DNA of 64,000 nt from contig NZ_LT904904.1 of assembly GCF_900199725.1 (NCBI RefSeq), positions 2,656,048-2,720,047 on the forward strand. Reading direction: 5' to 3'. Within the stretch, counting starts at the first letter, position 1. Each line of letters starts with the position of its first letter. The notes under the pieces are model-generated. The model did not search any database, was not told the DNA's origin, and was given only the letters and a program-made list of their open reading frames with translations. This document shows, piece by piece, positions 1-64,000 of the stretch. Source of the DNA: Cytobacillus massiliigabonensis. GTDB lineage: Bacteria > Bacillota > Bacilli > Bacillales > Cytobacillaceae. The position numbers and the translations under genes were made by a program.

Positions 1-1
1 A

Positions 2-625
2 ACCGCCATTAATGAACAAAATGGTCGAGAAATCCTGGGTTTAAAAGTAGATCACGCTGAGAGCTATGAGGCTTGGCAAAGATTTTTTCAGTACTTACAA
101 TCTCGTGGTCTTCAATCACCTAAACTAATCATATCTGACGCACATAAGGGCTTAAAAAAGGCTATTACCGAAGAATTTGTGGGGACTACTTGGCAACGCT
201 GCTCCGTGCATTTTAAACGTAATATCTTTAATCATTTGCCAAAAAAAGACATGGATGACGTAAAAATTGGCTTAAAGAGAATATTTGACGCTGTAACAAT
301 TGAGGATGCTAGAGAATTTAAAGAGGAATTTGTGAAGCATTTTGCAGAAAATCCAAAACTAGATAAGGCAATATCGACGTTAGAAGATGGCTTCGAAGAT
401 GCCATTCAATACTTAAACGAACCTTCGAAATATCACCTTTATATTCACTGTACAAATTCATTGGAACGATTAAATCAAGAGGTTAGGAGAAGGGAACAAG
501 TTATAAGGATTTTTCCCAATACACAGTCAGCGTTTAGATTAATAGGGGCACTTTTAATGGATATTGCAGAACAACAAGCAAACAAAAAAATAAAGGTAGG
601 GAATACTCCATACCAAAGAAATTAG
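2..625 (+). CDS. IS256-family (mutator-type) transposase, 5' end outside the window
   Basis: This is the C-terminal two thirds of a DDE transposase that moves the element by cut-and-paste or a copy-out circle. The frame is open from base 2. Family landmarks visible are GREILG near the start, then W-x-x-F-x-x-L, ISDAHKGL (containing a catalytic Asp), WQRCSVHFKRN, and a C-terminal stretch of the NSLERLNQEVRRR type that carries the catalytic Glu. The reading frame has no interruption within the window and ends at TAG, so the enzyme could be functional if the missing N-terminus is intact. An internal GTG at 179 is not a real start, because homology continues upstream of it. Confidence 0.9.
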   Translation, partial: TAINEQNGREILGLKVDHAESYEAWQRFFQYLQSRGLQSPKLIISDAHKGLKKAITEEFVGTTWQRCSVHFKRNIFNHLPKKDMDDVKIGLKRIFDAVTIEDAREFKEEFVKHFAENPKLDKAISTLEDGFEDAIQYLNEPSKYHLYIHCTNSLERLNQEVRRREQVIRIFPNTQSAFRLIGALLMDIAEQQANKKIKVGNTPYQRN

Positions 626-659
626 ATGATAAGTTGTTTTAGGTATGTTGGACGGCCTA

Positions 660-777
660 ATTTCGAATTGACATTGAGCCTCCGCGGGCATGATGTAAAG
701 CCAGGAAGCCAGGAGTTTAACAACCCCTGGCTTGCCCTCCAGGCTATCATGCCCGCCCCTCAATGTAAATTCGAAAT
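660..777. repeat. Long imperfect palindrome between transposase and IS end
   Basis: The arm at 660-694 and the arm at 746-777 are near-perfect reverse complements of about 32-35 bases. Each carries ATTTCGAA at its outer end and GGGCATGAT at its inner end. Inside lies a second GC-rich stem, AAGCCAGG at 706-713 against CCTGGCTT at 726-733. As RNA this would be one long hairpin with an extra inner stem. It probably ends transposase transcription or blocks read-through out of the IS. Confidence 0.8.
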
Positions 778-881
778 AGTGTAGTCCACTTATTATAGTT
801 TTGATTATGTCGAAGTATATTGTTGACACTTTTTACACAAAATTCAGGACTTGACTGATTCCTGAGAAGAAAGGATATATA

Positions 882-2834
882 ATGAACAAAACGATTGGAA
901 TACTAGCACATGTGGATGCCGGAAAAACAACTTTTTCCGAGCAGCTGCTTTATCATACGAAAAGTATTAAACAAAGAGGTAGAGTCGATCATAGGGATAC
1001 CTTTCTAGATAGCCATGAAATTGAACGACAGCGTGGAATTACTGTTTTTGCAGATCAAGCCAGCTTCAGCTATAATCATTCTATTTATTATTTAATTGAC
1101 ACACCTGGTCATGTCGATTTCTCTCCTGAAATGGAGAGAGCCATTCAAGTGATGGATTACGCCATTATTATTATAAGCGCGGTGGAAGGAATTGAAGGAC
1201 ATACTGAAACCGTTTGGATGCTCTTAAGAAAATATCAAGTTCCTACATTTTTCTTTATCAACAAGACAGATCGCGTAGGGGCAGATGTTGAAGCAGTACT
1301 CGAGGATATTAGGCTAAACTTAACAAGGGATATTTATGAGATAACAGACTCCTTTCGTGATGGTGAGATGGATGAAGGACTCATTGAATTTGTAGCAGAG
1401 CGTAACGAGCATCTTTTAGAACAGTACATGGAAAGTGGCTATCAAAAGGATTTATGGCTTAAATCGCTGCAAGAAATGATAAATCATAATCAAGCTTTCC
1501 TCTGTTCGAGCGGATCAGCGCTTCAGGATATCGGAATTGAACATTTCCTGGCTGCATTTGATCAATTGACAGTAACTTCATTTGAATCTGATGAAGCTTT
1601 TACTGGCCGTGTTTATAAAATTCGTCATGATGAGAACGGAGCATGCATCTCTTTTATAAAAGCGTTAAGCGGCAGTATAAAAGTACGAGACGAGATAAGC
1701 TACTGGAATGGCCAGAATGAGATTTCAGAGAAAATCACTCAAATTCGTGTATATAGCGGGAGTAAATATAAAACAGTTAATCATGTTAAGGCTGGCGAAC
1801 TTTTTGCTGTCTCTGGCTTAACGATGATAACTGTAGGAAGTTACATTGGTGAAATGAACGAGAGCGTTGGTTTTGAAATGGTGCCAGCCTTAAAATCGAA
1901 AGTACTTTTTGAACCATCTGTAAATATAAAAGAAGCATTGAGGTTCTTCAAAATTTTGGATGCTGAGGACCCTTCATTAAATGTCATTTGGGAAGAAAAT
2001 ATGCAGCAGATACATATCCATGTCATGGGCACAATCCAGCTTGAGGTATTAGAACAAGTTGTTTTGGAACGATTTCAGTTGAAAATTTCATTTGCAGAAC
2101 CTGAAATTCTATATAGAGAAACAATCCATTCGACTGTTGTTGGATACGGACATTTTGAACCTTTGGGGCATTATGCAGAAGTTCATCTGAAACTAGAACC
2201 TGGTGAAAGAAATAGCGGAATCACTTTCCTAAATGCTTGTCATACGGACGATTTGACTGTTGGAAATCAAAATTTAATTGAACAGCATTTATTTGAAAGG
2301 GAACATAATGGTCTTTTAACAGGATCCCCTCTCACTGATGTGAAAATTACTTTGTTAACTGGCCGTGCCCATAATAAACATACATCTGGCGGTGATTTTC
2401 GCGAGGCTGCTTATCGAGCATTACGGCAGGGACTAGAAAAAGCTTCAAATATTTTACTGGAACCCATATACGAGTTTAAGATCAAAGTTGATATCGAACA
2501 GATGGGCCGTGTATTAGCCGATATTCAAACTGCCTTTGGCAAATTCAATCCGCCTATAACGGAAGGAAAAAAAGCAATCTTATCAGGAACGGTACCAGTA
2601 TCAACCTTCATGGGATACAGTACGCAGCTTGCAGCTTTTACACAAGGAAAAGGATCCATAAGCCTTGTATTTGCAGGCTACGATCGCTGTCATAATGAAA
2701 AAGAAGTAATTGAAACAGTTAGTTATGATAAAAATGCCGATCCAGCATACACTTCTTCCTCCATTTTTTGTTCAAAGGGACAAGGCTATTCAGTCCCATG
2801 GGATGTAGCGGAAAAGGAAATGCACTGTTTATAA
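882..2834 (+). CDS. Tetracycline-resistance ribosomal-protection protein (Tet(M)/Tet(O)-like EF-G family GTPase)
   Basis: This 650-residue translational GTPase belongs to the ribosomal protection family, which binds the 70S ribosome and dislodges tetracycline. The G1 motif AHVDAGKTT is at residues 9-17, DTPGH at 73-77 and NKTD at 127-130, followed by EF-G-like domains II-V. Length matches Tet(M) and Tet(O) (about 640). An AGAAAGGA ribosome binding site precedes the ATG. The upstream leader has been replaced by the IS end only about 25 bases away, so the attenuation leader typical of tet(M) is absent. Chromosomal homologues in bacilli do not always confer resistance, so the phenotype is inferred. 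Confidence 0.88.
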   Translation: MNKTIGILAHVDAGKTTFSEQLLYHTKSIKQRGRVDHRDTFLDSHEIERQRGITVFADQASFSYNHSIYYLIDTPGHVDFSPEMERAIQVMDYAIIIISAVEGIEGHTETVWMLLRKYQVPTFFFINKTDRVGADVEAVLEDIRLNLTRDIYEITDSFRDGEMDEGLIEFVAERNEHLLEQYMESGYQKDLWLKSLQEMINHNQAFLCSSGSALQDIGIEHFLAAFDQLTVTSFESDEAFTGRVYKIRHDENGACISFIKALSGSIKVRDEISYWNGQNEISEKITQIRVYSGSKYKTVNHVKAGELFAVSGLTMITVGSYIGEMNESVGFEMVPALKSKVLFEPSVNIKEALRFFKILDAEDPSLNVIWEENMQQIHIHVMGTIQLEVLEQVVLERFQLKISFAEPEILYRETIHSTVVGYGHFEPLGHYAEVHLKLEPGERNSGITFLNACHTDDLTVGNQNLIEQHLFEREHNGLLTGSPLTDVKITLLTGRAHNKHTSGGDFREAAYRALRQGLEKASNILLEPIYEFKIKVDIEQMGRVLADIQTAFGKFNPPITEGKKAILSGTVPVSTFMGYSTQLAAFTQGKGSISLVFAGYDRCHNEKEVIETVSYDKNADPAYTSSSIFCSKGQGYSVPWDVAEKEMHCL

Positions 2835-2840
2835 AAGGTC

Positions 2841-2873
2841 AAAAAACGAGCTTCACCATTTGGTGAAGCTCGC
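2841..2873 (-). terminator. Rho-independent terminator of the DUF6376 lipoprotein gene
   Basis: A perfect 12-bp stem (CGAGCTTCACCA at 2847-2858 and its complement at 2861-2872) is followed on the minus strand by six T. It lies directly after the minus-strand stop codon and also sits just beyond the plus-strand tet-like gene, so it separates two convergent genes. Confidence 0.88.
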
Positions 2874-3311
2874 TTACAAACCTAATTCTTTCAACTGATT
2901 TAATAATGCAGTAATTTCATTGATCGTTGTAAATATCTCGGTGGATTCAATTTGATCTAATAATATTTCACCGTCACCCATTACTTGATTCATTTCCTTA
3001 ATAATTATCTCGTTCTTTTCAACAAGCTGTTGGTGGATATCCTCAGCAATCGTTGGAGGATCAATAGCATTAAAATTTTCCATTTTTTCTATGAGAGTAT
3101 TTATTTGATTTTCTAGTTCCACTTTCGCTTCTCCATTTGCAGCCGCTTCTTGAATCATCTGCGGTGCCGTTTCAGCAAAATTGCTTAATGTGTTTATATG
3201 TTCTGTTGCTTTATTTGCATATTCTAAGGAATCATTAACTTCCCCTAAGAAAGAACAGCCACTTACTAATAGTGATACGAGTACAGCAATTAATAAATTT
3301 AGTTTTTTCAT
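2874..3311 (-). CDS. DUF6376 family lipoprotein
   Basis: This 145-residue secreted lipoprotein of unknown function is common in Bacillus. It has a short positively charged N-terminus, a hydrophobic segment and a lipobox LVSGC with the lipidated Cys near residue 19. The mature part is acidic and helical, with the family's characteristic IAEDIHQQ segment around residue 87. The protein should sit on the outer face of the membrane. It is a monocistronic gene convergent with the tet-like gene. The family assignment rests on recognising the sequence pattern. Confidence 0.8.
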   Translation of the reverse strand: MKKLNLLIAVLVSLLVSGCSFLGEVNDSLEYANKATEHINTLSNFAETAPQMIQEAAANGEAKVELENQINTLIEKMENFNAIDPPTIAEDIHQQLVEKNEIIIKEMNQVMGDGEILLDQIESTEIFTTINEITALLNQLKELGL

Positions 3312-3526
3312 TGTGATTCTCCTCGTAATTAATTTCGTTCTTCTACAATTAATACGAATCTATACTAGAAAAGTTTCATCCTAACGCTTACTTAAAGGCA
3401 ACTAATAATAGATATTTTTCATCACCATGATATGAATCACAATCCTTTAATTAGATTAATGGTATTTTATTCATGAGAAACATTATCACTTGTATTTAAA
3501 ATGCCATGAAGCGAAGGAGAATCTTA

Positions 3527-4756
3527 ATGAGTGAATTCATTAATAACCGTGAACAACAATCCACTAACCATACAGAACGCCTGACCATCTTAAGACAAAT
3601 ATTTAAAGACCTTTACAATGGAAAAAATATTAAGGAAGTGAAAGCACACTTCGATGCCTTTATCGGAAAGGTGACTGTCGAAGAAATCTCTCAGCTTAAA
3701 CATGAAGAAATGCTTGACAATGATTTGCCGGTAGAAGAAATTCAGCGGTTATATTCCTTGCATACAGAGATTTTTAGAGATTCTATTAAAGAAACTCCGC
3801 GAAGCAAGCATCCAGAGGATGAGCCTGGTCATCCAGTTCATACATTTATTTTGGAAAACAAAGAAATTGATAAACTGATAAAAACGAAGGTTCAAACACA
3901 TTTTGAACAATTTATCCGTGACGATTCTGAAGAAAATGTCTATCAATTACTAGAGGATTGCAATCTTTTACTTGATATTGATAAGCACTACAGCCGAAAG
4001 GAAAATCTAATCTTCCCTTATTTAGAAAAGTACGGTATTTACGGGCCGACCAACAATATGTGGAGAATTGATGATTTTATCCGGGACTCTATTAAGGAAG
4101 CGAAGCAAAAATTAACAAATTATGATGGGGATAAGCAAGCTGTTGCAGGAATTGTCAGCTTTATTATCCAAGAAGTTGTTAATATGATTTATCGGGAAGA
4201 AAATATTCTGTTCCCGATGGCCCTGCAAAACTTAACAGAGGATGAATGGGTAAAAATTGCCCGTGAAAGTGATGAAATTGGCTTTTGTTTGACCGGGCCT
4301 GCTGGAGAGTGGAAGCCTGAAAGAAATGAAATTAGTGAAAAGACCATTTCTGATGGATATATAAAAATGGAAACAGGATTATTATCCTTAAAACAGCTGG
4401 AGCTGCTTTTAAATCATCTGCCTGTTGATATTACATTCATTGATCAGGATGATGTAGTCCGCTACTTCTCACATGGAAAAGAAAGAATCTTTGCACGAAC
4501 AAAAGCAGTCATCGGGCGAACCGTCCAAAACTGCCATCCGCCAAGAAGTGTTCATGTAGTAGAAGAGCTATTAGCTGACTTTAAATCCGGCAGAAAGGAA
4601 CATGAAGATTTCTATATTAAGTTCCGCGATAAATATGTCTACATTCGTTACTTCGCTGTTCGGGATGAAAACGGGGAATATGTAGGTACACTCGAATTCA
4701 CACAAAATATTGACCCGATTCAAGCAATCAACGGGGAAAAACGAATCTTATCTTAG
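3527..4756 (+). CDS. DUF438 domain-containing protein with hemerythrin-like and PAS domains
   Basis: This 409-residue cytoplasmic protein appears to have three modules. An N-terminal DUF438 helical region covers residues 1-80. A hemerythrin-like HHE four-helix bundle spans roughly 90-240, with metal-ligand candidates in HPVHTF, HYSRKENLIFPYLE and EENILFPMAL. A PAS domain covers about 280-400. Hemerythrin plus PAS suggests sensing of oxygen, nitric oxide or redox state, but no function is established. An in-frame ATG seven codons upstream is less likely, because the GAAGGAGA ribosome binding site overlaps it and sits properly spaced from the ATG at 3527. Confidence 0.88.
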   Translation: MSEFINNREQQSTNHTERLTILRQIFKDLYNGKNIKEVKAHFDAFIGKVTVEEISQLKHEEMLDNDLPVEEIQRLYSLHTEIFRDSIKETPRSKHPEDEPGHPVHTFILENKEIDKLIKTKVQTHFEQFIRDDSEENVYQLLEDCNLLLDIDKHYSRKENLIFPYLEKYGIYGPTNNMWRIDDFIRDSIKEAKQKLTNYDGDKQAVAGIVSFIIQEVVNMIYREENILFPMALQNLTEDEWVKIARESDEIGFCLTGPAGEWKPERNEISEKTISDGYIKMETGLLSLKQLELLLNHLPVDITFIDQDDVVRYFSHGKERIFARTKAVIGRTVQNCHPPRSVHVVEELLADFKSGRKEHEDFYIKFRDKYVYIRYFAVRDENGEYVGTLEFTQNIDPIQAINGEKRILS

Positions 4757-4760
4757 TAGA

Positions 4761-4793
4761 AAACCTAGTACATTTTTTGTACTAGGTTTTTTT
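4761..4793 (+). terminator. Rho-independent terminator after the DUF438 gene
   Basis: AAACCTAGTAC and GTACTAGGTTT form a perfect 11-bp stem with a T-rich loop, followed by a run of T. It starts four bases after the stop codon. Confidence 0.9.
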
Positions 4794-4893
4794 ATGCTGC
4801 TAAATAAAAGTAGAAGTACTAAATATTTGAATACCTGTTAATTAATCTGCAAAACCTATAGTGAGTATGATGAAAATGGAGGTTACACTTAAA

Positions 4894-5442
4894 ATGACTA
4901 GTACGATGCTCATAAAAGAAGCTGGTATGGCTATTTACTTTTTTTCTATTTATTCACTTTTAGGATGGCTATTGGAGAATTGCTATAATCTCATCACTAA
5001 CCGCAAATTTTTCAAACCCAATTTTTTCGTTGGTCCCTTTAAACCGATGTATGGATTTGCGCCATTGTTATTGGTCTATCTTATCACACCTGAAAGAAAT
5101 TGGATGATTGTCATTCTTCTATGCTTCATAATCCCAACTCTTGTTGAATATGTAAGTGGGATGCTGCTTCAAAGATTTTTTAATCGGCAATGGTGGGATT
5201 ATTCAAGCAATCCACTGCAGCTTCATGGACATATTTGTCTTCTCTTTTCAGCATACTGGGGTATCTTATCACTCTTATGCATAAAAATAATCCATCCTTT
5301 CGTTCTTATTTCCTACGAAGGTATTGGTGCGATATGGAATTTCCTTTGGCCAATTATATTATTTTACTTTATTGTTGAATTTGTTGCTGCCATACGCAGA
5401 CATTCTGCACTCGCTCAATCAATTAGTAACCCTATTCACTAA
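4894..5442 (+). CDS. Putative ABC transporter permease, CmpB/DUF1113 family membrane protein
   Basis: This 182-residue integral membrane protein has about five hydrophobic helices. The family signature is visible as GWLLEN near the start, then FVGPFKPMYGF, and later WWDYS-x-x-P-x-x-LHGHICL. It is annotated in many Firmicutes as a putative ABC-transporter permease, but no ATPase partner is adjacent and the real role is unknown. The ATG at 4894 is preferred over the GTG at 4861, because a TGGAGGT ribosome binding site lies between the two. The gene stands alone between a terminator and the RNase J gene. Confidence 0.82.
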   Translation: MTSTMLIKEAGMAIYFFSIYSLLGWLLENCYNLITNRKFFKPNFFVGPFKPMYGFAPLLLVYLITPERNWMIVILLCFIIPTLVEYVSGMLLQRFFNRQWWDYSSNPLQLHGHICLLFSAYWGILSLLCIKIIHPFVLISYEGIGAIWNFLWPIILFYFIVEFVAAIRRHSALAQSISNPIH

Positions 5443-5445
5443 AAC

Positions 5446-5491
5446 ATGGGGACGGGTCACTTATTCTTGTAAATAAAAGAACCTTTCCCAT
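5446..5491. repeat. Imperfect palindrome beginning ATGGGGACGGGTC
   Basis: ATGGGGACGGGTC at 5446 and the reverse complement of AAGAACCTTTCCCAT near 5477-5491 form an imperfect inverted repeat downstream of the membrane-protein gene. The GGGGACGG core resembles short dispersed repeats seen in many Bacillus intergenic regions. No T-run follows, so it is not a standard terminator. Confidence 0.35.
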
Positions 5492-5588
5492 AGCCTTTTA
5501 CATAACTTTTACAATGACTAACTATTCACTCAGCTAAAATCAATAATCAAGCATAGACTAATCCACATGAATACTAGGAGGAGTTAAT

Positions 5589-7256
5589 ATGGGAACAAAA
5601 GGGAAAGTAATATCTGTTTTTTCCCTTGGCGGCTTAAATGAAATCGGAAAAAATATGTACGCCATTGAATATGGAAATGATATTATAATTATCGATTGTG
5701 GAAATATGTTTCCTGATGAAAGTTTATTAGGGATTGATTTAATTATCCCCGATTTTTCTTATATTATCGAAAATAAAGAAAGAGTACGTGGCTTAATTGT
5801 TACACATGGCCATGAGGATCATATTGGAGGAGTCCCTTTCTTTTTGAAAGAAGTAAATGTACCTGTATATGCAACCCGATTCACACTGGGATTAATCGAA
5901 CTCAAATTAAGGGAACATCGTTTCTTACGAGAAAGCCAGCTGGTAGAGATTCATTCAGAGTCTATTGTACAAATCGGTGAGATGAGTATTAGCTTTTTTA
6001 AAGTGAATCATAGTATTCCGGATTGTTTAGGGATTGTGTTCAATACTCCAGATGGAACAGTTGTACATACTGGGGATTTCAAATTTGATTGGACACCTGA
6101 GAATAATGAGCGACCAGAAATTCATAAAATGGCTAATATCGGGAACAAAGGGGTGCTCCTCCTTTTGTCGGAAAGCACAAATGCTGAACGCCAAGGCTAT
6201 ACTCCTTCCGAACAAATGGTAGGTAAAAATTTGGAACAGATATTTATTAGGGCGAGACGAAAGGTGATTGTATCTACTTTTGCTTCAAATGTTAGCCGAA
6301 TTCAGCAGGTTGTCAATGCTGCGGATAAAACGAAGAGGAAACTAGCATTACTCGGCCGGTCGATGGTGAACGTGGTAGGTGTTGCGATAGAACGAGGCTA
6401 CTTAAACATTCCTAAAGACATGATAATTGAAGCTCATGAAATTAATGATTTGCCTCCAGAAATGGTAACTATTTTATGCACTGGTAGCCAAGGAGAGGCG
6501 ATGGCAGCCCTGAGCCGTCTGTCCACGGGAAACTTCCGTAATGTTGAGATATTATCAGAAGATACGGTTATCATTGCTGCAGGTCCAATCCCTGGCAATG
6601 AAAGAAATGTGAGCAGTATTGTTGACAACTTATATAAACTAGGTGCGCATGTTATTTATGGATCTGGAAGCAGTTCAGGAATACATGTTTCAGGTCATGG
6701 GTATCAAGAAGATTTGAGGCTTATGCTAACCCTTATGAAGCCGAAGTACTTTATCCCTATTCATGGAGAATATCGAATGCTGCATCATCACAGGATGCTT
6801 GCAGAATCTGTAGGTGTAGAAGAAGACCATACATTTATCCTTAGAAATGGCGATGTTGTTGATATAGAAGATTCTGTTGCCCGCAGTACGAGAACCATCC
6901 CGAGCGGGAACACATATGTTGACGGAGTGGATGTAGGGAAGATGGAGTTTGTTTTACGTGATCGTAAACAAATTTCAGAGGAAGGAATGCTCATAATTAT
7001 TATTCCGATGAATAAACAGGAAGAAAAACTGCTGTCCGAACCGGAATTTATTTCTCGAGGTTTTGTTGATCAGAATTTCTCTGAACTCCGAACAGGAATG
7101 AAACGAATTGCTCTAGAAACAATCAATGAGCTGCATGAAGCAAATAGATATTCATGGAATGTCATGAAAAAACAGATAAAAAAGTCTATAGCACAGTATG
7201 TAAAAGAACATACGAGAAAGGAGCCAATGATTGTTCCTATACTGATGGATATTTAA
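5589..7256 (+). CDS. Ribonuclease J (metallo-beta-lactamase/beta-CASP exo- and endoribonuclease)
   Basis: This 555-residue RNase J, the same length as B. subtilis RNase J1, acts in mRNA decay and 5' processing. Catalytic metal ligands are visible: HGHEDH at residues 73-78, His141 in VNHSIPD, Asp163 in HTGDFKFD, and PIHGEYR in the C-terminal part of the catalytic core. The SGHG beta-CASP motif and the C-terminal domain are also present. The start has a strong AGGAGGAG site. It lies outside the usual rnjA and rnjB neighbourhoods that I know in Bacillus, so it may be an extra paralogue. That cannot be confirmed from this window. Confidence 0.92.
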   Translation: MGTKGKVISVFSLGGLNEIGKNMYAIEYGNDIIIIDCGNMFPDESLLGIDLIIPDFSYIIENKERVRGLIVTHGHEDHIGGVPFFLKEVNVPVYATRFTLGLIELKLREHRFLRESQLVEIHSESIVQIGEMSISFFKVNHSIPDCLGIVFNTPDGTVVHTGDFKFDWTPENNERPEIHKMANIGNKGVLLLLSESTNAERQGYTPSEQMVGKNLEQIFIRARRKVIVSTFASNVSRIQQVVNAADKTKRKLALLGRSMVNVVGVAIERGYLNIPKDMIIEAHEINDLPPEMVTILCTGSQGEAMAALSRLSTGNFRNVEILSEDTVIIAAGPIPGNERNVSSIVDNLYKLGAHVIYGSGSSSGIHVSGHGYQEDLRLMLTLMKPKYFIPIHGEYRMLHHHRMLAESVGVEEDHTFILRNGDVVDIEDSVARSTRTIPSGNTYVDGVDVGKMEFVLRDRKQISEEGMLIIIIPMNKQEEKLLSEPEFISRGFVDQNFSELRTGMKRIALETINELHEANRYSWNVMKKQIKKSIAQYVKEHTRKEPMIVPILMDI

Positions 7257-7387
7257 ATTTAAAAATTAAAACAGACAATCCCCCAGACCATTAATATACA
7301 TTTTATCGATTCTGTTCAATGGGAAAGGGAGGGATTATCTAAACGTAATGCAGTATTTTTTGCGGTAAATTGTTACAATAGTTAATA

Positions 7388-7430
7388 CTAAGGCACAACT
7401 GGCAGGATAAATCTGCTTGTTGTGCCTTAG
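7388..7430. repeat. Inverted repeat in the leader of the glyoxylate/glycerate cluster
   Basis: CTAAGGCACAA at 7388-7398 and its exact complement at 7420-7430 enclose a 21-base loop that contains a smaller GGCAG/CTGC pairing. No T-run follows. It could be a weak terminator behind RNase J or an RNA or operator structure upstream of the next gene, whose start is 30 bases away. Confidence 0.5.
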
Positions 7431-7459
7431 TTCGCTCATAATAATCTGGAGGAAATCTA

Positions 7460-8389
7460 ATGCATATTAAAAATATACTTGTGGCTGGAAAATATGAAAA
7501 ATTTTTTCAAGAACGAATTTTTAATAAAAAATCTCAAAACTTCCGATTTATTCCTGTTGATGATATAACATTAGATGACTTAACATGGGCAGATGCATAT
7601 GTTGGGTCTAAACCGTGTCCTAACTTCAATCCTTCAAATTTGAAATGGGTTCATTCCTTTAATGCAGGTGTAAATAACTTTTTAGAGGTGGAAGGATGGA
7701 AGGAGACTACCCTTCTTACTCGTACCATTTGTTCTTTTGGTGAAAGAATTAGTGAGTATTGCTTGAGCTATGTATTAAGAGATCTCCAGTTCCATAAGTA
7801 TTTTAAGGAAAAACAAGATCAAAAGGAGTGGGTTCCTAAAACGCCAAAAATGGTGAAGGAACTAACCATTGTTATTTTTGGCACAGGAGAAATTGGACAA
7901 GCAGTTGCAAAGACATTTCATCATTTTGGTGCGACCGTATATGGCGTATCTCAAAGTGGAAAGCAAAAGGATTTTTTCAAAGAGGTCGAAAAACCTGCTT
8001 ATGCGGGTCCTTTACTAACACTTGCAGATTGGGTTATAAGCACACTGCCTTCAACAAAGGAAACATATAAACTTTTTGATGACGAATTATTTAACAACTT
8101 TAATGGGGCTGCTTTTATCAATGTCGGCAGGGGAGCGACCGTTGATGAAGTAGCACTGATTGAAGGATTAAATATAGGTAAAATAAGGTGTGCTGTATTA
8201 GACGTACTTACTAATGAACCTCTTCCCGAGGACTCAGAATTATGGTTAAGAGAAGATATTATTATCACCCCGCATATTTCAGCAGTTACAGATCTAAATG
8301 AAGCCGTTTCATACTTTATGGACACATTATATAAAATTGAAAGGAACGAAAAATTGCATAATCAAGTTGATTTTTTAAAGGGGTATTAA
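7460..8389 (+). CDS. D-isomer-specific 2-hydroxyacid dehydrogenase, GhrA-like (putative glyoxylate/hydroxypyruvate reductase)
   Basis: This 309-residue NAD(P)-dependent oxidoreductase has a Rossmann motif GTGEIG at 141-146. The catalytic triad of the family is visible as Arg in NVGRG, Glu in LTNEPLP and His in ITPHISA. It would reduce 2-oxoacids such as glyoxylate or hydroxypyruvate to the D-hydroxyacid in the cytoplasm. A GGAGG site precedes the ATG. It is followed by glycerate kinase and a second dehydrogenase on the same strand, which points to glycerate metabolism. The N-terminal substrate domain is divergent, so the exact substrate is uncertain. Confidence 0.85.
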   Translation: MHIKNILVAGKYEKFFQERIFNKKSQNFRFIPVDDITLDDLTWADAYVGSKPCPNFNPSNLKWVHSFNAGVNNFLEVEGWKETTLLTRTICSFGERISEYCLSYVLRDLQFHKYFKEKQDQKEWVPKTPKMVKELTIVIFGTGEIGQAVAKTFHHFGATVYGVSQSGKQKDFFKEVEKPAYAGPLLTLADWVISTLPSTKETYKLFDDELFNNFNGAAFINVGRGATVDEVALIEGLNIGKIRCAVLDVLTNEPLPEDSELWLREDIIITPHISAVTDLNEAVSYFMDTLYKIERNEKLHNQVDFLKGY

Positions 8390-8457
8390 ATTACTAGTTT
8401 ATGGTATATTAAATGCATAGAGATTAAATGTCTGAGATTAATAATGGAGGTGCTTCA

Positions 8458-9597
8458 GTGAAAATTGTCGTTGCACCTGATTCTTTTAAAGGAGCCATCT
8501 CCGCCCGTGAAGTTTGTACATCTGTGAAGACTGGTGTGCATCATGTTTTCCCAAAGGCTGAAGTAATTGAGATTCCTTTAGCTGACGGCGGAGAAGGGAC
8601 AATGGAGAATCTCGTCTATTCTTCTGGAGGTTCCTTCATAGACTTTGAAGTTAAGGGGCCAATTGGGAAACCGGTATTGGCAACTATCGGTTTATTAGGG
8701 GATCAAGAAACTGCGGTTATTGAAATGGCTCAAGCTTCCGGTCTTACACTCTTATCGAAAGAGGATAGAAATCCATTGCTGACAACTAGTTATGGAACAG
8801 GTGAACTAATCAAGCATGCACTGGATCGAAATTATCGCAAGTTTATTATTGGACTTGGCGGAAGTGCAACAAATGATGGAGGTACCGGGCTGCTGAAAGC
8901 ATTAGGGGTGAGATTTTACTCAAATGATGGATATGAACTAGCTGATGGCGGGGCAGCTTTAATAAACTTAGCATTTATAGATGATTCAGCTTTAGATCCG
9001 CGAATAAGAGAGTCGTCCTTTTTAATTGCAAGTGATGTAACAAATCCATTATGTGGTCCAAATGGAGCTTCAATCATTTTTGGTCCGCAAAAGGGTGCTA
9101 CTGCCCGTGACGTTATTAAACTGGATCAAGCATTATTTCATTATAGTAAAATTGTTCAGAAGCAAAAACATATGGATCTCTGCAAGATTGTTGGCGGGGG
9201 AGCAGCTGGCGGAATAGGTGCAGCCTTAGCTGCCTTTTTCCAGACTACGATCCGATCTGGAATAGAAGTTGTTATGGGTGCAATTCAATTTGAAGAGAAG
9301 ATAAAAGGGGCAAATCTCATCATTACAGGTGAGGGAAACCTTGATAGTCAGACACTCTCTGGAAAAGTAATCACAGGGGTTAGTAAAATAGCAAAGAAGC
9401 AGCATATCCCGGTAATTGCTCTCTGTGGAAGCTTCCTTCTAGATAAATATGAAATAAACGAACTAGGAATTAGCAGTGCCTTTTCAATTGTACCAGGTCC
9501 ATGTTCACTTGAAACAGCAATAATAAATTCTTCAAAGTGGACAATCGAGCGAACGGAGTTAATTATGCGATTACTAAAGGATGTCAAATTAAACTAG
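8458..9597 (+). CDS. Glycerate kinase, GarK/GlxK type
   Basis: This 379-residue kinase of the glycerate kinase type 1 family phosphorylates D-glycerate, feeding carbon from glyoxylate into glycolysis. The canonical N-terminus (KIVVAPDSFKG) begins at a GTG start at 8458, with the site TGGAGGTG well placed. An ATG ten codons upstream is rejected because that site lies after it. Family motifs seen are PLADGGEGT, the glycine-rich GLGGSATNDGG, and GEGNLDSQTL near the C-terminus. It sits 68 bases after one hydroxyacid dehydrogenase gene and 12 bases before another, probably as one operon. Confidence 0.93.
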   Translation: MKIVVAPDSFKGAISAREVCTSVKTGVHHVFPKAEVIEIPLADGGEGTMENLVYSSGGSFIDFEVKGPIGKPVLATIGLLGDQETAVIEMAQASGLTLLSKEDRNPLLTTSYGTGELIKHALDRNYRKFIIGLGGSATNDGGTGLLKALGVRFYSNDGYELADGGAALINLAFIDDSALDPRIRESSFLIASDVTNPLCGPNGASIIFGPQKGATARDVIKLDQALFHYSKIVQKQKHMDLCKIVGGGAAGGIGAALAAFFQTTIRSGIEVVMGAIQFEEKIKGANLIITGEGNLDSQTLSGKVITGVSKIAKKQHIPVIALCGSFLLDKYEINELGISSAFSIVPGPCSLETAIINSSKWTIERTELIMRLLKDVKLN

Positions 9598-9609
9598 CAG
9601 GGAGGAACC

Positions 9610-10593
9610 ATGTCGAAACCAAAAATATTTATAACTAGAAAAATACCTGTTCCTATCATAGATCAGCTAGAGAAAAGTTGTGAAGTATCTATTTGGGAGC
9701 ATGAAGATACGCCAGTTCCCCGCGAAATATTAGAAGAAAAAATCACTGAAATAGACGGATTATTCTGCTTATTAACCGAAAACATTAATGAAGAATTAAT
9801 AAGCAAAGCAAAAAAGCTAAAAGTAATCAGCAATATGGCAGTAGGCTATAACAATATTGATATTAATGCAGCCACCAAAAAAGGGATTATTGTTACTAAT
9901 ACGCCAGGAGTGTTAACAGAGACTACTGCTGACCTGACATTTGCACTCTTAATGGCTACTGCAAGAAGGATTCCAGAAGCGTCTTCCTATATGCGAGAGG
10001 GAAAATGGAAGACTTGGTCTCCCATGCAGCTTACCGGGCAAGATATATATAATTCTACAATTGGAATTATTGGTTTAGGAAGAATTGGTGAAGCACTCGC
10101 AAGAAGAGCGAAAGGATTCAATATGAATATTCTGTATCGTAATCGAAACAGAAACCTTCAAGCTGAGGGAGAATTAGGATTACAGTATGTATCATTAGAG
10201 GACTTATTAAAAAAATCTGACTTTGTTTGTATCATGACTCCTTATACACCAGAAACATATAATATGATTCGAAAGGAGCATTTCCAATTAATGAAGGATA
10301 CTGCCATTTTAATAAACACTGCTCGCGGAGGGATAGTGAACGAAAATGACCTCTATCAAGCGCTTGCTGATGGAGTAATTTGGGCTGCAGGTCTTGACGT
10401 TTTTGAACAGGAGCCTGTCCCTTTAGATCATCCACTGCTTACATTGCCAAACGTAGTGACACTCCCCCACATAGGAAGTGCCAGCATTGGTACGCGTATG
10501 AAAATGGCAGAAGTTGCTGCAGAAAATCTTCTTCGAGCGTTAACTGGAGATATTCCCCAAAATGCTGTGAATAAGGAATGGCTGAATGATTAA
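9610..10593 (+). CDS. Glyoxylate/hydroxypyruvate reductase (D-glycerate dehydrogenase), GhrB/GyaR-like
   Basis: This 327-residue D-2-hydroxyacid dehydrogenase carries GLGRIG at 155-160 for NAD(P) binding. The catalytic Arg is in NTARGG, the Glu in VFEQEPV and the His in LPHIGSAS. It likely interconverts glyoxylate/glycolate and hydroxypyruvate/glycerate. Translation starts at ATG behind GGGAGGA, 12 bases after glycerate kinase, so the two are translationally close. The cluster thus has two different 2-hydroxyacid dehydrogenases around one kinase, consistent with assimilation of C2/C3 hydroxyacids. Confidence 0.92.
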   Translation: MSKPKIFITRKIPVPIIDQLEKSCEVSIWEHEDTPVPREILEEKITEIDGLFCLLTENINEELISKAKKLKVISNMAVGYNNIDINAATKKGIIVTNTPGVLTETTADLTFALLMATARRIPEASSYMREGKWKTWSPMQLTGQDIYNSTIGIIGLGRIGEALARRAKGFNMNILYRNRNRNLQAEGELGLQYVSLEDLLKKSDFVCIMTPYTPETYNMIRKEHFQLMKDTAILINTARGGIVNENDLYQALADGVIWAAGLDVFEQEPVPLDHPLLTLPNVVTLPHIGSASIGTRMKMAEVAAENLLRALTGDIPQNAVNKEWLND

Positions 10594-10614
10594 TAAAGAC
10601 TGTAACCTATTCAC

Positions 10615-11235
10615 TTAATTATTCTCTGCCATCCTTCCCAGCGGACCATTTTCATCAATGATATCCAGCAGATCATAAACGGAAATAGGAAACATAGGGA
10701 AACCAAATACATAAGGCGTTATTTCATAAAGCTGAAAATAAATGACAATTGTTTTATCGGCAATATAAAAGTCTTGATTTGGTTTTATTTCTGTAAATGG
10801 ATTGAGAAGCTGGATATTTCGCTGTTTAATTTGTTTTTGTATTTGCATAGATAGCCTTTTAACATAATCACTGCCTGGCTTGAATAAATCCTTAAGTTCA
10901 CAATGCTTTCCTTCCTTTAAATCGAATGTTAAAGATTTAATAATCGTCATTCCATGTGCTGCATGATAATGGTACGTATAATTTGAAAGTGCTAAGCTAA
11001 GTACTTCACGCTGATTATTTTTTATTTCATAAGAACCGATTATTTCAACTACCGATGCTGGATCTCCGCCAACTAATTCATTTACAAGCTGTTGGGTCTG
11101 ATGGACAATTTTTCGGTTGATATTTTGTTCTAAACGTACATTCTTCATTTTATACACTTGAGGATAATAAATATTTTTATCCTTGCCGCCACTTATCTTT
11201 TCTGTTCTTATACTTACAGGAAACGAAATCGGCAT
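10615..11235 (-). CDS. DUF3298 (RsiV C-terminal-like) domain protein
   Basis: This 206-residue protein has no obvious signal peptide or membrane helix. Its core matches the DUF3298 domain, also found at the C-terminus of the anti-sigma factor RsiV: a SLTFDLKEGKHCELKDLF segment followed by a YIADKTIVIYF strand pair near the end. Function is unknown. In RsiV the related domain binds lysozyme, but nothing here shows that activity. The start at 11235 is chosen because GGATGGAG lies just upstream. The longer version starting at 11256 lacks a binding site. It is convergent with the glycerate cluster and divergent from the ribose operon. Confidence 0.75.
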   Translation of the reverse strand: MPISFPVSIRTEKISGGKDKNIYYPQVYKMKNVRLEQNINRKIVHQTQQLVNELVGGDPASVVEIIGSYEIKNNQREVLSLALSNYTYHYHAAHGMTIIKSLTFDLKEGKHCELKDLFKPGSDYVKRLSMQIQKQIKQRNIQLLNPFTEIKPNQDFYIADKTIVIYFQLYEITPYVFGFPMFPISVYDLLDIIDENGPLGRMAENN

Positions 11236-11361
11236 ACTACTCCATCCTTTAAACATTTTTAACTATCATATTCCAAATGATTGAATGGGTGAATGAAGGT
11301 TAATTTAGATTACAGAATGAGAACCAAAGCAATTATCATTCTATATTCCTCTATTAGTCTA

Positions 11362-11390
11362 TTGACAAATACATTTTAAGCAATTAAAAT
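11362..11390 (+). promoter_or_regulatory. Candidate sigma-A promoter of the rbs operon (distal)
   Basis: TTGACA at 11362-11367 and TAAAAT at 11385-11390 are separated by 17 bases. A second, weaker pair (TTTACA at 11487 and AATAAT at 11510, 17-base spacer) lies closer to the gene. Both precede the RbsR-type operator, so either could drive the operon. Confidence 0.55.
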
Positions 11391-11444
11391 TCAATTAAAG
11401 TTACCTAAAGAGAATCATTTGAGGTAAAAGTTTTTTCAATATAT

Positions 11445-11459
11445 TTGAAAGCGATTACC
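11445..11459 (+). promoter_or_regulatory. cre-like site for CcpA upstream of rbsR
   Basis: TTGAAAGCGATTACC fits the catabolite-responsive element consensus WTGNAANCGNWNNCW except for its final base. Its position in the ribose operon leader suits carbon catabolite repression, as known for B. subtilis rbs. It is a sequence match only. Confidence 0.65.
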
Positions 11460-11544
11460 TATTAGTAACTATTAATCATTCAAAAATTTACAAATACTAA
11501 GTTTTTCTTAATAATTTATAGAAAAATATTTTTTTATATCTATG

Positions 11545-11558
11545 TGTAACCGGTTACA
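11545..11558. promoter_or_regulatory. rbsO: RbsR-type operator, perfect 14-bp palindrome
   Basis: TGTAACCGGTTACA is a perfect palindrome with the central CG typical of LacI-family operators. It ends 15 bases before the rbsR start codon, where a bound repressor would block both candidate promoters. A one-mismatch copy occurs inside rbsK. Confidence 0.8.
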
Positions 11559-11573
11559 GAAAGAAGGTATGAT

Positions 11574-12560
11574 GTGAGCACAATTAAAGATGTAGCAAAT
11601 GAAGCGAGTGTATCTGTTGCTACAGTTTCAAGGGTGTTAAATAATAATGGCTATGTAAATGAGGATACGAGAAAAAAAGTTTTAAAGGCCATAGAGAAAT
11701 TAGACTATAAACCGAATGCGGTAGCTAGGAGCCTTTTTAAAAAACAATCTAAAACAATTGCTCTCATCGTGCCTGATATAAAGAACCCATTTTTCCCAGA
11801 AATAGCAAGAGCGATAGAAGATGTTTTAAATAACAATGACTATACATTAATCCTTTGTAATTCAGACGAACATGAGGATAAGGAAAAGAAATATTTTGAT
11901 GTCATGAAGCAAAAGTATGTCGACGGTGTCATTATTGTCACAAGTACGCTTGCACCAAACTACATCGAGAAAAATAACATCCCGATCGTATCCCTTGACC
12001 GTCCAATTCATCAAAGTATTCCATCTGTTTCAGTCAACAATTATGAAGGCGCAAAAGAAGCAGTACAATATCTAAAAGCAATTGGATGTAAAAAAATTGC
12101 CCATGTCAGAGGACCTGTCAATGTCGTTAACGCAGACGAACGATTTAAAGGCTATTTAAGTGAGGTATCCAATGAGCCTTGGTTTACTGAGGAATTTATT
12201 ATTAATGGAAATTATAACGTTCTAGAAACTGCAAAGGCGACGATGGTTCTACTATCTCAGCACCGTGATATTGATGGGATTTTTGCAGGGAATGATTATA
12301 TGGCTTTAGGTGTATTGAAAGCCGCAACACAAATGGGAATAAGAATTCCACAAGATCTTTCATTGATTGGTTTTGATGGCATTCAGCTTTGTGAACTTAC
12401 AAGTCCAGAAATTACAACGATGGCACAGCCTATATATGAATTAGGGGAGTCAGCAGCTAAACTTTTACTTGATATGATTGAGGGAAAAGCTGTAAATCCT
12501 GCACAGCAAGAATTTAAAGTATCTTTAAAAATAGGTCAATCAACTAAGGTCTTGAGGTGA
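11574..12560 (+). CDS. rbsR: LacI-family ribose operon repressor RbsR
   Basis: This 328-residue repressor has an N-terminal helix-turn-helix (IKDVANEASVSVATVSRVLN) and hinge region (PNAVARSL) within residues 1-60. A periplasmic-binding-protein-like sugar domain follows, with the IGFDGI motif near the end. It is expected to bind the palindromic operator directly upstream and release it on ribose-related effectors, repressing its own operon. The GTG at 11574 sits behind AAGAAGG. It is first in an rbsRKDACB operon with the B. subtilis gene order, and its stop overlaps the beginning of the rbsK initiation region. Confidence 0.95.
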   Translation: MSTIKDVANEASVSVATVSRVLNNNGYVNEDTRKKVLKAIEKLDYKPNAVARSLFKKQSKTIALIVPDIKNPFFPEIARAIEDVLNNNDYTLILCNSDEHEDKEKKYFDVMKQKYVDGVIIVTSTLAPNYIEKNNIPIVSLDRPIHQSIPSVSVNNYEGAKEAVQYLKAIGCKKIAHVRGPVNVVNADERFKGYLSEVSNEPWFTEEFIINGNYNVLETAKATMVLLSQHRDIDGIFAGNDYMALGVLKAATQMGIRIPQDLSLIGFDGIQLCELTSPEITTMAQPIYELGESAAKLLLDMIEGKAVNPAQQEFKVSLKIGQSTKVLR

Positions 12561-12565
12561 AAATG

Positions 12566-13474
12566 ATGACAAAAAAGAAAATCACTGTCATCGGCAGTAT
12601 TAATATGGATATTGTAACAAGTACAAATATCCTTCCAAAAATGGGTGAAACGGTTTTAGGAAAAGCGTTTCACACCATACCTGGTGGCAAAGGGGCAAAT
12701 CAAGCGGTTGCAGCTGCAAGATTAGGGGCAGACGTGACATTAATTGGATGTGTCGGTGATGATATATTTGGTAAAGAGTTAAAACAGCATTTGAAACAAC
12801 AAGGAATAAATGTGGAAAATGTGGAACCGGTTACAGAAACTTCAACCGGTACTGCTAGCATCACACTTTATGATGGAGATAACAATATCATCGTTGTACC
12901 AGGTGCAAACTACCATGTAACACCCGATTATATCGAAGGATTAGAAAAGATAATTGCGGAAAGTGATGTTGTATTGCTCCAATTGGAAATTCCGTTAGAA
13001 ACTGTTGAGAGAACAGTAGAAATCGCAAGAAGACATAAAGCAACCATCATTTTAAATCCTGCACCGATTCAGCCATTATCAAAAGAGCTTCTTTCAAAAG
13101 TTAACTATATAACACCGAATGAGCATGAACAAGAAATGCTTCTTACTTCTTTTGAATGGGCAGATGAAGAAAGAAAAGAAATCATAAAGAAATGCATTGT
13201 AACTAAAGGTTCAAAAGGCGTTTCCATTTTGAAAGAGGATGAACTTAAAATTCCTAGTTTCAGCGTGGATGTCGTAGATACGACAGGGGCTGGTGATACC
13301 TTTAATGGCGCTCTAGCTTATTGCTTAAGTATGGGATATGAGCTTGAAGAAGCATGTCGATTCGCTAATGCAACTGCTGCCCTATCTGTAACAAAATTTG
13401 GTGCTCAAGGCGGAATGCCGACCCTCCAGGAGGTAGAGGAATTCCTGCAGCAAAGAGGGGAAAAAAGAAAATGA
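12566..13474 (+). CDS. rbsK: Ribokinase
   Basis: This roughly 302-residue PfkB-family sugar kinase converts ribose to ribose 5-phosphate. Motifs visible are the N-terminal GSINMD, the GGKGANQA glycine-rich loop, and the C-terminal anion hole and catalytic base in [14 protein letters not shown] at 12557 and ATGs at 12563 and 12566 are all possible starts. The ATG at 12566 has the best spacing from GAGGTG, which overlaps the rbsR stop. A near-copy of the upstream operator lies within this gene at 12822-12835. Confidence 0.94.
12822..12835. promoter_or_regulatory. Near-operator inside rbsK
   Basis: TGGAACCGGTTACA matches the upstream palindromic operator TGTAACCGGTTACA at 13 of 14 positions. 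It lies 1277 bases downstream of it, within codons for the segment after VENVEP. Intragenic auxiliary operators are known for LacI-family regulators. Here the role is inferred only from the match. Confidence 0.45.
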
Positions 13475-13866
13475 AAAAATTAGGGATCTTAAATAGTCAT
13501 ATATCTGAAGTTCTATCACGACTTGGACATACCGATACGATCGTTATTGCTGATTGTGGTCTTCCTATACCAGACGAAACGATTCGAATCGATTTAGCAT
13601 TAAGACAAGGGGACCCAAGTTTCATTGAGACGTTAGAGACCTTGCTTGAAGATATGGCAGTTGAAAAAGCAACACTTGCTGTAGAAATAAAGGAGCAAAA
13701 CAAACCAATCAATGAGAAGGTTACCTCTATTCTTAAAGATGTGCCATTAAATTATATCTCACACGAAGAATTTAAAGCACAAACGAAAAAAGCAAAAGCA
13801 GTCATACGAACAGGTGAAGTAACTCCATATGCAAACATTATTTTACATGCAGGAGTGATTTTCTAA
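13471..13866 (+). CDS. rbsD: D-ribose pyranase
   Basis: This 131-residue enzyme catalyses pyranose-furanose interconversion of ribose, giving the form that ribokinase uses. It has the same length as the B. subtilis protein. Catalytic His20 in LGHTD and Asp28 in IADCG are present, as is the C-terminal VIRTGE-x-TPYAN signature. The start codon overlaps the last bases of rbsK, so translation is coupled. Confidence 0.96.
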
Positions 13867-13867
13867 T

Positions 13868-15370
13868 ATGAACAGCCAATCAATTATTCAGATGAAAGGC
13901 ATTTCCAAAGCATTCTCCGGTAATATCGTTTTGGAAAAAGTAGATTTTGAAATTATGCCTGGTGAAGTACATGCATTAATGGGAGAAAATGGAGCAGGTA
14001 AATCTACGTTAATGAAAATTTTAACAGGCATTTATGAAAGAGATGCCGGAACTGTTTCAGTTCGTGGAAATGAAGTACATTTCAAAAATGCGAAAGAAGC
14101 TGAAATGGCAGGAATTGCCGTTATTCATCAAGAGCTAAATATCATTCCTTACCTTACAGTTACCGAGAATATGTTCTTGGGAAAAGAGATGACATTCGGG
14201 AAATTTGGAATAACAAAAGATAAAGAAATGCAGCAAAAAACGAAAGAATATTTAAATCGTCTAGGGATCGATATTGATCCATCTATTGAGGCTGGCAAAT
14301 TATCTGTCGGTCAGCAGCAAATGATAGAGATTGCTCGGGCAGTTGCAGCAAATACGGAAGTACTAATTATGGATGAGCCTACTGCCGCATTAACAGATCG
14401 TGAAATTGAAGCCCTATTTAAAGTGATCGATTCCCTTAAAGAACAAGGGGTTGGGATTGTATATATTTCACATCGAATGGAAGAAATATTTCAAATCTGC
14501 GATCGAATATCTGTTTTACGGGATGGTCAATTCATCGGCGTGAAAGCGATTCCAGAAACAAACTTTGATGAAATTGTCAAAATGATGGTTGGCAGGCAGC
14601 TTGGTGACCGCTTCCCGGATCGAGATACAGCTATAGGTTCCGAAAGGTTAAAAGTAGAAAATTTCACAAGTAAGGGCTCCTTTGAAAACGTCGATTTTTC
14701 TATCCATCAAGGAGAAATTCTTGGTGTAGCCGGTTTAATGGGCGCTGGCCGTACGGAAATTATGGAAGCAATTTTTGGTTATCGGAAGGTACAAGAAGGA
14801 AAGCTATTTATTGATGGAAAAGAGATAAAAATCAAATCACCATTTGATGCGATAAAAGCCGGGATCGGCTTTATTACGGAAGATCGTAAAAGTGAAGGGC
14901 TAGTACTCGATTTATCCGTAAGAGAAAACTTCTCACTGACCAACCTTAAAAAAATTTCTAAAAAGAATATCATTTCAGCAAAACAGGAAGCAAGCTTTGT
15001 AGATGAGATGATTAAAAAGCTACATGTAAAAACGTCCAGCAGTGAACAATTAGTAAAATCACTCAGTGGCGGAAATCAGCAAAAAATCGTAATTGGGAAA
15101 TGGCTGGGTATTAATCCGAAAATCTTAATATTAGATGAGCCTACCCGCGGTGTCGATGTTGGAGCAAAAAAAGAAATTTATCAAATCATGAATGAATTAA
15201 CAAAATTAGGCGTTTCCATTATTATGGTTTCTTCCGAACTTCCAGAAATCTTGGGAATGAGCGATCGAATCCTTGTGATTCACGAAGGGAAAGTATCCGC
15301 AATATTAAATAAGTCCGAGGCTGACCAAGAAATAATCATGCAAGCCGCGACAGGGGGAAATAAAAAATGA
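13868..15370 (+). CDS. rbsA: Ribose ABC transporter ATP-binding protein
   Basis: This 500-residue protein has two fused ABC domains. The first has Walker [10 protein letters not shown] at 39-47 and signature LSVGQQQM. The second has the degenerate Walker [10 protein letters not shown] typical of RbsA/MglA proteins and an intact signature LSGGNQQK with Walker [13 protein letters not shown]. It energises high-affinity ribose import with RbsC and RbsB. It starts two bases after the rbsD stop and overlaps rbsC by four bases. Confidence 0.97.
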
Positions 15371-16311
15371 AGTCCTCAGCTTTATTTTCAAAACAGCTGC
15401 AAAAATTAGGACCTTTATTAGGATTAGTCATCATCACGGTCATATTAGCAATCGTAAGTCCAAGCTTTTTAACATTGGATAATATCTTTAATGTACTGCG
15501 TCAAGTATCAATCAATGCTTTAATCGCATTCGGAATGACTTTTGTTATTTTAACAGGTGGAATTGATCTATCAGTCGGTTCTATCCTTGCCCTATCTTCG
15601 GCAGTTACTGCAGGTTTGTTAGCTAGTGGAATGGACCCAATTTTAGCTATCCTTATCGGCTTACTGGCAGGTGCTGTAATGGGGGCAATTAATGGTTTCA
15701 TTATTACAAAAGGAAAAGTAGCTCCTTTCATTGCCACACTAGCGACAATGACAATCTTTCGCGGTTTAACACTTGTTTATACAGAAGGACGTCCAATTAC
15801 AGGTTTATCAGATAGTCAGTTTTTTGAATTAATGGGACGTGGATACTTAGGCTGGATACCGGTTCCTGTTATTTGGATGCTCATTTCTTATTGTATCCTT
15901 TACTTCATTTTAAAGAAGACTACATTCGGGCGTAAGGTATACGCAATTGGAGGAAATGAAGAAGCGTCTATTTTATCAGGTATTCGCGTAGATAAAGTTA
16001 AAATTTGGATTTATTCCATTACAGGAACATTGTCTGCACTAGCAGGAATTATCTTAACATCTCGTTTGAATTCTGCTCAGCCTACTGCAGGGGCATCCTA
16101 TGAATTAGATGCAATTGCTGCAGTTGTATTAGGCGGTACAAGCTTATCTGGCGGGAAAGGCTGGATTTTTGGAACTTTGGTTGGAGCCCTCATTATTGGG
16201 GTTTTAAATAATGGATTAAATTTGATGAATGTAAGTTCCTTTTATCAGCAAGTAGTTAAAGGAGGTGTCATTCTACTAGCAGTCTTATTAGACAGAAAGA
16301 AAGCGGCATAA
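15367..16311 (+). CDS. rbsC: Ribose ABC transporter permease
   Basis: This 314-residue integral membrane permease has about nine or ten hydrophobic helices. Family signatures include [10 protein letters not shown] around residue 65 and the conserved coupling segment with [12 protein letters not shown]. It forms the ribose channel with RbsA. The start overlaps the rbsA stop (ATGA), which indicates coupled translation. Confidence 0.97.
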
Positions 16312-16381
16312 TCTAATGTTAAAGCAAATTTGTCCGCAAGAACATTTTATTTCATTGAATACATTTTAGGAGGTCAATTAA

Positions 16382-17320
16382 GTGAAAAAAGCATTTAAAG
16401 GATTTTTGTTTATCACATTAATGATGGTTTTATTAGCTGGCTGTTCAACAGAAGCTCCAGGATCATCAGATAAGAGCGAAAAAGATACTAGCGGTAAAAA
16501 GGACGAAACTGTAAAAATTGGTCTTTCTGTTTCTACTTTGAACAATCCATTCTTCGTTTCGTTAAAACAAGGGGCAGAAGAGGAAGCAAAAGCACAAGGT
16601 GCGGAAATTGTTACAGTTGATGCACAGAACGATTCTGCTAAACAAGTAAGTGACATCGAGGATTTAATTCAGCAAGGTGTTGATGTGCTGCTAGTTAACC
16701 CTACAGATTCTGCTGCTGTTGCCGTTGCAATTGAGTCAGCTAACAATGCAAATATTCCTGTAATCACGGTAGACCGCAGCGCTGAAGGCGGAGAAGTTGT
16801 AGCACATATTGCTTCTGATAACGTAGCCGGAGGGGAAATGGCTGGAGCATTTATTTTAGAAAAGCTAGGAAATAAAGGGAAAGTCGTTGAATTAGAAGGA
16901 ATTCCTGGATCATCAGCAGCTCGTGAACGCGGTGAAGGTTTCCATAAAGCAGTAGACGCAGTTGCAGATGTTGAAGTAGTTGCTAAACAAGCGGCTGATT
17001 TTGACCGTGCAAAAGGCTTATCTGTAATGGAAAATATTTTACAAGGTAATAAAGATATTCAAGCGGTCTTTGCTCATAACGATGAAATGGCATTAGGTGC
17101 ATTAGAAGCTCTTCAAGCAGCTGGCTTAAAAGACGTGATTGTCGTTGGTTTTGATGCAACTGACGATGCGGTCAAGGCAGTTGAAAGTGGGAATATGGCG
17201 GCAACTGTTGCTCAAAAGCCTGTCATTATTGGTCAACAAGGGGTTACAACAGCTTTAAAAGTGGCTGGCGGCGAAACAGTTGATGAATTTATTCCAGTTG
17301 AGTTAGAGTTAGTAAAATAA
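16382..17320 (+). CDS. rbsB: Ribose ABC transporter substrate-binding lipoprotein
   Basis: This 312-residue solute-binding protein starts with GTG behind a strong TAGGAGGTC site. It has a lipoprotein signal with lipobox LLAGC (Cys21), a charged linker and the type I periplasmic-binding fold. Ribose contacts of the family are recognisable in NNPFF near residue 59 and in [12 protein letters not shown]. It is the last gene of the operon, tethered to the outer membrane surface, and a strong terminator follows it. Confidence 0.96.
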
Positions 17321-17332
17321 TCATAGAGTATA

Positions 17333-17368
17333 AAAAAAACTGCCATTCATTTGAATAGCAGTTTTTTT
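17333..17368. terminator. Bidirectional terminator between rbsB and the kinase-like gene
   Basis: Complementary arms AAAAACTGCCATTCA and TGAATAGCAGTTTTT form a stem with a single internal mismatch. It is flanked by an A-run on one side and a T-run on the other, so it can stop both rbs transcription and the minus-strand gene that ends at 17372. Confidence 0.9.
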
Positions 17369-17371
17369 ATG

Positions 17372-17962
17372 TTAATAATCTGTAACAATAATATCCCTAT
17401 CTAATATTGTTTCTACAACTTCGCTTACTTGAAATGAGACTTGCGGGGAATCAAAATTTTCAAATGCATATTCGCATTTTGTCTTATAGCTCATGTTTTC
17501 AGCATAGTGAGCCATATGCCGATTAATATCTTCTTCTTTATCCTCCCTTGCTTTATGCCTTTCAATAACCGTGTCTCGATCAGCATAGATAAAAAATCGA
17601 ATGACACGATCCCCATACATCTTTTTTAATTTTTCTGTTCCTTCTGGATTTAAAGTCAAATAAACGAGGGCATGTGATTCAAAAGCTTTTATAATATCTT
17701 CTTCACGTATACCGTAATAGAATCCATCAATCTCAACACTTTCTAGAAATTCTTGATTTTCTATCATTTTATTAAAAGTTTCTTGTTTAACAAAATGATA
17801 GTCTTCACCATCTTGTTCATAATGACGGGGCGCTCTAGTTGTATAGGAGAGAATGGTCTCCATATCAAACATTGTTGCGACCATTTTAGCAATGGTTTTC
17901 CTGCCAGAACCATCTGGACCTGTGTAAATAAATAATTTTTCTTTTTCTTTAATTTCGTACAT
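17372..17962 (-). CDS. Guanylate-kinase-like protein with altered P-loop
   Basis: This 196-residue protein has the overall fold signature of guanylate kinase. The GMP-binding region is intact (SYTTRAPR, then EDGEDYHFV-like residues and an FYYG segment), and the lid contains RHKARE. The P-loop reads GPDGSGRKT at residues 15-23 rather than GPSGVGKGT, with Arg-Lys where Gmk has Lys-Gly. It could be a paralogue with changed nucleotide use or a regulatory pseudo-kinase. It stands alone, convergent with rbs, and is not in the usual gmk neighbourhood (remA, rpoZ), so it is probably not the essential housekeeping enzyme. Confidence 0.78.
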   Translation of the reverse strand: MYEIKEKEKLFIYTGPDGSGRKTIAKMVATMFDMETILSYTTRAPRHYEQDGEDYHFVKQETFNKMIENQEFLESVEIDGFYYGIREEDIIKAFESHALVYLTLNPEGTEKLKKMYGDRVIRFFIYADRDTVIERHKAREDKEEDINRHMAHYAENMSYKTKCEYAFENFDSPQVSFQVSEVVETILDRDIIVTDY

Positions 17963-18275
17963 AGATTTGCCTCCTTAAATAGTTTTGATTGTGACGATAA
18001 ATGACGAAGCAGCAGCTTAGTAAAGTGAAATAACTCTGAGGGGGTTAACTACGTGATAGTAGGGGAAAATCTTTCAAATCATATCTTTAAGAATCTGATT
18101 TAAATAGTATTATTATATCAGATTATTATAAATATTTGGAGTTAATCGATTATTTTGTAATAATATTTTAATTTTATAAATAGTTAAAATAAAGGAAATC
18201 ACTCGGTATTGTCGAAAAGAGTTGATATATAATTGAAAATGGTAAGTTTATTCATCGATGATAGGAGAGATTTAT
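17963..18275. other. Intergenic region between divergent genes
   Basis: This is an AT-rich stretch of about 310 bases between a minus-strand kinase-like gene and a plus-strand peptidase gene. A TATAAT at 18228-18233 is a plausible -10 for the peptidase gene, but no good -35 lies 16-18 bases upstream. I see no other structure. Confidence 0.4.
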
Positions 18276-19175
18276 ATGTCAGTTAAGGAAGGATACATAA
18301 AAGTAACAGGAGGAAACGTGTGGTATCAGATTTACGATACATATACGGATAAAACACCTGTTATTATTCTGCACGGCGGACCAGGTTCATCCCATTATTC
18401 GCTGCAAGGATTACATGTTCTTTCTGAGGATCGTCCAGTTATCTTTTATGATCAATTAGGCTGCGGAAAGTCAGATCGACCAGCAGACCCTTCTTTATGG
18501 AAGATTGAAAGATTTGTAGAAGAATTAGCCCAAATTAGAACAGCTCTTTCTTTAGACAAAGTCCATATCTTAGGCCATTCTTGGGGAACAACACTAGCTG
18601 CTGCTTATATTTTATCCAATCCAGCAGGTGTAGAAAGTGTTATCCTTTCAAGCCCTTGTTTAAGTGCACCGCTTTGGGCACAAGACCAGGCGAGGAACCG
18701 GAAGCAATTACCAGCAGAAGTACAAACTGTATTAAAAGCATGTGAAGATAATGGAACAACCGACTCGGAAGAATATAAGGCTGCCACCAATGAATTCAAT
18801 AAACGCTTTGTTTGCCGTCTTGACCCAATGCCTGCTTTCTTAAAACAAGGTGCACAATACAAAAATCCAGATGTATATAATCTTATGTGGGGTCCATCAG
18901 AAATTCACGTGACAGGAAATTTAAAAAACTTCGATTGCACCCCGCAATTAAAGGATTTTGCTGTCCCAGCATTATATACATGTGGCCGATATGATGAAGC
19001 TACCCCAGAATCAACGGAATATTTCTGCAGCCTTACACCTGGAGCAAAATTACATATTTTCGAAAACAGTGCACATATGCCTTATTTAGAGGAAACGGAA
19101 GAGTATGTGATGGTAGTAAGAGAATTTTTAAGCAACATGGATAATAACAGTAAAAATGCACGAATAAGCAGGTGA
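18276..19175 (+). CDS. Proline iminopeptidase-family alpha/beta hydrolase (peptidase S33)
   Basis: This 299-residue cytoplasmic hydrolase probably releases N-terminal proline from peptides. The HGGPG oxyanion motif is at 33-37, the nucleophile Ser102 is in GHSWG, a likely acid Asp is in CGRYDEATP, and the catalytic His is in [10 protein letters not shown]. Cap-domain helices lie in between. The start at 18276 is selected because TAGGAGAG lies between it and an upstream in-frame ATG. It overlaps or abuts the start region of a small membrane-protein gene, suggesting coupling. Confidence 0.9.
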
Positions 19176-19180
19176 AGTTT

Positions 19181-19414
19181 ATGTTCTTTCTGTTACTAAC
19201 TGCCATGATTATTACGTTAGTCGTTGGGACCACTTTAATTATTAATGGAAACACACTTTTCGGAATCCTTTCTATAGGAATAGGGGCATTATTGCTCTTC
19301 ATCATTCTTATATATTATGGAAAAAAGAAAAATCGGAAAAAGAAATTTGACTGTACACCAGATTGTGATTGTGGACCGGACCTAGATTGTGATTGCGGAC
19401 CAGATTGTAATTAG
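19181..19414 (+). CDS. Small membrane protein with Cys/Asp/Pro-rich tail
   Basis: This 77-residue protein of unknown function has two hydrophobic segments (residues about 2-22 and 27-46), a basic KKKNRKKK stretch, then a tail in which a DCxPDC-like unit repeats with CDCGPD. The seven or so cysteines spaced by Asp and Pro suggest metal binding, but that is inference. The AGGTGA at the end of the peptidase gene suits the ATG at 19181. A GTG at 19172 overlapping that stop is the alternative. Its tail region overlaps the next reading frame by 26 bases. Confidence 0.7.
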   Translation: MFFLLLTAMIITLVVGTTLIINGNTLFGILSIGIGALLLFIILIYYGKKKNRKKKFDCTPDCDCGPDLDCDCGPDCN

Positions 19415-19745
19415 AATCAATCGATTATTGGAAATCGTCCCTTGTCATCGGATGAAAAGCAGATGTTTAACCATTAAGGGATATACACTGCCATTATGTT
19501 CGAGGTGTACAGGAATTTTGGCAGGATATCTCTTTTTTCCGATCTTATTCTTTATAGATATACATATTTCTATTTGGCTTGGACTATTTCTAAATATTCC
19601 TATGATCCTTGATGGATGGACCCAAAAGCTGAAGTTTAGAATGAGCAATAACAGATTACGATTGCTGACAGGAGCCATTTGCGGACTAGGGCAAAGTATT
19701 TTAATTGTCAGTATAAGTGACTACATTGTCTCACTGATTCTATAA
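19389..19745 (+). CDS. DUF2085 family membrane protein
   Basis: This 118-residue protein has the DUF2085 signature: PCHRMKSRC followed by LPLCSRCTGI, giving pairs of cysteines near the N-terminus, then two or three transmembrane helices. The function of the family is unknown. The conserved cysteines resemble a redox or metal site at the membrane surface. The GTG start at 19389 lies within the preceding small gene in another frame. No better start exists nearer the conserved region, so real overlap is likely and the start remains uncertain. Confidence 0.75.
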   Translation: MIADQIVIRINRLLEIVPCHRMKSRCLTIKGYTLPLCSRCTGILAGYLFFPILFFIDIHISIWLGLFLNIPMILDGWTQKLKFRMSNNRLRLLTGAICGLGQSILIVSISDYIVSLIL

Positions 19746-19798
19746 AATACGAAGACAGAAACTAAATATATATTTATTAGCTAGGAGTGGAAAATCGA

Positions 19799-20245
19799 TT
19801 GAGCAGAGAAAAAATTGCATTAAACTATGCCATAATGATTGAGATGATTAGAAGGAGCGGAACAACAGATCGCCAAATGATGGATCTACTAAAAAAAGGT
19901 GATAGCAAGGATTTTACTCCATATGGCGAAGGAATTCCTGACTGGCAGACATTTATTGATTTTTATAGATCCCATTCCGAAAGATTAGAAAGAGCTATCC
20001 TAAAAGGCTATACAATTACTTTTCTCACAAAAAATGCATTAAAAACACTATTAAAGATTAAATATGGTTTAGAAGAAAATATTGATTACCAGGTCTTTGA
20101 TACTTACTTAGATGGTCTAGTCTTAACAAGTAATGAATTTGAGGACTTACAAAAGATGATGTCTATAAACTGGAAGGTAATTGATAAGGATTCTACTAAT
20201 GAAAAACATCATGTTAAAATCGAGTTACACAATGGGCAGAAATGA
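19799..20245 (+). CDS. Hypothetical protein
   Basis: This 148-residue soluble protein was not recognised. It is mainly helical with mixed charge and contains an N-terminal REKIALNYAIMIEMIRRSG helix and a conserved-looking FTPYGEGIPDWQTF segment. No signal peptide or membrane helix is seen. TTG at 19799 is chosen because GGAGTGG lies about nine bases upstream. A GTG at 19787 would overlap that site. It sits between the DUF2085 gene and the peptidase gene in the same direction. Confidence 0.65.
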   Translation: MSREKIALNYAIMIEMIRRSGTTDRQMMDLLKKGDSKDFTPYGEGIPDWQTFIDFYRSHSERLERAILKGYTITFLTKNALKTLLKIKYGLEENIDYQVFDTYLDGLVLTSNEFEDLQKMMSINWKVIDKDSTNEKHHVKIELHNGQK

Positions 20246-20308
20246 AATTGAGTATGTTATGATATACCTATACTTATAAATTCATATCTTTTGAAAAGAG
20301 GGAATTTT

Positions 20309-21553
20309 ATGCAAAAGGATTTTTTTATTACTAATCGCAATCATTTGTATGAGGAATTAAAGGAACAATCTCTTCTTATTTTATTTGCTGGGAAAGCACC
20401 GCAAAAATCAGCGGATGAGGACTATAAGTTTGTTCCTAATCGTAATTTTTATTACATAACAGGGATCGATGAACCAAATATAATCTTTATGGCTCGAAAG
20501 AAAAGAGGAAAAGTAGAAGAATATCTTTTTATCGAAAAATCTAATCCGGTATTAGAAAAGTGGGTTGGAAAGTCTGTTTCCATCAGCGAGGCAATTGACG
20601 CATCTGGAATTGACAACATTTTATATCTTGATCAATTCGAATCTACATTGTCACAAACATTTGTTTCAGAATCATTTTTTCACGTATATTTAGATTTAGA
20701 ACGCAGAGAATTAGATTCGACAACAACAAAGGCGCAGCAATTTGCTTGTAAAATCCAAACAAATTATCCATTTGTTCAAATTAATAATGTTTACCCTGTC
20801 ATTTGTGAGCTTCGCGTTTATAAAACACCAGATGAGATAGAAAAAATCAAAAAAGCGATTGAAATTACCCAAAATGGCATTAGAAATGTAATGAAGCATG
20901 TTAAGCCAGGCATGAGAGAATATCAATTAGAAGCTCATTTTGACTTTATTTTAAATTCTGAAGGCATCAAAGAGCATGCATTTCCAACAATCGTAGCAAG
21001 CGGAAATAATGGGACGATTCTACATTATGAAAAAAATAATGCCATAGTCGAGGATGGCAGCCTCGTTTTGCTTGATTTAGGAGCACAATTTGAATACTAT
21101 AATGCTGATATCAGCTACACATTTCCGGTAAATGGAAAATTTACAGATAAGCAAAAAGTGTATTACAATATCGTCTTAAAAGCTTTGAGAGAAACAACCG
21201 CTCTTATTAAACCAGGGGTGCCATTTGCAAAGTTAAATGAAATGACAAAGAAAGTGCTTGCAGAGGAATGTGTAAAAGTTGGCTTAATTAAAGAGGAAAC
21301 TGAGATTAGTGAGTACTATTATCATGGGGTCAGCCATTTTCTTGGATTAGATACACATGATGTAGGAAGTTACAAAGATTTAGTTCTAAAGCCTGGGATG
21401 GTACTTACTGTGGAGCCAGGTCTTTATATTGCAGATGAAGAAATCGGCATTCGTATTGAAGATGATGTATTAGTAACTGAAGAAGGGCATGAAGTGCTTA
21501 CGAAGGATATCATTCGTTCGGTAGAGGATATAGAAGCATATATGCAAAATTAA
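20309..21553 (+). CDS. M24-family Xaa-Pro aminopeptidase
   Basis: This 414-residue aminopeptidase P-type metallopeptidase removes N-terminal residues before proline. The N-terminal creatinase-like domain covers about 1-160 and the pita-bread catalytic domain the rest. Dinuclear metal ligands are visible as Asp in LLDLGAQ, Asp in NADISYTF, His in HGVSHFLGLD, Glu in VEPGLYI and Glu in IRIEDD. GAGGGA precedes the ATG at 20309. An in-frame TTG six codons earlier overlaps that site. A terminator follows immediately. Confidence 0.93.
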   Translation: MQKDFFITNRNHLYEELKEQSLLILFAGKAPQKSADEDYKFVPNRNFYYITGIDEPNIIFMARKKRGKVEEYLFIEKSNPVLEKWVGKSVSISEAIDASGIDNILYLDQFESTLSQTFVSESFFHVYLDLERRELDSTTTKAQQFACKIQTNYPFVQINNVYPVICELRVYKTPDEIEKIKKAIEITQNGIRNVMKHVKPGMREYQLEAHFDFILNSEGIKEHAFPTIVASGNNGTILHYEKNNAIVEDGSLVLLDLGAQFEYYNADISYTFPVNGKFTDKQKVYYNIVLKALRETTALIKPGVPFAKLNEMTKKVLAEECVKVGLIKEETEISEYYYHGVSHFLGLDTHDVGSYKDLVLKPGMVLTVEPGLYIADEEIGIRIEDDVLVTEEGHEVLTKDIIRSVEDIEAYMQN

Positions 21554-21558
21554 GCTGC

Positions 21559-21598
21559 AAAGCCATTATTACGGTAAGTAATAATGGCTTTTTTTATT
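21559..21598 (+). terminator. Rho-independent terminator after the M24 peptidase gene
   Basis: AAAGCCATTATTA at 21559-21571 and TAATAATGGCTTT form a perfect 13-bp stem with a short loop, followed by a T-run. Confidence 0.9.
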
Positions 21599-21619
21599 AA
21601 TTACTAGCACAAGATTCAC

Positions 21620-21649
21620 TTGACATAAGGTTTAGGCTATTCACATAAT
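21620..21649 (+). promoter_or_regulatory. Sigma-A promoter of the methyltransferase gene
   Basis: TTGACA at 21620-21625 and CATAAT at 21644-21649 are separated by 18 bases. The predicted transcription start falls inside the Fur box that begins at 21655. Confidence 0.7.
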
Positions 21650-21654
21650 AGTAA

Positions 21655-21677
21655 TTGATAACAATTATCATTATCAA
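21655..21677. promoter_or_regulatory. Fur box
   Basis: The site reads TTGATAACAATTATCA followed by TTATCAA. It fits the 7-1-7 TGATAAT-N-ATTATCA consensus of Bacillus Fur, and additional ATTATCA/TGATAA half-sites overlap as in strong Fur operators. It covers the predicted transcription start and lies just before the ribosome binding site, so iron-dependent repression of the methyltransferase is expected. Confidence 0.82.
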
Positions 21678-21698
21678 TAAGTGGAGGGAAGTGATTTT

Positions 21699-22484
21699 TT
21701 GACTTCAATTATACAAACAGATTTTTCAAAAATGCCAGGTCATTGGGTACTCGCTAAAATGGGAAAACGCGTCCTGCGTCCTGGCGGGATTGAACTAACA
21801 AAAAAGATGCTCGAACACTTACATATAACAGAAGATGATGATGTAGCTGAATTTGCTCCGGGTATGGGAGTTACAGCAAAAATCGTACTTGAGAAGAAAC
21901 CTAAATCTTATACTGCCATTGAACAAAATGATGAAGCGGCTAAACAAGTAAGTAAATACTTGCCTCCAAACAATGCCGCTTGTATTATTGGGGATGCTCA
22001 ACATACAAAACTGCCGAGTCAATCGGTTGATGTCTTATATGGAGAAGCGATGCTGACAATGCAATCACCGAAGCAAAAAGAGGAGATTATCGAAGAAGCA
22101 AATCGGATCTTACGTAAAGGCGGCAGGTATGGGATTCATGAACTTTGTTTAAATCCAAATAACATCGATGAAGAATTAAAATCCACGATTCGTCGTGATT
22201 TAGCAAATGTGATTCGCGTAAATGCGAAACCGCTGACTGTATTTGAATGGAAATCTCTTTTTGAAAATAAGGGCTTTAATGTTGTTATCATAGAAATGCG
22301 CCCCATGCATTTATTGGAAAAGAAGCGGATGATTCAAGACGAAGGTGTAAAGGGATTTGCAACGATCGTAAAAAATATTGCGGTGAATCCGGATGCTAGA
22401 AAACGAATAGAAGATATGCATGGCACTTTTAAGAAATATGAAAAGTACCTGGGAGCAATTAGTATTGTCATGGAGAAACAATAA
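21699..22484 (+). CDS. Class I SAM-dependent methyltransferase under a Fur box
   Basis: This 261-residue methyltransferase of unknown substrate has motif I in EFAPGMGVTA, a motif II acidic residue in YTAIEQNDEA, IIGDAQ, and a post-motif VDVLYGEAML. A class I Rossmann core occupies roughly residues 45-165 with a helical C-terminal extension. TTG at 21699 is the likely start, ten bases after TGGAGGG. A GTG in that site would give six more residues. The promoter carries a Fur operator, so it is probably induced by iron limitation. It is monocistronic, with terminators on both sides. Confidence 0.85.
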   Translation: MTSIIQTDFSKMPGHWVLAKMGKRVLRPGGIELTKKMLEHLHITEDDDVAEFAPGMGVTAKIVLEKKPKSYTAIEQNDEAAKQVSKYLPPNNAACIIGDAQHTKLPSQSVDVLYGEAMLTMQSPKQKEEIIEEANRILRKGGRYGIHELCLNPNNIDEELKSTIRRDLANVIRVNAKPLTVFEWKSLFENKGFNVVIIEMRPMHLLEKKRMIQDEGVKGFATIVKNIAVNPDARKRIEDMHGTFKKYEKYLGAISIVMEKQ

Positions 22485-22495
22485 TCAGATGATAG

Positions 22496-22534
22496 AAAAA
22501 GGGAGAGTGAATTTGATATTTACTCTCCCTTTTT
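22496..22534 (+). terminator. Rho-independent terminator after the methyltransferase gene
   Basis: AAAAAGGGAGAGT at 22496 and ACTCTCCCTTTTT form a strong stem ending in a T-run. Confidence 0.9.
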
Positions 22535-22613
22535 CATTTATTAATTAAATGAAGAATTACATTTATTTACATGGAGATGCTAAATTTGAATACTTTAGAA
22601 AGGGGAATAAGAC

Positions 22614-22802
22614 ATGATGCAATCGTTGACACAAACAGAAGTGGAAAATTTACGCAGAATCATTGGCGAACACGGAATGATCGCAAACAAATTAGAAGCT
22701 TATGCTCAAACTGCCATAGATCCTGAGTTAAAAACGATGCTGCAAAGGGATGCTCAGGCTGCAAAAACAGCGCAGCAGCAGCTTTTAACATTTTTACAAT
22801 AA
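22614..22802 (+). CDS. Small helical protein, likely partner of CotF-like coat protein
   Basis: This 62-residue all-helical protein (LTQTEVENLRRIIGEH, then an Ala/Gln-rich helix) is of the type often encoded directly before a CotF-domain gene in bacilli. It is probably a ferritin-like two-helix hairpin and may be a spore coat or coat-associated protein. The ATG at 22614 or 22617 follows AAAGGGG. The next gene starts 13 bases after its stop, so the two are co-transcribed. Confidence 0.7.
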   Translation: MMQSLTQTEVENLRRIIGEHGMIANKLEAYAQTAIDPELKTMLQRDAQAAKTAQQQLLTFLQ

Positions 22803-22815
22803 GGGGGAAATTTAC

Positions 22816-23070
22816 TTGCTACAGGATAAAGATATTGTTAATGATTATTTAAATGGGTTAAATGCGAGTTTAAAAAGCTATGCAGGTTATATTAGCGATG
22901 CAAATAATGCCGAACTGCGACAAACCTTAATTCAATTAAGAAATGCAGATGAGTCTCGACAGCGGACAGTTTATAATTATGCTCTGCAAAACGGAGATTA
23001 TAAGCCGCCGCAAACAGCCACACAAGAAGAAATTCAACAGGTACTAACAGAGCTAACTTCTGGTCAATAA
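22816..23070 (+). CDS. CotF-like spore coat protein
   Basis: This 84-residue protein resembles the Coat_F domain. It has an N-terminal DKDIVNDYLNGLNASLKSYA helix, an ELRQTLIQLRNADESR helix and an ending in NGDYKPP, equivalent to the G-x-Y-x-P ending of CotF-type proteins. TTG start behind AAGGGGG. With the preceding small helical protein it probably belongs to the spore coat. No sigma-E or sigma-K promoter was clearly recognised. Confidence 0.72.
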   Translation: MLQDKDIVNDYLNGLNASLKSYAGYISDANNAELRQTLIQLRNADESRQRTVYNYALQNGDYKPPQTATQEEIQQVLTELTSGQ

Positions 23071-23083
23071 TGAGAATGAAACA

Positions 23084-23115
23084 GCAAAAGTCCACTTAAA
23101 CAAGTGGATTTTTGC
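23084..23115 (+). terminator. Rho-independent terminator after the CotF-like pair
   Basis: GCAAAAGTCCACTT and AAGTGGATTTTTGC form a near-perfect stem with a four-base loop. The T tract lies in the descending arm. Confidence 0.8.
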
Positions 23116-23210
23116 TATTTAGGATCAGTGAAGTTAATCTAACAATTATTATGGTAAAATAATACTATTCGATATCAACAAGAGTTCAATAAGTGTGAAG
23201 GGGTAAGGCA

Positions 23211-24209
23211 ATGACAAAAGTAGGGTTAGTAATGAGGAAAATTCAATTTACGGAGGCACAAGGTCCGCGAATCTTTGCTGAACGTCTCAAAGCAATTGGA
23301 GAAGAACTGGGCATTGAAATTGTTTTCATATCGCCGGAACGGCATGTGAGTGGCTATGACTGGATTCCAGGATATGAACATGAAAAAGGAGATCTCGTTA
23401 ACTATGACATCGTGCTCGATCAAATATATTCGCAAAAAATCGAACATGTAATCTACACTGTTTCCGGTTTTACTTATTTAAAAATGTTTTTGAAAAATAG
23501 TGTTCTTTTTCCACATAGCTTTCCTGATCCGGCATTGACAGGATATGAGATGATGAAGCCTTTCTATCAAATCGTTGATAAAGCAATTGTCCAAACCGAA
23601 TTTTTAAAAAGGGAAATGGCACGTCATTTTGGTGTTCACGATGTAACTGTTATTCCGATCGGATTCAATGAAAAGCTAGCGAATAAATATTATGATCCAT
23701 CTCAAGTTGTAGAAAATCGGATCCTTTGGATTGGCAGAGATGAAGAAAACAGAAGACCTGATTTAGTGATCGAGTATGCTTGGCAAAACCCCGATAAAGA
23801 AGTATATATGGTCTTCGGAGGCGAGCGATATCGAGAAAGTATGAAAAAATATCAAATTCCAAGCAATGTCAAACTACAGTTTGCACTATCACAAGATGAA
23901 ATCTTCACCTTGATGAATTCTGCAAAAGTGTATTGGAGCTGTTCTAAGTTTGACACATTTGCAATGCCTTTAACTGAGAGCTTAGCTATGGGGAAAATTG
24001 TCGTTAAACCTGAGCATCCCTGCTATGATCATATCAGTGCAAAGCATTCCTTTTCCGGTAACGAAAAGAACTGGTTTGAGTTAGTTAATATGGCGGCTTC
24101 TGTTCCAATGAAATCATCTAAGGAAAATCGGGAATACGCATTTGATGCCTTTTCAAACACAGTGATGAAAGAAGGCTATCGCACATTCTTTAATGAGTGG
24201 ATTAAGTAG
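23211..24209 (+). CDS. Glycosyltransferase, GT-B fold
   Basis: This 332-residue putative glycosyltransferase has a C-terminal nucleotide-sugar-binding Rossmann domain: ILWIGRDEENRRPDLVIE, VYMVFGGERY, and a donor-site segment DTFAMPLTESLAMGKIVV with the E-x7-E-like spacing of GT4 enzymes. The N-terminal acceptor domain begins VGLVMRKIQF. No membrane segment. Acceptor and sugar are unknown. It stands next to the P450 gene, 77 bases upstream of that start, with no visible terminator between them. Confidence 0.8.
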   Translation: MTKVGLVMRKIQFTEAQGPRIFAERLKAIGEELGIEIVFISPERHVSGYDWIPGYEHEKGDLVNYDIVLDQIYSQKIEHVIYTVSGFTYLKMFLKNSVLFPHSFPDPALTGYEMMKPFYQIVDKAIVQTEFLKREMARHFGVHDVTVIPIGFNEKLANKYYDPSQVVENRILWIGRDEENRRPDLVIEYAWQNPDKEVYMVFGGERYRESMKKYQIPSNVKLQFALSQDEIFTLMNSAKVYWSCSKFDTFAMPLTESLAMGKIVVKPEHPCYDHISAKHSFSGNEKNWFELVNMAASVPMKSSKENREYAFDAFSNTVMKEGYRTFFNEWIK

Positions 24210-24286
24210 TTTCTCGATTTTGTGAGTAAACGAGTAAGAATGACAAAGAATAATCATATTACTCGAACAAAATGGAGTTGAATCCT

Positions 24287-25537
24287 ATGTCAGATGCGAA
24301 TTACATACCTCGTGAAGAGGGCATAGATCATACCTTGAGCCTTATGCGAGAAGGATATTTGTACATTTTAAATAGGCGGCGCAGTTTCCATTCTGATATT
24401 TTTGAGACCCGTTTATTTGGAAAAAAAGTAATTTGTATGGGCGGAAATGAAGCGGCTGAGATTTTTTATGACACAGAAAAATTCAAACGAAAAAATGCAG
24501 CTCCTAATCGGGCAGTTCAAACATTGTTTGGAAAAAATGGTGTCCAAAGTTTAGATGATAAAGAGCATAAACTGCGCAAGGAAATGTTTATGTCTATCAT
24601 GTCACCTGAGGAATTAGAAAAACTGATTATCATAACAAAAGAACAATGGCAGTTTGCGGTAGATAAATGGCGGCAAATGGATGAAGTAATCCTCTATGAT
24701 GAGGTACAAGAAATTCTGTGTCGAACAGCCTGCCAATGGGCAGGAGTACCGCTGCCAGAAGAAGAAGTAACTCGGCTGTCCGAAGATTTAGGTGCAATGT
24801 TCGAATCCGCAGCTAAAGTTGGGCCGAATCATTGGAAAGGAAGAAACGCACGAAATCAAGTAGAAAAGTGGGTTGAAGAGCTCGTTAATAACGTTCGTGC
24901 TGGAAACGTACAGCCTCCGAAAAACTCTGCATTCGATCAATTTGTCAGGCATCGTAATCTCGATGGCCACTTACTTGACACAGAGACTGTGGCTGTTGAG
25001 ATCATCAACATTTTGAGACCGATTGTAGCAATCGCAATATATATCAATTTTTTAACATTAGCCTTGCACTATTATCCTGAAGAAAGAAATAAACTCAAAT
25101 CCGATCATACAAATTATGCTGAACTGTTTATACAAGAAGTTCGCCGTTTTTATCCCTTTTTTCCATTTGTCTCTGCTTTAGTTAAAAAGGATTTCATGTG
25201 GAAGGACTATACATTCGAAAAAGACACATTAACCTTGCTCGATCTCTATGGAACAAATCATGATCCAAACATATGGGATAATCCTGAACGATTTAATCCC
25301 GAACGGTTCGCCAACAAGGTAGAAAACCTTTATGATTTCATCCCTCAGGGCGGTGGTGATTACTTTATGGGTCATCGCTGCGCCGGCGAGTGGCTAACTA
25401 TTGAGGTCATGAAGGTAAGTCTTGACTATTTGGTAAACAAAATGGAATTTGAGCTTCCTAAACAAGACTTAAGCTATAGCATGGTTAGCATGCCAAGTAT
25501 TCCGCAAAGCAGAATAGTGATTAAAAATGTAAAATAG
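24287..25537 (+). CDS. cypC: Cytochrome P450 peroxygenase, CYP152 family (fatty-acid hydroxylase)
   Basis: This 416-residue soluble P450 uses hydrogen peroxide to hydroxylate fatty acids at the alpha or beta carbon. The heme-ligand loop is [15 protein letters not shown] with Cys365. CYP152 enzymes usually have HRCPGE, so the Pro-to-Ala change is notable. The family's substrate-anchoring Arg-Pro pair is present at R244-P245 in [10 protein letters not shown], replacing the usual acid-alcohol pair of P450s. The start at 24287 is chosen over an ATG five codons upstream, which overlaps the GGAG site. Confidence 0.93.
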
Positions 25538-25631
25538 GATACTGACCCATGTAATTAATAATTAGCAGTGACAAAAAGAAAGAAACGAATAAATTGCAAA
25601 CAATAATCAAGCAGTTCACAATACTTTGCAA

Positions 25632-25678
25632 AAAAATAGAGGGAACCTAGAATTTTAATAGGATTCACTCTTTTTTTA
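25632..25678 (+). terminator. Probable terminator after the P450 gene
   Basis: An imperfect stem pairs AGAGGGAACCTA with TAGGATTCACTCT around an AT-rich loop, followed by seven T. Mismatches lower confidence. Confidence 0.5.
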
Positions 25679-25797
25679 TACTATTTCAACACTCCCACAA
25701 AAAATTTGATCCCCATCCTTTTTTAATTCTCTGTATAATAAAAGTAAGAATATTTAAATTTGCTGTTCAAACAAACAGAAACGAGGAAGTTTAGAAA

Positions 25798-26574
25798 ATG
25801 AATTATAAAATTTTCGGTCATACCAAAAGCGCTGTTACAATTCTGGCGATACCAGCTTTAGGAGAGAGAAAAGAATTCTATATTCCATTGGCTAAGCAAT
25901 TAAATGATTTTCGTTGGATTGTTTGCGATCTTCCAGGACATAACAACTATGAAACAAAAGACATGACGATTAATAGCTATGTAAATAATTTAAAGGATTT
26001 ACTAGATTCATTAGACGTAACAAAAGTCCATTTAGTTGGTACATCAATTGGAGCGACAATTATACAAGCATTCTATCAAAAATACAATAAGGTTGTTAAA
26101 TCTCTGTTTTTACTAGATGGGGGATATTACTTTTTAGGTGAGCGGCAAGGCACACAAGAAGAAATGACTCCACAAAAAATCGAGAAGTATGAAGATATAA
26201 GAGATGCTGTTCATGACTTTACATATTCCATTGAAGGATTACGAAAGCAGAATTACGAGCAATTTGAACACTATTTTTTAGAAAATTATATAGAGGATTC
26301 TGGATATTACAAGCATCATTGCGATGTTGATTCTTATAATGCGTTAAGTAAAGAAGTAGATTCAATCAATTATTGTTTAAAGGAACAACCTGACATTCCT
26401 TTAATTTTATTACTTGCTGAAAATAATTTAGACGAGTTCTCTAAGAAAAAAGTTAAAGAGTTTCAAGCACGGTATCCATTAGCTAAGGTACAGATCATTA
26501 ATAATGGGCATCACTATCTGCCATTAACTCACACAGCTGAAATTAAAGAATTCATACAGCTTTATATTAGTTAA
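25798..26574 (+). CDS. Alpha/beta hydrolase
   Basis: This 258-residue cytoplasmic hydrolase has the nucleophile elbow GTSIG (Ser83) and a likely catalytic His in NNGHHYLPLTH near the C-terminus. The acid residue is probably in the LLAENNLDE segment. The DLPGH motif after the third strand is typical of the fold. Substrate is unknown. ATG follows GAGGAAG. It is a single gene between the P450 and a membrane protein. Confidence 0.82.
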   Translation: MNYKIFGHTKSAVTILAIPALGERKEFYIPLAKQLNDFRWIVCDLPGHNNYETKDMTINSYVNNLKDLLDSLDVTKVHLVGTSIGATIIQAFYQKYNKVVKSLFLLDGGYYFLGERQGTQEEMTPQKIEKYEDIRDAVHDFTYSIEGLRKQNYEQFEHYFLENYIEDSGYYKHHCDVDSYNALSKEVDSINYCLKEQPDIPLILLLAENNLDEFSKKKVKEFQARYPLAKVQIINNGHHYLPLTHTAEIKEFIQLYIS

Positions 26575-26687
26575 TTAGTAGGTAAGTTTGATTATTCTTG
26601 TTTAATTCATTGCTTATTGTGCTAGAAAGAGTTATTTCTACATAGGAGCAGGCTTATGAATAAGGATAATAATTAGGCGAATTGCCC

Positions 26688-26723
26688 TAGATTGATCACC
26701 TTCATTCATTTAGGATCAATCTA
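26688..26723. repeat. Perfect 10-bp inverted repeat
   Basis: TAGATTGATC at 26688-26697 and GATCAATCTA at 26714-26723 form a hairpin with a 16-base loop between two plus-strand genes. A short T-rich tract follows (ATATTTTGG). It could be a weak terminator for the hydrolase gene. Confidence 0.5.
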
Positions 26724-26763
26724 TATTTTGGCTATGAAAAATATTAGGAATCTTTGATGCCAT

Positions 26764-27588
26764 ATGGAGAAAAGGAATGTAAGGGGAATTGAGGATTTGG
26801 AAATAATATCTAACAACAAGGTGATAAACTACATTCTAAATAAACTGGCTGCGCTTGGCTTGTTAGTATTTATTATGTGCTTATATCTCATATTGGGAAC
26901 TGGATTTAATTTGTATGAGTTTACGGAATATTTATCAAATATAAAGATTTGGGGACTCATTTGCGGATATGCATTAGTAACGACAGTGATAATTGATTTA
27001 ATCAGGCTTAAATGGAGAGAGTGCACATTCAAGATGAGTATTCTTTTGCATTGTTTAGCTGGTTTCATTGTATTTTTTCCATTTACAGGTATTCATTTGT
27101 TTTCACTGATTGCTGGAAGTATTGGTGCATTATGTGCGTTTATCTATACCATTAGTTACTACATTATTAAACAAAAAAAGTATTTGGTATGGATTGCCCT
27201 TTTCGTCTTTCCACTTTTATTAAGTTTGAGATTAATAGATTTTACTATTAAAAAGGAATGGACCGAAGAAAAGACAGATTCATCATTTTCAGCAGAGTTT
27301 GAGCGTTTCAATGGCAAACACGAGATTCCATTGCCATTGAAAAAGGCAGATATAGTAACAAGTTCTATATCCTTTGAACAAATGAATGACGGAGGGTATG
27401 GGTATCATATCTCAAATAATAATGGGGATTTAGTAGGGATGAACGAGCTAGAAAATACAAATAAAGAATATGGAGATATTAATTCAAACGCATTCCAATT
27501 TAAAGCTGAAGAAGCAGGTATATATAAAATTATTGTGACAGGAGATAATTTGAAAGGAAAGATTCAAGTTAAATGGAAAATAGATTAA
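26764..27588 (+). CDS. Hypothetical membrane protein with extracytoplasmic C-terminal domain
   Basis: This 274-residue protein was not recognised. Five hydrophobic helices occupy about residues 28-160 (including LAALGLLVFIMCLYLILG and a long stretch ending FVFPLLLSLRL). A soluble domain of about 100 residues follows, rich in beta strands and ending in a FKAEEAGIYKIIVTGDNLKGKIQVKW segment that resembles a small beta-sandwich. The ATG at 26764 has no clear ribosome binding site. A TTG at 26797 behind GAGG is an alternative start. Confidence 0.62.
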   Translation: MEKRNVRGIEDLEIISNNKVINYILNKLAALGLLVFIMCLYLILGTGFNLYEFTEYLSNIKIWGLICGYALVTTVIIDLIRLKWRECTFKMSILLHCLAGFIVFFPFTGIHLFSLIAGSIGALCAFIYTISYYIIKQKKYLVWIALFVFPLLLSLRLIDFTIKKEWTEEKTDSSFSAEFERFNGKHEIPLPLKKADIVTSSISFEQMNDGGYGYHISNNNGDLVGMNELENTNKEYGDINSNAFQFKAEEAGIYKIIVTGDNLKGKIQVKWKID

Positions 27589-27714
27589 TACATTATGTGT
27601 GAGTGCTTTTTTTCTAAATTATTATATTATCTATTATCTATTATGTATGGGCTTAAAGAAGAAAGAGGCAGCAGAGTTGGATTTATATCCCAATATCATT
27701 ATGGAGGAATTCTT

Positions 27715-28407
27715 ATGAAGACAATAGGGCTAATTGGTGGAATGAGCTGGGAATCATCAGCCGAATATTACCGAATCATAAATGAAGAGGTGAAAAAAAG
27801 ATTGGGGGGATTACATTCAGCAAAATGTCTTCTATATAGTGTTAATTTTGAGGAAGTCGAACGTTTCCAGGCAGAAGGTAAGTGGGAGGAAGCTGGGAAT
27901 CTACTAGGGGAAGTTGCTTATGCTTTAGAAAAAGGTGGAGCAGATTTCATTGTTATTTGCACAAATACAATGCATAAAGTAATTGAGTATATAAAACGGA
28001 AAATAAAAATACCTATCTTACATATTGCTGAAGCAACTGCTACTCAAATAAAAAAATCTAATGTGCATACTGTTGGACTATTAGGTACCAAGTACACAAT
28101 GGAGCACGACTTTTATAAATCACGAATTGAGTCAAATGGTATAAAGGTTTTAGTACCAAATAATACAGAACGAGAGATAGTAAATAAGATTATATTTGAA
28201 GAGTTATGTTTAGGTAAAATAAAGTCTTCATCAAGGGAATATTACAATAAGGTTATTAAAAATTTAATTAATAGCGGTGCTGAAGGAATCATATTAGGAT
28301 GTACAGAAATAGGGTTACTTGTGAAACAAGAGGATTCAGAAGTTCCATTATTCGATACAACATTAATCCATGCGATGGAAGCAGTTAATACAGCATTAGC
28401 AGACTAA
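27715..28407 (+). CDS. Aspartate/glutamate racemase family protein (YgeA-like)
   Basis: This 230-residue cofactor-independent amino-acid racemase has two catalytic cysteines, Cys82 in VICTNTMHK and Cys196 in LGCTEIGLL. The N-terminal KTIGLIGGMSWESSAEYYR is the classic family opening. TATGGAGGA precedes the ATG at 27715. A longer frame from 27595 lacks a site and homology. Homologues racemise a broad range of amino acids, so D-aspartate is only one possible product. Confidence 0.9.
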   Translation: MKTIGLIGGMSWESSAEYYRIINEEVKKRLGGLHSAKCLLYSVNFEEVERFQAEGKWEEAGNLLGEVAYALEKGGADFIVICTNTMHKVIEYIKRKIKIPILHIAEATATQIKKSNVHTVGLLGTKYTMEHDFYKSRIESNGIKVLVPNNTEREIVNKIIFEELCLGKIKSSSREYYNKVIKNLINSGAEGIILGCTEIGLLVKQEDSEVPLFDTTLIHAMEAVNTALAD

Positions 28408-28637
28408 ATTGATTGAATAATAGCTATAGAGGCTCACCTTTCTATTATCTATTTCAACAAAAAAAGCGTTAGCCTTTGGAGGATTAATGCTTATTACATT
28501 GGCATTTACGGTTTGGGATCAAAGCACTTTGAAATAAAAGACTTAACCTGTATTTATTACGGTTATATTCAAGCACGAAAAGATAGGCACTGGTAATAAA
28601 TTATCATTAGCGTTAACTTTTCTTGAGGTGATCAAAT

Positions 28638-29207
28638 TTGAAATTTTCATATGATGATATTAAAAGCGGCAATGCAACATGTGTGCTAGAAATTAATAAT
28701 CAAAAGTTTGAATTTTATCCGACTTTTCATTCAGATGCACTCGGAGATTTTGTTACATACCTTGCAGCTATTCATCCGTTATGTAAACTAAGTTGGAAAG
28801 AAGGCGCTTTTCACAAAATAAATGGAGGGATTGAGTGGCATACTGGTCCTATGTTATTGTGCTGGGAATTAAAGAGGGACTTTGATGAACTAGAAATTAC
28901 AATTACTGAAACTCTAAATCCGAATATAGAAAGAAAAAAGAACATAAATTTACCTATAACAATATTTAAAGCTAAAGTTAATTTTAATGAGTTTGTTTTA
29001 TGTGTAGTAAAAGAGTTAGATAGAATTATTAAACAAAGAGGGATATTAGGCTATCGACAAGAGTGGCAAAACTATACATTTCCTTTAGATGGGTTTCTGG
29101 CTTTGAAATATGCTTGTCTTTATAACAAACCTTTCGAGATAACAAAGAAGAAAAGTGGGACTTCAATTGATGAAGAACTTAATTTATTGATTAAAAATAT
29201 TGATTAA
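28638..29207 (+). CDS. Hypothetical protein
   Basis: This 189-residue soluble protein was not recognised. It shows an N-terminal beta-rich part (KFSYDDIKSGNATCVLEINNQKFEFYPTF broken into strands), a Trp-containing middle and a helical C-terminus with RIIKQRGILGYRQEW. TTG start behind GAGGTGAT. It lies alone between a racemase and an acetyltransferase. Confidence 0.65.
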   Translation: MKFSYDDIKSGNATCVLEINNQKFEFYPTFHSDALGDFVTYLAAIHPLCKLSWKEGAFHKINGGIEWHTGPMLLCWELKRDFDELEITITETLNPNIERKKNINLPITIFKAKVNFNEFVLCVVKELDRIIKQRGILGYRQEWQNYTFPLDGFLALKYACLYNKPFEITKKKSGTSIDEELNLLIKNID

Positions 29208-29310
29208 AAAAACCTTTATTCCATTCCATTTTAACCTCTCCTTTTTTAATGTAACACCATTCATAATAAAATTTAATCCAGCCTTATTCATTTTTTGAGG
29301 AGGAATAGAA

Positions 29311-29826
29311 ATGGAGGCTAATAAGGATTATAAACAATGCATAAGTTTAAGACCTTTAACGAAAGATGATTTTAAAATTGTCTTAAATTGGAGCAAGGAT
29401 GAATCTTTTTGTTCAGCCAATGGATGGGCCAGAAATTGCTCTCCAGAAGAACTATATAAATGGTGGGTCAATTGTGTAAATAATGCATCGGAAGACTATA
29501 TTCGAATAGGGTTAGAGTTGAATGAAAAATTAATTGGATATGCAGATTTAGCCTGTATTCAGGATCATACTGCTGAGTTAGGAATTGCCATTGGTGATAG
29601 CTGTTTGTGGGGAAAAGGGATTGGATATCATTCTGCTATAAGCATAATGGAATATGCCATAAAGAATTTAGGTATTACGACTTTTAAAGCTGAAACACAT
29701 GAAGCTAATATTCGTTCAAGAAGAATGCTAGAGAAGATAGGTTTTAAAGAAATAAGTAGAATTGGTGATGAAGAATTCATTGAGATGAACAGTCACCTGA
29801 TCCAATACAAACTGATTATTAAATAG
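29311..29826 (+). CDS. GNAT-family N-acetyltransferase, RimJ/RimL-like
   Basis: This 171-residue acetyltransferase has acetyl-CoA-binding features: the ELGIAIGDSCLWGKGIGYHSA motif A region with the G-K-G-I-G loop, and the C-terminal ANIRSRRMLEKIGFKE motif B. It transfers acetyl groups to an amine on a protein N-terminus or small molecule, with substrate unknown. A strong GAGGAGGA site precedes the ATG. Confidence 0.88.
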   Translation: MEANKDYKQCISLRPLTKDDFKIVLNWSKDESFCSANGWARNCSPEELYKWWVNCVNNASEDYIRIGLELNEKLIGYADLACIQDHTAELGIAIGDSCLWGKGIGYHSAISIMEYAIKNLGITTFKAETHEANIRSRRMLEKIGFKEISRIGDEEFIEMNSHLIQYKLIIK

Positions 29827-29903
29827 AACAGCAGTAATGTTCAAAATTTTAGAGCGGTACCATTAGCTTCTTTAATTTAATAAACCTAATATAAATAATT
29901 ACC

Positions 29904-29936
29904 TAAGACCTTCGAACAAATGAAGGTCTTATTTTA
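29904..29936 (+). terminator. Rho-independent terminator before the gntR operon
   Basis: TAAGACCTTC and GAAGGTCTTA form a perfect 10-bp stem followed by TTTTATT. It insulates the acetyltransferase from the operon whose -35 begins at 29937. Confidence 0.8.
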
Positions 29937-29965
29937 TTGACAGCACTGTTATGTCTGTATATACT
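29937..29965 (+). promoter_or_regulatory. Sigma-A promoter of the gntR-ABC operon
   Basis: TTGACA and TATACT are separated by exactly 17 bases. This is one of the best matches in the window. The -10 is embedded in a palindromic operator. Confidence 0.85.
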
Positions 29966-29977
29966 GAATATATACAG
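29955..29977. promoter_or_regulatory. Operator for the YtrA-type GntR regulator
   Basis: CTGTATATA and TATATACAG are perfect 9-bp arms separated by five bases. They cover the -10 and start site of the operon that begins with a gntR gene, so autorepression is expected. Confidence 0.75.
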
Positions 29978-30003
29978 ATATAACGAATAGAGGGATGTTA
30001 TGA

Positions 30004-30378
30004 GTGAATATTATAATCTCAAACTCTGTGGATGAACCAATTTACTTACAAATAGTAAATCAATTCAAAGAGCAAATTATTAAGGGAGAACTGGTGGAAT
30101 CTCAACCTCTCCCATCAATTAGAAATTTAGCTAAGGAACTAAAAATCAGTGTGATTACAACTAAACGTGCCTACGATGAACTAGAGAATGGGGGATTCAT
30201 CGTTACAGTTGCAGGTAAAGGTTCATATGTTGCAGCTATTAACAAAGATATGTTTCGTGAGAGCAAATTAAAAATGATGGAAGAAAAAATGACAGAAGCG
30301 ATCGATACAGCCAAACTAATTGGTTTAACATTGGAAGAGATTCAAGACATGGTCAAAATTATATATAAGGGATGGTAA
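30004..30378 (+). CDS. GntR-family transcriptional regulator, YtrA subfamily
   Basis: This 124-residue regulator has an N-terminal winged helix (PIYLQIVNQFKEQIIKGEL and LPSIRNLAKELKISVITTKRAYDELE, residues about 10-70) and only a short C-terminal helical dimerisation segment, as in the YtrA subfamily. It is expected to repress its own ABC transporter operon through the palindrome overlapping the -10. GTG start behind AGAGGGATG. The next gene begins two bases after its stop. Confidence 0.9.
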   Translation: MNIIISNSVDEPIYLQIVNQFKEQIIKGELVESQPLPSIRNLAKELKISVITTKRAYDELENGGFIVTVAGKGSYVAAINKDMFRESKLKMMEEKMTEAIDTAKLIGLTLEEIQDMVKIIYKGW

Positions 30379-30380
30379 TA

Positions 30381-31259
30381 ATGAATAATATGATGGAAAT
30401 TACCAATTTATCGAAAAGCTATAAAGACTTTTCTTTAAAAGGTATTAATATCACTCTTGAAAAAGGATACATAATGGGCTTTATCGGTCCTAATGGTTCC
30501 GGGAAGAGTACTACCATAAAACTTATTATGAATTTGATAAAGAAAGATAGTGGAGAAATAAAAATTTTTGGTTTAGAAAACGAATCAAATAATATCACTA
30601 TTAAAGAAAAAATTGGTTTTGTTTATGATGAAAATCATTTTTACGAAGAATTAACAGTAAAAGAAATGAAAGAAATCATAAGTCCGTTTTATAGCAGATG
30701 GGATGAAAGTGTTTTCAATAGATATGCTAAAGACTTTGAATTGCCTTTAAAAAAAGAAATAAAGCATTTGTCAAAAGGGATGAAGATGAAGTTCTCATTA
30801 GCCATTGCTCTTTCCCATCATGCTGAACTTTTAATAATGGATGAGCCAACTTCAGGTTTAGATCCGCTTATACGATCTGAACTATTAGATGTTCTGCAAT
30901 CACTGCTGCAGGATGAAAACAAATCCATTTTCTTTTCGACACATATTACTTCTGACTTAGATAAAATTGCTGATTATATTACTTTAATTAATAATGGTGA
31001 AATCATATTGAGCAAAACAAAGGATGAACTTTTAGAGGAACACTTTATCGTAAAAGGGAGTAAAAAACAATTGAATATGAATAACCCATTAAACTTTATT
31101 GGACTTAAACAAAACGATTTTGGATTTGAAGCATTATGCAAAGATAAAAAAGCAGTAATTAGTCAATATGGTAATTCCGTAATAATTGAAAAACCAACGC
31201 TAGAAGATATGATGGTGTTTTACACGAGAAGGAGTGATCATCATGTATCATCTTATTAA
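30381..31259 (+). CDS. ABC transporter ATP-binding protein (YtrB-like)
   Basis: This 292-residue ATPase has Walker A GPNGSGKST near residue 35, the signature LSKGMKMKFSLA, Walker B LLIMDEPTSGLD and H-loop STHI. The C-terminal extension of about 80 residues is usual in drug or peptide exporters of this class. The ATG at 30381 has AAGGGATGG upstream. A start nine bases earlier overlaps that site. It is encoded with a GntR regulator and an ABC-2 type permease, an arrangement known from cell-envelope stress exporters. Confidence 0.92.
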   Translation: MNNMMEITNLSKSYKDFSLKGINITLEKGYIMGFIGPNGSGKSTTIKLIMNLIKKDSGEIKIFGLENESNNITIKEKIGFVYDENHFYEELTVKEMKEIISPFYSRWDESVFNRYAKDFELPLKKEIKHLSKGMKMKFSLAIALSHHAELLIMDEPTSGLDPLIRSELLDVLQSLLQDENKSIFFSTHITSDLDKIADYITLINNGEIILSKTKDELLEEHFIVKGSKKQLNMNNPLNFIGLKQNDFGFEALCKDKKAVISQYGNSVIIEKPTLEDMMVFYTRRSDHHVSSY

Positions 31260-31899
31260 AAAGGACATTTTGATGCAAAAGAGAGCATTAAAATTATCTG
31301 TCCTATTAATCATCTTTTTTTCCATTACCCTTTCTAATATAGGTCCTGCTGGACTGATAGTAGGTATCTTGGCTATAACCTATCAATTAGTGTTAGGAGC
31401 AAGTGCATTAGAAGATAAGAATAATAGTGACATCATACTCATAAGTCTACCTATCAAGAAAACCACCATTGTATTATCTAAATACGTTTCTATCTATATT
31501 TACGCTTTATTTGCAGCTATTGGATTTTATCTCATTTATTTGATTAGTAACTTACTTAATCTACCACTTGATATTCCTTTTAATTTTTCTGGATTAATTG
31601 CTGCAATTATTACTGTTACCTTATTTTGTTCGATATCCTTTCCATTAATTTTTAAGTATGGCTTTTTAAAATCAAAAATGGCAAACTTAATTATTTTCTT
31701 TGTATTTGTATTTGGAGGAACTGGACTGGTAAGTTATTTCAGTAGAAACAATAAACTAATGTTGAGCCAGGAATTAATCACCTTTTTGAGTAATAGCTCA
31801 GATTTTCAACTATTCATAATTTTAGCAGCCCCACTCTTTCTAATTCTAATTTGCTCATATTATCTTTCACTAGCTTTTTATAGGAACAGAGAATTTTGA
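31243..31899 (+). CDS. ABC-2 type permease
   Basis: This 218-residue membrane protein has six predicted helices and opens MYHLIKKDILMQKRALK, as is usual for ABC-2 permease subunits. It overlaps the ATPase gene by 17 bases, with AAGGAG inside that gene serving the ATG at 31243, so translation is coupled. It probably forms an exporter with the preceding ATPase. The substrate is unknown. Confidence 0.85.
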   Translation: MYHLIKKDILMQKRALKLSVLLIIFFSITLSNIGPAGLIVGILAITYQLVLGASALEDKNNSDIILISLPIKKTTIVLSKYVSIYIYALFAAIGFYLIYLISNLLNLPLDIPFNFSGLIAAIITVTLFCSISFPLIFKYGFLKSKMANLIIFFVFVFGGTGLVSYFSRNNKLMLSQELITFLSNSSDFQLFIILAAPLFLILICSYYLSLAFYRNREF

Positions 31900-32063
31900 A
31901 ACTAAATGTTATACGGATTTCAAAAATTATTTGTTTTAAGGTAAACTTAATATAGGCTTATTTGAATTTCCTATATATAGATGTATATAATTTCCCGATT
32001 TCTGCCAATGAGTTTCAGAAAAGGATCTATTATTATGAGAAAAATAATAAGGAGGAAATAAAC

Positions 32064-32645
32064 ATGACTGAGGGAAGTAAAATCGGCAATAAAAAAGAGT
32101 TGTCACTAGAACAACATGAGGAATTACTTAAAGTGTTAAAAATCCGTTTTGAGAAAAACATGGACCGCCATAAAGGTCTTGAATGGTCCAATGTCCAAGC
32201 CAAGCTGGAAGCAAATACAGAAAAACTATGGTCACTCTATGAAATGGAAAGAACTGGCGGTGAACCGGATGTTGTTGGACACGATGAAAAGAAGAATGAA
32301 TACATTTTTATTGATTGTTCAACTGAAACTCCAACAGGCCGCAGAAGTCTATGCTACGACCGTGAAGCACTAGAGTCAAGAAAAAAACACAAGCCAGAAA
32401 ATAGCGCAATCGACATGGCAACTGAAATGGGCATTGAACTTTTAACTGAAGAACAATATCGAGCGCTGCAGAAACTTGGCAATTTCGATAAGAAAACATC
32501 GAGTTGGGTGCAAACACCGGATGATATTAGAAAACTTGGCGGTGCCCTTTTTTGCGATTATCGTTTTGGGCACGTCTTTGTGTACCACAATGGTGCTGAT
32601 TCCTACTATGCTGCCAGAGGTTTCCGAGGTTCATTAAATGTCTAA
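32064..32645 (+). CDS. DUF4256 domain-containing protein
   Basis: This 193-residue soluble protein of a conserved bacterial family has unknown function. Family features include the LEANTEKLWSLYEMERTGGEPDVVG segment, the YIFIDCSTETPTGRRSLCYD core and the C-terminal DYRFGHVFVYHNGADSYYAARGFRG. GGAGGAAA precedes the ATG at 32064. The frame stays open upstream without homology. Confidence 0.88.
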   Translation: MTEGSKIGNKKELSLEQHEELLKVLKIRFEKNMDRHKGLEWSNVQAKLEANTEKLWSLYEMERTGGEPDVVGHDEKKNEYIFIDCSTETPTGRRSLCYDREALESRKKHKPENSAIDMATEMGIELLTEEQYRALQKLGNFDKKTSSWVQTPDDIRKLGGALFCDYRFGHVFVYHNGADSYYAARGFRGSLNV

Positions 32646-32729
32646 ACTTTGTACAGAAAGCTAAAATACAATTTTAAAATGAATTAATCATTTAGGAAAA
32701 GCTATAATTTCAGTCTTCAACAATCAGTT

Positions 32730-32763
32730 AGCGTTAGTCCAAGAAGGATTAACGCTTTTTTTG
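32730..32763 (+). terminator. Rho-independent terminator after the DUF4256 gene
   Basis: AGCGTTAGTCC and GGATTAACGCT pair with one G-U across a five-base loop, followed by seven T. Confidence 0.88.
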
Positions 32764-32896
32764 TGAAGTTTTTGTAGTTTCAGTGCAAGCTTGCTGAATA
32801 AAAAATCCCGTATAACCGCTAACATTTTTTGGTTAATAAGAAGGGAAAATTAAATATTTAGCGAAGTGTTATGTAAAAATTTTAGGAGGTTTTTTT

Positions 32897-33400
32897 ATGT
32901 TCGTAACCATAGACCATTTTTTAAAATCTTGGAAATATGAATCGGAGGTTACTCATAAATTACTAAAAAATTTAACTGACGAGTCACTTAAACAGGAAAT
33001 TACTTCACAGAATTGGAATTTAGGACGTATAGCTTGGCACACCGTTTCTTCCATTCGAATGATTGCCTCAAACACCAATTTAACGTTCGAGGCCCCAACA
33101 AAAGATTGGCCCGTTCCTGATTCAGCCCAATTTATAGCAGACAGCTACCAGCAAGCAAGTACTACATTTATTCAGTCTTTAATGTCACAATGGAGCGATA
33201 AAAACTTAGAAGAATGTATAGACTTTTTAGGTCAAAAGATTCCAAATGGGTCACTATTACTGTTTTTGATTCAGCATCAAAACCACCATCGTGGACAAAT
33301 GACGGTTTTAATGCGACAAGCAGGACTAAGTGTTCCAGGTATTTATGGTCCCTCAAAAGAAGAATGGGCTAATTTTGGTATGCAAGCTCCAAAAATGTAA
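32897..33400 (+). CDS. DinB-family protein
   Basis: This 167-residue four-helix-bundle protein of the DinB superfamily contains metal-dependent thiol transferases and many uncharacterised members. The His triad is visible as AWHTVSS near residue 48 and HQNHHRGQM near residues 127-132. TAGGAGG precedes the ATG. Its role is unknown. It may be a bacillithiol-dependent S-transferase-like protein, but that is family-based inference. Confidence 0.87.
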   Translation: MFVTIDHFLKSWKYESEVTHKLLKNLTDESLKQEITSQNWNLGRIAWHTVSSIRMIASNTNLTFEAPTKDWPVPDSAQFIADSYQQASTTFIQSLMSQWSDKNLEECIDFLGQKIPNGSLLLFLIQHQNHHRGQMTVLMRQAGLSVPGIYGPSKEEWANFGMQAPKM

Positions 33401-33493
33401 CCTACCCAATTGAAAAGTAAGACACTATTATAACAATATTTATTGTTTGAAACGTAAATAAATCGTGTAAATAGAAGTATTTGGAGTGATCGA

Positions 33494-34063
33494 ATGTCGT
33501 TTGAACAATGTAAATACATAAATTCTGTAATGTCAAATTTCAATAAAAAATGGTTTTTTGCAGGTGGCTGGGCAATTGACCTTTTTCTAGGAATAGAAAC
33601 AAGAGATCACCATGATTTAGAGATCGGCATATTTAGAGAAGATCAAATGAAATTAAAGGAATTTCTTAGTCCTTGGGAATTTAAAAAAGTTTGTAAAGGT
33701 GAATTTACCCCTTGGGACAATGAGTATATAAAATTACCTCTTCATGAAATACATGCAATCAATCATGCAAATAATTATGAATTAGAAATTCTATTAAATG
33801 AATCCGATGCTGAAAATTGGAAGTTCAGAAGAGATGTAAGAATTTCCTATCCTATACAATCGGTAATAAGATTTTCCGAAACAGGTCTGCCATATTTGGC
33901 ACCAGAAATAGTTTTACTATACAAGATAAAAAATACGAGAGAAAAAGATCATAAGGATTTTTTATCTGTTAAGGATTTCCTTAAGTCTAAACAGAAAAAT
34001 TGGCTGCGACAAGCGATAAAGATTCATGAACCCAAGCATGATTGGCTAAAATTATTAGATTAG
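33494..34063 (+). CDS. Nucleotidyltransferase resembling aminoglycoside adenylyltransferases (ANT(2'')/LinB-like)
   Basis: This 189-residue protein has the minimal nucleotidyltransferase motif GGWAIDLFLG followed by TRDHHDLEIGI, the hG[GS]-x-D-x-[DE] arrangement of the Aminoglyc_resit family. The C-terminal LAPEIVLLYKIKN-x-x-x-KD segment is also typical. Relatives adenylylate aminoglycosides or lincosamides, while many genomic homologues have no known substrate. Because the second acidic position reads DLEI, activity should be tested rather than assumed. TGGAGTGA precedes the ATG. Confidence 0.82.
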   Translation: MSFEQCKYINSVMSNFNKKWFFAGGWAIDLFLGIETRDHHDLEIGIFREDQMKLKEFLSPWEFKKVCKGEFTPWDNEYIKLPLHEIHAINHANNYELEILLNESDAENWKFRRDVRISYPIQSVIRFSETGLPYLAPEIVLLYKIKNTREKDHKDFLSVKDFLKSKQKNWLRQAIKIHEPKHDWLKLLD

Positions 34064-34081
34064 GCCGTTATTCCATAAACG

Positions 34082-34504
34082 GTGAAAGAGTTGAAGATCA
34101 GTGTGAAACAGCTTGTAAGTGTTATCCTTTTAGCAATTTTTATTGTCTTGATTAGTAGCTATTTTTTTTCTAATGATTTTTCAAATATTATTAAGGTAGA
34201 ATATCAAAGATATAATCATACTGATGGGAGTTTCAGTAAAGTTGTAGAAATTGAAGAAGACGATACAATTAGCAAACTCATAAAGATATTAAATAAAGCA
34301 AATCATCAAAGCACTGTATATGAGAAGGAATACCACGAAGACTTTAAATTAACGTTATTTTATGAAAATGAAACAACCGAAACCATTAGAATTTGGCTGG
34401 ATTTTGGACAAGAATATGACTTATTAGAAAGTGAAACAAGGGAAGGGACATATAAATTAAAAAACAGCAAATCAAGAGAAGCGTTGCTGGAGATTTTAAA
34501 CTAA
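34082..34504 (+). CDS. Hypothetical membrane-anchored protein
   Basis: This 140-residue protein has one N-terminal transmembrane segment (residues about 10-28) and an extracytoplasmic domain that could be a small alpha/beta fold, ending with SREALLEIL. It was not recognised. The GTG at 34082 has no good binding site and a TTG three codons later is equally possible. It lies 18 bases after the nucleotidyltransferase gene and may be co-transcribed. Confidence 0.6.
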   Translation: MKELKISVKQLVSVILLAIFIVLISSYFFSNDFSNIIKVEYQRYNHTDGSFSKVVEIEEDDTISKLIKILNKANHQSTVYEKEYHEDFKLTLFYENETTETIRIWLDFGQEYDLLESETREGTYKLKNSKSREALLEILN

Positions 34505-34647
34505 CGTCTGCATCTCAATAGATCTGGGTGTCAAAATAGGCGAGCAAGATCTTATTGAACTAGAGTTGTAGGTTACAAGGTAGCAGGAAAACGAATAGAC
34601 CTGGAGAACGATAGACCAATAAATGAAATTGAAAGTGAGGTTTAACA

Positions 34648-35052
34648 ATGATTGAATTAGAACATCGCTTAAATGAATTTACCAAAATGCATGATGAATT
34701 TATCCGAGATTGGAACGAAGCAATGAGTTCAAGTGACACATCTTCAGTAAATAGAATGACAGAAGATTATTATGTTGCTTTTTTTAGTAGCGGAAACGAA
34801 AAACCTGTTTTTTTTACTAAGAAAGAAGCTATACAGGGTATGGACCAATCTGTTAGACATTTTTTAGGGGCGAATAAGAGGTTTGAAAATAGAGTGATTC
34901 GACTAAGGAATAACGAAAATGCTGTTGTTTTTTATGAACAATTAATTGTAAAAGATGAGGAAGTATTAGCAAGATTATTTACCATTGAAAACTGGAGACT
35001 ATTTAACGAAAAATGGATGATAGTAAGGGAAATAGAAGAACCAATAAATTAG
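34648..35052 (+). CDS. SnoaL/NTF2-like (DUF4440-type) protein
   Basis: This 134-residue soluble protein has an alpha+beta pattern like NTF2-like DUF4440 proteins: an initial long helix with WNEAMSSSDTSSVNRM, then strands and a final WRLFNEKWMIVREIEEP strand with conserved Trp. It is often annotated as hypothetical in Bacillus. No catalytic role can be given. GTGAGGT lies upstream of the ATG. Confidence 0.65.
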   Translation: MIELEHRLNEFTKMHDEFIRDWNEAMSSSDTSSVNRMTEDYYVAFFSSGNEKPVFFTKKEAIQGMDQSVRHFLGANKRFENRVIRLRNNENAVVFYEQLIVKDEEVLARLFTIENWRLFNEKWMIVREIEEPIN

Positions 35053-35128
35053 TTAATGATATTAATTTATACAAAGATGCAGGAGTTGGTGACATGTAGA
35101 GGTCAGAGGCACTTTTTTTGACTAACGG

Positions 35129-35466
35129 ATGAATTTTTATCGATTCTCCCGTGCAGCCTCTGGCAAGGTACAGATTAAATGGACACAGGCAGGTTTTAAC
35201 TCGTTTCCGGCTGTGGTGGAACAGAGCTTAATTTATTTGCTTTCAAGGATGGTACGGTGAACCCTGCTATTACAGATGAAAAAGATTTAAATCAAGTTGT
35301 TTGGGTCGAATTGCAGCTAAGGGATTCAGTTTCAACAACTATAGTAGATGGCTTGCCAGTAGTCAGCATTATTGGGTTTTATCCAACAGTCGAAACAATG
35401 ATGGGGCAGGCAGTTTTACTTGTACTAGTTGGAGCAGCGATGGTCTATAAAAAGAAACAAAAATAA
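35129..35466 (+). pseudogene. efeB: efeB (DyP-type peroxidase) remnant joined to an efeU (FTR1) C-terminus
   Basis: This is a fossil of the EfeUOB-type iron uptake system. From 35129 one frame reads a segment with GKVQIKWTQAGF. After a frameshift, the next frame reads ELNLFAFKDGTVNP followed by DLNQVVWVE, which match the middle of heme-containing EfeB (usually RWxQxGF, then GFKDGTxNP and VVWV). The frame then switches to sequence like a permease C-terminus (GFYPTVETMMGQ, a hydrophobic helix, then KKKQK). This suggests a deletion joining efeB to the end of a downstream efeU, as in fepABC gene order. The efeB match is fairly clear and the efeU part is weaker. Confidence 0.6.
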
Positions 35467-35594
35467 CCATTAACCCTGGTGTTACTTTGTTTGAAACAGT
35501 TGTATTAATGTAATCTATATGCATTGATTGTTTTTCAGGAATGCTTTGGGACTATATGTTAAAATATAGTAAATATAAGGAAGGAGGAGAGAAG

Positions 35595-35753
35595 ATGCCT
35601 TCGTGGTTAATTGTTGTAGTTCTAGCTTCTATATTAATTGGAATAGGGATGATAATCGATTACATTTATAAAAAGTATGACATATCAATTGATTCTAAAA
35701 GGCTATACGAAGAGACTAAGGATAACTTTGGTAATAGCAGCTCGTTTATGTAA
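35595..35753 (+). CDS. Small single-pass membrane protein
   Basis: This 52-residue protein has one N-terminal transmembrane helix (PSWLIVVVLASILIGIGMII) and a charged tail. The AAGGAAGGAGGAG ribosome binding site directly before the ATG at 35595 is very strong, which argues for real translation. It was not recognised. A terminator lies about 65 bases downstream. Confidence 0.6.
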   Translation: MPSWLIVVVLASILIGIGMIIDYIYKKYDISIDSKRLYEETKDNFGNSSSFM

Positions 35754-35818
35754 ACAATTTTTTCATCAATTTTCTTTCGAGGATTTATATAGATTAGTAC
35801 CCAAATTCATTTTTAAAG

Positions 35819-35850
35819 GCATCGGGTTCATGATGACCGATGTCTTTTTT
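35819..35850 (+). terminator. Probable terminator after the small membrane protein gene
   Basis: GCATCGG and CCGATGT pair around an ATG-rich loop and are followed by a run of six T. Confidence 0.7.
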
Positions 35851-36001
35851 GTGCTATTTCAAGTATAAATAATGGGTTGGAATTCATACTAACTCAATAG
35901 CTAATCAAAATGTTTATTTAATTTTAATTTTTGTACTTCTGAACCGAACCCATAAGATGTCGATAAAGGATATAGTTTATCATAACCGATTAAATTTGCA
36001 C

Positions 36002-36028
36002 AAAAAAAGAACTTGAATATCCAAGCTC
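36002..36028 (-). terminator. Terminator of the minus-strand lipoprotein gene
   Basis: On the minus strand GAGCTTG and CAAGTTC form a stem followed by seven T (the A-run at 36002-36008). It lies 45 bases after the stop of the lipoprotein gene. Between this and the previous terminator lies about 150 bases with no gene. Confidence 0.75.
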
Positions 36029-36072
36029 CTTTAATTATGCTTTGTAATGACCTCTTATTAAGTTATTGTCCC

Positions 36073-36504
36073 TTAGTATTTCTCAATTTTTATTGTTATA
36101 TTTTCTTCACTAATGGTTACGTTTTCTGTTTTAGACACTTTCATAATAGTATCATCAACTATTTGTTGAATTTTCGTTTCATCAATCTTTGCATCCTTCG
36201 GAAAACCTACAAAACAAGATATTTCAAAATTCCCTTCACCAGTAGCCCCATCTAACATCATTGTAATTGAATCTCTTTCAAATGCTGTTTGTTCTGTAAT
36301 GGATACTATTATTTCCTCTTTTAATTCAGACAATAAATTTGATACATTATTTTCTCTGCTTTTCGAAGCGAATACTACTTTCTGATCACCATTTGATGCC
36401 TCGGTCACTTCATGCTGAACTTTTTCTTCGGTCTGTTCACCAGTACATCCAACTAATATAATTGAACAAAATGCAATACCTAAAAATACAGTATTTTTCA
36501 ACAT
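36073..36504 (-). CDS. Hypothetical lipoprotein
   Basis: This 143-residue protein has a clear lipoprotein signal: a short basic start, a hydrophobic segment and lipobox ILVGC with Cys at residue 20. The mature part is acidic and contains a predicted alpha/beta domain. It was not recognised. It is followed by its own terminator and transcribed in the same direction as the secreted-protein gene at 36650. Confidence 0.72.
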   Translation of the reverse strand: MLKNTVFLGIAFCSIILVGCTGEQTEEKVQHEVTEASNGDQKVVFASKSRENNVSNLLSELKEEIIVSITEQTAFERDSITMMLDGATGEGNFEISCFVGFPKDAKIDETKIQQIVDDTIMKVSKTENVTISEENITIKIEKY

Positions 36505-36556
36505 GTTAATGCCCCCTAAAGAATATTGTTTTACAATTCCCCCTGTTAATTAAAAG

Positions 36557-36594
36557 AAAAGCCGATCCATAAGCAAAGTGAGGTCGACTTTTTA
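36557..36594. terminator. Probable bidirectional terminator
   Basis: AAAAGCCGATCC and GGTCGACTTTT pair with G-U wobbles around a loop, flanked by A and T runs, between two minus-strand genes. Confidence 0.6.
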
Positions 36595-36649
36595 TGGGAA
36601 GCCTTTTTGGTGTGAATTTTTTAAGTGTTCTCGATTTTGCAAACAATGA

Positions 36650-37138
36650 TTAATTTTTATTTTCATTCGGATGAGTAATTACTTTACCCATTTTTTCTTT
36701 TTCTACTTCCTTAACCCATATATTCTTTTCATTATCAAATTTAATTTCATGATAAATGTTTTTTCCAGTAGCCTTTTTTTCTAAAATTATCGCCTCGTCA
36801 TTTTTAATATAAACGGATGGTACAATATCTCCATTTTCTTGCTCAATCATCACATCCATAAGGATACTAACTAGATTATCATATTCATCGTTTTTAAAAA
36901 TCTCCGAAAGTTCAACCGCTTCATACTTTGTAAGATCAAGTTTAAAAGATGATTGAACATCCTCGTTAACCTCTCTTAAAAATTCGTTGTTTGCTTTTTC
37001 TATTTCATCTTTAATTTCTTGTTCTTTAGCATTTGTAGGATTTTCGAAAATATAAACGTTTTTTTCATTTGCTGATCCAAGACTAGTACCGACTAATAAT
37101 ATAAATAAACCTGCGACTATTATTAAACTTTTTTTCAC
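36650..37138 (-). CDS. Hypothetical secreted protein
   Basis: This 162-residue protein has an N-terminal signal peptide (MKKSLIIVAGLFILLVGTSLG, likely cleaved near SANE). The mature part is charged and contains no cysteine. It was not recognised. The gene is divergent from the CamS-like lipoprotein gene. GGGAGGATAAA lies upstream of the ATG. Confidence 0.68.
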   Translation of the reverse strand: MKKSLIIVAGLFILLVGTSLGSANEKNVYIFENPTNAKEQEIKDEIEKANNEFLREVNEDVQSSFKLDLTKYEAVELSEIFKNDEYDNLVSILMDVMIEQENGDIVPSVYIKNDEAIILEKKATGKNIYHEIKFDNEKNIWVKEVEKEKMGKVITHPNENKN

Positions 37139-37503
37139 TTTTATCCTCCCAACTTAAGTATTTCTCAAAAGAATATTCTCCCAAATCCTTTCCATCTTAA
37201 CATAATATTCCAGAAATTTATCGGATTTTTCATTGAAGATAAAGAATATTTTGTGATTAATGAAATGTTTTGAGCTTAAATAGAATTATGATGATGTATT
37301 AATCACTTTACACAAAATATTGAAAGGAGAGCTTTTCTACCTAACGAAATTTTTTCTCTAATTTTCTATAGTAAATTTCATTATTATTAAAATATTACCA
37401 ATATTATACATAATTAGTTATAATTATATAATATGATAATTGTTTCAATAACTATTCAAGTTCTACTTAATAATTTTAAGGAAATATTGAGGAGATAAAG
37501 ATA
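37139..37503. other. AT-rich intergenic region between divergent genes
   Basis: This holds about 365 bases of very AT-rich sequence between a secreted-protein gene and the CamS-like gene. Several TATAAT-like hexamers occur around 37410-37435, but none pairs convincingly with a -35. No other structure was recognised. Confidence 0.4.
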
Positions 37504-38607
37504 ATGAAGATTGAATTAAAAATCTTATTTATTCTAGCAATTTTCAGTTTCACTATATTAGCAGGTTGTAAAACTGAGGATACAGAAATAGGGATGGAGC
37601 AGTCAACAGCTGATATTGAGGAAAGAAAAAATTATCAAATTTTGCCTAATTACGGGGAGACTAGAGGAATAATTGTACAGGAAATCTATAATCCGCTAGA
37701 TGTTACTAACATAGAAGTAGAGTTAATGAATTTATCCCAACAACATTTCCCCTCAACAAAGTTCTTTTATAGAGAGGGTAATACAATAAAAAATATTTCC
37801 AAATGGCACGAAAGGCAGTCAGATGAACCCGAGGGATTGAACCCTGCTATTGAAATACCCGAAGATGCAGGATGGGAGATTAAGATGGAGTTAGAAAAAA
37901 AACATCCTAAATATCTTGCGATTATTGAGGACCAAGAATATGTAGATAAAAAAGGAACAATAAAAGGATTGTCTATTGGAGTTATTTTAAACTCTACTTA
38001 TTATATTGATAAAATCATTGATGATCAAGGGTTGAAACATACTGATCTAGTTGAGTTAAAGGAAAAATTTTTAAAGAAGAAAGGGAAAGAGATTGGAGAA
38101 CAAATATTACATAGAATCAGAAAACAAAAGGAACTATCCAATGTCCCTGTCTTTATCGCACTCTATATTCAGGCAAATAAAAACAATATGCTGCCAGGGA
38201 GGTATTTTGCATCAACAATAGTTAATGATAATAAACAATCTATCAAATGGGTTGACATTAATAGAAATCAAATTAGTGTCCCTTCTAAAACATTTGGGAA
38301 AATAAATAAAGAACTAAATGATAAAATTACTTATATAAAAGAGGACATTGAAAAATATTACAATATGAATTTTTCTCTAAGCGGAAAAGGACTTATTGAT
38401 GATTCAAATATAGAGAAAATATCTCTTGAATTATCAATTGATCCGTTGAGTTATCCTAGTCTTGTAGGTTTAGTTCAATATATTACCCCTGAAATTTCTA
38501 ATCTTTCACAAGATTTTCCCATTACTTTATTAATCACTTCGATAGACGAGCCTAAAGCCATAATAATTTGTAATAAAAATCAAAGTCCCAAAATTCATAT
38601 TTATTAA
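37504..38607 (+). CDS. CamS-family (sex pheromone-type) lipoprotein, divergent
   Basis: This 367-residue lipoprotein has a lipobox ILAGC near residue 22. It resembles CamS proteins: RGIIVQEIYNPLDVTNIE near residue 58, then FFYREG, LNPAIEI, a segment with PKYLAIIEDQEY, and GLSIGVILNSTYY. In enterococci the signal peptide of CamS yields a sex pheromone, while the body function in bacilli is unknown. GGAGATAAAG precedes the ATG. Sequence conservation to canonical CamS seems moderate and it is not in the usual pcrA/ligA/camS operon, so it is likely a divergent paralogue. Confidence 0.72.
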   Translation: MKIELKILFILAIFSFTILAGCKTEDTEIGMEQSTADIEERKNYQILPNYGETRGIIVQEIYNPLDVTNIEVELMNLSQQHFPSTKFFYREGNTIKNISKWHERQSDEPEGLNPAIEIPEDAGWEIKMELEKKHPKYLAIIEDQEYVDKKGTIKGLSIGVILNSTYYIDKIIDDQGLKHTDLVELKEKFLKKKGKEIGEQILHRIRKQKELSNVPVFIALYIQANKNNMLPGRYFASTIVNDNKQSIKWVDINRNQISVPSKTFGKINKELNDKITYIKEDIEKYYNMNFSLSGKGLIDDSNIEKISLELSIDPLSYPSLVGLVQYITPEISNLSQDFPITLLITSIDEPKAIIICNKNQSPKIHIY

Positions 38608-39117
38608 AGTTAATTTGTCTCGAATAGAAATACATTTAGACGATATAGTCGTTATGTTGTAAATGGGTTTTTTAATAACAAGGCGCAATAATCCGATGCA
38701 GCAATTATGCGGAAAGAAGTAGTGTACTATATTTTTACTAAAGCTCTTTTAATTTTCATTGTTGATTTTCGTGTACATACGAGAATTTTTAAGCGGAGAA
38801 TTTCCGGCTATTTATAGAAAAGAAGCTTAAGAAGCAGATTTAAGAGGATATATTCCGCTTAACTGCTCAAATTTAGACAAAATCCATAGATTTAGGGGCT
38901 ATAACCGGAAAAATTCCCTTTATTTTAAAGGAAATATGGGTATTTCCCGAATTAGACGGAATTTTTCCGGTTATTTCTCAAGTACAGTTAATTCAACATT
39001 CAGTTATAACAGAGCCTTTACTAAAAAAATTAAAATCAATTTAATTTTATATGTTAACTTTTTATCACATCGATCTTCTTATAAGTGGAAAGGAGGGGAG
39101 TTATTGAATCTCCCCTT
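38608..39117. repeat. Intergenic region with nested palindromes
   Basis: No gene is seen in these 510 bases. ATAACCGGAAAAATTCC at 38901-38917 and its exact complement at 38958-38974 form a 17-bp stem. It encloses an inner hairpin (GGAAATA/TATTTCC near 38930-38947). Upstream, TAAGCGGA at 38790 pairs with a TTCCGCTTA at about 38853-38861. The motifs CCGCTTA and CCGGTTAT recur, suggesting a dispersed palindromic intergenic repeat. A further hairpin (AGGGGAG/CTCCCCT) lies at 39094-39116. Confidence 0.6.
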
Positions 39118-39268
39118 TATAAGCAATTATTGTTGTTAAGATACGAACTTGAGTTAAGTTATAAGGAAATTACTGAAATGCTGGATTTTAAAGTGGGAAC
39201 ATAAAAAATTTAATTATTTCGCGCGAGTATAACATTTCAAGAAATGTATAAGAGGGTGCAAGCTAAAC
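39118..39268 (+). pseudogene. ECF sigma factor remnant (region 4)
   Basis: One frame reads LLLRYELELSYKEITEMLDF then KVGT, a stop, and after a second stop LFRASITFQEMYKR. This is the sigma-70 region 4 helix-turn-helix (LRYxxxLSYKEIAEMLxxxxGTVKSRLxRARKxL) with the V and first R codons now TAA. The rest of the gene is missing upstream. It is followed by an anti-sigma-like remnant, as in functional sigma/anti-sigma operons. Confidence 0.62.
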
Positions 39269-39420
39269 ATGACCGACTATAAAGAAAATAAGCTTAATGA
39301 GCTTTTTTAAGAAACTTCCAATAGGAATTCGTTTGAGAGAAATATGAGAAAGGCGAAAAGAAGTACGATTCTTCGTACAATTATTATCTTTCTATTTATG
39401 TTGTGAAAAGCTATTTTGTT
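39269..39420 (+). pseudogene. Anti-sigma factor remnant (sigma-regulator N-terminal type)
   Basis: From ATG at 39269 the frame reads MTDYKENKLNELF, a stop, then a segment with RNMRKAKRSTILRTIIIFLFML, another stop and KAILL. The KAKRxSILRTIIIS-like basic stretch before a hydrophobic helix is typical of the cytoplasmic start of membrane anti-sigma factors in bacilli. The first ATG overlaps the sigma remnant frame, as in the living operon type. The end of the fossil runs into the upstream region of the ATPase gene. Confidence 0.5.
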
Positions 39421-39466
39421 GCGATGTTATTTATACATATCAACAGGAAATAGGAGGTTCATATGG
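39397..39466 (+). repeat. About 70-bp segment also found at 58876-58944 (copy A)
   Basis: The segment beginning TATGTTGTG and AAAGCTATTTTGTTG and ending CATATGG is shared, with scattered differences and one indel, with 58876-58944. In this copy it contains the ribosome binding site and start codon of the ATPase gene. The sequences diverge right after the start codon. Confidence 0.75.
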
Positions 39467-40029
39467 ATAGGTTTCTAATAATGACAGTTGGAGTTACGCA
39501 TAGTGGAAAAACTACTTTCGCCAAGCTCCTGGAAAAACGAATGACAAATTCTATCGTTGTTGATCAAGACCTCCAAGAAGAATTCTTACAAAAAAATTAT
39601 TCTATTTTAATTCCGGAATTCGGACCGAAAAATTTAAAATATGCTCTTACACAAACTATTGTAGATTTTGCTATTAACAAAACCAATCTTCATATTATTT
39701 TGTGCAATTCTAACAGACAAAAAAATCCTCGGTTATACTTATTAAACCTATTTAAAAAAGAAAGATTTAAAACAATTATTGTAAATTTTGATTTTCCACT
39801 AGATAAAATAAAATGTCGCATTGTGAATAGTGACCGTGACTTAACTATACTTAGAAATGTAAAAAACTATGATGAAATTTTAAATATCCAATTAAACCAG
39901 ACAGAAAAAGAAGATTTCATTCGTCCAACTGAAGAAGAAGCAAATTATCTATTTACTATAACCAAAGAGTGTGAAGTTCAGTCGGTTGTTGAATCAATCA
40001 TTAACATTATAAATGGAATCAAATCATAG
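39463..40029 (+). CDS. P-loop ATPase/kinase-like protein
   Basis: This 188-residue protein has an N-terminal Walker A GVTHSGKTT at residues 10-18 followed by a VVDQDL segment. It resembles the AAA_33/zeta-toxin or polynucleotide-kinase type of small phosphotransferases. The RPTEEEANYLFTI segment near residue 150 is seen in related AAA family proteins. No toxin-antitoxin partner is adjacent. TAGGAGG precedes the ATG, within a repeated 70-base segment. Substrate unknown. Confidence 0.78.
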   Translation: MDRFLIMTVGVTHSGKTTFAKLLEKRMTNSIVVDQDLQEEFLQKNYSILIPEFGPKNLKYALTQTIVDFAINKTNLHIILCNSNRQKNPRLYLLNLFKKERFKTIIVNFDFPLDKIKCRIVNSDRDLTILRNVKNYDEILNIQLNQTEKEDFIRPTEEEANYLFTITKECEVQSVVESIINIINGIKS

Positions 40030-40208
40030 ATTGTAATGTATTTAAATACGGTCTGCGTAAATAAAAAAAGCATTTTCGGATTGGAAACTATAATATAGTA
40101 ATTCAATAGAATCCATTCAATCCGTTATAGGGCGCAAAAATTAAATAAAATATCCTAGATTATTCGTTTTAAAACAAAAATATTTGAATAGGAGAAAGGA
40201 AATACGGT

Positions 40209-40772
40209 ATGAAAGTATTGTTTTTTGCATATCCAAGTTATGCTGATTTCGAAATTGCTCATGTGTTGTTTTTTCTTAAGAAAAAAGGAAAAGCAATGGT
40301 CACAACAATGACTTTAGATGGGAATCCAGTAGAAAGTCTCGCTGGTTTAAAAACCTTGCCACAACTATCAATCTCTGATGTCAAAATTAGAGATTATGAT
40401 CTTGTTTTAATTCCTGGTGGTGATGGTGTACACGCGGTAATAGATGAACTTCATGTTCATTCTTTACTACAAGAGGCAAAATCTTTAAGTATTCCTATTG
40501 CATCTATTTGTGCATCAGCGGCACTGTTGGGAAGAGCAGGGCTACTTCAGAATAAACGTTTTACGTGTCTTCCTGGAACATATAAATCATTTAAAGAGGT
40601 CTTTAAGGATGCTACCTATACAGAAGCAGCTATAGAAGTCGAAGAAGGATTCATTACAGCTAAAGGAACTGCATTTGCAGAATTTACAGTTGCTGTTGGT
40701 CACGAGTTAGGATTATGGAAAAATACTCAAGAAGCTGATCATGCATTGAAATTTTGTAAAGGAAACGCATAA
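40209..40772 (+). CDS. DJ-1/PfpI-family protein
   Basis: This 187-residue protein of the class I glutamine-amidotransferase-like superfamily has the nucleophile elbow SICASAALLG with Cys101, preceded by VLIPGGDG near residue 70 and an N-terminal Glu (FEIAH) that usually polarises the Cys. Relatives are glyoxalases, chaperone-like deglycases or proteases. The exact role is unknown. TAGGAGAAAGG precedes the ATG. A terminator-like hairpin lies downstream. Confidence 0.88.
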   Translation: MKVLFFAYPSYADFEIAHVLFFLKKKGKAMVTTMTLDGNPVESLAGLKTLPQLSISDVKIRDYDLVLIPGGDGVHAVIDELHVHSLLQEAKSLSIPIASICASAALLGRAGLLQNKRFTCLPGTYKSFKEVFKDATYTEAAIEVEEGFITAKGTAFAEFTVAVGHELGLWKNTQEADHALKFCKGNA

Positions 40773-40931
40773 AGTATAACTAAAGATGCCTATTAGTATC
40801 ATTTTAAACTTCACATTAGAGCTTCCTCCTTAGAATGTGTGTTTTAAAGTGGTGTCTATCCTCATATCTTACTGAGGTGCTTTATTTTTTCAAAGTTGAT
40901 AATTAAAAGTTCTACAAAAATGCTAACGAGT

Positions 40932-40961
40932 GCGATTGTTCAACAGGGACAATCGCTTTTT
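40932..40961 (+). terminator. Probable terminator downstream of the DJ-1 gene
   Basis: GCGATTGT at 40932 and ACAATCGC at 40949 form a perfect 8-bp stem followed by TTTTT. It lies 160 bases after the stop, just before the next gene's leader. Confidence 0.75.
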
Positions 40962-41067
40962 CAGGTAACAGACAAGTTACTTGTGTAAAATAATAACAAA
41001 ATACCCTTTTTTATGTTTTAATGTAAATATAACAATAATTCCCAACTTTCTGAAAGGTAGTGGCGAA

Positions 41068-41679
41068 ATGAAGCTAAATCGACAACCCCGGCCAACAAAC
41101 CATTATGATAAACAACTTCTCCAAATTGATGAACAAATTTGTGCTTTATTAAAACAGCGTAAGGAGCTCTCAAACAATAATCCAGGTTTACCACCTGATG
41201 ATGTTACCTCTAATTGGGCTATCAAATACGATCTTTATGAAGAATATTTAAGTTCATTATTTGGGGCACTGAGATTGGAAGACTTCTTTAAACCTCGTGT
41301 TGAACCAACTGGATTTAGAAAGCACATACCTGTTTTGAAATCAATAGAAAAAGATGATCGTTTTTATTCAGTTGCTGCTATTCGGCAGTATGAGAATGCC
41401 AGCATAGTACAACTTCAAATTGATTGGGATGAGCCCGAGGATTCACCAAATGAGCGAATTAACAGGCACAAAATCAATACTTTTGAACTGTTTATAAGTA
41501 AGAAATATGATTGCTGGCAGAAACGAGCAAGAGGCTCAACAGGTCATTTAACATACCATTTTATTGTTACACCACCGTTACCTGATGATATTTCAGAAAT
41601 TGATTTAGTATTTAAAGAATATAGCGACACTTTTAAGGATAAACCAACAGGTCTTGAAATTGTGATAAATTTAGAGTGA
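41068..41679 (+). CDS. Hypothetical protein
   Basis: This 203-residue soluble protein is not assigned to a family. The N-terminus (HYDKQLLQIDEQICALLKQRKEL) is a long helix like those opening chorismate-mutase-type domains. The remainder is mixed alpha/beta with a WDEPEDSPNERIN segment. GAAAGGTAG precedes the ATG at 41068. The upstream frame continuation lacks support. Confidence 0.68.
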   Translation: MKLNRQPRPTNHYDKQLLQIDEQICALLKQRKELSNNNPGLPPDDVTSNWAIKYDLYEEYLSSLFGALRLEDFFKPRVEPTGFRKHIPVLKSIEKDDRFYSVAAIRQYENASIVQLQIDWDEPEDSPNERINRHKINTFELFISKKYDCWQKRARGSTGHLTYHFIVTPPLPDDISEIDLVFKEYSDTFKDKPTGLEIVINLE

Positions 41680-41867
41680 CTTTACGAACGTGAGCTTAGC
41701 AAAATCCTGAGGAACTAATTTATATTAAAGTTCTTCAATTTTCCATAAACGTCAATTTTACAGCAGGAAATGCGTTCTTTCTTTATGTACACTATATTTT
41801 TGAATAAGGAATTTAAATATTTAAGCTCGATTTTTATTTTTAGTGAAACCGAAAGAAGGGAGATAAA

Positions 41868-42063
41868 ATGAAAATTAGAGACATCTATGGGGACTTACCA
41901 GCTCTAACAACAGACCGTTTATTATTACGTAAGTTCAAGGCAGAGGATATGTTCGAGTATGCGTCTGAACCAGATGTATCTAAGTTCATTCCATGGGAGA
42001 CACATAAAACTATGGAAGATACATATGAATTCTTAAATTCTATTTCAAAGAGTTCTGCAAAAA
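41868..42063 (+). pseudogene. Truncated GNAT acetyltransferase (N-terminus only)
   Basis: The first 60 or so residues (ALTTDRLLLRKFKAEDMFEYASEPDVSKF followed by WETHKTMEDTYEFLNSI) are a typical RimJ/RimL acetyltransferase opening, with an intact ribosome binding site (GAAGGGAG). The acetyl-CoA-binding half is missing. From about 42063 the sequence becomes unrelated and soon runs into the 3' end of the convergent LysR gene, so the cassette junction truncated this gene. Confidence 0.75.
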
Positions 42064-42165
42064 ATGGGAATGAAACTGGAGGGAATATCACGAGAAAACT
42101 AAAGAAATCATCTTGTCTATTCCCCCTTTTCTCCAGGCTCCATGTTGTGATTTTCATCCTGTTAA

Positions 42166-43059
42166 CTAATTTGAAAATTTGCCCTGAATTTCTGTTAAAA
42201 ACATCTCAGCAGCTGCAGAGAAAACTTGATGCTTTTTCCATACAATATTTAAGCCCGATTCAAGTCTTGGCTCTAACGGTCTAAAACAAAGATTACTATC
42301 ACTAGACGTATTCACTATTTTATCTAGGGTTATTGCATACCCAATGCCTTCTTCAACCATAATGGCAGCATTATATGCAAGATTGAATGTAGTTACGATG
42401 TCTAGTTTATCAAAGTTTTCACCAAACCAATCCGCAAATTCATTTTTTGAAAATGTCTGCTTCATAGCCTGTCGTGAACAGATGAGCGGAACATTTAATA
42501 AATCTACTGATTGAATGGACTTTTTGAACGCTAGTGGACTGTCTTTCCTCATAATAACGCCCCAAATGTCTTTGGCAGGCATATTGATATAATTGTATTT
42601 CGATAAGTCTGCTGGTTGTATTAAAATGACAAAGTCTAGTAAGCCCTTATCAAGCCGCTCAGTCACATCGTCTTCGTTTCCACTGTATAGGTGATATCGT
42701 ATATTCGGATTACTAAATTGCAAATCTTTTACCACACGTGCAATTTGCTTCATGGCTTCGGTTTCTCCACAACCTATATAAACATCACCACTTATGGTTT
42801 CTTCCATGCAACTAAATTCCGCCTCTAATTTATCAACCATTTCAATGATTTCTTCAGCCCTGTTTCGCAGGAGCATTCCTTCATCGGTAAGAATAATACT
42901 ATGACTGCTGCGAATAAATAGTTTTTTCCCTAGCTCTTTTTCAAGGTCTTTTAATTGTCTTGACAAGGTTGGCTGTGTAACATGCAAAAATTCTGCTGCC
43001 CTCGTAATACTTCCTTCTCTTGCAACCGCAAGAAAATAGCGCAAAACCCTTAATTCCAT
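42166..43059 (-). CDS. LysR-family transcriptional regulator
   Basis: This 297-residue regulator has an N-terminal winged HTH (LRYFLAVAREGSITRAAEFLHVTQPTLSRQLKDLE, residues 4-40) and a periplasmic-binding-type effector domain. AGGAGG precedes the ATG. It is divergent from the MFS transporter gene, the classic arrangement for LysR control of a transporter, so it probably activates the MFS/SDR genes in response to an unknown ligand. Confidence 0.92.
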   Translation of the reverse strand: MELRVLRYFLAVAREGSITRAAEFLHVTQPTLSRQLKDLEKELGKKLFIRSSHSIILTDEGMLLRNRAEEIIEMVDKLEAEFSCMEETISGDVYIGCGETEAMKQIARVVKDLQFSNPNIRYHLYSGNEDDVTERLDKGLLDFVILIQPADLSKYNYINMPAKDIWGVIMRKDSPLAFKKSIQSVDLLNVPLICSRQAMKQTFSKNEFADWFGENFDKLDIVTTFNLAYNAAIMVEEGIGYAITLDKIVNTSSDSNLCFRPLEPRLESGLNIVWKKHQVFSAAAEMFLTEIQGKFSN

Positions 43060-43194
43060 AAAACATACCTCCTGTATAATGCTTTAGTATATCTGTTTCT
43101 GAAATGCCCATCAAGCATATCTTGTTATGAGATATAGGTATTGGATATATGTGTAGAAGTCGCGCTAAAATGAATAACGAGGGAGGTTTTAATC

Positions 43195-43251
43195 ATGATA
43201 ATTGCTAAACAACCAGCTTTCGAGACTTCAGACACATTCATCTTTTCATAA
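43195..43251 (+). CDS. 18-residue upstream reading frame before the MFS gene
   Basis: An ATG behind GGGAGG starts the short peptide MIIAKQPAFETSDTFIFS and stops at TAA, 21 bases before the MFS start codon. The strong ribosome binding site suggests it is translated. It may be a leader peptide affecting expression of the transporter, or a remnant of a lost gene. Confidence 0.45.
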   Translation: MIIAKQPAFETSDTFIFS

Positions 43252-43272
43252 ATATTTTTGGAGGTATATATT

Positions 43273-44442
43273 TTGGCTAAACAAAAAAAATTACTCATAT
43301 TCATTTTGACCATAGGAGTTTTCGGCATCTTGAATACTGAGATGGGTATAATTGGGATATTGCCTGAGATTGCTAATCATTTTAATGTTAGTGTTTCAGC
43401 AGCAGGATGGCTGGTGAGTATTTTTGCAATCGGTGTTGCAATATCCGGCCCAACAATGCCTTTATTGTTTTCGAGGTTCGACCGAAAAAAAGTAATGGTA
43501 TTCGTTCTTAGTGTTTTTGTAGCAGCAAACATCATCTCCATCTTTACAACTAGCTTTAGTATTCTACTAATTGCCAGGATCATTCCTGCTCTTTGCCATC
43601 CGATATATTGTTCTCTGGCGTTTTCGGTAGCAGCAGATTCAGTCAGTAAGGAGGAAGCCCCAAAAGCAGTAGCAAAAGTATTTATTGGTGTATCAGCGGG
43701 AATGGTTGTTGGTGTACCAATCGTAAGTTTCATTGCTGGTGTATTTAATTTACAAATGGCAATGGCATTTTTCGCAATTATTAATATTGCTGTCCTACTA
43801 GCTACTTTCCTCTTTGTCCCGTCAATGCCTGTAAAAGAAAAAATCTCCTATGGTACACAGCTACATGTATTAAAGCATTCGAACACATGGATTGCCATTA
43901 TCATTGTCATTTTGTTAAATGCCGCTATATTTGGCGTTTATAGCTATCTTGCTGAATTTTTACAAACGGTAACGAATGCATCATCAAATATAACAAGCCT
44001 CATCCTATTTATTTATGGTGCAGCTAATATTATAGGAAACATCCTGGCTGGCAGATTACTCGTTGAAAAACCGGTAAAAACGATCGCAGCTCTGCCTTTT
44101 TTAATGGGAGCTGTATACATCCTGTTATTTTTCGCAGGAAAGTTTACCATACCGATGGCACTTGTTACTTTATTCTGGGGGATACTAGCCGGGCTAGCTG
44201 CTAACATCAATCAATATGTAGTTACCACAGCAGCGAAAGAAGCCCCTGATTTCGCTAATGGTTTGTTTTTATCATCCTGTAATATAGGAACAACAATTGG
44301 TGCAACTGCAGGTGGATTATTTATATCAGAAATGGGGACACAATACGTTGTATTAGTGGGGATCTTCTCATTGATATTGACCATGGTGTTTATTTTCCTA
44401 AGAAACTATCAATTTAGAGCTGCAGAGCTAGTTTCGAGGTAA
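43273..44442 (+). CDS. MFS transporter (AraJ/YdhP-type drug or sugar efflux)
   Basis: This 389-residue transporter has twelve predicted transmembrane helices. The family's loop motif is present as FSRFDRKKVMVF after helix 2 and PALCHPIYCSLAFSVAAD in helix 4. It resembles the AraJ/YdhP/PbuE-like efflux families, with an unknown substrate. TTG at 43273 has TGGAGG eight bases upstream. A start five codons earlier lies inside that site. It is divergent from LysR. Confidence 0.9.
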   Translation: MAKQKKLLIFILTIGVFGILNTEMGIIGILPEIANHFNVSVSAAGWLVSIFAIGVAISGPTMPLLFSRFDRKKVMVFVLSVFVAANIISIFTTSFSILLIARIIPALCHPIYCSLAFSVAADSVSKEEAPKAVAKVFIGVSAGMVVGVPIVSFIAGVFNLQMAMAFFAIINIAVLLATFLFVPSMPVKEKISYGTQLHVLKHSNTWIAIIIVILLNAAIFGVYSYLAEFLQTVTNASSNITSLILFIYGAANIIGNILAGRLLVEKPVKTIAALPFLMGAVYILLFFAGKFTIPMALVTLFWGILAGLAANINQYVVTTAAKEAPDFANGLFLSSCNIGTTIGATAGGLFISEMGTQYVVLVGIFSLILTMVFIFLRNYQFRAAELVSR

Positions 44443-44709
44443 AAAGTGTATGGATCAATTTGGGCATCTTGGTCTTCTCTTTGAAACCATACTAAATTAG
44501 AAAACCGACTCCAGCATTAGAATGGAATTCATATCCTGGCATTATTGCGGTTGTTGCCTCGAAATATGTGAAAAAAAAGACTTTAATAAGCTAAGTATTC
44601 CAGTTCACATAGGTCGTTCTTCGTATAGAGGAATGGATGATATTGCAGAAGAAAAAGACCTCCTATTTCCTGAAAAAATTTTAAAAGGGATGAAAGGGTG
44701 TTATTATCT

Positions 44710-45450
44710 ATGTCAAAAATTCAAGATAAAGTGGTTGTTATTATGGGTGCATCAAGTGGAATTGGTGAAGCAACGACCAGGAAACTTGCACAAGAAGGAG
44801 CAAAATTAATCATTGCAGCTCGTCGTGAAGAACGATTAAAAGAAATTAAAGATTCCATTCCAGAAGCTAATTTATATTATAAAGCTGCAGATGTTTCAAA
44901 TTATGAGGAAGTAAAAAATGTGATTGATTTGGCCATGGAAAAGTTCGGTCGTGTAGATGTATTGTTTAATAATGCTGCTATCATGCCAACAGGTCCGCTA
45001 GTTGAAGCTCGTCGTGATGAATGGAAGCAAATGTTGGATATTAATGTGATGGGTGTTCTAAATGGGATTGCTGCAACCCTTCCAATTATGGTTGAACAAC
45101 AAAGCGGCCATATTATTTCCACAGCCTCTGTGGCAGGTCATGTGGTCTATCCAAATTCAGCTGTATATTGTGGGACGAAATTTGCCGTTCGTGCCATTAT
45201 GGAAGGTCTGCGTCAAGAACACCGTTTAGATAATATCCGTTCAACTATAATTTCTCCCGGTACAGTAGCAACCGAGTTAGCCGGGTCCATTAAAAAAGAT
45301 GATTTACGAGAAGCTGAGTTAGAATATCAAAAATCAATTGACCCATTACAATCTGAAGACGTCGCTAAAACGGTAGCATTTGTTATTGAGGCTTCAGAGC
45401 ATGTATCTGTTAGTGAAATGATCGTACGTCCAACTCAACAACCGCTTTAA
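44710..45450 (+). CDS. SDR-family oxidoreductase
   Basis: This 246-residue short-chain dehydrogenase has the cofactor motif GASSGIG near the N-terminus, NNAA, a catalytic Ser in STASVAG and the Tyr/Lys pair in YCGTK. It uses NAD(P)H on an unknown alcohol or ketone. AAAGGGTG upstream supports the ATG at 44710. It follows the MFS gene on the same strand and probably arrived with the LysR/MFS cassette. The 260 bases between MFS and SDR show no recognisable gene. Confidence 0.9.
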   Translation: MSKIQDKVVVIMGASSGIGEATTRKLAQEGAKLIIAARREERLKEIKDSIPEANLYYKAADVSNYEEVKNVIDLAMEKFGRVDVLFNNAAIMPTGPLVEARRDEWKQMLDINVMGVLNGIAATLPIMVEQQSGHIISTASVAGHVVYPNSAVYCGTKFAVRAIMEGLRQEHRLDNIRSTIISPGTVATELAGSIKKDDLREAELEYQKSIDPLQSEDVAKTVAFVIEASEHVSVSEMIVRPTQQPL

Positions 45451-45517
45451 AAGAAGACTATATTAACCCCCGTGCTTAATAGGATGCTTAAGGCTGGCAG
45501 ACATACTAATGAAAAAT

Positions 45518-45551
45518 AAAAAACTGCCCTAAAAATTTGGGGCAGTTTTTT
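45518..45551 (+). terminator. Rho-independent terminator after the SDR gene
   Basis: AAAAAACTGCCC and GGGCAGTTTTTT form a strong stem around an AT-rich loop, ending in a T-run. Confidence 0.9.
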
Positions 45552-46598
45552 ATGGTTTAAAGGAGGAGATTTAAAACCTGAAGATGGCAAAATGGATAAT
45601 ATGTCATCGTCAACTGAATTGACTACTGAAGTAAATAGTTTTAAAGAATTTACTCATGATCCTTTTATGAGTAAAGAGAGTTATATTAATGCTCTATAAG
45701 AAGGTTTAAGCATAGAAGATGGGGAATATAATATCGGAGTATGAACAACAAAGGCGGATTAGAATTGTTACATTTTATAAAAATAGAACTCTCTAAACGC
45801 TTCCAATAATGTTTTTTATGACCCTGTCTTTTTTGGCAGCATTTCTCTATAGATAAGGTGAGGCCGTAAAAAGTGAATGGGAGGTAAAATATGCGTAACT
45901 TGGTGAAATGGAATTGAGAGGCAATCGAGATTGATTTATGCAAAGGAATCGTTCTGTTTTGGCTTAATCAGTTGCTGCTGATACAAGCAACAAGACAGGT
46001 CTGTAGGATGGTAAGCACAAAGGCAAAATTTAAGAGAAAATTAAATGTTATAGAGGACTTGGTTACATATAGGAAGGAGGGAAGAAGCAGTATTCGAAAA
46101 GCACCATTAGCTGGATAGTGGATAAGCTCGTAATAAATCTGCTAATTATGTTAGGAAAGCGAATGTTGGAACTTGATATACTCTGTGAAGGAATCCACAC
46201 AAATGGATTCATCATTTTTTTGCCCTTCTTTTCGCGGAACGACGGCAGAACCTTCTATAAACGAGCAAGGAACGAACTTAGAACTAAATCAAGATAGAGA
46301 GAAGAAAAAGGAGAAGATAAAGAAAGAGAATGAACAGTCAAGAGTTTATCTACTTGATGAAAAGCTGTTCAAATAAGGAGTCTAGCTTGAGTTAACGAAT
46401 TTTCACTGAATATATTAATTGTGGTACAGCTTAAATTGGTAGATTAACAAATTAATATAGTCAATATCAACATTAAAATTCAACTAAATTTTGATACATG
46501 CAATAGAATTATTAAGAGATCTTTAAAGTAAAAAGCAGTTTAATAGAGGTTTTCGTGATACTTTTTAGAATTATATTAGATCGTATACAATTTTATAG
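45552..46598. other. Long non-coding or decayed region
   Basis: About 1050 bases hold no convincing gene. A frame ending at 45699 reads FKGGDLKPEDGKMDNMSSS and further with FTHDPFMSKESYINAL, a stop, then EGLSIEDGEYNIGV, which looks like a decayed unknown gene. Around 46009-46110 a frame reading KFKRKLNVIEDLVTYRKEGRSSIRK weakly resembles the start of an IS3-type OrfA. A 67-codon frame at 46173-46376 ends in a charged helix. None has enough support to be called. Confidence 0.4.
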
Positions 46599-46610
46599 GT
46601 GGGATTTATT

Positions 46611-47138
46611 ATGACGGAACCAGTGGTTATACTTAGTGATTATAACCCGATTTGGGAAGAACAATTTGATTACGAGAAAGAGAGAATTCTTAATATTTTA
46701 AGGGGTAAAGTTATTGGAATTGAACATATAGGAAGCACTTCCATAAAGGGATTGGTAGCGAAACCGATAATTGACATTATAGTAGGTGTACATTATTTAG
46801 ATGAAGTATCTAACTTTATTAATCCATTAAGTGCAATAGAATATGAATATGTTCCTAAACCTGAATTAAAAGATAGAAGGTTTTTCAGGAAGGGTTTATG
46901 GGCGCAGGGCACTTGTCATCTACATATATGCGAAATTAACAGCAGTGAGTGGATTGAAAAATTATTGTTTCGAAATTATCTAAGGCTACACCCCAAGGTT
47001 GCTGATGAGTATGTTTTGTTAAAAAAAGAACTTGCTTTAAAATATAAATTTGATAGACCAGCTTATACAAAGGAAAAAGAACCGTTTATTAAGAATGTTA
47101 TTGATAAAGCTAGAAAAGATCTAAAATTGTGGAATTAG
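46611..47138 (+). CDS. GrpB-family protein (UPF0157)
   Basis: This 175-residue protein has the nucleotidyltransferase-like fold of the GrpB family. It shows YNPIWEEQFDYEKERI, IEHIGSTSIKGLVAKPIIDIIVGV, and a HLHICE segment. It is often a domain fused to kinases elsewhere, and no reaction is firmly known. TAGGTGGG upstream selects the ATG at 46611. A second GrpB paralogue is encoded at 58166. Confidence 0.9.
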   Translation: MTEPVVILSDYNPIWEEQFDYEKERILNILRGKVIGIEHIGSTSIKGLVAKPIIDIIVGVHYLDEVSNFINPLSAIEYEYVPKPELKDRRFFRKGLWAQGTCHLHICEINSSEWIEKLLFRNYLRLHPKVADEYVLLKKELALKYKFDRPAYTKEKEPFIKNVIDKARKDLKLWN

Positions 47139-47359
47139 TTGATAAAATTAAGGTGAAAAAAGGTAGTTATATAGAACTCAATATATCTTTTGAAGTTCAT
47201 TATTTCTTAGTAAAGCTTGTTGGTGGAGAGTTAAATATTCAAGACCCAGACAATTTAATCTATGATATTGCTTGGAAAAACATAGATGAATTAAAGGAAT
47301 TAGATTTAAGTTTCCAAGAAGATAGAGATATTTTAATAAGTTGTATTAGAAAGGAATGA
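47129..47359 (+). pseudogene. Nudix hydrolase C-terminal remnant
   Basis: A 76-codon frame overlaps the end of grpB. It reads YFLVKLVGGELNIQDPDNLI then IAWKNIDELKELDLSFQEDR, which is the typical C-terminal half of a Nudix hydrolase (a FLVxxxGGE strand, the WxxIDEL helix and the LxFxEDRD end). The Nudix box (GX5EX7REUXEEXGU) is absent, so the catalytic part has been deleted. It may still be translated from a GTG but cannot hydrolyse nucleotides. Confidence 0.6.
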
Positions 47360-47442
47360 AGGCAAAAACTTTTTTCAATTAACAGAAGATTTAACAAAAA
47401 AATCGAGGAGCTTCTTTGCAGCTGTATTATATTTTTCAATAT

Positions 47443-47490
47443 TAAATAATCGGGCGCAATTCTGCTGCAAGAATTATGCTCTTTCTTATG
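47443..47490. repeat. Repeated terminator-like element, copy 1
   Basis: AAATAATCGGGCG followed by an AATTCTGCTGCAAGAATT hairpin and ATGCTCTTT. A closely related copy is at 48243-48292. Both are imperfect dyads ending in GCTCTTT, probably a dispersed Bacillus intergenic repeat that can act as a terminator. The rest of 47360-47659 holds no recognisable gene. Confidence 0.6.
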
Positions 47491-47659
47491 TTAAGGGCAG
47501 ATCTTTGGTAGTTAGTTGATTTTATATTTATATGAATAAGTTGAGGTTGAGATGGAATGTACTTAAAAGTAACAATCCAAATATGGTAAAGAAGGATTTA
47601 GACATTGTTCACAGAATATTTTTAAATGATTTTTAATAATAGAAGGATAGTGAAAAGAT

Positions 47660-48175
47660 ATGAATGTTGGTGTAAATGGTATTAGAAACAAGCGGTTTAA
47701 TTTGAATGTTCGTGTAGTTAATTTTGAAAATGACAAGAATATACTTATTCAATTTAGGAAAGATACTGAAATTGAAAATACCGGAACATTAGATGGTTTC
47801 GATTTTAAAGCTTATCTAAACCGAGTGAGGGAAAGAGTAAATAAACTTCCAATTGGTCAATTAATTATTGAAAAGGATAATATTCCAGTTGGTCAAATGG
47901 GGTTTGGTATCACCAATTACGAAAGTATCGAGATTGGTTATGTTGATTTACTTTATCTTCTTCCTGATTATCGTGGGAAAGGTCTTGGCAAGGAATTGAT
48001 TAGGTATGCAGATAAATTTTTTAGTGAAATTAATGTATCCGAGTATCATTTAAGAGTATCCTCTAACAATCATATAGCTATAAATTTATACACCCATTTA
48101 GGGATGGTCAAAATAGAAGAAGAATATCCTGAAAACGAGAAATATCCAGTATGGCGAATGAGAAAAGTATTGTAA
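47660..48175 (+). CDS. GNAT-family N-acetyltransferase
   Basis: This 171-residue acetyltransferase has the acetyl-CoA loop in LLYLLPDYRGKGLGKEL (residues about 94-112) and motif B NNHIAINLYTHLGMVKIEEE. The N-terminal half carries a QLIIEKDNIPVGQMGFG hairpin typical of GNATs. Substrate unknown. AAGGATAG lies upstream of the ATG. Confidence 0.88.
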   Translation: MNVGVNGIRNKRFNLNVRVVNFENDKNILIQFRKDTEIENTGTLDGFDFKAYLNRVRERVNKLPIGQLIIEKDNIPVGQMGFGITNYESIEIGYVDLLYLLPDYRGKGLGKELIRYADKFFSEINVSEYHLRVSSNNHIAINLYTHLGMVKIEEEYPENEKYPVWRMRKVL

Positions 48176-48242
48176 TCTTTAATCTTAATAATATCTTTTT
48201 TTCCTCTTATATTACCGCTAGTTTTTCATCACAGAATAAGCT

Positions 48243-48292
48243 TAAATAATCGGGCGTGATTCAGCAGTAAAAATTACGCTCTTTTTTTATGT
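48243..48292 (+). terminator. Repeated terminator-like element, copy 2
   Basis: AAATAATCGGGCGTGATT and AAATTACGCTCTTTTTTT form a stem with G-U pairs and a T-run, so this copy is a good terminator for the acetyltransferase gene. It shares its first 14 bases and overall layout with the copy at 47443. Confidence 0.7.
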
Positions 48293-48349
48293 AGAGGGGC
48301 AGCTTGTGGCGCATGGTCTCGACTTTTTTATCGGACTTAACGCATCGCA

Positions 48350-48670
48350 AAAGCATAACCAACTTCAATTCATCGATTGCCAGACAAGCAACTTTTGCAT
48401 GCGGTTATGAGTTATGAGGGCAATACGCATAAAATAATAGAAAATCAAGAGTTGCTAGATTTATTCTTACCGATATTGCGCGCTGGTTTTAAGTTACCAG
48501 AAACATATTGTCACCAAGCATGTGGGGTAGCGACTTTTCATACATTAGATGGTGGATACTTTTTTATAACAGAGAACTCTGGACCAGTTGTGTATATTGC
48601 CAAGCAAACATTGAAAATATCGGATAAAATTCTAGGAAAGGTAATGATAGATCGCTTTGTTGTGAACTAA
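48350..48670 (+). pseudogene. Type II thioesterase remnant (GrsT/SrfAD-like) with internal deletion
   Basis: From about 48365 the frame reads HRLPDKQLLHAVMSYEGNT, then ENQELLDLFLPILRAGFKLPETY, matching the lid and downstream region of non-ribosomal peptide type II thioesterases such as SrfAD. It then jumps to CGVATFHTLDGGYFFITENS, which matches the C-terminal catalytic-His strand (usually FxxxxGGHFF). About 40-50 residues with the catalytic Asp are missing. The GHSMGG nucleophile half is absent upstream, and the catalytic His is replaced by Tyr. The gene is dead. No NRPS genes are in the window. Confidence 0.68.
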
Positions 48671-48708
48671 TCTTCATTTATCTTAATTGGAAAAGAGGTT
48701 ATGAATCA

Positions 48709-48933
48709 ATGAATAGCAATATTATTAGTGGTATAGTATTATTAGCGCTGAGTTTGTTTCTTAAGCCATTATTGGCGATTGTGGGACTGAATGAAAGGTT
48801 GTTCGGATTGCACTGGCAAGGTGAAACTGTGTTTTCATTGAGTCCCTTCTTAGTTCGGATTATTCTAGCAGTGATTGGGATGATCATGCTTATCATCGGC
48901 GGTATGCAAGTTACAAAACAAAAGAGTAAATAG
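48709..48933 (+). CDS. Small two-helix membrane protein
   Basis: This 74-residue protein has two hydrophobic helices (residues about 5-25 and 45-66) joined by an amphipathic loop with GLNERLFGLHWQGE, and a KQKSK tail. It was not recognised. AAGAGGTTATG upstream offers a ribosome binding site for the ATG. It is a single gene. Confidence 0.65.
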   Translation: MNSNIISGIVLLALSLFLKPLLAIVGLNERLFGLHWQGETVFSLSPFLVRIILAVIGMIMLIIGGMQVTKQKSK

Positions 48934-49246
48934 TTGAAAGGATAGAGAGCACGACAATTGATGAATATGAACATGGAAGTGTTGTTATTGGCATTGTATT
49001 AATTTTCGAATTTTATTTGCTAAAAAGATAACATTCAAAAATATCCTTTTTCCCTTAGGAAGTTCCTTTGTTGATAAAACTTTTTTTGATATAATTGGAG
49101 AAGCTGCTGCAAAACGGGCAAAAGAGGTATATGAACAATACACACATTATGCCTAAGAAAATTCCTTCAAGAGAATCTTCTCCCTTACATAAAATTTCAA
49201 ACATTCGATATGCTTGTTTAAGTTAAGTGTATGATGAATAAATACT
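48934..49246. other. Intergenic region with decayed frames
   Basis: Two short frames look like remains of coding sequence: one near 49030-49156 reads LGSSFVDKTFFDIIGEAAAK then REVYEQY-like residues, ending in TAA, with no start codon. I could not assign it to a family. No other feature is apparent. Confidence 0.35.
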
Positions 49247-49273
49247 AACGGCTCGGTATTGGACTGAGCCGTT
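49247..49273 (+). terminator. Hairpin in the leader of the UvrA-like gene
   Basis: AACGGCTC at 49247-49254 and GAGCCGTT at 49266-49273 form a perfect GC-rich 8-bp stem followed by TGCTTTATT. It is 58 bases upstream of the start codon. It may be a terminator for upstream transcription or an attenuator in the leader. The weak U tract leaves this open. Confidence 0.6.
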
Positions 49274-49331
49274 TGCTTTATTAGCACCATTATGTGGCAA
49301 TACTAGATCTAGTGAATGGAGAGGATGCCGA

Positions 49332-52300
49332 ATGAAAATAAATCAATTAATTGCTAACAATATTAACCGTTTAGATACCGTCTTACCGGAAGATCAATCA
49401 TTAGGAATTGCCGGTTTGTCAGGATCTGGTAAGACGACTTTCTGTCAAACAATTGGTGAAGAATCTAAGAAACGTCTTGTTTCCTTATTACCAAAGGCTG
49501 ATTATCAATATTTATTCTCTGATATCTTGGAAACAAATTTCAGTGCCATTAAGATGGAAGAGATGCCTTTAGTGCTTTTTCTCGGAAGATCATCCATTTC
49601 TTCAAATCCGCGTTCAACCATTGGCACACATACAGGTGTATTTACAGAGATTCGCAAGCATCTTGCTGAAACATTTAATCTATCACCAGAAGTTTTTTCA
49701 TTTAATAATGAATTAGGTTGGTGTCCAGCTTGTAAAGGACGCGGCACGACCAAAAATATTGAATGTAAAAAGTGTGAGGGAAAGCGTTTTAATCCGGAAG
49801 TGGAGCAATATAACATAAAAATTTGGAATCAGCCACATAGTATTTCCGATATCAATAATCTAAGCATAGAATTGATTCACTCCCTTGCAGAGGAATTACA
49901 TATAAATGAAGAGAAACAGAAAGTTCTTCGAAATATTATCAATATGAATATCGGTTACTTAACATTGAATCGAATCATGGGTACATTGTCAGGCGGAGAA
50001 TTAACACGGCTGTTCTTGGCAGAATTCATGGCAGTAAGTGAAAATACCGTTATTATTATTGATGAAATCTCAGTTGGTCTTGATCATCAAACACTACTGA
50101 ACATTTTAGATGAGATAAAAAAATTAGGCTTTAAGAATCAAATTTGGCTTATTGATCATTCTGACACAGTACTCGATCTAACAGATGAGCAATTATTTTT
50201 TGGCCCTGGCAGCGGGAAATATGGCGGGAAAATTGTGGAAGAGTCACCGCGTCCACAACCAATCTATTGGGAACGAAATGAGGCAACACCAACAGAATAC
50301 TATCAATTTAAAGATTTATATTGCCGTAATATTCAAATGGCTGAATTTCAGATTCCGAAAAATAGACTTGTTACCGTAACGGGGGAATCGGGATGCGGAA
50401 AATCTACACTTGTCAATGAATGCATTGCCAAAGATTTTCAAGAGAGATATCCAAAAGATAAGCTTGTAATGGTAGGGCAGGATCGAAACCAATCGATTAC
50501 CAGTCTGTCAACCGTTGCAACCTTTCTTGATATTAAAAAGAGACTCACAAAATATAGTGAAGATATTGATGATATTTTTGAGCGCTCGATTGAAGATATC
50601 CTTGATGAACTTCCTAATGAAGACATCGCCTATAAACGCTTGAGCCTATTAATCAAACTTGGACTTGGTTATTTGACATTAGAAAGAAAGACACAAACAT
50701 TATCGACTGGTGAATTTCAATGTGTGCATTTAGTCTCGGAACTATTTTCAAAAACTAGAAATCCTCATACACTTTTTATTTTTGATGAGCCATCGAAAGG
50801 TTTATCACAAAATATTTTAAATCAATTCATAGACAGTGTCAGGGGCATTTTGAAAGATGAGTCTGTTTCGATCATTATGATTGAACATAATGCCTATATG
50901 ATGGAAAGCTCTGATTTTATCGTAGATTTTGGTCAACGAAAGAATGAACCAATCACACAACTTGATGTTGTTCGTCATGATGTCTATTATGAAATGAAAA
51001 ATAAGGAAGAAAGTAAACTGCCAGCGTCAATATCGTCCACACTCCATTCACAAAAGGGCATTACGTATTTAAAAGAAAGGCATATTGACTATTTTAAAGA
51101 AGCAGAAAATGTCTATAAGGGCGGTATATTAAAAAGCTTAACATCCATGGCCAGGCTGATTTATGGCGAATACGATTCTAATAAAATTGCACCGGTTATT
51201 GCCATTGACCTTGAAAGGCATTTGTATAGTCAATATAGCTTCCTTTATGAAATGGGCGGCTTGATTAACCATATTATTGCTTCACATCCGACCAATAAAG
51301 ATACGAGAAGCTTTGACTTCTATTCACAGGCCAATCATTGTCCCTCATGCTCTGGACGTCTTAAAATTGAAATATTTGATAAGGATTTGGTCATGCAAGA
51401 TAAAAATCTTTCATTTAGTGACGGTTTATTCTATCCAGAAATAATGGACGTATTAAAATTCTATCAAATCCCTAAAATAGAATTTCTATTTGAAGAAATA
51501 AAAAATGAGCTCGGTCTTGATCTGACGAAAAGCTATAATGAGATGTCAGATGAAGAAAAGCATACATTTTGGTATGGGTATTTTGAAAAGTCCTTTTATG
51601 ATAAAAAAGGCAAGGCACGAAGAACATGGGTAGGATTTAATACTATCATTGGCGGCTATATTGTCATTTCAAAATCAATTATTAAAGAGCATATGAAAGC
51701 TTCGAAGGAAATGATTCTATGTCCAATTTGTGAGGGCGCAGTATTAAAACACGAGAAGCCGCTTAAATTTGGAGACACGGACATTCGTGAAATAATCAAT
51801 CAGCCGATTGACAAAGTTTTGGAAATAACAGGAGACATAACTGCACTTGTCAAACTGAAAGCAATTGTAGGCGGAGAGATGATTTTGACTGAAGATGTCT
51901 CATTACTGCCCAGAAAAACACAAGTTGCATTGAAATTGTTTGAAATAGAACAAGCAAGCTTTACCGGTTATGAAATCGTTTTACAAAACGTCCTTCCATT
52001 CTGGGATACAATTATGAATAATATCGAATCAATTAGCAGCAACAATCAAGTGACTATCTGTGATTTTCCAAATATCTATGAAACAAGAGAAACGATCATC
52101 GATCAGTATTTCACTAATGGAAAATACAAAAAGCTAACTTATGTATATGAAGCATTTGGCTACAAAAAATTAGTAACCCAAATGAATAAAATTAAAAAAA
52201 GCCATCCATGTCCTTTTTGTAAAGGAAAGAAAGTGATTTCAGAAGATAATCTGCATGATGGTGTGTTTAAGTTAACCATTCCTTGTGTTAGTTGTCATGC

Positions 52301-52502
52301 AAGTGGCATAAATAATGAAGGACTAAAGGAAATCGTCGATGGCATCGACGTGCAAACATGGCTGACAGGAAAAGTAAGGGATGTTGTAGATCAAAGTCTT
52401 CGAACAGAAGAAGTCGCAGACATTCCAATCTTCAATCGGATTCGAGAACTAAATAAACAAGATATGATGGCCGTTTATCAGTGCCTCGAGCAAAATAATT
52501 AA
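49332..52502 (+). CDS. UvrA-like dual ABC ATPase with rearranged zinc/insertion domains
   Basis: This 1056-residue protein is related to UvrA, with an unusual order. Module 1 (1-310): Walker A GLSGSGKTT at 28-36, RSTIGTHTGVF, zinc pairs C131/C134 and C145/C148, signature LSGGE near 219, Walker B IIIDE and H266. Module 2 (315-545): Walker A GESGCGKST at 351-359, altered signature LSTGE, IFDEPSKGL and IEHN, with no zinc insertion. The C-terminal 500 residues contain a region like the ABC-I zinc/insertion part of UvrA (C670/C673, then dLSxxxxxxxxyG-like sequence, then C797/C800), plus a four-cysteine module C960/C963/C985/C988. Related UvrA-like proteins occur in DNA repair and in DrrC-type drug resistance, so function is open. 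GGAGAGGATG precedes the ATG. Confidence 0.85.
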   Translation: MKINQLIANNINRLDTVLPEDQSLGIAGLSGSGKTTFCQTIGEESKKRLVSLLPKADYQYLFSDILETNFSAIKMEEMPLVLFLGRSSISSNPRSTIGTHTGVFTEIRKHLAETFNLSPEVFSFNNELGWCPACKGRGTTKNIECKKCEGKRFNPEVEQYNIKIWNQPHSISDINNLSIELIHSLAEELHINEEKQKVLRNIINMNIGYLTLNRIMGTLSGGELTRLFLAEFMAVSENTVIIIDEISVGLDHQTLLNILDEIKKLGFKNQIWLIDHSDTVLDLTDEQLFFGPGSGKYGGKIVEESPRPQPIYWERNEATPTEYYQFKDLYCRNIQMAEFQIPKNRLVTVTGESGCGKSTLVNECIAKDFQERYPKDKLVMVGQDRNQSITSLSTVATFLDIKKRLTKYSEDIDDIFERSIEDILDELPNEDIAYKRLSLLIKLGLGYLTLERKTQTLSTGEFQCVHLVSELFSKTRNPHTLFIFDEPSKGLSQNILNQFIDSVRGILKDESVSIIMIEHNAYMMESSDFIVDFGQRKNEPITQLDVVRHDVYYEMKNKEESKLPASISSTLHSQKGITYLKERHIDYFKEAENVYKGGILKSLTSMARLIYGEYDSNKIAPVIAIDLERHLYSQYSFLYEMGGLINHIIASHPTNKDTRSFDFYSQANHCPSCSGRLKIEIFDKDLVMQDKNLSFSDGLFYPEIMDVLKFYQIPKIEFLFEEIKNELGLDLTKSYNEMSDEEKHTFWYGYFEKSFYDKKGKARRTWVGFNTIIGGYIVISKSIIKEHMKASKEMILCPICEGAVLKHEKPLKFGDTDIREIINQPIDKVLEITGDITALVKLKAIVGGEMILTEDVSLLPRKTQVALKLFEIEQASFTGYEIVLQNVLPFWDTIMNNIESISSNNQVTICDFPNIYETRETIIDQYFTNGKYKKLTYVYEAFGYKKLVTQMNKIKKSHPCPFCKGKKVISEDNLHDGVFKLTIPCVSCHASGINNEGLKEIVDGIDVQTWLTGKVRDVVDQSLRTEEVADIPIFNRIRELNKQDMMAVYQCLEQNN

Positions 52503-52531
52503 AACACAGCTAGATGTCAGCTAGTGATAGT

Positions 52532-52569
52532 AAACTCATTTACGATATATATTGTAAATGAGTTTTTTT
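52532..52569 (+). terminator. Rho-independent terminator after the UvrA-like gene
   Basis: AAACTCATTTAC and GTAAATGAGTTT form a perfect 12-bp stem followed by a T-run. Confidence 0.9.
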
Positions 52570-52618
52570 GTAGAACCTGTTTGATTGAAAAAAGTGTTCA
52601 ACCAAGAAGGCTTAACAA

Positions 52619-53311
52619 TTATATTCTATACAGGTTTAATATTGTAGACAATTTATACAGATAGAATAGCCCTTTAAGCTGTTTTTGATTACGTTTATCT
52701 ATATGTTTTTGAATATCATGTATCACTTTTCTTACATCTTCAAGATCATTTTGGTTTAATTCTTTAATCTTCTTTTTTATTTGAATAACCTCATATGAAT
52801 AAAATGCATTCTGAGTTATTTTCATTAATAAGATTTTTATGAGCTGGAATGTGTCAAATTGGCGATAGTTATTTAGTTCTCCTCTTTTGGACGTAATAAA
52901 TCCTTCCTTTTCCCAATATCGAAGAGTTGATGGAGGTATATTTGTCTGAAGTGAAACTTCTCCAGTAGTCATAGAGTTTTCATGCGTCAAGTTTTCCAGA
53001 TAATTATTCACTTGTTCAATAATAATTTTGTCTTCATAATTAGCTACTTGCGCTTTATTTATAATCCAAAGAGCAGCGTCTAGTTCTTTTCGCTGCAACT
53101 TTTTTAGAACAGCTGATGTTATGTCCATTCCAAATCCAGGAGACAGAGCTATAATACACTCAAAATAAGCTAAATGTTCCTCTGTAAATATCCTATAACC
53201 AGTAGATGACCGTTCAGGTTTCGGTACAATCCCTCTTTCTTCATAGCTTCTTAAAGTGCTTGTACTAATATTTAATTTTTTGGCTATATCTATAGGTCTT
53301 ATTTTTTCCAT
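52619..53311 (-). CDS. MerR-family regulator with two tandem HTH domains
   Basis: This 230-residue protein carries a first MerR winged HTH at residues 1-70 (IRPIDIAKKLNISTSTLRSYEERGIV, then TGYRIFTEEHL). A second lies at about 110-175 (TTGEVSLQTNIPPSTLRYWEKEGFI, then NYRQFDTFQL), followed by a helical tail. Normal MerR proteins have one HTH and dimerise through a coiled coil. Here one chain may bind both half-sites or two sites. TTGGAGTG selects the ATG at 53311. It converges on the UvrA-like gene, so it does not share that promoter. Confidence 0.88.
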   Translation of the reverse strand: MEKIRPIDIAKKLNISTSTLRSYEERGIVPKPERSSTGYRIFTEEHLAYFECIIALSPGFGMDITSAVLKKLQRKELDAALWIINKAQVANYEDKIIIEQVNNYLENLTHENSMTTGEVSLQTNIPPSTLRYWEKEGFITSKRGELNNYRQFDTFQLIKILLMKITQNAFYSYEVIQIKKKIKELNQNDLEDVRKVIHDIQKHIDKRNQKQLKGLFYLYKLSTILNLYRI

Positions 53312-53457
53312 GAGCACACTCCAATATGACAACTATACTAATATGTAAAGTTTATCAAATAAAGTATTGTAAATTCAGACATTTCCTCTAAAAACTTTAG
53401 AATTTGCTTCATTGTTGTAAGCTTGATTTGTAAGATGAAAAATATGGAGGGATTCTT

Positions 53458-53955
53458 ATGACAACAGTAAACGTTCAACCGCAGATGACAATCTATGAGT
53501 TAGGAGAAGTGCTATCTACTTATATAAAAGAACACTGGAAAGAAGTACTGAACAATAATATCAAAGAGCTTGAACAGCTATTTCCGGAATATGAAGATGC
53601 AACATACGGCATGTATTTAGATAAACTTATTCCACCAATATGGAAAATAGTAAAAGAAAATGGTTTTCGATCTGCAGAAAATACGAAAGAAGATGACTTT
53701 GTGATTGGAGAGTGTCTACACTTTAGAAATTCAATGGAAAAAGGTAAGTGGGGCACACCTCGTCATGAAAAACGCGTTTTTTGGATTGTGATTGAAAATC
53801 AACATAAAGATAAGATAGGAACTCTACTGTTTGAGTTATCTCATTCACATATTGAGTTTAACTTGCCAGCGCAGCCAAGGTTTCTTCCTTTAAAAGAAAT
53901 TAAACGAGAAGATATCATTAAAAAAATTATTCAACTAGAAGAGAACTTGTCATGA
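53458..53955 (+). CDS. Hypothetical protein
   Basis: This 165-residue soluble protein was not recognised. It has a helical N-terminal half (TIYELGEVLSTYIKEHWKEVL) and a beta-rich C-terminal half with RVFWIVIENQHKDKIGTLLFELSHSHIEF in strands. The ATG follows GGAGGGATTC. It is divergent from the tandem MerR gene and may be a target of that regulator, which is inference only. Confidence 0.65.
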   Translation: MTTVNVQPQMTIYELGEVLSTYIKEHWKEVLNNNIKELEQLFPEYEDATYGMYLDKLIPPIWKIVKENGFRSAENTKEDDFVIGECLHFRNSMEKGKWGTPRHEKRVFWIVIENQHKDKIGTLLFELSHSHIEFNLPAQPRFLPLKEIKREDIIKKIIQLEENLS

Positions 53956-54072
53956 TCCAATAAACTACTTGGTTAATTTGTTATGTGTACTATATTCTAA
54001 CAGGAATCCCATTATTTTAATTGTACTCTAAGGAATTACTAAAACATTACCTAACAAAAAAGGAGGAACTAC

Positions 54073-54334
54073 ATGATTGTAAAGATCGAAGAATATGAAC
54101 TTCTTGACATAGGATTCAGTCCCATATGGAATAACCACAGGAAAAGATGGTGCAGTATGGTTTACGGAAAATAAGGCAAATAAAATTGGATAGCTGACAG
54201 TAACAAGCGAAATTATCGAATATGTTTTACCATGCCCAGATTCAGCACCTTTTGGAATAACTGAAGGGCACAATGGGGAAATTTTGTTTACTGAAAATCA
54301 AAATAATTAGATAGGTCGGCTAAGTTTGTTATGA
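54073..54334 (+). pseudogene. vgb: Virginiamycin B lyase (streptogramin lyase) remnant
   Basis: This is a decayed gene for the beta-propeller enzyme that linearises streptogramin B antibiotics. It has a strong AGGAGGA site and an ATG at 54073. After one frameshift near 54120 the frame reads YGITTGKDGAVWFTENKANK then IG and a stop. It continues with EIIEYVLPCPDSAPFGITEG, EILFTENQNN, a stop and IGRLS. The repeating PxGIT-x-G-x-x-G-x-x-WFTE-x-x-x-N-x-IGR blade motif is diagnostic of Vgb. Only about two of seven blades remain, with at least two stops, so it is non-functional. Confidence 0.78.
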
Positions 54335-54404
54335 AAATCATGAAAGGACGAAGATACAATGGAATCAAATAATCTAAGAGGTCCAAATGTAGGGAAGAGA
54401 TAAC

Positions 54405-54899
54405 ATGTATTTAGAAGAACTGGAGATAAAAATTAAAAATAATAATATTGAAGACGCTATAGATTTAATTGAAGAGATTGGTAATAATAAGAATATTGAA
54501 GCAGTACGACCTTTAATTCATCATCTTTTAACGACAGATAATAAAAATTTAAGAAATGCTATTGCTATAGCCTTATCTGATATAGGTAATAGCGAAGCCA
54601 TTGAACCACTAATCTATATGTTGAAAAGCCCTAATACTGTTGGTTCCAAAGGAACATTATTATATGCATTGGAGAATTTTAATTGTGGTCCTTTTGCTGA
54701 ATTAATAGTTGACTTATTGTTTGACGATAGTTTCGAAGTGAGCAGGCAATCTTTCCTGCTGTTAGAATCCAATGCAAAAACCATTCCTACTGATTTGAAA
54801 CATAAGTGTATTAAAAAAATAATGAGCAAAATAGATAATTTGCGTGATCAAACTGAATTTCTAAGGGAATCAATAGAAATTTTGAGAAGAGAGTTGTAA
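54405..54899 (+). CDS. HEAT-repeat protein
   Basis: This 164-residue all-helical protein is built from HEAT/PBS-lyase-type repeats: AVRPLIHHLLTTDNKNLRNAIAIALSDIGN, then AIEPLIYMLKS, with further helical pairs to the end. Such proteins are binding scaffolds, partner unknown. GGGAAGAGAT lies upstream of the ATG. The gene directly follows the Vgb remnant. Confidence 0.8.
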   Translation: MYLEELEIKIKNNNIEDAIDLIEEIGNNKNIEAVRPLIHHLLTTDNKNLRNAIAIALSDIGNSEAIEPLIYMLKSPNTVGSKGTLLYALENFNCGPFAELIVDLLFDDSFEVSRQSFLLLESNAKTIPTDLKHKCIKKIMSKIDNLRDQTEFLRESIEILRREL

Positions 54900-55082
54900 T
54901 GAACAAGCAACAAGGAATCATTTGTTTTACCAAGAAATTCAGGTGTTTGCTGGGATATATAAATAATTAATGAACTATAATACTTGTAGTCTTAGGAGAG
55001 CAATCAATCTTCTAAGACTTTTTTATTCCCAATTTAGTGATTCACCTCAAGGACTTCCTATAAAACCAAAATATTAGAGGGT

Positions 55083-55274
55083 CGAAAGAAACTTTCCTTA
55101 GAGGCTTCTTTAGAAAAAGAATTAGTAGATGTTATTCATTATGCAGTAGCTCTTGCAAGTTTGAATAATATTGATTTAACCAAAGCAATTATTGAAAAAG
55201 ATAAGCAAGCTGCAATTAAATATAATCAAACTCCAAATTTAGAAGAATTTTTAGTATCACTAAATGTAAAATAA
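55083..55274 (+). pseudogene. MazG-like nucleotide pyrophosphohydrolase C-terminal remnant
   Basis: A frame without a start codon reads KKLSLEASLEKELVDVIHYA, then NIDLTKAIIEKDKQAAIKYN, ending at TAA. It matches the C-terminal helices of MazG-like or dUTPase-like all-alpha NTP pyrophosphatases (EKELxDVxxYxxALAxxxxIDLxxAIxEKxxxxxxKY), including the metal-binding Glu/Asp pair of the last helices. The N-terminal EExxE helix is missing. Confidence 0.5.
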
Positions 55275-55547
55275 CTTTTCAATCTGAAAATATATTTCAT
55301 AAATTGTAATTTTTCCCTTTTTTATAGTAGTTCCTACATGTTGTTTAATGTTTTGTGGTGGAAAAAAATGTAATTGTTCTTCAAGTAAAACCAATGAATT
55401 AAAGAAAATGTACATGATTGCTAAATGGTTAGTTTCATCCATCAGTGGCGCTTTCATCACTTTTTTTCATTTTAGCTTCATATTTTAAAGCAATAAAAAG
55501 ATTGCGAAGAATTACACGATTGGTTACAGCTTATGTTAAAGTATAAA

Positions 55548-55574
55548 AGGGATTCTCCATGTTGGAGAGTCCCT
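55548..55574 (-). terminator. Terminator of the sigma/DUF4179 operon
   Basis: AGGGATTCTCCA and TGGAGAGTCCCT form a 12-bp stem with one G-T pair and a three-base loop. On the minus strand it is followed by TTTTATA and lies 34 bases after the stop of the DUF4179 gene. The stretch 55275-55547 holds no supported gene. Confidence 0.75.
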
Positions 55575-55607
55575 AAATTTTATAATTGTATCACTATATT
55601 ATGGGAG

Positions 55608-56906
55608 TTATTCTTTTAAGCTTATCGTAACTTCAAACTCTTCCAAGAAGTTTGGTGAACTCATTGCTACGGTTGTAATATATAAATCTTTAGAAGTTGG
55701 TGTTTCTGAAAAAGAAGCCTGATATTGATTAATAGATCCATCGACTCGGACCGCTGGTTGTTCAGAATAATACCGAGTACCACTTGAATCTTCAAGCCAT
55801 ATTGCGTTTGCTTGACTATATAAATCTTCACCTTCTACTTTATACCTAAAAGTCCTGACGCCGTTCTCAACTGTTGATTCTAAAATAGTTAAGTGTCCAA
55901 TTTCACCTTGAGGAAGGGTCATTTTTTCCCCTTCCCATTTAATCTTTTTTATTTGTGGTTTTATTTCACTTGAATTACTAAAATAGGGTTTAATCGTTAA
56001 AGTAGTTGGGATCGTTTGCATTGCTTCATTGTATTGCTCATAATGGAAAATAACTTTCCCGTTTACAGATTGTCCACTTTTTCCTCCACTACTAAACGGT
56101 TGTAATACTCGACCTTTGTCATCAATTACTTGATAATTGAGCATCAAAAACTTATTATCAGTATTTACCTTGTCATCATACATTAAGCGAAATGAAATCT
56201 CAGTTGAAGTAGGAAAGAAAGTAATTTTATCATATATAACCGTTAGCTCCTCATTTTTCTTTATTTGATTAATAAGAAAGGATTGATATTCTCCTTTCTT
56301 TTCAACTGCTAACTCCACAAACCAGGATTTCCCCTTATTTGATCGAATACCAAGAACAAAAGAATCTGGGATTTCTTCACGGACATGGACACTAATTGTT
56401 CCTGCATACATTCCATTTTCAATCTCTAATTCTTTTCTACCCATTCCATAACCCACCTTTTTTCCATTAATCAACAACTCAAGATTATCTAGAAAAAAGG
56501 GGGTTCGATTGCTTTCATTTTCTTGAATAATATAGCCAATATGAATTTGTCCACCATCATATAGAGTTTCAGTAAAGGTAATCAACTGTCCGTCTATTTC
56601 AATTTGTTCTCCTAGTTCTATCGTTAAACCTTCTATTTTTCCTTTCTTTACATCAATATCACCAATAAATTCAAACGCAGAGCCAATTACAGGAATCTCC
56701 TTCATAGTGTTCGCAAATGTAGGAGAGATTACCGATAAGCCAATTACCATCGAAAGAGCAACCATTGCCACTGTAAGTCCAATAAATACTTTCTTTTTTG
56801 TTTTTTTTCTTGGAAGTTGTTTAAGAGTTTCTTCCACACGTTTGTCTATGATACTTGGTACTGACAGATTCACATCATTATTTAATTGCTTTTCCCATTT
56901 ATCCAT
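55608..56906 (-). CDS. DUF4179 domain-containing anti-sigma-type membrane protein
   Basis: This 432-residue protein has a short cytoplasmic N-terminus (residues 1-40), one transmembrane helix at about 42-62, the DUF4179 domain just outside (TMKEIPVIGSAFEFIGD) and a large beta-rich extracytoplasmic domain of the DUF5643 kind. Encoded with an ECF sigma factor, it is very likely its membrane anti-sigma partner. AAGGAGG precedes the ATG. It overlaps the sigma gene by 25 bases, so the two are translationally coupled. Confidence 0.88.
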   Translation of the reverse strand: MDKWEKQLNNDVNLSVPSIIDKRVEETLKQLPRKKTKKKVFIGLTVAMVALSMVIGLSVISPTFANTMKEIPVIGSAFEFIGDIDVKKGKIEGLTIELGEQIEIDGQLITFTETLYDGGQIHIGYIIQENESNRTPFFLDNLELLINGKKVGYGMGRKELEIENGMYAGTISVHVREEIPDSFVLGIRSNKGKSWFVELAVEKKGEYQSFLINQIKKNEELTVIYDKITFFPTSTEISFRLMYDDKVNTDNKFLMLNYQVIDDKGRVLQPFSSGGKSGQSVNGKVIFHYEQYNEAMQTIPTTLTIKPYFSNSSEIKPQIKKIKWEGEKMTLPQGEIGHLTILESTVENGVRTFRYKVEGEDLYSQANAIWLEDSSGTRYYSEQPAVRVDGSINQYQASFSETPTSKDLYITTVAMSSPNFLEEFEVTISLKE

Positions 56907-57421
56907 GTCATAACCTCCTTATCTTGAGCTAATGACTTCTGCATTTTCTCGCGAGCGCGTCGTAATTTTGTTTTTACGGTATTTTCAGGAATGTCTAAAA
57001 TAAGAGCTAAATCATGAACTGATAAGTCTTCGATATAAAATAGTTTTAAAATTTGTTTATCTTCTAAGGGGAGGACATCAAGTAATTGTTCGATCTCAAC
57101 TTTTTCGTATCCATAATCTTTTGATACTGGTTCTCCTAATCCTTCAATTGGAATGAGATTCTTTCTTTTCCTATGAAGTTGATGACATTCATTTAGAAGA
57201 ATCCGTATCAACCATGTTTTAAAATAACGTGGTTCGCGAATGGTATGAATATTTAAAAAGGCTTTCATTATTGCCTCTTGGATCGCATCAGCACAATCCT
57301 CATCACGTGAGAGAATCGTTCGACTAACTCGATACATCATCAATTTATGTGCAAGAATCAGCTTTTCAAAGGAAGAACTATTCCCTTTAATTGCTTTCTT
57401 CACTTCTTTAATAAGATTCAC
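56882..57421 (-). CDS. ECF-type RNA polymerase sigma factor
   Basis: This 179-residue sigma factor has region 2 (EKLILAHKLMMYRVSRTILSRDEDCADAIQEAIMKAF, then FKTWLIRILLNECHQLHR) and region 4 (LPLEDKQILKLFYIEDLSVHDLALILDIPENTVKTKLRRAREKM). It directs transcription of an envelope or stress regulon when released by the DUF4179 partner. GAAAGGAGC sits upstream of the GTG at 57421. The longer TTG start at 57439 would overlap that site. Confidence 0.92.
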   Translation of the reverse strand: MNLIKEVKKAIKGNSSSFEKLILAHKLMMYRVSRTILSRDEDCADAIQEAIMKAFLNIHTIREPRYFKTWLIRILLNECHQLHRKRKNLIPIEGLGEPVSKDYGYEKVEIEQLLDVLPLEDKQILKLFYIEDLSVHDLALILDIPENTVKTKLRRAREKMQKSLAQDKEVMTWINGKSN

Positions 57422-58165
57422 TTTGCGAGCTCCTTTCAATTCTTCTAATTATTAGATACATAAGTGCCCTCTGCGGTTTCAAATATTAAAAAATACAATT
57501 AAGTGGATAGTTTCACTATACTATTCGTTACAAACAGTTGGAATAAAGGAATATAAAAGGGAGGGTGTTTGAGTTCAAAAAAAAAGAACTAAAAAACATG
57601 AAAGCTTAAATTTAGAAATTTGGTGAATTTATGATGCTCCTTACACTTATGAATGCTACTCAATTTGAACTAATTCATAATTAACTACAATAGCATACTC
57701 ATTTTAATTTGTATGTTCTAATTCTATGTATTTAACCGACCATATCATTAATTCGTCATTGGGAAAATCCAACAAAAGAGTAACTGTCTTTTGAAAATTG
57801 TACGGGTGAGCATGATAGTTTTCAGTAAGAAATAATAAAGTACATCATATTACCATTCAAACGTCTATTTTTCTTACTGAAGTATCAATGAAATTTGTTG
57901 CCATTTTAAGAGGAGAATTTACAGGGGACATTGGTTTTATTTTATTATCATTACCCGTTGGTGAAGTTCTTAATTAAACTAACAAGCTCAATAAGAATTA
58001 AGTGACTATATGTTAGAGACCAAATTTTAGTTATTCAATTAAAGGACTCTTTTCAGAAATAAGAAAAATGTTATAATTTTTTATAACGGATTGAATTTTC
58101 TTGCTTTTTAGGAAAATTGACATTTATTAATAATGCGGTATTAACAAGAATAGGTGGATGAACAA
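57422..58165. other. Long intergenic region
   Basis: About 740 bases contain no supported gene. A short frame near 57888-57975 reads MKFVAILRGEFTGDIGFILL and ends at TAA, and several interrupted frames precede it, consistent with decayed coding sequence of unknown origin. The ECF sigma autoregulatory promoter should lie just upstream of 57440, but no canonical AAC/CGT pair was recognised. Confidence 0.4.
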
Positions 58166-58672
58166 ATGATTGGCTTACCCAGAGGTGAAGTTTTTTTAGT
58201 TCCCTGGACTAATGAATGGATAAAAGAATTCGAAGGTGAGAAGCAGCGCATTCTAGAAGCGATTGATCAACACACAATAAACATTCATCATATTGGAAGT
58301 ACTGCAGTAAAGGGTCTGAGTGCGAAACCGATAATAGATATTGCAATTGAAGTAAGAAATTTTTCAGATGGAGAAAAGTGTATTGCTGCTTTAGGAGGTC
58401 TTGGTTATACATATAGGGGTACCAATGTATTACCTGAAAGGCATTACTTTAACAAAGGTGAACCACGAACACACCAAATACATATGTATCAAACTAGGAA
58501 TAAATATTTATTAGAACAGTTGAATTTTAGAGATTACTTGAGAGATAACGAGGACTCAAGAAATGAATATGAACTTTTAAAATTTAAACTAGCAAGTTCT
58601 AATAAAAATGATAAACATAAATATGCCGAAGAAAAAACTGATTTTGTTAAGTCAATTTTAGAAAGAATTTAA
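58166..58672 (+). CDS. GrpB-family protein, second copy
   Basis: This 168-residue paralogue of the protein at 46611 has WTNEWIKEFEGEKQRILEAI, HHIGSTAVKGLSAKPIIDIAIEV and THQIHMY. The two are clearly different sequences, so this is not a recent duplication. AGGTGG upstream supports the ATG at 58166, and the GTG four codons earlier overlaps that site. The function of GrpB proteins is not established. Confidence 0.9.
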   Translation: MIGLPRGEVFLVPWTNEWIKEFEGEKQRILEAIDQHTINIHHIGSTAVKGLSAKPIIDIAIEVRNFSDGEKCIAALGGLGYTYRGTNVLPERHYFNKGEPRTHQIHMYQTRNKYLLEQLNFRDYLRDNEDSRNEYELLKFKLASSNKNDKHKYAEEKTDFVKSILERI

Positions 58673-58875
58673 AATAAAAATTCACACTAAAGTCCTTTAG
58701 AAATATACACAAATAAATTAGTTTGATTTCATTATAACCTACTGTGGTCAATTGATAAGGATGTTTAAATAAGAATTTATATTCTTTGTGGTACAGATAG
58801 GGGAAAATATTTAATAGATAGTATTCCAAAATATGATTATAAAAGTAGAGAATATATTTTCTAAATGATAAGTAT

Positions 58876-58944
58876 TATGTTGTGTAAAGCTATTTTGTTG
58901 TGAAGTTTATTAAACAATCAACAAGAAATTGGAAGTCCATATGG
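58876..58944 (+). repeat. About 70-bp segment shared with 39397-39466 (copy B)
   Basis: TATGTTGTG, AAAGCTATTTTGTTG, the ATCAACA region and the final CATATGG are shared in order with copy A. Here no ATPase gene follows. An ATG at 58940 opens only a 37-codon frame (MGLLTKWEKSFVPFNRFGSG and so on). The remaining bases between 58673 and 59135 show no other feature. Confidence 0.7.
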
Positions 58945-59135
58945 GGCTGTTGACAAAATGGGAAAAGAGTTTTGTTCCTTTTAACAGGTTCGGTTCAGGG
59001 TACAAAACACAAAATAGCAAGGGAGTTTGTGAAATATTGAACTTAAAGTAACGGAGCTGGTTAGTATAACAATGAAATAGGAATTAATGAAACGAATACT
59101 ATAAACAGTTTTTTAAATTGGGAGGGAGAATTATT

Positions 59136-59663
59136 ATGCTGTTTAAAAATGGGGAATTAAAAGTTCGAAAATTAGAAAAAGAAGATAACATCCTGTTAGC
59201 AAAATGGCTCTCAGACCCGTTGGTTCTTGAGTTCTATGAAGGTAGAGATAATCCTTTTAATTTAGAAAAGGTGAATGAAGTTTTTTATGCTCCTGAAGAT
59301 GAAGAAGTTAAATGTATTGTGGAATATGATGGTAAAGAAATTGGCTATATCCAATTCTATCAATTAGATAATGAAACGAAAAAGGAATATGGATATTTAA
59401 CCGAAAATGTTTATGGAACAGACCAATTTATTGGAGAGATAGAATACTGGAACAAAGGAATTGGCACATTACTTGTTACATCTATGATAAAATTTTTAAT
59501 CGAACATAAAAATGCAGACCGTATAGTTATGGATCCTCAATCAAGAAATACAAGGGCGATAAAATGTTATGAGAAATGTGGTTTTAAGAAAATAAAATTA
59601 CTTCCGCGTCGTGAGCTTCATGAGGGGAAATATCAAGATTGTTGGTTGATTGAGTACCATTAA
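59136..59663 (+). CDS. AAC(6')-like GNAT acetyltransferase
   Basis: This 175-residue acetyltransferase is related to aminoglycoside 6'-N-acetyltransferases of the AacA4 type. Its features are the GEIEYWNKGIGTLLVTSMI acetyl-CoA motif, DRIVMDPQSRNTRAIKCYEKCGF, and the C-terminal LHEGKYQDCWLIEY, which closely follows the AAC(6') ending. It could acetylate aminoglycosides, but chromosomal homologues often do not confer resistance. GGGAGGGAGA selects the ATG at 59136. Confidence 0.85.
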   Translation: MLFKNGELKVRKLEKEDNILLAKWLSDPLVLEFYEGRDNPFNLEKVNEVFYAPEDEEVKCIVEYDGKEIGYIQFYQLDNETKKEYGYLTENVYGTDQFIGEIEYWNKGIGTLLVTSMIKFLIEHKNADRIVMDPQSRNTRAIKCYEKCGFKKIKLLPRRELHEGKYQDCWLIEYH

Positions 59664-59771
59664 TAAAATATTTTTTCTTCAAGTAACGGCGGTCTTAGTA
59701 CAAGAAAAAGGAATACTGAAAACTGTTATTAAAGGCGAATTTATGCAGGTTTAAATAGGAGGATGAACCTA

Positions 59772-59975
59772 TTGGATACGACAATCACTTTTTAATTCAG
59801 TAGTACTAAATATGAAGGTACAGAGGCGAAAGAAACATTTACTTTTAAAGAATTAGGTATTGATGAGGATTTGGATGATGAAGCACTAAAAATAGAAATA
59901 GATAGAGTTTTTCACGCTTGGGTTTGGGATAAACTCAATATTTCTTATAGTATCGTTATAAACGGACAAACGTAG
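59772..59975 (+). pseudogene. Decayed small gene of unknown family
   Basis: A TTG behind TAGGAGGAT opens a 67-codon frame that is broken by one stop after seven codons. It then reads TFTFKELGIDEDLDDEALKI, followed by VFHAWVWDKLNISYS, to a TAG. The intact ribosome binding site plus a single in-frame stop suggests recent inactivation. I do not recognise the family. Confidence 0.4.
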
Positions 59976-60083
59976 AGAGTACAGATTATATTCTGTAACA
60001 AAAGAGAAACTTCTTATTGTGCTAACGAAGCAAGATAGTGAAAAAGCTATAAATTAAATATGGACTTTTAGGTGTGATAAAAA

Positions 60084-60449
60084 TTGAAAAGAAGATTAAA
60101 GAAGAAGCTTGTAAATAGATATAATATTTTAAAAGAGACAGAACGTCAAAAACATAAGCGAAAAGGAAATCGGTGCATACAGTATGAACTTTTACCAATG
60201 GGACAAGACGATAAAATTGCAATGTTTAACGATGAAATAACTCCTGACTATCCATACTCTACACACTGGCTTTTAGATGTGTACTATTGGAAATTTAACG
60301 ACATTTACCAAATAAGAGTTTTTCCTTGTTCTAAATTTGGCGGTAGTCCAACTAAATCCCCTGTTCGATTAATTTTTAGTAGTGAGAATATGTTCGAAAA
60401 GCTGATTGAAGATATTAAAAAGGATAAGTTTTGGGAGGCCAATTATTAA
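60084..60449 (+). CDS. Hypothetical protein
   Basis: This 121-residue protein has a strongly basic N-terminal 30 residues (KRRLKKKLVNRYNILKETER) followed by a compact mixed domain containing THWLLDVYYWKFNDIYQIRVF. It was not recognised. TTG start, with AGGTGTGAT upstream. The basic start could bind nucleic acid, which is speculation. Confidence 0.55.
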   Translation: MKRRLKKKLVNRYNILKETERQKHKRKGNRCIQYELLPMGQDDKIAMFNDEITPDYPYSTHWLLDVYYWKFNDIYQIRVFPCSKFGGSPTKSPVRLIFSSENMFEKLIEDIKKDKFWEANY

Positions 60450-60550
60450 TTATACTATTTCAATGTTATTCAAGTAACGGATGCGATATTCAATTAGGGA
60501 AATACGGTTTAGGATAGCGTTGTAACACTATCGGGAAGGAAATATTATTT

Positions 60551-60739
60551 GTGGATAAACGATTAAGATTTAATGTGGATGTAGAGAATTACGACAAATA
60601 GAGACCGACATATTGTGATGAATTATTTAAAGATATTATGGAGTATTCCCAAGTTGAACATCGTAATAAAGTTATTGAAATTGGAATAGGAATTGGAACA
60701 GGTCAGGCTACTAAACCTTTTTTGGATAGAGGCTGTTAG
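60551..60739 (+). pseudogene. SAM-dependent methyltransferase N-terminal remnant
   Basis: From a GTG at 60551 the frame reads LRFNVDVENYDK, a stop in place of Tyr, then RPTYCDELFKDIMEYSQ and VIEIGIGIGTGQATKPFLDRGC, ending at TAG. This is the usual opening of a class I methyltransferase (YxxxRPxYPxELF, then motif I VLEIGxGTGxAT) with a duplicated GI in motif I. The rest of the gene is gone. Confidence 0.7.
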
Positions 60740-60990
60740 AAGGGGTATGTAAAACAATTACAAGAAAAGCCAGTGAAGGTGACATTGCATTCAAAAGATG
60801 GTTGATGTAGGTCATCTTGAACATTATCAAAACGGTATAAATTTCATTCGTGAACATGGAAAAGAGTGGATTTAAAAGTAGTTTTTTGTTGAGCGGCGCT
60901 ATGCTTTTTAGGAATAAAAGCATAGTCAAAATACAATAAACGATATTCAGCAAACGGGTGGAATTGTGGAATAAGGAATTAAATATTATA
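60740..60990. other. Intergenic stretch with no supported gene
   Basis: Short interrupted frames follow the methyltransferase remnant, including HLEHYQNGINFIREHGKEWI. They were not assigned to a family. No promoter, repeat or RNA structure was recognised. Confidence 0.35.
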
Positions 60991-61040
60991 AAAAATCAAA
61001 AGGAATGTCTCCAAAATTGAGACTTTCCTTTTGATTTTTT
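60991..61040 (+). terminator. Strong rho-independent terminator
   Basis: AAAAATCAAAAGGAA with GTCTC pairs with GAGAC and TTCCTTTTGATTTTT to give a stem of about 20 bp around a seven-base loop, ending in six T. No intact gene precedes it closely, so it probably belonged to the decayed methyltransferase locus. The A-run on the other side allows bidirectional use. Confidence 0.85.
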
Positions 61041-61314
61041 ATAGTATAACTTACTTTTAACAGCATAAATATGACTTTTAAAAAAACAGACGAGTGGATG
61101 TAATCAGCTTTCGGGAAGGTGTAACTATTTGTATAATACATATTTTACTATATCGGTAAACGATTATTATTGAATTCTTTTATTTATTTTTAGGTGCAAA
61201 TGTTTTAATTTTGGAGTAGCATCAAGAAATTACAAGTTTAAAGAAATTCCAATTAAACCGAAAAATTGAGCTTTTCCTGTACCTCGTTTAATCACCCTAT
61301 CATGGAATATCTAA

Positions 61315-61464
61315 TCAAAGACACGCCTCATTTAGTATAAGTTTAATATCTTCACAATCTGACATAAACTTGAGCCCACCATTTAATCCATAAATAAAAC
61401 TATTATTTATCCATTCGAATAATTCTAAATGTACTAATGATTTAATAACGTCCCAATCGGGCAT
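61315..61464 (-). CDS. Possible 49-residue protein or gene remnant
   Basis: A minus-strand frame reads MPDWDVIKSLVHLELFEWIN, then a GLNGGLKFMSDCEDIK segment, to TGA. The composition is protein-like, and the frame stays open a further eleven codons upstream without a start, suggesting the C-terminal remnant of a longer gene. No ribosome binding site is apparent. The family is not recognised. Confidence 0.35.
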   Translation of the reverse strand: MPDWDVIKSLVHLELFEWINNSFIYGLNGGLKFMSDCEDIKLILNEACL

Positions 61465-61530
61465 TTGAATAATTCTTTTGTACAAGGTAAAGATAACTTA
61501 AAACATACTTCATCTTAAGGTGGAACAAAT

Positions 61531-61653
61531 ATGAAGTTTATTTTTTCTCACTTCCCAGATTGGAAAGTATTTTTTCAGGCCTTTATTGTATTTGTTGTGC
61601 CTTTTGCACTATCTAAAACTTTTGAATTTATGAAAAGGATTGGAGAGAAATAG
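61531..61653 (+). CDS. 40-residue one-TM protein at the head of the germinant receptor operon
   Basis: This 40-residue protein reads MKFIFSHFPDWKVFFQAFIV and then FVVPFALSKTFEFMKRIGEK. A hydrophobic helix of about 16 residues is flanked by aromatic and basic residues. AAGGTGGA is correctly spaced before the ATG. Its TAG is five bases upstream of the gerA-type start codon, so the two must share a transcript. Small accessory (D-type) subunits are known for some germinant receptors, usually with two helices. This may be an unrecognised small subunit or a coupling ORF. Confidence 0.6.
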   Translation: MKFIFSHFPDWKVFFQAFIVFVVPFALSKTFEFMKRIGEK

Positions 61654-61658
61654 AAGTT

Positions 61659-63173
61659 ATGAGCTGGTCTAGCGGAAAAATAACACCAACTAATGTAAAT
61701 CCTTTTTTTAAAGGGGTATTGGAGTTAGATGAGGCATTATTAAAAGAAAGGCTGGGTGAAAATTCAGATATTCTATACCGGGAGTTTAAGTTAAAAAAAT
61801 CGAATGTGTCTGGTCTTCTTATCTTCTTAAGTGGTTTATCTAATAGAAACACAATAGACAAGGATATTCTACCCGTATTATTGGAACCATTCCATCCGGA
61901 TGATTTAAAACTATTGAAATTAACAGGAAGAATGGAATTCTTAAAGAAATATCTCTTGCCAATAAGTGATATTAAAGAATCGGCCTCTATTGAAGTTGTA
62001 GCCTCTAAAATTCTAACTGGTATGGCTGCCTTAATCATTGATGGATGCAAGGATGTCCTGCTACTGGGAATAAAAGAAGAAAAAACAAGAAGCATAGAGG
62101 AACCACCTTCTGAAGCAGTAGTTCGTGGTCCAAGGATCGGATTCACAGAATCTCTTAGTAACAATATAGCTATTCTTAGAAACTGTGCTGAAAATAAAGA
62201 TTTAAATATGCTTGAGTTTCAAGTAGGCAACCTAGCAAAAAAAACTTTAATAATGGCTTATATGAATGAGATTGTAAATCCTAGCCTACTGGAAGAAGTC
62301 AAAAGAAGAATTAATAAAATTGACATTGATTATGTAGCTGACTCTGGATATGTGGAACAGTTGATAGAAGATAACCTTTTAAGTCCATTTCCACAGATAC
62401 AAAGTACCGAAAGACCCGATCGAGTCATGTGTGCACTTATGGAAGGTCGTATTGCTATACTTCTTGATGGTTCGCCATTTGCATTGATTGCCCCTGTAAC
62501 CTTTGGTATGTTACTTCAATCACCTGATGATTATTATGAAAGGTGGATACCTGGAACTTTAATCCGCTGCCTAAGATTTTTTGCTGCAATTATCTCTTTA
62601 CTTGGGCCATCCATATATATTTCTTTTATATCTTTTCATCCAGGATTAATTCCAACTAAACTTGCAATGTCCATTGTCGGATCTCGTGAAGGGGTACCTT
62701 ATCCAGCATTTATAGAAGCTTTGATGATGGAGGTATCAATTGAAATTCTTAGAGAAGCAGGCCTTCGACTTCCGAAACCTATTGGGCAAGCAATTGGAAT
62801 TGTAGGAGGTCTCATAATAGGCGAAGCAGCGGTAAGTGCAGGTATTGTCAGTTCAATAATGATTATAGTGGTTGCCTTGACAGCTATCTCTTCCTTTGCG
62901 ATTCCACAATATAGCGCTGGAATCTCACTACGTTATCTGCGTTTCATCTCCATGATTTTTGCGGCAACTTTAGGACTTTACGGAGTTACTTTGTTTATCC
63001 TCCTCTTATGCAGTCATTTGGTACGGCTTGAAAGTTTTGGAGTTCCTTATACTAGTCCTGCTGTTCCTTTCCGTATCAAGGATATGAAAGATTTCATAGT
63101 AAGACTCCCTATTACTTTGATGAATCGACGGCCAAGTATTCTAAAACCTCAAGAATCTAAACGCAAGGAATAG
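61659..63173 (+). CDS. Spore germination protein, GerA family (germinant receptor A subunit)
   Basis: This 504-residue protein has a cytoplasmic N-terminal domain (about 1-260) and a membrane domain with about five helices (from LIRCLRFFAAIISLLGPSIYI onward). Family hallmarks include GRIAILLDGSPFALIAPVTF, the FHPGLIPTKLAMSI segment, EVSIEILREAGLRLPKPIGQAIGIVGGLIIGEAAV and SFAIPQYSAGISLRYLRF. It sits in the spore inner membrane and signals germination on binding nutrients with B and C subunits. It is followed 14 bases later by the B subunit gene. Confidence 0.95.
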   Translation: MSWSSGKITPTNVNPFFKGVLELDEALLKERLGENSDILYREFKLKKSNVSGLLIFLSGLSNRNTIDKDILPVLLEPFHPDDLKLLKLTGRMEFLKKYLLPISDIKESASIEVVASKILTGMAALIIDGCKDVLLLGIKEEKTRSIEEPPSEAVVRGPRIGFTESLSNNIAILRNCAENKDLNMLEFQVGNLAKKTLIMAYMNEIVNPSLLEEVKRRINKIDIDYVADSGYVEQLIEDNLLSPFPQIQSTERPDRVMCALMEGRIAILLDGSPFALIAPVTFGMLLQSPDDYYERWIPGTLIRCLRFFAAIISLLGPSIYISFISFHPGLIPTKLAMSIVGSREGVPYPAFIEALMMEVSIEILREAGLRLPKPIGQAIGIVGGLIIGEAAVSAGIVSSIMIIVVALTAISSFAIPQYSAGISLRYLRFISMIFAATLGLYGVTLFILLLCSHLVRLESFGVPYTSPAVPFRIKDMKDFIVRLPITLMNRRPSILKPQESKRKE

Positions 63174-63187
63174 AAAGAAGGAGTAAA

Positions 63188-64000
63188 ATGTTTTCACTAA
63201 AAAAAAATAAAATTACCAATATCCAAACCGTTGTCATCATAACTAATTATATACTTGCTGCAGGAATACTTTCCCTTCCCAGAACATCTGTGGAAGCAGT
63301 GAAAACTCCAGATGCCTGGATTAGTGTAATATTAGGTGGCTGTGGATCAATCATTTTAGGGATTATTATGGTGAAGCTTAGTCAACGTTTTCCTAGGAAA
63401 ACCTTTTACCAATATAGTCCTGAATTATTAGGCAAAGTATTTGGAAATCTACTTAGTTGTATTCTAATTGTATATTTCCTCGCATTATCAGCTTTTGAAC
63501 TTAGGGTGTTGGTTGAAGTTACAAGTTACCTGATTCTTGAGGAAACCCCAAGGTGGGCAATAATGATGCCTTTTCTTTGGATAGGTGTATATCTTTTAGC
63601 GGGAGGCATTAATTCTTTAGCACGTATGTTTGAAATTATTTTCCCAATAACAGTGTTATTTTTTCTATTGACTATTTTTATGAGTTTCAAAATTTTTGAG
63701 CCTGACAATCTTCGCCCATTCCTTGGTGAAGGAATCCTTCCAATAATCAAAGGTGTTAAATCCACCATTTTGACATTTATTGGGGCTGAAATCATGTTGT
63801 TATTAGTGGCTTTTATGGAAGAACCAAAAAAAGCTGTCAAGATGCTAATTATTGGCGTCGCCATTCCACTAATATTTGATTTGATAACGGTGATAATGGT
63901 CATTGGTGCCTTATCAATAAATGGGGTCCTTCATCTGACCTGGCCGACTTTAGATCTTATAAGAAGCTATGAAATGGAGGGAATGATATTTGAACGGTTT
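63188..64000 (+). CDS. Spore germination protein, GerB family (germinant receptor B subunit), 3' end outside the window
   Basis: An ATG at 63188 behind AGAAGGAG opens a frame that runs to the window edge without a stop (271 codons). It reads NIQTVVIITNYILAAGILSL and later FLGEGILPIIKGVKST, typical of the APC-superfamily GerB/spore permease family, with at least seven hydrophobic helices so far. The B subunit is the likely germinant-binding part of the receptor. The full protein would be about 360-370 residues, so roughly 95 are missing. Confidence 0.93.
   Translation, partial: MFSLKKNKITNIQTVVIITNYILAAGILSLPRTSVEAVKTPDAWISVILGGCGSIILGIIMVKLSQRFPRKTFYQYSPELLGKVFGNLLSCILIVYFLALSAFELRVLVEVTSYLILEETPRWAIMMPFLWIGVYLLAGGINSLARMFEIIFPITVLFFLLTIFMSFKIFEPDNLRPFLGEGILPIIKGVKSTILTFIGAEIMLLLVAFMEEPKKAVKMLIIGVAIPLIFDLITVIMVIGALSINGVLHLTWPTLDLIRSYEMEGMIFERF

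Follow-up and report, generated by a model that had tools for sequence, protein, structure and literature searches.

The window analysed here, a stretch of 64,000 nucleotides from Cytobacillus massiliigabonensis, carries a gene for a UvrA-like protein, the features of which are listed in Table 1 together with those of two neighbouring genes. The gene starts with ATG, is genuine and is under purifying selection. Of the 80 relatives fetched, 78 have it in full length. The conservation alignment consisted of 79 rows, namely the window protein and 78 relatives; L124 and L141, frames without a normal N-terminus, were excluded. Column identity averaged 88%, and the family is compact (∼72–85% identity). 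The P-loop GK, the signature GE, the Walker B DE, both H-loop histidines and 12 of 12 zinc-type cysteines were invariant in all 79 rows. The dN/dS ratios were estimated with our own script on 69 pairs (68 for one region) of more than 89% amino acid identity, and the median was 0.09–0.17 in each of six regions of the gene, indicating that the C-terminal half is not decaying. An extra cysteine outside the zinc sets, C910 of the window protein, was kept in at least 90% of the rows. Broken or partial copies were also observed (G065, G124, G150, a second copy in G137, L124 and L141), which suggests that the gene is dispensable in some lineages. Among three downstream window genes scanned with PADLOC, the one encoding a double-MerR protein matched mad1 and the other two matched nothing. 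A member of the double-MerR cluster also lies near the relative at locus L072.

Table 1. Features of the UvrA-like gene and its neighbours (window coordinates)
Feature	Position	Strand	Basis
Whole gene, UvrA-like protein, 1056 aa	49332..52502	+	ORF and alignment of relatives
Ribosome-binding site GGAGAGGA and spacer	49318..49331	+	Sequence; relatives similar
Module A, residues 1–320: probable ABC-I-type ATPase core lacking the UvrB-binding and insertion domains	49332..50291	+	Segment scores, tree
Walker A of module A, GLSGSGKT	49413..49436	+	Alignment
Short four-cysteine zinc module of module A (C131, C134, C145, C148)	49722..49775	+	Segment scores, alignment
Signature of module A, LSGGE	49986..50000	+	Alignment
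Module B, residues 321–555: probable ABC-II-type ATPase core, Zn3 module missing	50292..50996	+	Segment scores, blastp HSP
Walker A of module B, GESGCGKS	50382..50405	+	Alignment
Signature of module B, LSTGE	50700..50714	+	Alignment
Start of unit 2, residues 600–628: like UvrA 54–88, just behind the ABC-I P-loop	51129..51215	+	hhalign 21.8, 0/100 shuffles as high
UvrA ABC-I zinc/insertion (DNA-binding) domain, residues 656–845	51297..51866	+	phmmer, hhalign
Residues 846–940: possible degenerate ABC C-lobe	51867..52151	+	Predicted fold match only, without sequence signal
Zn3-like tail, residues 941–1056, cysteines 960/963/985/988	52152..52499	+	hhalign 31.0, 0/100 shuffles as high
Double-MerR protein (a single chain with two MerR DNA-binding domains); gene convergent with that of the UvrA-like protein	52619–53332	-	PADLOC mad1, 67.9 bits
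DUF6022 family protein	53458–53955	+	Family match

An earlier note on this DNA had placed two complete ABC modules at the front of the protein. Both were located within residues 1–555 (hereafter unit 1), with P-loops at residues 28–35 and 351–358, signatures at 219–223 and 457–461, Walker B D/E in both modules and the histidines H276 and H519; these key residues are among those invariant in the alignment. The motif RSTIGTHTGVF that had been noticed in module A occupies residues 94–104, and module B, as described before, has the LSTGE signature and no zinc insertion, no zinc cysteines being found in it. The zinc insertion assigned to module A is indeed present; the note had called it ABC-II-like, whereas it scored slightly better against ABC-I (60–61) than against ABC-II (55–56). 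A UvrB-binding domain was not detected in its expected place; the best hhalign score was 20 (E 0.013), against the C-lobe of module A.

The order of the two modules was examined by scoring segments against a profile of 16 Bacilli UvrAs. The hhalign scores for ABC-I/ABC-II were 83/81, 61/56 and 118/105 for the N-lobe, zinc stretch and C-lobe of module A, and 63/72 and 121/132 for the N-lobe and C-lobe of module B. With finer cuts, five of six module A pieces favoured ABC-I and four of five module B pieces favoured ABC-II, so that the normal order (A as ABC-I, B as ABC-II) was preferred by 9/11 sub-segments. The exceptions were the TGVF piece of module A (residues 76–116), which was ABC-II-like (42.3 vs 36.8 for ABC-I), and a weak piece of module B (376–412) leaning to ABC-I (16.9 vs 12.4). 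Summed segment scores were 466 for the normal and 426 for the swapped order. With a class II UvrA of Staphylococcus, blastp gave an HSP of 469 columns (query 145–534) that extends from the C-lobe of ABC-I through ABC-II, the query lacking the Zn3 module; in a further HSP (97 bits), module A was aligned with ABC-II. The tree grouped module A with the ABC-I modules of two class II proteins (90/81) and module B with ABC-II (82/41), on long branches. Swapping the modules cost 5.6 log units and was not rejected by the AU test (p 0.125). These comparisons give good though not final support to the view that modules A and B probably stand in the normal I–II order.

The C-terminal ∼500 residues hold eight further zinc-type cysteines. 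The proposal in the earlier note that residues 650–850 correspond to the ABC-I zinc/insertion part of UvrA was confirmed, the domain being found at 656–845, where FDFYSQANHCPSC carries C670/C673 and MILCPICEGAVLK carries C797/C800. Its hhalign score was 110, compared with a maximum of 29 among 100 column shuffles, indicating that the likeness is not due to chance. The UvrA likeness was also found when residues 560–1056 were used alone (phmmer E 1.3e-5 to 2r6f), and Pfam UvrA_DNA-bind scored 21.9 bits (E 2.2e-4), slightly below its cut-off of 23.2. No P-loop was seen at residues 600–628, the start of unit 2, and the alignment showed this unit to be without P-loop and signature motifs. The C-x2-C-x21-C-x2-C unit described before at 960–988 is present (C960, C985) and invariant in 79/79 rows. 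The tail aligned with the Zn3 region over 81 columns in hhalign, although the scores for Zn3 (31.0) and for the ABC-I zinc stretch (30.4) were nearly equal; judged by these alignments, the unit is a UvrA-like zinc module, most like Zn3.

For residues 845–945, nothing was found by hhalign against the ABC lobes (98 and 97 of 100 shuffles scored as high), nor by pairwise alignment (86/500 shuffles as high for the ABC-I C-lobe, 68/500 for ABC-II). The predicted-structure match of unit 2 covers UvrA 77–546, with block pLDDT values of 58–82 over 845–945, which suggests that this stretch fits an ABC lobe by predicted fold alone. The full-length AF2 model was poor (pLDDT 62, pTM 0.37), and a fold search based on it covered just residues ∼13–563. 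When the two units were compared directly, their zinc stretches were alike (0/60 shuffles as high), and the N-flank, middle and end stretches showed no likeness (6 to 46 of 60 shuffles as high). As the direct likeness is limited to the zinc stretches, a duplication or fusion is putative. As a whole, residues ∼594–1056 look like a degenerate second UvrA, in which the P-loop and signature are gone and the insertion domain and Zn3-like module are kept.

The distribution of the gene and the kinship of its two halves were both examined. In the organism's own taxonomic family, matches at E 1e-40 were present in 44/193 genomes (own included) and 5/25 genera, four of these 44 genomes carrying broken or partial copies. 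A sample of the class gave 11/398 genomes (own included) with a full C-terminal match of more than 70% identity. Aside from two fragmentary matches (89 residues at 76%, and 60 at 53% with stops), the hits listed next were mostly UvrA-sized frames at 23–31%, with few exceptions. In the phylum sample, 3/398 genomes (own included) matched at 1e-20, and the other two belong to the same class. A contig scan of genomes confirmed 164 loci; the best 80 of these 164, which were analysed, are all from Bacilli (Bacillaceae 58, Caryophanaceae 15, Paenibacillaceae 5, Thermoactinomycetaceae 2). One plasmid record, a 1.4-Mb Niallia replicon, contains at least 80% of the query. Viral contigs yielded 55 pattern matches, none of which was confirmed as a relative, and a phage origin was rejected on this ground. 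The own genome also encodes an ordinary UvrA and an 839-aa frame aligning as a class II UvrA; the UvrA-like gene therefore encodes a third UvrA-type protein there. The N-terminal half was nearest to a plasmid-borne class II UvrA at 130 bits, the best class I protein reaching 107, whereas the C-terminal half came nearest to a class I UvrA (72.8 bits; own UvrA 44.7; class II at most 32.7). This comparison comprised 16 class I and only three class II proteins. Given the different nearest kin of the halves, the fusion may have joined two different UvrA paralogues.

An ArsR and/or AHSA1/SRPBCC gene was found upstream of the UvrA-like gene in 31/80 relatives. In 30 of the 80 loci it lies within 1.1 kb on the same strand, and L087 adds one at 1.7 kb. 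ArsR and AHSA1 are separate genes in 25/31 loci, overlapping or at most 3 bp apart. Five loci (L082, L089, L111, L117 and L075) have AHSA1-cluster proteins without a separate ArsR; those of the first four, each of 250 aa, resemble fusions of ArsR and AHSA1 (the start of the L111 protein was inspected), and L125 has ArsR alone. Pfam searches with neighbour test proteins returned AHSA1, ArsR HTH_5 and Polyketide_cyc2, the last from a different neighbour cluster. Across loci, the identities of the pair correlate with the identities of the UvrA-like gene (Mantel r 0.71 for ArsR and 0.54 for AHSA1; 0/999 permutations as high). On a FastTree of the 79 rows, pair presence needed 15 changes, compared with 24.1 when labels were shuffled, indicating that the pair was often gained or lost. 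The window copy has no adjacent ArsR-AHSA1 pair, like 49/80 relatives. The nearest AHSA1 match of the own genome is 39% identical and located elsewhere; a 939-aa frame with an AHSA1 piece in this genome proved to be a masked stretch and not a fusion. At L150 of the own genome, two blocks on either side of a masked stretch (L150:3952-5214 and 8342-9604) have the same translated genes (dehydrogenase and acetyltransferase, with AHSA1 frames after them), either a real duplication or an assembly artefact, and short tandem repeats lie at L150:3233-3769. Besides ArsR/AHSA1, no neighbour cluster occurred in more than 15/81 loci, as judged by clustering of the neighbours alone.

The dyad GACACC-N4-GGTGTC (at most two mismatches) precedes arsR or AHSA1 in 25/31 loci, with two sites in 22, and is a candidate ArsR operator. 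It occurred in 0/30 gaps between AHSA1 and the UvrA-like gene and in 1/49 other upstream regions; the former result does not support ArsR control of the UvrA-like gene itself. A promoter-like stretch belonging to the UvrA-like gene itself, TGnTAACAT (one change allowed), was seen in 40/79 upstream regions (8.1 in shuffles), and this box was discarded as an ArsR operator, being found before arsR in at most 1/30 cases above the 99% shuffle level. Another dyad, CACAAC-N11..14-GTTGTG (at most two changes), overlies an extended -10-like box in 25/79 upstream regions (0.6 in shuffles) and is possibly the operator of some regulator. LexA control was unconvincing (CGAAC-N4-GTTCG with at most two mismatches in 8/79 upstream regions vs 4.6 in shuffles), and a presumed conserved leader peptide, 'MAILDLENGE', was dropped since by eye neither frame nor sequence was maintained. 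At 49248–49281 of the window, 50–85 bases 5′ of the start codon, lies a terminator-like inverted repeat with a T-rich tail. Differing repeats of this kind were seen by eye at the equivalent place in several relatives, L122, L126, L139 and L084 among them, and they could be upstream gene ends or attenuators.

The protein shares with the UvrA of nucleotide excision repair a pair of ABC modules that carry UvrA-type motifs and probably stand in I–II order, the invariant ATPase residues, the insertion domain and a Zn3-like module. It differs from UvrA in that the UvrB-binding domain, which in UvrA stands between the ABC-I N-lobe and Zn1, is absent, and in that the insertion domain and the Zn3-like module both follow module B, where UvrA has its insertion domain in ABC-I and Zn3 in ABC-II. 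The NCBIfam uvra equivalog TIGR00630 scored 266 bits, below its cut-off of 729.8. Class II UvrAs (D. radiodurans UvrA2, DrrC, Ecm16 and plasmid-borne paralogues of ∼750 aa) likewise have no UvrB-binding domain, but they are ∼750–870 aa long compared with 1056 aa here, and in four aligned members the insertion domain lies inside ABC-I and Zn3 inside ABC-II. The model NF001885 (1809 positions) we take to be a chlamydial tandem, double-length UvrA. It also has two UvrA-like units per chain, whereas the units here have lost complementary parts, and the score was 153 against a cut-off of 3054. The ArsR-COG3832 (AHSA1/SRPBCC) module is shared by those relatives with one or both genes upstream; there a large UvrA-like third gene is added, and at the window copy the pair is missing. 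Neither this architecture nor a UvrA-ArsR-AHSA1 link was found in the titles and abstract openings of the open-licence PMC papers listed by our searches.

We consider it somewhat more probable than an even chance that the protein consists of two UvrA-like units in one chain and is a UvrB-independent ATPase acting on DNA-bound drugs. According to PMC7835731, those of UvrA's special elements that contact DNA are its insertion domain and Zn3 hairpin module. Unit 1 retains both ATPase modules, but three elements of UvrA are missing from it, namely the UvrB-binding domain, the insertion domain and the Zn3 hairpin. Unit 2 (∼594–1056) would be a degenerate UvrA in which the two DNA-contacting elements survive, as an insertion domain and a Zn3-like module. 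Such complementary losses would be expected if a fused UvrA pair had divided the work. Unit 2 would read the DNA where it is intercalated or modified, and unit 1 would couple this reading to ATP hydrolysis, with the outcome that the drug is removed from DNA, or the site protected, without UvrB. A model for such action may be Ecm16, a UvrA relative without UvrB-binding domain. In PMC10192343, its resistance to DNA bisintercalators is described as persisting in a uvrB knockout and requiring ATP hydrolysis, and its insertion domain as required for DNA binding and drug specificity. Where relatives carry the pair, its AHSA1/SRPBCC member may bind the same small molecule and ArsR may control the pair. 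Several observations weigh against this reading: the missing ABC sequence signal at 845–945, the restriction of the unit-to-unit likeness to zinc stretches, the nearly equal scores of the tail for Zn3 and for the ABC-I zinc stretch, the poor full-length model, the lack of the pair at the window copy and in 49/80 relatives, the absence of the candidate ArsR dyad from the 30 gaps before the gene, and the toxin-antitoxin alternative for the pair raised in PMC2701414.

Simple relocation, in which the ABC-I zinc/insertion cassette of one UvrA paralogue moved to the C-terminus and a zinc module was added, without there ever being a second UvrA, appears unlikely to us. It would agree with the lack of ABC sequence signal in residues 845–945 and with the weak likeness of the two units outside the zinc stretches. 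However, residues 600–628 align to a part of UvrA beyond the cassette, the tail aligns at length to the Zn3 region, the predicted fold match extends over UvrA 77–546, and the two halves differ in their nearest kin, the N-terminal one being closest to class II and the other to class I, among the three class II and 16 class I proteins compared. The earlier note had called the gene a circularly permuted or domain-shuffled UvrA. The shuffling stands, as the insertion domain comes after both ATPase modules and is followed by the Zn3-like module. Circular permutation, with ABC-II before ABC-I, is very unlikely: the sub-segment and summed scores favour the normal order, one HSP crosses both modules in that order and the best tree pairs A with I and B with II, if weakly, against which stand the two exceptional pieces, the alignment of module A as a single piece along UvrA 616–915 and the AU test, which does not reject the swapped order.

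We give hardly any weight to an anti-phage defence ATPase related to MADS Mad3. PADLOC mad3 matched the protein with 118.7 bits, the neighbouring double-MerR protein matched a mad1 model of 60 positions, and the distribution is patchy. The mad3 model is unspecific, though, since higher scores were obtained with three ordinary class II UvrA paralogues (203.8, 209.5 and 213.9); the cluster of the MerR neighbour recurs in L072 alone among the immediate neighbours listed, viral contigs yielded no confirmed relative, and each neighbour cluster other than ArsR/AHSA1 occurs in at most 15/81 loci.

The two-unit, UvrB-independent ATPase is the reading we prefer. PMC2701414 treats the ArsR-COG3832 pair as a two-gene module of TA-like type and regards antibiotic resistance as its most plausible role, with the calicheamicin resistance protein CalC, a member of COG3832, as an example; a toxin-antitoxin role is left possible. 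From this resistance proposal and the analogy with Ecm16, we think that UvrB-independent relief of DNA-bound natural products would be the likeliest role. More tentatively, and with clearly less than even confidence, the protein may be a UvrA divided in cis, a pure-ATPase unit and a catalytically dead DNA reader forming an obligate asymmetric pseudo-dimer, which with the ArsR-AHSA1 pair would make up a small-molecule-sensed, UvrB-free system for DNA-drug removal in environmental Bacilli. How UvrA couples ATP hydrolysis to the reading of damage is difficult to dissect, as the two functions are interwoven within a single dimer; if they lie in separate halves of a natural protein, each could be removed and studied by itself. 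The UvrA-like gene is also a likely third partner of the ArsR-AHSA1 module, whose function is only predicted in PMC2701414.
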